Positions 1-21,960 of a DNA stretch of 21,960 nucleotides are shown here, in pieces. The stretch comes from a virus. Position 1 is the stretch's first letter. The number at the start of each line of letters is the position of its first letter. The notes beneath the pieces are model-generated. The model saw only the letters and a program-made list of their open reading frames with translations, was not told where the DNA came from and did not search any database. Both the position numbers and the translations under genes were made by a program. The DNA lies in the IMG/VR virus record IMGVR_UViG_3300033182_000151, positions 1-21,960 of that record, one strand, 5' to 3'.

Positions 1-657
1 AGCTATATCGAGGAAGCTATCGAGGAAAAGATAGCGAAGGGTGCCACCGACGTATTCAATGGGGACTACTTTGGTGCCAGCCTGTACCTAACATCCCACA
101 TTTGGGAAGCCATCGACAACGTGATTGGTTCAGCCCGTAAGGTCATGGACTATGTCAAGGACATTGGGATTCTGTACGCCAATCACAATAAGCCAATGGA
201 ATGGGTCACCCCGACAAACTTGTTAGTGCAGCAGGTCTACGCCGACTACAAGAACAAGATTATCGAGACCCTAATTGATGGCTCGGTGGTGAAGCTACTC
301 TATCGGAAGCCTTTGGATGATTTAATCTCCAAAAGCAAAACCCGAAGCGGTGCATCACCTAATTTTATCCACTCATTAGATGCAGCAGCATTAACACTGA
401 CGGTCAATAAATGTTTGGATGTGGGTATAAATGATTTTGCTATGGTACATGACAGCTACGGGACACACAGCCCCAACATGGAGAAAATGTCTGAGTTAAT
501 CCGTGAGGCTTTTGTGGAGATGTATGAAAACAACGATGTACTAGGACAACTTCATACACACACGAGGGAAGTACTGCAATGTGAGGTTCCTATACCGCCA
601 GAACCCGGCGACTTGGAAATCTCTAAGGTATTGAATTCTAAGTACTTCTTTGCCTAG
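1..657 (+). CDS. T7-like single-subunit RNA polymerase, C-terminal part (5' end outside window)
   Basis: The open frame enters from the left edge and gives 218 residues before TAG, matching roughly the last quarter of the 883-residue T7 RNA polymerase. The sequence shows the motif SPNFIHSLDAAAL, counterpart of T7 APNFVHSQDG, then VHDSYGT, where H150 and D151 of this fragment correspond to T7 His811 and the catalytic Asp812. The C-terminus ends in KYFFA, like the FAFA end of T7, whose final residues matter for catalysis. The enzyme transcribes the middle and late phage genes from phage promoters in the host cytoplasm. Its stop codon is followed at once by a promoter-like motif and then the SSB gene. 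T7 has ligase and other genes between its polymerase and SSB genes; these are absent here. The N-terminal promoter-recognition part and the start cannot be judged. Confidence 0.96.
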   Translation, partial: SYIEEAIEEKIAKGATDVFNGDYFGASLYLTSHIWEAIDNVIGSARKVMDYVKDIGILYANHNKPMEWVTPTNLLVQQVYADYKNKIIETLIDGSVVKLLYRKPLDDLISKSKTRSGASPNFIHSLDAAALTLTVNKCLDVGINDFAMVHDSYGTHSPNMEKMSELIREAFVEMYENNDVLGQLHTHTREVLQCEVPIPPEPGDLEISKVLNSKYFFA

Positions 658-675
658 TAAAACCCACTACTATAG
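658..675 (+). promoter_or_regulatory. Putative phage RNA polymerase promoter, copy 1
   Basis: The 16-mer TAAAACCCACTACTAT at 658-673 recurs exactly at 11414-11429. Both copies lie in gaps between genes and both open a module. The ACTAT core followed by AG resembles the initiation end of the T7 consensus (CACTATAGG), so transcription may start near position 675. It sits immediately after the RNA polymerase stop codon and would drive the replication genes. The assignment rests on the repeat, its position and the T7-like core; the polymerase specificity loop is outside the window. Confidence 0.65.
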
Positions 676-690
676 CCCTATTGTAGGGTT
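674..690 (+). other. Small hairpin in the SSB leader
   Basis: CCCTA (676-680) and TAGGG (684-688) pair around the loop TTG, extended by a G-U and an A-U pair to 674 and 690. If transcription starts near 675, this would be the extreme 5' end of the transcript and could protect it, as 5' stem-loops do on T7 mRNAs. It could also be a weak pause site, because TTT follows the stem. No function is proven. Confidence 0.4.
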
Positions 691-712
691 TCATTACACT
701 ATAGGAGATATT

Positions 713-1354
713 ATGGCTGTAAAAGCTAAGATTGCCGAAGGTCAGGCACTGTGGGCAAAGGTCTTTGAACCTGACACTAAGTTTGACAGTAACGGCGTAT
801 ATTCTGTGAACCTTCTCATTCCCGAGCTTGAGGCACAGGAACTGTGTGAGTACCTTGACAAGGTTGTTGAAACCAAGTTTGAAGAAGAGGTTAAGGCTAA
901 TCCGAAGAAGCGGAATATCCTGTCCACACGAAAAGGTTATGATTACCATTTTGACAAGGATGGTAACAAGACCGACCTGCTTGAATTTAAGTTTAAGCTG
1001 AAGGCTAAGGTACAGACCCGTAATGGTGAGATGTACGAACAAAAGCCTGTGGTTGTAGATGCCAAGCGTACCCCAATGAATGCAGACACGCTCATTGGTA
1101 ATGGGTCTCGCATTAAGGTGGCATTTGAACCTTTCCCTTACGTCATGGCTAGCACCAAACAGGTAGGCGTTTCCCTTCGCCTGAAAGGTGTCCAAGTCAT
1201 TGACCTTGTCGAATACCAGAGCGGTGGTTCGATGTTCGATGAAGAAGACGGCTTTGAGGTAGCTGCGAATAAGAAAGATACCCAATCTGGGAACGATAGT
1301 ACCCAATTTGAGGACGACTTCGCTGATGCCGAAGCAGTTGAAGGGGACTTTTGA
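713..1354 (+). CDS. Single-stranded DNA-binding protein (T7 gp2.5-like)
   Basis: The product has 213 residues (T7 gp2.5 has 232) and begins MAVKAKIAEGQALWAKVFEP, typical of the family. It coats ssDNA at the replication fork and links polymerase and helicase. The last 40 residues are rich in Asp and Glu and end in EGDF. In T7 the acidic tail and its terminal Phe are essential for contacting the polymerase-helicase complex. ATG at 713 was chosen because AGGAG lies at 703-707, five bases upstream; an in-frame upstream start at 650 lies in the RNA polymerase gene and lacks such a site. The 3' end, coding the acidic tail, overlaps the start of the endonuclease gene, suggesting coupled translation. 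Confidence 0.93.
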   Translation: MAVKAKIAEGQALWAKVFEPDTKFDSNGVYSVNLLIPELEAQELCEYLDKVVETKFEEEVKANPKKRNILSTRKGYDYHFDKDGNKTDLLEFKFKLKAKVQTRNGEMYEQKPVVVDAKRTPMNADTLIGNGSRIKVAFEPFPYVMASTKQVGVSLRLKGVQVIDLVEYQSGGSMFDEEDGFEVAANKKDTQSGNDSTQFEDDFADAEAVEGDF

Positions 1355-1700
1355 ACAACGGGTCATCGGTGACCTAAAAAACCGTGGAATTGACTACGAG
1401 TACGAACCCCACACCGTACCTTACATGGTAGAACGGAATTACATTCCCGATTTGTACGTGAATGGGGTGTACATCGAAGTTAAAGGCTACTTCAGGCAAG
1501 ACGCACAACGAAAAATGAAGGCTGTTAAAGCACAGCACCCGAATTTAGATATTCGGTTTCTTTTTCAGCGTGCCTCGTCGCCAGTACAAGGAGCCAAACC
1601 ACGGAAAGACGGTAGCAAGATGACCTGTTCTGAGTGGGCTGACAGAAATGGTTTTCTGTGGGCTGAAGGTGAATCAATACCTGAGGAGTGGATAGCATAA
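1326..1700 (+). CDS. Endonuclease I / Holliday junction resolvase (T7 gp3-like)
   Basis: The product has 124 residues (T7 gp3 has 149). It belongs to the PD-(D/E)XK fold enzymes that cleave branched DNA and help degrade host DNA. Visible family features are FEQRV near the N-terminus, YEYEPHTVPY, IPDLY with the metal-binding Asp, and IEVKG, which holds the catalytic Glu and Lys. The C-terminal IPEEWI matches T7 IPAEWI. The start is uncertain. ATG 1326 has AGGA at 1311-1314, somewhat far upstream; ATG 1308 in the same frame is possible and would add six residues. The gene overlaps the SSB gene by 29 bases, and its TAA stop overlaps the ATG of the next small gene. Confidence 0.88.
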   Translation: MPKQLKGTFEQRVIGDLKNRGIDYEYEPHTVPYMVERNYIPDLYVNGVYIEVKGYFRQDAQRKMKAVKAQHPNLDIRFLFQRASSPVQGAKPRKDGSKMTCSEWADRNGFLWAEGESIPEEWIA

Positions 1701-1837
1701 TGTTTAGGGTAGACTTGGATAAAATTATTGAGGCGGTGTTCGAGCGTCTTGAAGACGATGAACTTGAGGACTTCCGTGAAGTGCTGGCTTTTTGGGTCGA
1801 GGAAGTTGAGAGCGAACTGGACAGTTTGGAAGACTAA
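1700..1837 (+). CDS. Small acidic protein of unknown function, 45 aa
   Basis: This short frame starts MFRVDLDKII and ends SELDSLED. It is very acidic and rich in Glu, Asp and Leu, which suggests mostly helix. GAGGAG at 1683-1688 lies 11 bases before ATG. The ATG overlaps the upstream TAA (TAATG), and its own TAA overlaps the primase-helicase ATG, so the three genes are translationally chained. T7 has the lysozyme gene 3.5 between endonuclease and primase; this protein is far too short and dissimilar to be that amidase. I do not recognise a family. Coding is supported by the stop-start overlaps and the filled gap. Confidence 0.75.
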   Translation: MFRVDLDKIIEAVFERLEDDELEDFREVLAFWVEEVESELDSLED

Positions 1838-3435
1838 TGGAAGCAGAGAGCGCATACATCCGAAAAGAGTCATGTCCCCATTGTGGGAGTAGTGATGCAA
1901 ACGCTCTGTATTCAGACGGTCACCACTACTGTTTCTCTTGTGAGACTGTGACACCAGCAGACGACGAGCCAAGGAGTAATGTTGTGGAATTAAAACCTGA
2001 CTTTAAGCCTGTGCATGGCGAGCATAACCCCCTGCCAAAGCGCAAGCTTTCCTTGGAAACTACGAAGCTGTTTGATTATCAGATTGCTGATTTCAATGGG
2101 CAGAAAGTGCATGTAGCTAACTACAAGGACGACAAAGGGTATGTTGTTGGGCAGAAGATACGGTTTGCCAACAAAGACTTCTTGTTCCTTGGAGACGCTA
2201 AGAAAGCCTCGTTGTATGGCAAGAACCTGTGGCGTGATAAAGGTAAAATGTTGGTTATTACTGAAGGCGAGATAGATGCCATGTCAGTAAGCCAAGCCTT
2301 TGGCAACAAGTACCCTGTTGTGTCCGTGAGAAGCGGCGCAGCAGGAGCCAAGAAAGACATTCAACGCAACATTGACTGGTTGGAACGGTTTGAAACAGTA
2401 GTGTTTATGTTCGACCAAGACGACGCAGGACGTAAGGCTGCGGAAGAATGTGCAATCTTACTGTCGCCAGGAAAAGCTAAGATAGCCAAGCTACCTGTTA
2501 AAGATGCAAGCGACATGTTGCAGGAAGGCAGGGTAAAGGAACTGATTGATGCAGTCTGGGGCGCAAAGGCTTTCCGTCCAGACGGGATTGTCTCAGGCAC
2601 AGAGCTTTGGGACTTAGTATCAAGCGAAGAGACGGCAGAGTCGGTTCCTTACCCTTATAACGGTCTAAATGAAAAGACACTAGGCGCACGCCGTGGTGAG
2701 ATTGTTACCATCACAGCAGGTTCAGGTATCGGTAAGTCAGCGATGACTCGTGAGATTGCCTACCACCTGATTAAGATGGGACACACCATTGGCTACATCG
2801 CCTTGGAAGAAAGTGTAAAACGCACTGCCTTAGGTCTTATTGGACTGGAACTAAACAAACCCGTGCATATTAGCATGGAGGGAGTAACCAAAGATGACCT
2901 TAGAGACGCTTATACACATACCGTTGGTAGTGGGCGTGTTTTTCTTTATGACCATTGGGGGTCTACAGATACTGACAATCTTCTCCAAAGGGTCAGGTAT
3001 CTTGTCCGTGGTTGTGGGTGCGATTACATTTTCCTTGACCACCTTTCTATCGTTGTTAGCGGTATGGATGGGGGTGACGAACGTAGGATTATTGATAATA
3101 CCATGACCCGACTCCGTACACTGACGGAGGAACTTCAGTGCGGAATGTTTTTGGTATCCCACCTTAAACGTCCTGAAGGCAAAGGGCATGAAGAAGGCGC
3201 ACACACCTCACTAGCACAGCTACGTGGTTCTGCGGCGATTGCCCAATTAAGCGACATGGTCATTGGCTTAGAGCGAAACCAACAGGACACCGAAAACCCA
3301 AACATGACAACGGTTCGTGTTTTGAAAAACCGATGGACTGGAGACACAGGCATTGCCTGCCACCTTGATTACAACAAGGAGACTGGACGCATGACTGAGA
3401 CCCTATTCGATGAACATGAGGAGGTGGAATTTTGA
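1837..3435 (+). CDS. DNA primase-helicase (T7 gp4-like)
   Basis: The 532-residue product (T7 gp4A has 566) has the full T7 architecture. The zinc-binding domain has C13, C16, C32 and C35. A TOPRIM primase core follows, with TEGEID (E143) and DQDDAGR (D193-D196). The RecA-like hexameric helicase has Walker A GSGIGKS at about 295-301 and a Walker B-like segment CDYIFLDH. It unwinds the fork 5'-3' and makes RNA primers for the lagging strand. The C-terminus is acidic and ends EVEF, parallel to the SSB tail and to the T7 gp4 tail that docks on DNA polymerase. ATG 1837 overlaps the upstream stop. A likely internal GTG start at 1984 would give a form without the zinc domain. The next gene starts within its stop codon. 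Confidence 0.96.
   Translation: MEAESAYIRKESCPHCGSSDANALYSDGHHYCFSCETVTPADDEPRSNVVELKPDFKPVHGEHNPLPKRKLSLETTKLFDYQIADFNGQKVHVANYKDDKGYVVGQKIRFANKDFLFLGDAKKASLYGKNLWRDKGKMLVITEGEIDAMSVSQAFGNKYPVVSVRSGAAGAKKDIQRNIDWLERFETVVFMFDQDDAGRKAAEECAILLSPGKAKIAKLPVKDASDMLQEGRVKELIDAVWGAKAFRPDGIVSGTELWDLVSSEETAESVPYPYNGLNEKTLGARRGEIVTITAGSGIGKSAMTREIAYHLIKMGHTIGYIALEESVKRTALGLIGLELNKPVHISMEGVTKDDLRDAYTHTVGSGRVFLYDHWGSTDTDNLLQRVRYLVRGCGCDYIFLDHLSIVVSGMDGGDERRIIDNTMTRLRTLTEELQCGMFLVSHLKRPEGKGHEEGAHTSLAQLRGSAAIAQLSDMVIGLERNQQDTENPNMTTVRVLKNRWTGDTGIACHLDYNKETGRMTETLFDEHEEVEF
1971..1986 (+). promoter_or_regulatory. Internal ribosome binding site and GTG start inside the primase-helicase gene
   Basis: AAGGAG at 1971-1976 is followed after seven bases by GTG 1984-1986, which is in frame as codon 50. 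This lies just after the last zinc-binding cysteine (residue 35) and before the TOPRIM core. Initiation here would yield a 483-residue helicase-primase lacking the zinc domain, the same arrangement as T7 gp4B, which starts at codon 64. An out-of-frame ATG at 1979 leads only to a very short frame. Confidence 0.5.
3419..3434 (+). promoter_or_regulatory. Strong Shine-Dalgarno site deciding a TTG start
   Basis: AGGAGGT at 3419-3425, a near-perfect Shine-Dalgarno sequence, stands six bases before TTG 3432-3434. The TTG overlaps the TGA of the helicase gene (3433-3435). No ATG at suitable spacing exists in that frame, so the site is the main support for the 53-residue gene that follows. Confidence 0.65.
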
Positions 3436-3593
3436 ACATTCTTGATGAAGTAGATGATGAACTGCGTACCGACTACATTCGGTTCCTTTTTGGACTCTAC
3501 ATTTTAGAAACTGAAGACGGTTTTGATATGGGTGTTTACCCAACTTACGAGCAATTCCTACAGATACGTGAAGAGGAAGCCTGTTATCACTAA
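3432..3593 (+). CDS. Small protein of unknown function, 53 aa, TTG start
   Basis: The frame reads MNILDEVDDELRTDYIRFLF at the start (TTG decoded as Met) and ends EEEACYH. It is acidic, with a hydrophobic/aromatic middle (IRFLFGLYIL). This might be an amphipathic helix but is too short and broken to call a membrane segment. It fills the whole gap between the helicase and DNA polymerase genes. The Shine-Dalgarno site is excellent and the start overlaps the helicase stop, pointing to coupled translation. I do not recognise a family. Confidence 0.7.
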   Translation: MNILDEVDDELRTDYIRFLFGLYILETEDGFDMGVYPTYEQFLQIREEEACYH

Positions 3594-3613
3594 GCTACTG
3601 CGGAGACAGAGCA

Positions 3614-5323
3614 TTGAAATACATATTCGACATTGAAACAGACAATCTATTAGACGACGTAACCAAGGTACATTGTGCTGTATTGCGAGACGTAGACAAC
3701 AACATTGTGCGTACCTTTTATGGTGACAACATCATGGATTGCTTGCCCTTTTTAGAAGAGGCAGAAGAACTGATTGGTCACAACCTGTTGGCTTATGACC
3801 TGCCAGTGCTAGAGAAGCTTTGGGGTTACGAACACAAAGGTAAAGTAATCGACACCCTAGTATGCTCCCGAACCATTTACCCACACCTTGGGGAATTGGA
3901 TTCAAAGCAACGCAAGATTCCCACAAAATTGTGGGGTTCCCATTCACTGAAGGCTTGGGGCTTACGCCTTAACGAACACAAAGGAGACTTTAATGATGGG
4001 ACTGTTGAATCGTTTAGTACGTTTAGCATGGAGATGTTGGACTACTGTGTCCAAGACACAAAAGTAACTGCTAAACTCTACGACCTCATTCTTGCAAAGA
4101 ACTTCTCAGAGGACGCTCTTCGTCTTGAGCATGAGATTGCGCTACAAATGTTTAAGCAGGAGCAGCGTGGTTTTACTTTCAATGTAGAAGAAGCCCAGAA
4201 ACTGTTTAGTGAACTTGCTGCACGTAAGCAGGAAATTGAAAACGAACTGCAACAAAGCTTCCCACCTACCATTGTAGAGATGAAGACAAAGACTAAAGAG
4301 GTTCCTTTCAATCCTGCTTCACGCCAGCAAATTGCCGAACGCTTACAAAACTTGGGGTGGAAACCCAAAGAATTCACCGAGAGTGGACAGGCAAAGGTGG
4401 ACGAAACCATTTTGTCTACCATTGACCTACCAGAAGCCAAGCTACTCGTTGAATACCTGATGTTAAACAAACGCCTTGGACAGCTAGCTACTGGCAACCA
4501 AGCGTGGCTAAAACTGGAGAAAAATGGAAAACTTCATGGCAGAGTCAACCACATGGGAGCGGTTACGAGCCGCTGCACACACTCTAATCCAAACATGGCG
4601 CAAGTACCTAGCGTATCTGCCCCGTATGGTGCTGAGTGCCGCAGCTTATTTACTACTCCTAGTGGTTATGTTCTTCTCGGGGCTGACGCTTCTGGCTTGG
4701 AGCTTCGTTGCCTTGCCCATTATATGGCTAGGTTTGATTCTGGAGCATACGGCAGAGAAGTACTAGAGGGAGACATCCACACTGCAAACCAAAACGCAGC
4801 AGGATTACCTACCCGCAACAACGCCAAGACGTTCATCTATGGCTTCTTGTATGGTGCAGGTGATGCCAAGATTGGCAGCATCATCGGTAAGGGTGCCAAA
4901 GAAGGTAAGGCTATTAAGACCAAGTTTCTTAATAAAACACCCGCACTTAAGAAGCTACGTGAGGCTGTTACCAAAGCAGCAGAAACCCGTGGTTGGATTA
5001 AAGGCCTCGACGGACGCATCATTCCAATCAGACACACACACGCCGCACTGAACACATTACTACAGTCGGCGGGGGCGATTATCTGCAAGCAGTGGTACAT
5101 GAACATCGTCCGAGCATTTCAACTAAATAATTACACTGAAGATGATGCTTCGATTGTGGCGTTTATCCACGATGAAGTACAGATTCAGGTCAAACAAGGT
5201 ATTGAGAATGAAATCGGAAAACTCGTCGTCGAAGCGATGCACAAAACAGAAAAGGACTTTAGCTTCAAATGCAAACTTGATGCAGAATACACAGTCGGAA
5301 AAAACTGGAAAGAAACGCACTAA
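3614..5323 (+). CDS. DNA polymerase, family A (T7 gp5-like)
   Basis: The 569-residue replicative polymerase has a proofreading 3'-5' exonuclease followed by a polymerase domain. Exonuclease motifs are D6 and E8 in FDIETD, the GHNLLAYD segment, and LDYCVQD (Y144, D148). Polymerase motif A is ADASGLELRC with metal ligand D358. Motif B is RNNAKTFIY with R401, K405 and Y409. Motif C is IHDEVQ with H519, D520 and E521. The C-terminus is KETH, like T7 ending in ICH. It is 135 residues shorter than T7 gp5. The stretch between the thumb segment and PFNPASR is about 57 residues shorter than in T7, so most of the thioredoxin-binding loop seems absent. The start is TTG at 3614 with GGAG at 3602-3605; no ATG fits before the exonuclease motif. 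Confidence 0.96.
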   Translation: MKYIFDIETDNLLDDVTKVHCAVLRDVDNNIVRTFYGDNIMDCLPFLEEAEELIGHNLLAYDLPVLEKLWGYEHKGKVIDTLVCSRTIYPHLGELDSKQRKIPTKLWGSHSLKAWGLRLNEHKGDFNDGTVESFSTFSMEMLDYCVQDTKVTAKLYDLILAKNFSEDALRLEHEIALQMFKQEQRGFTFNVEEAQKLFSELAARKQEIENELQQSFPPTIVEMKTKTKEVPFNPASRQQIAERLQNLGWKPKEFTESGQAKVDETILSTIDLPEAKLLVEYLMLNKRLGQLATGNQAWLKLEKNGKLHGRVNHMGAVTSRCTHSNPNMAQVPSVSAPYGAECRSLFTTPSGYVLLGADASGLELRCLAHYMARFDSGAYGREVLEGDIHTANQNAAGLPTRNNAKTFIYGFLYGAGDAKIGSIIGKGAKEGKAIKTKFLNKTPALKKLREAVTKAAETRGWIKGLDGRIIPIRHTHAALNTLLQSAGAIICKQWYMNIVRAFQLNNYTEDDASIVAFIHDEVQIQVKQGIENEIGKLVVEAMHKTEKDFSFKCKLDAEYTVGKNWKETH

Positions 5324-5729
5324 GGCGTTCAACAGTAATAAGAAATTCGACATCGACCTTGCTTATGGTAAGATGCACGAAAAGCGTGTTTTAGACATGC
5401 TCGAAGGGAAAAAGCTAGAAGTAAAGACAGAGCGTGGCAAGTGGTCGAAGACAGGCAACATTGCCATTGAATTTGAAAGTTACGGTAAGCCAAGCGGTAT
5501 CGACTCTACTGAAGCTGAATATTGGTTTCACAATCTAGCTATCGAAGATGATGTGTATTGCACACTCGTTTTCAAGACAGAAACACTAAAGAAAATTGTG
5601 AATGAGTTAGACGCTCACCGTGTTGTTCGTGGTGGCGACAACTTTGCTAGCAAGATGTTCTTAGTAAACCTGAGTAAGCTTTTCTCTACAGATACTTTGA
5701 AGGTTTACAAGGAATTAGAGCATGGTTGA
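5280..5729 (+). CDS. Probable PD-(D/E)XK nuclease-like phage protein
   Basis: With ATG 5280 the product has 149 residues: a basic N-terminus, then KKFDIDLAYGKMHEKRVLDM, and KKLEVKTERGKW with E47 and K49 forming an ExK motif. TGNIAIEFESYGKPSGID follows. An acidic helix residue before ExK plus an aromatic or hydrophobic strand after it is the usual layout of PD-(D/E)XK nucleases, and similar proteins occur in other T7-like phages. The nuclease role is inference from the motif; cleavage is not shown. The start is unsettled. ATG 5280 lacks a clear Shine-Dalgarno site, while in-frame ATG 5208 has AAGGT at 5196-5200 and would add 24 residues but overlap the polymerase gene by 116 bases. The position between polymerase and exonuclease genes suits a DNA-processing role. 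Confidence 0.75.
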   Translation: MQNTQSEKTGKKRTKAFNSNKKFDIDLAYGKMHEKRVLDMLEGKKLEVKTERGKWSKTGNIAIEFESYGKPSGIDSTEAEYWFHNLAIEDDVYCTLVFKTETLKKIVNELDAHRVVRGGDNFASKMFLVNLSKLFSTDTLKVYKELEHG

Positions 5730-5901
5730 AGACTTATTGTTCTGGGTAATTGCCTGTGCCTTTGCATTGGTGTCTGTGGCATTGACCATAAACATCCTAA
5801 TGCACGCTTGGCTTGAGTACATACAGGTCAAGGAAGGCATACAGGTTTTTCGGAACCAACAGTTTCAAGAAGAGGAGCAGGATGACGACTTTAGTAATTG
5901 A
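5722..5901 (+). CDS. Small membrane protein of unknown function, 59 aa
   Basis: The frame MVEDLLFWVIACAFALVSVA has one clear hydrophobic segment (about residues 5-28), followed by a polar, Gln/Glu-rich tail ending QDDDFSN. This predicts a single-span inner-membrane protein with a cytoplasmic or periplasmic tail. AAGGAA at 5709-5714 is seven bases before ATG. The ATG overlaps the end of the upstream gene by eight bases, and its own 3' end overlaps the exonuclease start by 20 bases. Size and topology would allow a holin- or inhibitor-like role, but nothing in the sequence proves it, and T7-like lysis genes usually sit after the tail genes. Confidence 0.7.
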   Translation: MVEDLLFWVIACAFALVSVALTINILMHAWLEYIQVKEGIQVFRNQQFQEEEQDDDFSN

Positions 5902-6604
5902 CGGTGACCTGATTGCTTACAGGGTATCTGCCTCGGCAGAAGTGCCAATCAATTGGGGAGACGGTCTATGGACACTTCACTCTCAAGAGAGCGACGTGAA
6001 AGTAGGTGTAGATGACGCAATCTATGAGATTGTAAATCGAACAGAGTGTAACAAATACATTGTTGCACTTAGTGACAGTAAAAATAACTTTCGTAAAAAG
6101 GTGGCTAGCTACTACAAGGCTAACCGCACAAACACACGGAAACCGATGCTTTTATCGTTTGCCCGTGAGTACATGATGGAACGCCACAATGGATTGGTGT
6201 GGGCAAACCTAGAAGCTGATGATGTTCTAGGGATTCTCGCCTCTAGTGGTGATGACTATGAAACGTGGACGCTAGACAAAGACTTGAAGACGGTGCCAGG
6301 AAAACACTGGTTTGACGACAAGTTGATAGTGATTAGCGAAGAAGAAGCTAACCATAACTTCTACCACCAAACCCTTACAGGTGACCTTACCGATAATTAC
6401 GGTGGGTGCCCGAAGGTTGGTGAAAAGACCGCCGACAAAATCCTTGAGAAGGATAACAGTTGGAACGGTGTTGTTGCTGCGTATTTCAATGCAGGTCTCA
6501 GTGATGAGGTAGCACTGGAGAACGCTCGGTTAGCACGAATTCTACGTGATGGGGAATATAATGTTGGGACAGGAGAAGTGAATTTATGGGTGCCAGAAAC
6601 TTGA
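5882..6604 (+). CDS. 5'-3' exonuclease (T7 gp6-like)
   Basis: The product has 240 residues (T7 gp6 has about 300) and belongs to the FEN/5'-nuclease family. It removes RNA primers, degrades host DNA and takes part in recombination. Visible motifs are VIDGD (metal ligands D7, D9), YYKANR at 77-82, EADDVLG (E111, D113, D114), TLDKDLKTVPG (D132, D134) and GDLTDNYGGCPKVGEKTA (167-184), which is the helix-hairpin-helix DNA-binding segment. ATG 5882 is preferred because AGGAG at 5873-5877 lies just upstream and the conserved IDGD follows at once; the frame extends upstream to 5813 without such support. The gene's 3' end overlaps the DUF3310 gene by 19 bases. Confidence 0.94.
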   Translation: MTTLVIDGDLIAYRVSASAEVPINWGDGLWTLHSQESDVKVGVDDAIYEIVNRTECNKYIVALSDSKNNFRKKVASYYKANRTNTRKPMLLSFAREYMMERHNGLVWANLEADDVLGILASSGDDYETWTLDKDLKTVPGKHWFDDKLIVISEEEANHNFYHQTLTGDLTDNYGGCPKVGEKTADKILEKDNSWNGVVAAYFNAGLSDEVALENARLARILRDGEYNVGTGEVNLWVPET

Positions 6605-6855
6605 ATGGGGCTGAGGACAATGTGAATAGTCCAAAGCATTACGTGAACAATGGCGTAGAAACAATCGACAGTATCAAAGCCGCCTTAGGCGACCTTGGTA
6701 CCATCAATTACTGCCAAGGCAACGTGATGAAGTACATCAGCCGCATGTGGCACAAGAAGAACCCACTAGAAGACGCTAAGAAAGCGCAGTGGTATCTCAA
6801 CAGAATGATTCAGGAAATGGAAAACAACACAGGGGTAGAAGATGTCTTTGGATAA
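6586..6855 (+). CDS. DUF3310 protein, possible nucleotide kinase (T7 gp1.7-related)
   Basis: The 89-residue product carries the DUF3310 pattern: VNSPKHYVNNGVETIDSI (13-30), then YCQGNVMKYISR (42-53), HKKNPLEDAKKAQWYLNRMI (56-75). T7 gp1.7 contains a related region and phosphorylates dTMP and dGMP, so a nucleotide kinase role is possible. This protein is much shorter than gp1.7 and has no P-loop, so the activity is not assured. AGGAG at 6571-6575 precedes ATG 6586 by ten bases. It is flanked by the exonuclease and MazG-like genes and overlaps both, which supports a part in nucleotide metabolism. Confidence 0.85.
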   Translation: MGARNLNGAEDNVNSPKHYVNNGVETIDSIKAALGDLGTINYCQGNVMKYISRMWHKKNPLEDAKKAQWYLNRMIQEMENNTGVEDVFG

Positions 6856-7147
6856 GTTAGTGGACGATATTACGGTTTGGGGCGAAGCGAAAGGCATCCT
6901 TCCCTCACCCAACGCAGTAGCACAATACTCCAAGACCTTAGAAGAGGTCGAAGAGTTGGCTATTGGCATTGATAATAACAACGTAGACGAAGTGAAAGAC
7001 GCAATTGGTGACATCTTTGTGACGTTGGTTATGCAGACACACGCATGGGGCTTAACCATGCAGGAATGTGTGCAGCACGCCTACGACGAAATCAAAGGTA
7101 GAACAGGTAAAATTGTGGATGGAGTCTTTGTCAAAAATGCAGAGTGA
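6842..7147 (+). CDS. MazG-like nucleotide pyrophosphohydrolase
   Basis: The product is 101 residues, one MazG-type domain. The signature TLEEVEELA (E34, E35, E37, E38) is followed after a short helix by DEVKDAIGDIFVTL (E50, D53, D57), the EExxE ... ExxD magnesium-binding layout of all-alpha NTP pyrophosphatases. The enzymes hydrolyse nucleoside triphosphates to monophosphates. In phages they may cleanse modified dNTPs or recycle nucleotides; an effect on ppGpp has been suggested for cyanophage MazG. ATG 6842 overlaps the DUF3310 gene by 14 bases. The Shine-Dalgarno site is poor (AGGGG at about 6830), so translation is probably coupled. The nrdA gene starts within its end. Confidence 0.87.
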   Translation: MSLDKLVDDITVWGEAKGILPSPNAVAQYSKTLEEVEELAIGIDNNNVDEVKDAIGDIFVTLVMQTHAWGLTMQECVQHAYDEIKGRTGKIVDGVFVKNAE

Positions 7148-8885
7148 ATATCTCGGAATCAAAATTGATAAATCTCGGAACAAAAATTTAACGGAACAAG
7201 CATATGCACTTCTTAAAGACTATTATTGCAAAGGCGGAGAACACCCTCAACAATCCTATGCACGGGCTGCCGTGGCTTATTCTTTCGGGGATACAGAGTT
7301 TGCTCAAAGGATTTATGATTACGCTAGTAATAATTGGTTTATGTTTGCAAGCCCTGTACTCTCGAATGCTCCTATGGCTGGAGAAACCCCTAAAGGGCTT
7401 CCAATCTCGTGTTTCGTCACTTATGTCGGTGACACGCTCGAAAGTCTCATCTCTCATAACTCGGAAGTAGCTTGGCTTTCAGTTAAAGGAGGCGGGGTTG
7501 GTGGTCACTGGTCAGATGTTCGTGGTATTAGCGACAAATCTCCAGGTGTAATCCCCTTCCTTAAAGTAGTAGACGGTCAGATGACCGCATACAAGCAAGG
7601 CAAAACACGCAAGGGTAGCTACGCTGCTTACCTTGATGTTAGCCACCCTGATGTAATTGAATTCATGCAATTCAAGGTTCCAACAGGAGGTGATGCAAAC
7701 CGTAAGTGTTTTAACCTCTTCAACGCTGTCAACATTACCGACGCATTCATGCAAGCGGTAGAAAACGATGAAGAGTGGTCACTGATTGACCCTCATTCTA
7801 AGGAGGTGACCGACACAGTTAAGGCTAGGGAACTGTGGCAGCGTTTGTTAGAGGCTCGTTTCCGCACTGGTAGCCCTTATCTAAACTTCATCGACACAGC
7901 CAACGAAGCTCTACCAGAGGCTCAAAAGAAGCTGGGTCTGAAGATTCATGGGTCTAACCTGTGCAATGAAATTCACCTACCCACCGACGAAGACCGAACA
8001 GCCGTCTGCTGCCTGTCTTCAGTCAACCTTGAAAAGTATGACGAGTGGCGTGGTACTGGAATGATTAAGGACTTGGTTCGACTGTTGGATAATGTGTTGA
8101 CGTTCTTTATCGACAACGCACCAGACGAACTAGAGAAGGCAAAATTCTCCGCACAACGTGAACGTGCTATCGGCTTGGGTGCTATGGGCTTCCACGGGTA
8201 TTTGCAAAAACACAACATCCCTTGGGAAAGTTTACACGCCAAGTTTGTCAACACTGGTATGTTTACGGAGATTAAAAATGAAGCTGTGGAAGCAAGTGAA
8301 GAGCTGGCTAGAGAACTTGGTGAAGCCCCCGACATGGCCGGAACAGGAAGAAGAAACTCTCATCTACTGGCAATCGCTCCTAACGCTAATAGTAGTATTA
8401 TTTGTGGCTGTACAGCTAGCATCGAGCCTTTGAAGTCTAATGCCTTTACCCACCGCACAAGGGCAGGGGCGCATCTAGTCAAGAATAAGTACCTTGAAAA
8501 AGCACTTGAAGAAAAGGGTATGAACACAGATGAGGTTTGGAAAACCATCATTAACAATGACGGCTCGGTACAACACCTCGACTTCCTAACAGAAGATGAA
8601 AAGCTAGTCTTTAAGACTGCTTTTGAAATTGACCAAGGGTGGGTGGTAGACCATGCGGCAGACAGGCAACCGCTTATCTGTCAGGGACAAAGTGTAAATC
8701 TTTTCTTTCCGTCTGGTAGCCCACGCAGCTATGTAAATTCCGTCCATCTTCGTGCATGGAAGAAGAAACTAAAAGGTGTGTATTATCTACGCACAAACGC
8801 TGGCGTAAGTGCCGACAAAGTAGGGCTTCAGGTCGAGCGAGTAGCCTTGCAAGACGCTGAAGAGTGTATGTCCTGCCAAGGATAA
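7137..8885 (+). CDS. nrdA: Ribonucleoside-diphosphate reductase, class I large subunit NrdA
   Basis: With ATG 7137 the product has 582 residues, shorter than bacterial NrdA of about 760. It lacks the N-terminal ATP-cone, so overall dATP inhibition is probably lost, as is frequent in phage enzymes. Active-site residues are present: C92 in PISCFV, N274-C276-E278 in SNLCNEIHLP, C291 in the CCLSSVNL segment, the tyrosine pair in VYYLRTNAG that carries the radical, and the C-terminal redox pair in EECMSCQG. It reduces NDPs to dNDPs together with NrdB. The start is ambiguous: ATG 7137 has GGAG at 7121-7124, while in-frame ATG 7119 is possible. NrdB lies about 1.5 kb downstream, separated by small genes and a structured non-coding stretch. 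Confidence 0.95.
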   Translation: MQSEYLGIKIDKSRNKNLTEQAYALLKDYYCKGGEHPQQSYARAAVAYSFGDTEFAQRIYDYASNNWFMFASPVLSNAPMAGETPKGLPISCFVTYVGDTLESLISHNSEVAWLSVKGGGVGGHWSDVRGISDKSPGVIPFLKVVDGQMTAYKQGKTRKGSYAAYLDVSHPDVIEFMQFKVPTGGDANRKCFNLFNAVNITDAFMQAVENDEEWSLIDPHSKEVTDTVKARELWQRLLEARFRTGSPYLNFIDTANEALPEAQKKLGLKIHGSNLCNEIHLPTDEDRTAVCCLSSVNLEKYDEWRGTGMIKDLVRLLDNVLTFFIDNAPDELEKAKFSAQRERAIGLGAMGFHGYLQKHNIPWESLHAKFVNTGMFTEIKNEAVEASEELARELGEAPDMAGTGRRNSHLLAIAPNANSSIICGCTASIEPLKSNAFTHRTRAGAHLVKNKYLEKALEEKGMNTDEVWKTIINNDGSVQHLDFLTEDEKLVFKTAFEIDQGWVVDHAADRQPLICQGQSVNLFFPSGSPRSYVNSVHLRAWKKKLKGVYYLRTNAGVSADKVGLQVERVALQDAEECMSCQG

Positions 8886-8888
8886 CTA

Positions 8889-9035
8889 ATGGCTAAACCA
8901 AAGAAAACTGACGTGTCGTGGCATCCCGATAAAGACCCTAAGGGAACTTCTATCGGGCATGGTCACTTTAAGACTAAAACCATGAACAAAAGTAAAAAGG
9001 CTAATTACAAGCCTTATCGAGGACAGGGTAAATGA
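8889..9035 (+). CDS. Small basic protein of unknown function, 48 aa
   Basis: The frame starts MAKPKKTDVSWHPDKDPKGT, continues with GHGHFK and ends YKPYRGQGK. It is very rich in Lys with some His and Gly, looks disordered, and may bind nucleic acid. AAGGA at 8878-8882 is six bases before ATG. The gene begins three bases after the nrdA stop and its TGA overlaps the next ATG (ATGA). Good spacing and overlap support coding. I do not recognise the family. Confidence 0.7.
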   Translation: MAKPKKTDVSWHPDKDPKGTSIGHGHFKTKTMNKSKKANYKPYRGQGK

Positions 9036-9286
9036 GTGACAAAAACAAATGGGGTGTTGACCGTTTCGACTTAGAAGAACGGATTTACAGCATGAACACC
9101 AGTATCGACGACCTCAAAGTCGTTGCTGAGATGATGTACGACAGTGACTTAACTTACTCCGCTGACCGTGTACATACGGTGTTGTACGGTTTGGCTGAAG
9201 TAATGGAAGCCAAGCAGGAAAAGCTTTGGGACACCTTCATCAAGTACTTTGAATTAGACAAGTATGCGAGTTATGTGAGTGATTGA
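9032..9286 (+). CDS. Conserved-looking phage protein of unknown function, 84 aa
   Basis: The 84-residue product begins MSDKNKWGVDRFDLEERIYS and is probably all-alpha: acidic/aromatic segments such as SIDDLKVVAEMMYDS and VHTVLYGLAEVMEAKQEKLW look like amphipathic helices. There is no signal peptide or membrane segment. The ATG overlaps the upstream TGA, and GAGGA lies about ten bases before it. The layout is reminiscent of small accessory proteins common in phage early regions. No function can be assigned. Confidence 0.75.
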   Translation: MSDKNKWGVDRFDLEERIYSMNTSIDDLKVVAEMMYDSDLTYSADRVHTVLYGLAEVMEAKQEKLWDTFIKYFELDKYASYVSD

Positions 9287-9371
9287 GTACTTAATCCTCG
9301 CCGGAGTCCTTTGGAACTCAACACTACAAACGATGTGGTATATCAAATGGAGACAAAATGAATATCAATGA
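9279..9371 (+). CDS. Possible 30-aa membrane peptide, GTG start
   Basis: A frame starting GTG 9279 reads MIEYLILAGVLWNSTLQTMW and ends KWRQNEYQ: a hydrophobic N-terminal half and a basic C-terminal end. It fills the gap between the 84-residue gene and the next ATG and overlaps both (8 and 14 bases), a pattern used by real genes here. There is no good Shine-Dalgarno site and it is very short, so it may be chance. Confidence 0.3.
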   Translation: MIEYLILAGVLWNSTLQTMWYIKWRQNEYQ

Positions 9372-9492
9372 CGTGAACAAGAGTTGGAAAGAAAATCATC
9401 CTGAACGTGTCTGGGCTACTGAAGAATCTTCAGAGGTTACTGTAGCCATGTGTCAGCGGTTCCAAGAGGAACTAGATGAAAAGCTTAAGTGA
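9358..9492 (+). CDS. Small protein of unknown function, 44 aa
   Basis: The frame reads MNINDVNKSWKENHPERVWA and ends QEELDEKLK. It is charged, probably helical, with no membrane segment. GGAG at 9349-9352 is five bases before ATG 9358. It is the last gene before the 570-base stretch without convincing genes, and a terminator-like hairpin follows 27 bases after its stop. No family recognised. Confidence 0.6.
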   Translation: MNINDVNKSWKENHPERVWATEESSEVTVAMCQRFQEELDEKLK

Positions 9493-9501
9493 CTGATTTC
9501 A

Positions 9502-9614
9502 TTCCCGTTCGGGAAGACCTAACCACTTTTGGTTAGTTTTCTCCCCAAATTTTCCCGTTCGGGAAGATTATTAGTCAAATGTGGTAAATTTAGTAGTTTT
9601 CTTCCCGTTCGGGA
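9502..9614 (+). repeat. Three hairpin repeats TTCCCGTTCGGGA spaced exactly 50 bases apart
   Basis: Copies begin at 9502, 9552 and 9602. The first two are TTCCCGTTCGGGAAGA; the third keeps TTCCCGTTCGGGA. Each can fold with stem TTCCC/GGGAA around GTTC. The sequences between them differ. A fourth core copy (CCCGTTCGGG) is at 11393-11402 just before the virion promoter. The equal 50-base step suggests duplicated units or sites spaced for a protein. Confidence 0.75.
9519..9540 (+). terminator. Terminator-like hairpin after the small-gene cluster
   Basis: CTAACCA (9519-9525) pairs perfectly with TGGTTAG (9530-9536) around a four-base loop, followed by TTTT and CTCC. The 7-bp stem is only moderately GC-rich and the T run is short, so termination may be partial. 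It lies just after the last gene of the nrdA cluster, between the first two hairpin repeats. Confidence 0.5.
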
Positions 9615-9636
9615 TTAAGTTTCTCAGATACGGAAA

Positions 9637-9915
9637 GTTGCATATATCGGACATTTTGCGGACATTGCCTGAAATGTGCAACGAAACGTAGAGCAATATG
9701 TCAGAAAAATCAATGACTTTCTGACAAATACGCAACGAATTGTGCAACGAAATGCGGAGAATAGACGGTTTAATCTCCGCACCCAGATTGAGGCTAACCG
9801 TACCCAATTTGAGCAAAGTTACTGCGGTTTATCCTTGAAGGATAATTTGCCTAAACTCAGTATGTTTGCCAGCCTCACACATGGAGGCCGTAGCTGCCTG
9901 TGTGATAGGCACAAA
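9637..9915 (+). ncRNA. Candidate structured non-coding RNA
   Basis: Successive inverted repeats occur in this order. GTTGC 9637-9641 pairs with GCAAC 9678-9682, enclosing ACATTT 9651-9656 with AAATGT 9672-9677. TGTCAGAAA 9699-9707 pairs with TTTCTGACA 9718-9726. TGCGGAGA 9753-9760 pairs with TCTCCGCA 9774-9781. AACCG 9796-9800 pairs with CGGTT 9825-9829. TTATCCTT 9829-9836 pairs with AAGGATAA 9838-9845. The last is a long broken hairpin in which TTTG 9865-9868, GCC 9872-9874, TCACACA 9875-9881 and GGC 9886-9888 pair with CAAA 9912-9915, GGC 9908-9910, TGTGTGA 9899-9905 and GCC 9896-9898. The strand is assumed from the genes. Identity is unknown; no known RNA family was recognised. Confidence 0.4.
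9675..9752. repeat. Short direct repeats TGTGCAACGAAA / GCAACGAA
   Basis: The 12-mer TGTGCAACGAAA occurs at 9675-9686 and 9741-9752, and its core GCAACGAA also at 9732-9739. A second short repeat, CGGACATT, is at 9648-9655 and 9659-9666, one helical turn apart. Such iterated sites could bind a replication or regulatory protein; the last two GCAACGAA copies are 12 bases apart. Confidence 0.5.
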
Positions 9916-10059
9916 GAGATTTGCAAAGTAATCAAATGACCATCAAATAAGAATGTACATATGAATCAATGGCTTACGCTTACAATCTTTGCATGTTCAA
10001 CATACTAAACAAAATAAAACGGTTTTGTACAGGATAATGAACAACATAAGGAGATGCTT

Positions 10060-10218
10060 ATGAACGACTGTCCGTGGAGTCGAATTGATATTATTGGACA
10101 GAACGGGAACGACGGAGACCACTATCAGGAAATACCCCTGAGTCCTCCTGAGAAGGCTCCAGAGGCTGCGAATGACGAAGAAGGTATAGACCCACCTGAC
10201 CCTCCGTTGGCTGCTTAG
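10060..10218 (+). CDS. Small acidic proline-rich protein of unknown function, 52 aa
   Basis: The frame starts MNDCPWSRIDIIGQNGNDGD and ends PPDPPLAA. It is acidic and rich in Pro and Asp, likely disordered. AAGGAG at 10048-10053 lies six bases before ATG 10060, one of the best Shine-Dalgarno sites in the window. An in-frame ATG at 10054 is too close to that site to be used. It is the first gene after the structure-rich region. No family recognised. Confidence 0.65.
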   Translation: MNDCPWSRIDIIGQNGNDGDHYQEIPLSPPEKAPEAANDEEGIDPPDPPLAA

Positions 10219-10271
10219 AAAGCCTTAGAACACGCTTCTGTGTAAAACATTACGAAATTTTAGGAGACCAA

Positions 10272-10430
10272 ATGACAGAGAAGAAGACAACGACCAAAAA
10301 GGTCACTCTCAATCCAGAAGCCATTGCAGTTGTGGCAGCTATTCTTATGACAAAAGGCACACCCACCAATGCCGCTTTAGAAAATGCAAAAATCATTGTG
10401 GAGGCGGCGAATGAGCTTGCTGGAAAGTAG
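10272..10430 (+). CDS. Small protein of unknown function, 52 aa
   Basis: The frame reads MTEKKTTTKKVTLNPEAIAV, then VAAILMTKGTPTNAALENAK, and ends ANELAGK. A basic, Thr-rich N-terminus is followed by Ala-rich probable helices. AGGAG at 10262-10266 is five bases before ATG. The 53 bases between it and the preceding gene show nothing notable. Its 3' end overlaps the nrdB start by 20 bases and contains the nrdB Shine-Dalgarno site, so the two are probably coupled. No family recognised. Confidence 0.7.
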   Translation: MTEKKTTTKKVTLNPEAIAVVAAILMTKGTPTNAALENAKIIVEAANELAGK

Positions 10431-11361
10431 TGTTGTCTACAAACCATTTAATTACCCTTGGGCAGTAGACTTTGCGGTTAGTCACGAGAAGATTCATTGG
10501 GGTGAGTGGGAAGCCAAGCTAAACGACGATGTCACACAGTGGCAGGGCGGAAAGCTGACTAAAGACGAAAAAAACCACATTACACAGATTCTGCGCCTGT
10601 TCACCCAATCTGACGTAGCGGTGGGTACCAACTATATCGAGTACTACCTACAGAAATTCAGAAATAATGAAATTCGGGCAATGCTTACCTCCTTTGCAAA
10701 CCGAGAATTCATCCACCAGAGAGCCTATGCCCTGCTGAATGACACCTTGGGTCTGCCAGAAGAGGAGTATTCCGCCTTCACCGAAATCAAAGCGATGAAG
10801 GATAAAATCGACTTCATGGGGGACATTGATGTTCACAGTCATGCTGGACTGGCAAAATCCATTGCCCGTTCCGTCCTGAATGAAGGCATGTCCCTATTCT
10901 CGGCTTTCGCCATGCTCCTTAATTACCAGCGTTTTGGGAAAATGCGGGGGATGTGTGAAATCGTAGAATGGTCTGTACGTGACGAGACGATGCACTGTGA
11001 AGGCATGGTAAAATTATTCAGGGAATTCCTAGACGAACATCCCAAGGTGGTAACAGATGATTTTAAGAAAGATATTTACCAGATGTTCCGTGATGCTGTT
11101 GCGTTGGAGGATAAGGTTATTGAACTGGCGTTTAAGCTGGGTAATGTGGAGGGTATCACTGCGGATGAAGTTAAGCAGTATATTCGATATATTGCCGATA
11201 GACGGCTTATCCAGCTTGGACTCAAAGGAAACTGGAAAGTCAAAGAGAACCCTCTTCCGTGGTTAGATTGGGTTCTGAATGCCGACAGCTTCAAGAATTT
11301 CTTTGAAGGTACGGTCACTGACTACAATTCAGCGGGAATGGATGGCGAGTGGGGCTGGTAA
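10411..11361 (+). CDS. nrdB: Ribonucleoside-diphosphate reductase, class I small subunit NrdB
   Basis: The 316-residue ferritin-like protein generates and holds the radical used by NrdA. All diiron ligands can be placed: D68, E99 and H102 in REFIHQRAY, E158 in NEGMSLFSAF, E192 and H195 in RDETMHCEG. Spacings D68-E99 (31) and E158-E192 (34) equal those of E. coli NrdB. Y106, four residues after H102, matches the radical tyrosine Y122 of E. coli, so this looks like a tyrosyl-radical enzyme. ATG 10411 is supported by GGAGG at 10400-10404. Upstream in-frame starts lie in the preceding gene. Hairpins and a promoter-like motif follow its stop. Confidence 0.95.
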   Translation: MSLLESSVVYKPFNYPWAVDFAVSHEKIHWGEWEAKLNDDVTQWQGGKLTKDEKNHITQILRLFTQSDVAVGTNYIEYYLQKFRNNEIRAMLTSFANREFIHQRAYALLNDTLGLPEEEYSAFTEIKAMKDKIDFMGDIDVHSHAGLAKSIARSVLNEGMSLFSAFAMLLNYQRFGKMRGMCEIVEWSVRDETMHCEGMVKLFREFLDEHPKVVTDDFKKDIYQMFRDAVALEDKVIELAFKLGNVEGITADEVKQYIRYIADRRLIQLGLKGNWKVKENPLPWLDWVLNADSFKNFFEGTVTDYNSAGMDGEWGW

Positions 11362-11368
11362 ACCCTAA

Positions 11369-11410
11369 CCCGAGCGGGGAGAATTCTACTCACCCGTTCG
11401 GGAACTCCCC
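11369..11410 (+). other. Overlapping hairpins between nrdB and the virion promoter
   Basis: CCCG 11369-11372 pairs with CGGG 11375-11378. CCCGTTCGGG lies at 11393-11402, the fourth copy of the core repeated at 9502-9614. GGGGAG 11376-11381 can alternatively pair with CTCCCC 11405-11410, enclosing the latter hairpin. The pairings are partly exclusive. There is no T run, so it is not a typical terminator; a processing site or protein site is possible. Confidence 0.5.
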
Positions 11411-11413
11411 AAT

Positions 11414-11431
11414 TAAAACCCACTACTATTG
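11414..11431 (+). promoter_or_regulatory. Putative phage RNA polymerase promoter, copy 2 (virion module)
   Basis: The 16-mer TAAAACCCACTACTAT at 11414-11429 is identical to the motif after the RNA polymerase gene and is followed by TGG. It stands 18 bases before the first gene of the structural module, where T7-like phages place late promoters. Initiation near 11431 would give a transcript starting in G. Confidence 0.65.
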
Positions 11432-11447
11432 GTAACTGGGGGTAAAA

Positions 11448-11630
11448 ATGAAGGTATTTCAAGGTAATTTAAGTATTACCGAAGCTCTTTTAGACAAATT
11501 ACGAGAACTCTTCCCCGACACCCTACCTGTCTCAACAAGTACAACAGTTGAGGAATTGCGATTCCTTCAAGGTCAGCAGAGTGTCATCAGAAAACTTGAA
11601 GAGTTGTACGACGAAATTTACGAGGAATAA
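11448..11630 (+). CDS. Small protein of unknown function, 60 aa
   Basis: The product begins MKVFQGNLSITEALLDKLRE and ends LEELYDEIYEE. It is acidic with a coiled, probably helical second half (VEELRFLQGQQSVIRKLEEL). It is the first gene behind the second promoter motif. The ribosome site is GGGGGT at about 11438-11443, moderate in quality. In T7-like genomes small head- or tail-related genes of unknown function occur in this position. No family recognised. Confidence 0.75.
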   Translation: MKVFQGNLSITEALLDKLRELFPDTLPVSTSTTVEELRFLQGQQSVIRKLEELYDEIYEE

Positions 11631-11632
11631 AA

Positions 11633-11866
11633 ATGTGTTTTTCCCAAAAAATGCCTGAAGTGAAAGTACCAGTAACTTCAGCACCTGCGGCTCCCGCAGC
11701 CCCTCCCCCTGACATGCAGACGGATTTTACCGATACTGACAAGATTTCAACAAAAACCCGGAGACGCTCTCGGGGTAAGAAGAACCTGCGTTACGATGCG
11801 CCGGGTAGCACCTCCTCTAACACTGGTCTGAGCATTCCGGGTGCCTCTAGCAGTACTTCTCCATAA
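11633..11866 (+). CDS. Pro/Ala-rich virion-module protein sharing a C-terminal motif with the next gene
   Basis: The 77-residue product starts MCFSQKMPEVKVPVTS, has an Ala/Pro stretch (APAAPAAPPP), then the basic motif RRRSRGKKNLRYD at about 43-55 and a Ser/Gly-rich end (GLSIPG). The basic motif closely resembles RRKSRGKRRLRID in the following gene and the GGKKSL segment at the end of T7 gp7.3. It is probably a small virion or assembly protein related to the gp7.3 tail. GAGGA at 11622-11626 precedes ATG 11633. The function is inferred from neighbours only. Confidence 0.7.
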   Translation: MCFSQKMPEVKVPVTSAPAAPAAPPPDMQTDFTDTDKISTKTRRRSRGKKNLRYDAPGSTSSNTGLSIPGASSSTSP

Positions 11867-11877
11867 GGTAAAATAGC

Positions 11878-12453
11878 ATGGCAAAGAATTACAAAAAGAA
11901 TCCTGCCGATGCAGGACGCAAGGGTGATACCGTATTAGGTCACCTGACTAAAGGCGAAATCGTAGTACCAGTAGAAATCCTTGATGCAGAAGACGGTTAT
12001 CTTCGTAAGGTCATCAACGAGATTATGACTGAATTAGGCGGTAACCCTAACGAGTATACCGTAGGTCACAAAGACAACAAGATTAACCCTGAAACAGGTT
12101 ACCCAGAATTCTGGGGTTGGAACCCATTTAAGGCTGCTAAGAAAGCCGTTAAGAGAATCGCTAGAGCCGTTAAGAAAGCAATTAGCACGGTTGGTGCTGC
12201 TATAGGGATTGCACCTAAAGCTCCTGCGCCTTCTCAGGCAGAAGCCCCATCTACTGGTCAAAAGTATACTGCTGCTGATACCGAGATGTCTCAAGAAGAG
12301 GCTGATGTTAAGAAGAAATCTGCTGCACTGCGCCGTAAGAGCCGTGGCAAGCGTCGTCTTCGTATTGATGGCAATACTTCAATTGGCACTGGTGGCTCGG
12401 GTTCTGGCGTAAACGCTGGCTCAAGTTCTGGTGTTAATGTACCAAAGGGATAA
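11878..12453 (+). CDS. Tail assembly protein, T7 gp7.3-like with an N-terminal extension
   Basis: The 191-residue product has three parts. Residues 1-80 form a domain with GRKGDTVLGHLTKGEIVVP and a YTVGHKDNKINPETGYPEFW segment, not found in T7 gp7.3. Residues 84-112 are a Lys/Arg/Ala amphipathic stretch (AAKKAVKRIARAVKKAI) similar to the KKAVKK-rich N-terminus of gp7.3. Residues 150-191 carry RRKSRGKRRLRID and a Gly/Ser tail, as at the gp7.3 C-terminus. T7 gp7.3 is needed for tail assembly and adsorption. It stands directly before the portal gene, as in T7. AAGGT at 11865-11869 precedes the ATG. The tail-assembly call comes from position and similarity. Confidence 0.7.
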   Translation: MAKNYKKNPADAGRKGDTVLGHLTKGEIVVPVEILDAEDGYLRKVINEIMTELGGNPNEYTVGHKDNKINPETGYPEFWGWNPFKAAKKAVKRIARAVKKAISTVGAAIGIAPKAPAPSQAEAPSTGQKYTAADTEMSQEEADVKKKSAALRRKSRGKRRLRIDGNTSIGTGGSGSGVNAGSSSGVNVPKG

Positions 12454-12456
12454 AAA

Positions 12457-14067
12457 ATGAATATCGAAGGGACAGGCTACGTTGCCAAGCGTTACCAGCA
12501 ATTACTTGCTGAACGTGACCCCTTCCTTCAAAGAGCTAGAGACGCTGCGGAATTAACCATTCCCTATATCATGCCCCCTGAGGGTCACGGTGCTTCAACA
12601 CTGTATAAAACCCCATTCCAAGGCATTGGCGCACGGGGTGTTAATAACCTAGCGTCTAAACTCTTACTTTCTCTCCTACCCCCAAACTCCCCATTCTTCC
12701 GTTTGATGATTGATGACTTTGAGTTAGCCAATCTCGGAGATGCGGGGCGTGGTGCGGTAGAAGAAGCTCTTAGCAGGATTGAACGTGCAGCCCTTCAAGA
12801 AATTGAGGCGCAAGCCGTCAGGGTTCCAGTATTTGAGGCACTAAAACAACTTATTGTTACGGGTAACGCACTCATCTACCTACCTAAGAAAGAAGGTATG
12901 AAGGTGTTTCGCTTAGACCGCTTTGCGGTTCAGCGGGACTCAATGGGTAACGTACTAGAAGTAATTACTAAAGAAACAGTAGCACCTACAATGCTTCCAG
13001 AGTCCGTACAGGAAATGCTGGAGAAAGGTGAAAATACTGAACACACTTCATTCAGAAATTTAGACCTGTACACTTATGTTTGCCGCAAAGGTAAGAAATG
13101 GGAAGTGTATCAGGAAGTACAAGGTATTGAAGTACCTAACAGTCGTGGCTCCTACGCTCTCGACAAAACCCCATTCATCCCCCTTCGCTTCTCCCGTATT
13201 GATGGTGAAGCGTATGGTCGTGGTTTCGTAGAAGAATACCTTGGCGACCTAAAATCACTTGAGTCATTAACTCAAGCTATTGTTGAAGGTAGTGCAGCTT
13301 CCGCTAAAGTACTTTTCCTTGTTCGTCCTAACGGTACCACCAAGGCTCGTGCGTTAGCTGAGTCACCTAATGGTGCTATCGTCAACGGCGATGCAAATGA
13401 TGTCACTACTCTCCAAGTCCAGAAAGGCGGAGATTTTAGTGTGGCTCTTCAGTCTGTTCAGTCTATCACAGAGCGTCTGTCGTTTGCTTTCCTACTTAAT
13501 AGCTCGGTGCAACGCCAAGCAGAACGTGTGACCGCTGAAGAAGTGCGTTACATGGCACAAGAATTGGAATCTGCGTTAGGTGGTGTTTACTCCATCCTGT
13601 CCCAGGAATTCCAGTTGCCGCTTATTAACCTGTTACTCTATCGCATGGAGTCAGCAGGTAAGATGCCTAAGATGCCAAAAGACAGCATCAAGCCTACCAT
13701 TGTTACAGGTATGGAAGCTTTAGGGCGTGGGCAGGATTTGAATAAGCTGGCTCAATTCTTACAATACTTACAACCGTTGGGTGCTGAGTTAATTCAGCGT
13801 GAACTCAATGTAGGTGATTACATTGACCGTCTTGGTGCCTCTCTGGGAATTGATACTCAAGGCTTGATTAAGTCTGAGGAGCAAAAGGCACAAGAAGCTA
13901 ATGAAGCCGAACAAAGTCAGAAAGACATGATGCAGCAGGGCGTAATGGCTGATGTTGCATCTAAAGCCGCACCTCAAATGGTGAAAGGTGCTTATGACCA
14001 AATGGCTCAAGGCAATGTAGACCCTGAAATGATACAACAAGCTATGGCTGCTATGCAGCAACAATAG
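12457..14067 (+). CDS. Portal / head-tail connector protein (T7 gp8-like)
   Basis: The 536-residue product has the same length as T7 gp8. The dodecameric ring occupies one capsid vertex, through which DNA is packaged and ejected and to which the tail binds. Residues 56-69 contain GIGARGVNNLASKL, the family hallmark (T7 VGARGLNNLASKL), preceded by an ERDPFLQRARDAAELTIPY segment. The C-terminus is rich in Gln, Met and Ala (AMAAMQQQ), as in other T7-like portals. AAAGGGA lies about eight bases before ATG 12457. It follows the tail assembly gene and precedes the scaffold gene. Confidence 0.95.
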   Translation: MNIEGTGYVAKRYQQLLAERDPFLQRARDAAELTIPYIMPPEGHGASTLYKTPFQGIGARGVNNLASKLLLSLLPPNSPFFRLMIDDFELANLGDAGRGAVEEALSRIERAALQEIEAQAVRVPVFEALKQLIVTGNALIYLPKKEGMKVFRLDRFAVQRDSMGNVLEVITKETVAPTMLPESVQEMLEKGENTEHTSFRNLDLYTYVCRKGKKWEVYQEVQGIEVPNSRGSYALDKTPFIPLRFSRIDGEAYGRGFVEEYLGDLKSLESLTQAIVEGSAASAKVLFLVRPNGTTKARALAESPNGAIVNGDANDVTTLQVQKGGDFSVALQSVQSITERLSFAFLLNSSVQRQAERVTAEEVRYMAQELESALGGVYSILSQEFQLPLINLLLYRMESAGKMPKMPKDSIKPTIVTGMEALGRGQDLNKLAQFLQYLQPLGAELIQRELNVGDYIDRLGASLGIDTQGLIKSEEQKAQEANEAEQSQKDMMQQGVMADVASKAAPQMVKGAYDQMAQGNVDPEMIQQAMAAMQQQ

Positions 14068-14076
14068 GACTTATAA

Positions 14077-14904
14077 ATGGCAGAGACATTGAACTCATAT
14101 GAGGAAACTTCTCAGACGGGTGGTGATGCACAACAAGCCCATGACCAAGCTATGCTTGCAAAAGCAGAACAGCTTGAAGCGGCTAACAGTGGTGAACGCC
14201 CCGAGTGGTTGCCCTCAAAGTTTGATTCTCCAGAAGCAATGGCTCAGGCTTACGCCGCATTAGAGCGTAAGCTTGGGTCTTCCTCTGAGGAACAAACACA
14301 AGAAACTAACTACCAAGCTGAAGAAGCTGACGCAGACACTGACTCCGTTGAGGAGATGGAGAGTCGTGCTGAACAGCAGACTAGCGAAGTAGAAAAAGCA
14401 CTGGATGCAGCGGGTCTCGACTTTAGCACATTCCAAGATGAATACGCAGAAACAGGCGGTCTTTCTGAAGAGGCTTATGATGCTCTTTCAGAAGCAGGCT
14501 TTCCGAAATCTTTGGTGGATTCATGGATTGCAGGTCAAGAAGCCCTTGCAGCTTCTGTACAATCCTCAGTTTACAACATGGTAGGCGGACAAGACGCTTA
14601 TGTTGAAATGGTAGGATGGGCAGCAGATAACCTGCCACAATCTGAAATCAACGCATTTAATGCGAATGTTGAATCAGGAGACGCAGCACTGACACAGTTT
14701 GCGGTGCAAGGTCTTTACGCTAGGTATCGTTCTGAGAGAACTACTGAGCCTACCTTAATCCAAGGTGAGGCAAGTAACAATCAGGGCGGGGCATTTAATT
14801 CCGTTGCAGAACTTACCGCAGCGATGCGTGACCCCAGATACCACAAAGACCCCGCTTATCGTCAGTCCGTATCAGAAAAACTGGCACGGTCTAACGTGTT
14901 CTAA
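14077..14904 (+). CDS. Capsid assembly scaffolding protein (T7 gp9-like)
   Basis: The 275-residue product (T7 gp9 about 307) is very acidic and Gln/Ala/Glu-rich, with low complexity between residues 1 and 110. RPEWLPSKFDSPEAMAQAYAALERKL is a motif typical of podovirus scaffolds; it is split here in prose as RPEWLPSKF followed by a PEAMAQAY helix. The C-terminal LTAAMRDPRYHKDPAYR segment resembles the conserved scaffold end that contacts the coat. Scaffold directs procapsid assembly and leaves before maturation. AGGA is at 14067-14070. The position between portal and capsid genes confirms the role. A terminator hairpin follows the stop codon. Confidence 0.93.
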   Translation: MAETLNSYEETSQTGGDAQQAHDQAMLAKAEQLEAANSGERPEWLPSKFDSPEAMAQAYAALERKLGSSSEEQTQETNYQAEEADADTDSVEEMESRAEQQTSEVEKALDAAGLDFSTFQDEYAETGGLSEEAYDALSEAGFPKSLVDSWIAGQEALAASVQSSVYNMVGGQDAYVEMVGWAADNLPQSEINAFNANVESGDAALTQFAVQGLYARYRSERTTEPTLIQGEASNNQGGAFNSVAELTAAMRDPRYHKDPAYRQSVSEKLARSNVF

Positions 14905-14920
14905 CTCTGTCTCCTTTGTG

Positions 14921-14949
14921 TTGGGGAGTGAAATACCTCCCCAATTTTT
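14921..14949 (+). terminator. Rho-independent terminator between scaffold and capsid genes
   Basis: TTGGGGAG (14921-14928) pairs perfectly with CTCCCCAA (14937-14944) around an eight-base loop, followed by TTTTT (14945-14949). This is a standard intrinsic terminator. Its place before the capsid gene suggests it limits read-through from upstream while the capsid gene uses its own promoter, or that read-through is partial. Confidence 0.75.
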
Positions 14950-15046
14950 ACGAAGCAAAATACCATTACAAACAATTACCTTTGACCCTCTGCGGAGGAC
15001 AATCTTAGAGAAAGGATGTCATGGATAAGCTGAGTATAAAAGAAAC

Positions 15047-15060
15047 TAAACTCACTATTC
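15047..15060 (+). promoter_or_regulatory. Possible weaker phage promoter before the capsid gene
   Basis: TAAACTCACTAT at 15047-15058 shares ACTCACTAT with the T7 consensus and resembles the TAAAACCCACTACTAT motif with gaps. It lies after a terminator and 22 bases before the capsid ATG, where T7 has a strong late promoter. The G-rich start after the core is missing, so the call is weak. Confidence 0.3.
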
Positions 15061-15080
15061 ATTACTAAAAGGTAAATAAA

Positions 15081-16094
15081 ATGGCATTTCCTACTGACCA
15101 GACCGTGTCACGACTCGGTCAAGTGAACAAGACGGGTGACGCTCGTTCCTTGTTCCTCAAGCTCTATGCTGGTGAAGTATTGACCGCATTTGAAGAACGC
15201 AACGTCTTCATGCCGCTTCACCGTACTCGTACTATCCAGAACGGTAAGAGCGCACAGTTCCCGCTGACTGGTGTTGCAACTGCTAAGTACCACACTCCGG
15301 GTGCTTTGATTCAGGCAGACGCTATCAACCACGGTGAGCGTGTTGTAACCGTTGATGACTTGCTGATTAGCTCTCAGTTCATCGCAAACATCGACGAAGC
15401 AATGAACCACTACGACGTTCGTTCTATCTACTCTAAGGAAGCTGGTTACGCTTTGGCTAACACCGCTGACAAGAACATCGCTCGTATCATTGCTAAGGCT
15501 GCTGCTATCGACACCGCTGCTAAGGCTGCTACCGCTTTCGGTGCTTCCTTCGCTGACGAAGTTTATACCAGCAACATCACTATCGGTACAACTGCGGCTC
15601 ACGCTACAGAAGGTGCTAAGATTGTTGCCGCTATCTACGACGCTCTGGAAGAGTTCGATAAGAAAGACATTACTGGCGACAAGGTGTGCGTATTGCCGCC
15701 TGCTCAGTACTATGCACTTCTGAACGCTACTGACGTTACTTCAGCCACTTGGTTGAACAAGGACATCGGTGGTTCTGGTTCAGTATCTGCTGGCGTTGTT
15801 CCGCAGGTTGGTGGTGTTCGCATTCTGATGTCGAACCACATCCCGCAGACTGACGAATCTACTACTGGTCTGACTCCTGACCCAACCTCTCGTGCCGGTG
15901 CTTATAAGGCTAACTACGCTAAGGTTCGTGGTCTCATCTTCACTCAGGACGCTGCTGCTACTGTTAAGCTGCTCGACCTCGGTGTTGAGTCTGAGTACCA
16001 GATTGACCGTCAGGGTACCCTCATGGTGGCTAAGTACGCTATGGGTCACAACATCCTGCGCCCAGGCTGTGCAATCTCACTGAACGCAGTATAA
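15081..16094 (+). CDS. Major capsid protein (T7 gp10-like)
   Basis: The 337-residue coat protein (T7 gp10A 345) has the HK97-type podovirus pattern. LFLKLYAGEVLTAFEERNV (24-42) matches T7 LFLKVFGGEVLTAF. GKSAQFP is at 55-61 and EAMNHYDVRS at 106-115 (T7 DAMNHYDVRS). Codons are strongly biased to GCT, CGT, GGT and AAC, consistent with very high expression. AAGG at 15069-15072 precedes ATG 15081. A terminator follows the stop. No slippery site for a T7-like 10B frameshift product was seen near the end. Confidence 0.96.
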   Translation: MAFPTDQTVSRLGQVNKTGDARSLFLKLYAGEVLTAFEERNVFMPLHRTRTIQNGKSAQFPLTGVATAKYHTPGALIQADAINHGERVVTVDDLLISSQFIANIDEAMNHYDVRSIYSKEAGYALANTADKNIARIIAKAAAIDTAAKAATAFGASFADEVYTSNITIGTTAAHATEGAKIVAAIYDALEEFDKKDITGDKVCVLPPAQYYALLNATDVTSATWLNKDIGGSGSVSAGVVPQVGGVRILMSNHIPQTDESTTGLTPDPTSRAGAYKANYAKVRGLIFTQDAAATVKLLDLGVESEYQIDRQGTLMVAKYAMGHNILRPGCAISLNAV

Positions 16095-16105
16095 GCGTTA
16101 ATAAT

Positions 16106-16140
16106 AAGGGGGACTCTTTAATTAGGGTCTCCCTTTTTTT
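16106..16140 (+). terminator. Rho-independent terminator after the capsid gene
   Basis: AAGGGGGACTC (16106-16116) pairs with GGGTCTCCCTT (16125-16135), with two G-U pairs, around the loop TTTAATTA, followed by seven T (to 16140 with the stem end). T7 has its major phage terminator at the same place, directly after gene 10, where it limits but does not abolish tail gene expression. Confidence 0.88.
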
Positions 16141-16165
16141 GCGTAGCGAACAATAGGAAAGTATT

Positions 16166-16759
16166 ATGACACCCAACAGCACTTTAGAAGCTGTCAACAT
16201 CATGCTGTCCTCGATTGGTGAAGCACCTGTCAACCGTTTATCTTCGGGTCTAGTAGAGGCTGAAACTGCTGAGACATTACTCAAGCAAACAAGCCGTTCT
16301 GTACAAGCAGAGGGTTGGCACTTTAATAGAGAAACCGATGTAGAAATTGCACCTAATTTAGCAGGTGAAATTGTATTGGCTTCTAACACCATTCGTGCCG
16401 ACATGATGCAAAACTCTTCAAACACCAACTTTGACTTGGTTCAACGTGGTGGGAAGATGTACGACAGACAAAACCACACGTTTAAGGTTAATTCTTCAGT
16501 AAAACTTGATGTGGTTTACGAACTAGATTTTGAAAACCTACCTGCCGTAGCCCGTCGCTACATCACTGTAAAGGCAGCTAGGGTTCTACAGGATTATGTG
16601 GTGGGTTCTCCCGATATGCACACCATCCTTCGTGAAGATGAGATGGCGGCTCTCATTGAACTCAAAGATTTTGAAAACGAAACGTCGGACTACAACATTG
16701 GTGACAACTATGATGTCTACCGTGTGATTGACCGTATCGGAACGAAGAGGGTTTACTAA
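16166..16759 (+). CDS. Tail tubular protein A (T7 gp11-like)
   Basis: The 197-residue product has nearly the same length as T7 gp11 (196). It forms the adaptor ring under the portal. The N-terminal LEAVNIMLSSIGEAPVNRL matches T7 LSAVNDILASIGEPPVSTL. The middle holds EGWHFNRE (T7 RGWTFNIE), then RGGKMYDR, and RRYITVKAAR in place of T7 YWIVTKASR. AGGAA lies seven bases before ATG 16166. Its TAA overlaps the ATG of the tail tube B gene. It is the first gene after the main terminator, so its transcription depends on read-through. Confidence 0.95.
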   Translation: MTPNSTLEAVNIMLSSIGEAPVNRLSSGLVEAETAETLLKQTSRSVQAEGWHFNRETDVEIAPNLAGEIVLASNTIRADMMQNSSNTNFDLVQRGGKMYDRQNHTFKVNSSVKLDVVYELDFENLPAVARRYITVKAARVLQDYVVGSPDMHTILREDEMAALIELKDFENETSDYNIGDNYDVYRVIDRIGTKRVY

Positions 16760-19134
16760 TGCCGTTAGTTAGTGGGTCAATCCCAAACCTCATCAACGGT
16801 GTGTCTCAACAGCCTCCCTCGCTGCGTTTGAAAACACAAGCTGAATTACAAGAGAATGCTGTATCGTCTGTTGTCAATGGTCTGCTTAAGAGACCCGGCA
16901 CAGAACACTTAAAAATGTTGTCTGGTGTTGGCAAGCCACTGGCAGGTATCACAAACGTAGATAATGCGTTTATCCACGCCATCCGACGTGACGACGATAC
17001 CCTTAACACTCTAGTAGTTACAAACGTAAGTGGTACGGCGTATGTGTACATGTTTGACCGTGACGGTAATGCTTTATCTGTCTCTGGTACCTACACATAC
17101 CTGAATACAGCTACTAACCCAAAAGAGGATTTAGCTGCTGTAACGATTGCGGACTACACTTATATTCTTAACAAGAAACAACAGGTAAGCGTTGGTTCTG
17201 CACTCACTCCCTTGCCTTCTAGCGACCCTAACCGTCGTTACGAAGCCTTGGTGTATGTGAAGCAGGGCGATTACCAAACTACCTACACGCTTAAAGTAAG
17301 ACGTACCGGAGCTGGCTGGTCTAGCCAGTCCTATACCACAGGAAAGTCTACAAATACCGCTGTGTCTGATACTCAGGCGGCGGAAGCGTCTATTAAAACA
17401 GATAACATTGCTACCCAATTGTATGGCATTGGCTTGCCGAGTGGTATCAATAAAACTCGGTACAATAACGTAATCCACATTTACTCAAGCTCTGATTTTG
17501 AGATTGAAGTAGAAGACTCCCGAGGCAATGCTCAACTCCTCGCCTTTAAGGAAGAAGTTACTGACTTCAAATCACTACCTAAAGATGGTGCTGATGGTTT
17601 CCTTATTAAGGTATCAGGAGACAATGACAAGGCTCAGGATGATTACTATGTAAAGCTTAAAGCTGGTACGACAGGTCAGGGTGTATGGAAGGAAACTGTA
17701 AAGCCGGAAATTGCTTACCAGTTTAATGCTTCTACCATGCCTCACCAGATACGTCGAACAGGCGCAACTACCTACCTATTTGAAACAATGTCATGGGCAG
17801 AGCGTAAGGTTGGTGACGATGACTCAAACCCATTCCCAATCTTTGCAGAAGACAACCTCGCCCTGAGTGATATTTTCTTCCACAAGAACCGCTTGGGTCT
17901 TCTTTATGATGAAAACATCATTTTGTCAGAGTCGGGAGAGTTTACTGATTACAACTTCTTCAGACGAACCGTTCTGACGCTTGTTGATAGTGACCCGATT
18001 GACGTAGCAGTATCGAACAACCAAGTTTCTCTTTTGAAACACGCAGTACCTTTCAACGAGTCCCTTATTCTGTTCTCTGGGCAAACCCAGTTTAAGCTGA
18101 ACAGTCTTGACGTGTTGGCTCCTGATACGGTGTCTGTGGACGTAACCACCCAATTTGAGGCGAGCCTGAGGGCAAAACCTGTTGGTGCTGGTCGTTTCGT
18201 CTACTTCCCTGTACGGCGTGGTCGCTGGTCAGGTATCCGTGAGTACTATGTTGACGTAGATACCGAAACCAATGACGCTACAGACATTACTGCACACGTT
18301 CCTCAGTACATCGAGGGAGAAATTGATAAGCTGGGGGCTTCTTCTAACGAGGACACAATTCTGTGTACCACCGAAGAACAACCCAAGACACTTTACGTTT
18401 ATAATTATTATTGGCAGAACAAGGAAAAATTACAGGCTAGCTGGAGCAAGTGGACGTTTGAAGGTAAAATCCTCAACTTTGCTTTCGACAAGTCTGACCT
18501 GTTCATCCTATTCAAATATGATAATGGCGACATCACGCTTGAGCGCATGAACCTGTCTACCGACGATGCTACAACCGAGACTGTTGGGGCATGGTCAGTA
18601 CACCTAGACAGGCGTGTAAAGCTCACCAGCGGCGGAACTACCACTATGCCGTACTCCCATGCCTCTATGGTGTACGTGACGACAGAGGGCGTTCTAACCA
18701 CCGCTGCGAAGGTGTCTACCTTACTAGCTGCTGGTAAGACAATTTACGCAGGTATCCCATTCAATTTCCGTTATGTGTTCTCAGAACAGGTAATGCGTAA
18801 GGATAAGGAACCTATTACAATCAGTCGGTTGCAAATGCGCTCCATAAGCGTAGTTTATAACGACACTGGTTTCTTTAATGCTGTGGTCATCCCTAAGGGG
18901 GCAGTAGACCCAGCTAACCGTAATTCATACATCACAAACTTCTCAGGTAAGACTGTCGGTGGTATCACAACCACTGTTTCGCAACCTGCTATTAGTAATG
19001 GTACCTTCCGTATCAATACTATGGCTAACGCAGAAGGGCTACATGTAGAACTCTACAGTGATTCCCACCTGCCTTGTGCTTTCCAGTCTGCTGAATGGGA
19101 AGGTTTCTATCGTTTAAGGTCAACAAGAATATGA
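16759..19134 (+). CDS. Tail tubular protein B / nozzle (T7 gp12-like)
   Basis: The 791-residue product (T7 gp12 794) forms the tail nozzle through which DNA exits. It begins MPLVSGSIPNLINGVSQQPP, where NGVSQQP is the family signature (T7 KGGISQQP), and VNGLLKRPG follows (T7 TEGLQKRPP). The C-terminal end FYRLRSTRI is also typical, resembling the ends of other T7-like nozzle proteins. The start overlaps the stop of tail tube A, and its own TGA overlaps the ATG of the next gene (ATGA), so translation of all three is chained. Confidence 0.96.
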   Translation: MPLVSGSIPNLINGVSQQPPSLRLKTQAELQENAVSSVVNGLLKRPGTEHLKMLSGVGKPLAGITNVDNAFIHAIRRDDDTLNTLVVTNVSGTAYVYMFDRDGNALSVSGTYTYLNTATNPKEDLAAVTIADYTYILNKKQQVSVGSALTPLPSSDPNRRYEALVYVKQGDYQTTYTLKVRRTGAGWSSQSYTTGKSTNTAVSDTQAAEASIKTDNIATQLYGIGLPSGINKTRYNNVIHIYSSSDFEIEVEDSRGNAQLLAFKEEVTDFKSLPKDGADGFLIKVSGDNDKAQDDYYVKLKAGTTGQGVWKETVKPEIAYQFNASTMPHQIRRTGATTYLFETMSWAERKVGDDDSNPFPIFAEDNLALSDIFFHKNRLGLLYDENIILSESGEFTDYNFFRRTVLTLVDSDPIDVAVSNNQVSLLKHAVPFNESLILFSGQTQFKLNSLDVLAPDTVSVDVTTQFEASLRAKPVGAGRFVYFPVRRGRWSGIREYYVDVDTETNDATDITAHVPQYIEGEIDKLGASSNEDTILCTTEEQPKTLYVYNYYWQNKEKLQASWSKWTFEGKILNFAFDKSDLFILFKYDNGDITLERMNLSTDDATTETVGAWSVHLDRRVKLTSGGTTTMPYSHASMVYVTTEGVLTTAAKVSTLLAAGKTIYAGIPFNFRYVFSEQVMRKDKEPITISRLQMRSISVVYNDTGFFNAVVIPKGAVDPANRNSYITNFSGKTVGGITTTVSQPAISNGTFRINTMANAEGLHVELYSDSHLPCAFQSAEWEGFYRLRSTRI

Positions 19135-19598
19135 CAGCGAGTTTTCGGCATACTAAGCCCGAGGACATTCCTGTACTTGCTGAGAACCTAAGAAAAGCTG
19201 ACATCGAAGAATTAGCAGCCTCAACAGGATTAGAACCTGAGGTTGCTCTTCGCATGTCTGTAGAGGTCTCCGAGGAAGCCAACACAATTGTACTGGATGA
19301 CGGTACAGTGGTTGGCATCTTCGGAATATCTCATATTTCAGAACATGTCGGCTGTCCTTGGCTAGTGGGTTCAGATTTAATTAGCGACATAAGAACACCG
19401 TTCTTACGTGGCTCAAAGGCTTGGATTGAAGAAAAACAATCCGAGTATCCAATCTTAACTAACTTTGTACACACTAAGAATGAAACAGCCATTCAGTGGC
19501 TAAGGTTTCTCGGGTTCCAATTCATTCGCCTAATTGAAAAACATGGGGTTGGAAAAGAACCCTTTTACGAATTCGTGAGGATACAAAAAAATGTGTGA
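19131..19598 (+). CDS. Internal virion protein A (T7 gp13-like, GNAT-type fold)
   Basis: The 155-residue product (T7 gp13 138) starts MTASFRHTKPEDIPVLAENL, like T7 MTIRPTKSTDFEVF. The motif TNFVHTKNETAIQWLRFLGF (residues about 123-142) matches T7 VWVGNTSHIRFLKTIGA and looks like the acetyl-CoA-binding end of GNAT acetyltransferases. T7 gp13 is needed for assembly of the internal virion core. Whether this protein acetylates anything is unknown. ATG 19131 overlaps the stop of the tail tube B gene; the frame extends upstream to 19095 inside that gene, without support. The end overlaps the gp14-like gene by eight bases. Confidence 0.85.
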   Translation: MTASFRHTKPEDIPVLAENLRKADIEELAASTGLEPEVALRMSVEVSEEANTIVLDDGTVVGIFGISHISEHVGCPWLVGSDLISDIRTPFLRGSKAWIEEKQSEYPILTNFVHTKNETAIQWLRFLGFQFIRLIEKHGVGKEPFYEFVRIQKNV

Positions 19599-20181
19599 CC
19601 CTATTTCAGCGGCTCTCTTAGCTGTTGGTCAGGGTGTCATGCAGTACCAAAGTGATAAAGACCAGTCAGCATACTCAAATAGGCTGGCTGATGCCCGCAA
19701 CGAAGCGGCACAAAAGACTTTTGAAGATACCACCCGTGTAGCTAATGCACGACAAGACCAAGAGCAACAGAACCAAGCTGCCAAGAAGATGCAGAACTTA
19801 GTCGCCTTTATGGAAAACATAGGGGAGGCTCAAGTGGCTCAGGATGCTCGTGGTATTACAGGTGGGCGTACTGCTGAGTTTGACTTGCTCCAGCGTGAGG
19901 CTGACTTGTTGAACGCTGACACTCAAGTCAACCGCCAAATTGATGCCATCCAAACAGCTTTTGCTTTTGAGCGTGAAGGTTTCAGTTCTCAACTTCAGAA
20001 CCGCCTGATGAATAACAATGCCCAGCGCATTCCTAAACCGTCTCTTGGACGAGCTATTGTGACTACCGCAATGAATGCTGGTATGTCCTACGCAATGGCT
20101 AACTCAGGCACGGGGGCGAAAGGTAAGGGAGCTTCTTTCTCAGATAATATGGCAAATTTCAAACAAACTTGGAGTTTCTAA
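19591..20181 (+). CDS. Internal virion protein B (T7 gp14-like)
   Basis: The 196-residue product has exactly the length of T7 gp14 and starts MCDPISAALLAVGQGVMQY, parallel to T7 MCWAAAIPIAISGAQ. Helical, Gln/Ala-rich segments follow (ARQDQEQQNQAAKKMQNL), then RGITGGRTAEFDLLQREAD and a C-terminal Ala/Gly stretch that could insert in a membrane. T7 gp14 is ejected into the outer membrane and forms part of the DNA translocation channel. GAGGA at 19577-19581 precedes ATG 19591. The gene order gp13, gp14, gp15 is as in T7. Confidence 0.9.
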   Translation: MCDPISAALLAVGQGVMQYQSDKDQSAYSNRLADARNEAAQKTFEDTTRVANARQDQEQQNQAAKKMQNLVAFMENIGEAQVAQDARGITGGRTAEFDLLQREADLLNADTQVNRQIDAIQTAFAFEREGFSSQLQNRLMNNNAQRIPKPSLGRAIVTTAMNAGMSYAMANSGTGAKGKGASFSDNMANFKQTWSF

Positions 20182-20184
20182 CAA

Positions 20185-21960
20185 ATGGCTAAAGGTGTAA
20201 AACCAGTCGAAAGGTTGCGACCTACCGACGCAGGTGTGCAGCCTACTATCCGTATCACAGACAATTATACGGCACCCGTGGGTGTACCATTGTCCCAAGT
20301 TGGTAAGGATTCAGCAGTTCTTGCAGACTTCCTAGCGCAAGCTAGCGGTAAGGCGCAAAACATTTTTAAGCAGAGAGTTGCTGCTGAAGAAAAGTTGATG
20401 TCTTTGAAAGCCGCTGAGATTGATTACAAAAATCCTGACGGCACTTACAAAACAATTGAACAGCTTGAAGAATCAGGCGAACTAACTTTCACAACCCCAG
20501 AAGTCACGTATCGTATGAACGAGGCTTTGGGTACGCAGATTGGTCGTGAATTACAAGGTCAGATGATTGACTGGTACACAGCCAATGAAGAAAAACTAGC
20601 AGAAACTGACTCCAAAGGTTTCCTTGAAGAGTGGCAGAAACAGTTTGGTGTTTTAACTAACACCGACGCAATCAAAACAGCCACCCAAGAACCTGGAGTT
20701 AGTGGCAAAATTAAAGACCAACTTGCTGGGCTTCGTTCTCAGTATTTGAGTCAACACGCCAAGGCTTCTAAAGAATTTACCGACAATAAGCTACGTGGTG
20801 CTTTGTACACCGAGCTTGATGCTGCGGTAGATAAAAACACAGATGTCAACGGCGTTACTGATTATGAAGGCGCAGGTGCAGCTATTACCAGCTACATCAA
20901 TGGTCAAGGCTACACTGGATTGTATAAAGGTAGCTACAAGCGTCTGAACGGCGAGGTATTAGGTTACGTCGTCAACAAGATTAAAACAGCCACTACGTCT
21001 GCCGAGGTAGATAAGTGGGTGCATGTTTTAGAAAATGTACAAGCTGGCTCTGGTTCACTTGCTAATACTCAGCAGTGGAAGCTTGGGTCAGAAGAAATTA
21101 TGCGTGAAGCCGAAAACCAACGTGCTGCCCTAGAGGGTAGAGAGTGGACAAACAGGCAACGTGCAAAATCTACACAAACCGACAACTATTCAGATGCCTT
21201 CCTTCGTCACCTCGAAGCTGGCGGCAACGAAGCTAACTTTGTATACCAAGGAGAAGTCTACCTACTCAAGAGTAGCGAGCTTCTTGCAGCTAGAAATGGT
21301 GTCTATTCATCTTGGAACAGTGCAGACAATCGCCCCATCACCACTGAGCGTTGGGAGCTGATTTATGACGCATTTGCAGGTGTTGATGAAGCTACCGCTT
21401 ATGAACTCAAAGACAGAATTATGTCTGGAGCATACGAAGGTATTGGCTCGCTAACTCGTGCAGAACGCAGTGCTGTTGGCAGCATTATGAGTATTGCTAC
21501 CAGTTCTCCAAACCGTGAGCGCAACAGTCAGGTGTACAAAGATGGTATTGACCAGCTTAAGTATGGTTATGACGTTGTAGATTTTGTTACAGGCACCGCA
21601 AAAGCAAACATATCTTCTGCTGTAAAGGCTCAGTACTTGAAAGCAGAACAACGCTTTAGGGTTCTTTACCACCAGTTTGCAGCAGACCCTGCGGCTTACA
21701 TGAGCGAAATCTATGCTCAAAAGCCAGAGGTTCTGAACAAACTGAATGAGATGAATCCTAACCAACGTATGACATTTATCCTTAGTGACCCAACACTCAG
21801 CCAAGACGCTTATGCGTTCTTGGTGAACAAGGTCAAAGAGGAAATTCCTCCAATAATGGGTACACGCTCTTCCGCTGAAACAGGGAATGGCGGCACCGTA
21901 TTCGCTCCTAATCAAGACACTGTTGAAGTGGAAGTGAACGGGCTACCCGTTACCGTTAAG
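20185..21960 (+). CDS. Internal virion protein C (T7 gp15-like), 3' end outside window
   Basis: The frame from ATG 20185 stays open for 592 codons to the window edge; T7 gp15 has 747 residues, so about four fifths may be present. It starts MAKGVKPVERLRPTDAGVQP and is mostly soluble and helical, with YTANEEKLAETD and GFLEEWQKQFGVL segments. T7 gp15 leaves the capsid after gp14 and forms the periplasmic part of the ejection tunnel. The identification rests mainly on position, length and general composition. GGAG at 20171-20174 lies ten bases before ATG. Only three bases separate it from the gp14-like stop. Confidence 0.85.
   Translation, partial: MAKGVKPVERLRPTDAGVQPTIRITDNYTAPVGVPLSQVGKDSAVLADFLAQASGKAQNIFKQRVAAEEKLMSLKAAEIDYKNPDGTYKTIEQLEESGELTFTTPEVTYRMNEALGTQIGRELQGQMIDWYTANEEKLAETDSKGFLEEWQKQFGVLTNTDAIKTATQEPGVSGKIKDQLAGLRSQYLSQHAKASKEFTDNKLRGALYTELDAAVDKNTDVNGVTDYEGAGAAITSYINGQGYTGLYKGSYKRLNGEVLGYVVNKIKTATTSAEVDKWVHVLENVQAGSGSLANTQQWKLGSEEIMREAENQRAALEGREWTNRQRAKSTQTDNYSDAFLRHLEAGGNEANFVYQGEVYLLKSSELLAARNGVYSSWNSADNRPITTERWELIYDAFAGVDEATAYELKDRIMSGAYEGIGSLTRAERSAVGSIMSIATSSPNRERNSQVYKDGIDQLKYGYDVVDFVTGTAKANISSAVKAQYLKAEQRFRVLYHQFAADPAAYMSEIYAQKPEVLNKLNEMNPNQRMTFILSDPTLSQDAYAFLVNKVKEEIPPIMGTRSSAETGNGGTVFAPNQDTVEVEVNGLPVTVK

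Follow-up and report, generated by a model that had tools for sequence, protein, structure and literature searches.

A mosaic array of hipBA-type and PDC-M05-type operator sites between nrdA and nrdB of a T7-like phage as a candidate DNA decoy for host toxin-antitoxin regulators

Between the nrdA and nrdB genes of a T7-like phage, positions 9482-9930 appear to form a mosaic array of double-stranded operator sites that would titrate host toxin-antitoxin (TA) or defence regulators, a reading to which we give slightly better than even confidence. The sites of the array are recognizable by their identity and spacing, they are linked to cognate genes in bacteria, they recur in unrelated phages, and some of them are embedded in coding sequence. 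The window, i.e., the whole 21,960-base IMG/VR virus record that was analysed, contains the C-terminus of a T7-like RNA polymerase, a gp2.5-like SSB, an endonuclease, a primase/helicase, a DNA polymerase and an exonuclease, together with portal, capsid and tail genes. Because the window is a fragment of a genome, a gene missing from it could still exist elsewhere in the phage. The array is situated between the end of nrdA at 8885 and the start of nrdB at approximately 10384. Among relatives, nrdA and nrdB are separated by anything from 161 to 1867 bp, and no nucleotide homology to the array was found in 153 loci with a related nrdA or nrdB; thus, the space between the two genes is an accessory site. 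No match was obtained among named phages and plasmids, and a tRNA search found none.

The 5′ part of the array contains three palindromes, P1 (TTCCCGTTCGGGAA, 9502-9515), P2 (TTCCCGTTCGGGAA, 9552-9565) and P3 (TTCCCGTTCGGGAT, 9602-9615), which follow the pattern TTCCCGTTCGGGA(A/T) at a pitch of exactly 50 bp. P1 and P2 are exact matches to a palindrome that flanks hipB in bacteria, while P3 is imperfect (11/12). All three lie just 5′ of the interval 9637-9915 described in the initial annotation, from which they are absent. A scan of bacterial sequences for paired TTCCCGnnCGGGAA returned more than 119 stretches from many phyla; 80 loci were kept, with a pitch of 49-50 bp in 75 of them, a HipB-type gene adjoining the pair in 70 and HipA present as well in 58. 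One bacterium with such a hipBA promoter is Comamonas kerstersii (locus L235). Regularly spaced, and with the motif and the pitch seen beside bacterial hipB, the three palindromes are in our judgement very probably hip-type operators as regards their identity, and HipB would be the protein expected to bind them. Neither hipA nor hipB had a match in the 21,960-base window, and their absence beside the palindromes indicates orphan operators rather than a hipBA locus.

Using the identical pattern with an allowed pitch of 44-56 bp, we identified 46 distinct pairs in viral sequences, 45 of which are without hipB or hipA and 45 of which have a pitch of 49-51 bp. A viral scan for the pair also gave many contigs, otherwise unrelated, with the 49-50 bp pitch; one of them, L172, has hipBA directly behind its pair. 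A search for HipA_C across whole viral records found it absent in 18 of 19. When pitches of 25-89 bp were allowed in the 1.2 Mb of nrd loci and the window, hip pairs turned up only in the window (50 and 50 bp) and in L082 (49 bp), which is the closest nrdA relative of the window and has no other sequence in common with it here. The arms vary among five homologous arrays, all of which keep a pitch of exactly 50 bp.

Half-sites of the E. coli HipB type at 9829-9845 (TATCC..GGATA) were rejected because they are separated by a gap of 5, rather than the 8 of what we take to be the E. coli motif. Two CCCGnnCGGG palindromes 3′ of nrdB (11369 and 11393, spanning 11369-11404) have a pitch of 24 instead of 50. 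Nearly identical orphan hip pairs are carried by six IMG/VR records (L388, L389, L390, L391, L410 and L412), which are possibly prophages of isolates and, as such, candidates for a culturable test system. In three large viral contigs (L158, L188 and L162), orphan hip pairs adjoin tRNA-like genes.

The second site type is a pair of CCCAnnnTGGG sequences. On the plus strand at 9782-9813, the pair CCCAGATTGAG-N10-CCCAATTTGAG has a pitch of 21 bp and an imperfect match to this consensus (14/16), and a further plus-strand pair at 1281-1312 (DTQSGNDSTQFED; 15/16) lies within the part of the gp2.5-like ssb gene that encodes the C-terminal region. These are exactly the two pairs of at least 14/16 that the whole window contains at pitches of 12-60 bp, both at 21 bp, and shuffled sequences gave none. 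Better pairs are held by homologues, that of L082 being perfect. In bacteria, the exact pair was found in 9 of 369 genomes. In eight of these nine, it heads an operon of two genes, which corresponds to PADLOC PDC-M05A/M05B (E 1e-82 and 4e-63) and whose first gene encodes a protein with a winged helix in addition to a nucleotidyltransferase domain. The reciprocal test with 25 M05A homologues showed that the best CCCAnnnTGGG pair of any pitch has a pitch of 21 bp in approximately half of them, on the upstream side of the gene. PDC-M05, a candidate phage-defence system, comprises a nucleotidyltransferase and a HEPN protein, an architecture typical of TA modules, and its antiviral role is unconfirmed (PMC12988326, 2026). 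With the 21-bp pitch that precedes PDC-M05A, the site at 9782-9813 is, in our judgement, quite likely an M05-type operator pair by identity, to which M05A would bind. Unlike the bacterial loci, the window has the operator alone, in a degenerate form in the array and in a better form in ssb; the M05A/M05B operon is absent from the 21,960-base window and was found in none of 62 viral loci.

The two site types also occur together in other phages. Four of the 62 viral loci, all chosen by their M05 pair, contain a hip pair at 49-50 bp, and none was found at 60 control pitches. The M05 pairs of L339 and L357 are located inside the C-terminus of the gene preceding the terminase large subunit; past the stop codon of that gene comes the hip pair, with a spacer resembling that of the window. 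In L333, the M05 pair is inside another gene, which we read as DUF3310-like. Sites are embedded in the coding sequences of ssb, TerS, a DUF3310-like protein and an AAA ATPase. ORFs of at least 150 amino acids, some of which may be spurious, contain 17 of the 46 distinct viral hip pairs and 27 of the 80 bacterial pairs; among the ORFs around viral hip pairs, those of L179 and of the L392/L397/L417 group have the appearance of genuine genes. Selected DNA sites within unrelated proteins fit a decoy more easily than promoter control.

The inverted repeats listed in the initial annotation (9699-9726, 9753-9781, 9829-9845 and 9865-9915) are all present, and comparison with homologous arrays resolves them into modules. 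In L187 and L193, an unrelated dyad takes the place of TGTCAGAAA-N10-TTTCTGACA (9699-9726), which in the window is followed by the dyad TGCGGAGA-N13-TCTCCGCA (9753-9781). A dyad module of approximately 46 bp at 9814-9860, built around TTATCCTTGAAGGATAA (9829-9845; arms TTATCCTT/AAGGATAA), is present in L194 and cleanly absent from L193. The module with TCACACA-N17-TGTGTGA (9862-9921) has 93% identity in L193 and is absent elsewhere, and the hairpin GTTGCATAT..ATGTGCAAC (9637-9682) has partly lost its 5′ arm in L187, L193 and L194. Between P1 and P2, the dyad CTAACCACTTTTGGTTAG is followed by TTTTC (9519-9536), and L193 and L194 have a different hairpin there. This is the single terminator-like stem, and the 50-bp palindromes of the window are without T-runs; terminators were rejected as an identity for the array.

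The array further contains direct GCAACGAA repeats on the plus strand at 9678, 9732 and 9744 (9678-9751). A pattern scan with this repeat identified the homologues L187, L190/L192, L193 and L194, in all of which the repeats keep a strict geometry of 12, 54 and 66 bp and flank a dyad; L190 has the full geometry of 0/12/66/78. A bacterial counterpart of the repeats was sought in three sets, with 0 of 369, 0 of 114 and 6 of 398 positive against 3 control matches, which is near chance. The GCAACGAA repeats, like the dyads at 9753-9781, 9829-9845 and 9874-9906, may be operators of further systems. The array blocks are mosaic among phages, and modules are cleanly gained and lost: a 186-bp block is shared at 93% identity with L194 only, and a 74-bp block, also at 93% identity, with L193 only. 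The genes next to the array differ from phage to phage. L187, L190 and L194 encode nearby a protein that we read, from its sequence, as a putative class II ribonucleotide reductase (NrdJ), and L193 is apparently a phage of another, lambda-like kind. Thus placed near a class II-like nrdJ in L187, L190 and L194 and between the class I nrdA and nrdB in the window, the array seems to travel with ribonucleotide-reductase regions. In L195, a non-coding region (5600-5860) contains many GCAACGA repeats, and the rest of the array is missing.

The initial annotation named two candidates for the interval, a structured RNA and a replication/control locus. The feature is real and was mis-typed as RNA, while the control-locus half of the proposal stands in a sense that was not foreseen, that of hipBA-type and PDC-M05-type operators. 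The folding comparison that it suggested gave a strong result: 9620-9930 folds at -95.7 kcal/mol (z -4.7), a value that 0 of 100 shuffles equalled. Folding of the minus strand is alike (-94.6, z -4.9), which is expected from double-stranded dyads. In a 150-nt fold scan of the whole window, positions 9451-9800 rank with the most structured parts of either strand, and the scan places the excess at about 9451-9850 on both; it begins 5′ of the annotated interval, at about 9482, and within 9637-9915 it comes mainly from dyads outside the hip and M05 site types. The array is not the top fold of the window, which is located at 19201 on the plus strand (z -7.5) and at 6651 on the minus strand (z -6.1). 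These strongest predicted folds (19201-19400 and 6600-6800) are inside or around coding sequence.

A structured non-coding RNA at 9637-9915, acting as a regulator or a decoy through a chain of hairpins, would account for the strong z value and for GCAACGAA motifs that are conserved and unpaired on either side of a hairpin swapped wholesale in L187 and L193; some plus-strand changes also create G-U pairs. Nevertheless, we consider such an RNA quite unlikely, because the two strands fold equally and the stems are gained or lost as modules, the L187/L193 stem being an unrelated dyad rather than the product of stepwise compensation. Additionally, the L190 homologue 3′ of its palindromes has no significant fold (z -1.2/+0.1). 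A five-sequence alignment, which has low power with so few sequences, contained no column pair with changes on both sides, and this small sample only weakens the RNA reading. The search of Rfam gave chance matches only, none above the gathering threshold. An integron attC site and a group I intron were dropped on inspection since the arms do not fit.

The remark that the stretch holds no convincing gene was likewise borne out. The 87-amino-acid frame at 9676-9939 lacks a coding signature: relative to the closest homologue, L194, codon positions 1, 2 and 3 carry 5, 4 and 5 changes, and of the 12 changed codons 2 are synonymous. There is thus no excess of synonymous change and no sign of purifying selection on a protein. 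No related protein was found in phages, and among PHROGs no match fell below E 0.26. Based on the codon-position pattern and the lack of relatives, this ORF and its reverse-frame counterparts were ruled out as coding.

The sites could instead be working operators at which host HipB or M05A, or an off-fragment phage regulator of like specificity, times or blocks nearby transcription. Their fixed spacing fits promoter architecture, most viral hip pairs are outside long ORFs, a promoter-like sequence directly follows the L190 array, and the intergenic position would allow ordinary gene regulation. We regard this explanation as unlikely, given that the plus strand between the palindromes of the window is without a promoter-like match, that coding sequences of unrelated genes also contain sites, that the neighbouring genes vary between phages, and that 45 of the 46 distinct viral pairs have no adjacent HipB-like gene. 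The mosaic gain and loss of modules and the variable length of the accessory nrdA-nrdB gap would be compatible with mobile palindromic repeats of a neutral or selfish nature, or with remnants of transduced hipBA/M05 promoters, that have no function for the phage. However, pitches have stayed exact while spacers diverge, two operator types co-occur in several phages, sites are embedded in essential coding sequence and the genes left no trace, which makes a functionless origin very unlikely.

If the array is a set of operator decoys, its copies would compete for host HipB or HipB-HipA and for the M05A regulator as the phage DNA multiplies. Capture of these regulators would disturb or hold the toxin systems, and infection would thereby be helped; in this scheme, protein binding, titration and the benefit to the phage are what we infer. 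In E. coli, the HipB-HipA complex binds operators, and HipA is held inactive. This behaviour is consistent with two published studies (PMC8262856, PMC7029023). Since HipA is inactive in the operator-bound complex, extra operators could keep the toxin sequestered, or they could disturb autoregulation; whether the toxin would be restrained or triggered is not readable from sequence. The host of the phage may or may not carry hipBA or PDC-M05.

Known hipBA systems offer precedents for the spacing. A Caulobacter study notes that identical inverted repeats follow one another with a spacing suited to a higher-order HipA/HipB/promoter complex (PMC7029023), and HipBST operators are also described as evenly spaced (PMC10653801). 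Unlike these loci, the window has three sites in a T7-like phage setting, with no hipB or hipA after them and with a spacer that holds a hairpin and no promoter-like match. The datA locus provides titration (decoy) sites for DnaA. The sites of the window are likewise gene-less DNA that would soak up a regulator, whereas the array is phage-borne and, if our reading is right, aimed at TA regulators. Pseudo-ToxI RNA and Dmd are phage antitoxin mimics made of RNA or protein. The proposed array would, like them, be a phage countermeasure to host TA systems, and it differs from them in being operator DNA.

More broadly, it is conceivable, although we put it somewhat below even, that lytic and temperate phages carry multi-target DNA decoys for several host TA or defence systems, partly hidden in coding sequence. 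The open-licence literature that we searched contained no description of phage-borne TA operator decoys. If the sites bind host regulators, bare DNA sites would be a phage weapon against TA defence, and such decoys would form a counter-defence class with neither protein nor RNA. The operators carried by phages would then reveal, from sequence alone, which TA systems matter in infection, and additional defence systems, as yet unrecognised, would be indicated by the remaining dyads and GCAACGAA repeats as their operators. At the same time, a deletable 130-bp element would allow direct tests of the antiviral role that is disputed for HipBA and PDC-M05.

Two small plus-strand ORFs border the array. 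The first (MNINDVNKSWKENHPE..., 9358-9492) is directly 5′ of it and is common to L187 and L190, and the second (..RIDIIGQNGNDGDHYQE.., 10054-10218) is 3′ of it and common to L187. The peptide I(I/V)GQNGNxGxxY is shared by small, otherwise different phage proteins encoded at 10054-10218 in the window, 5098-5430 in L190, 4306-4893 in L187 and 4176-4547 in L333; in the L187 ORF, the peptide is followed by an endonuclease VII-like sequence.
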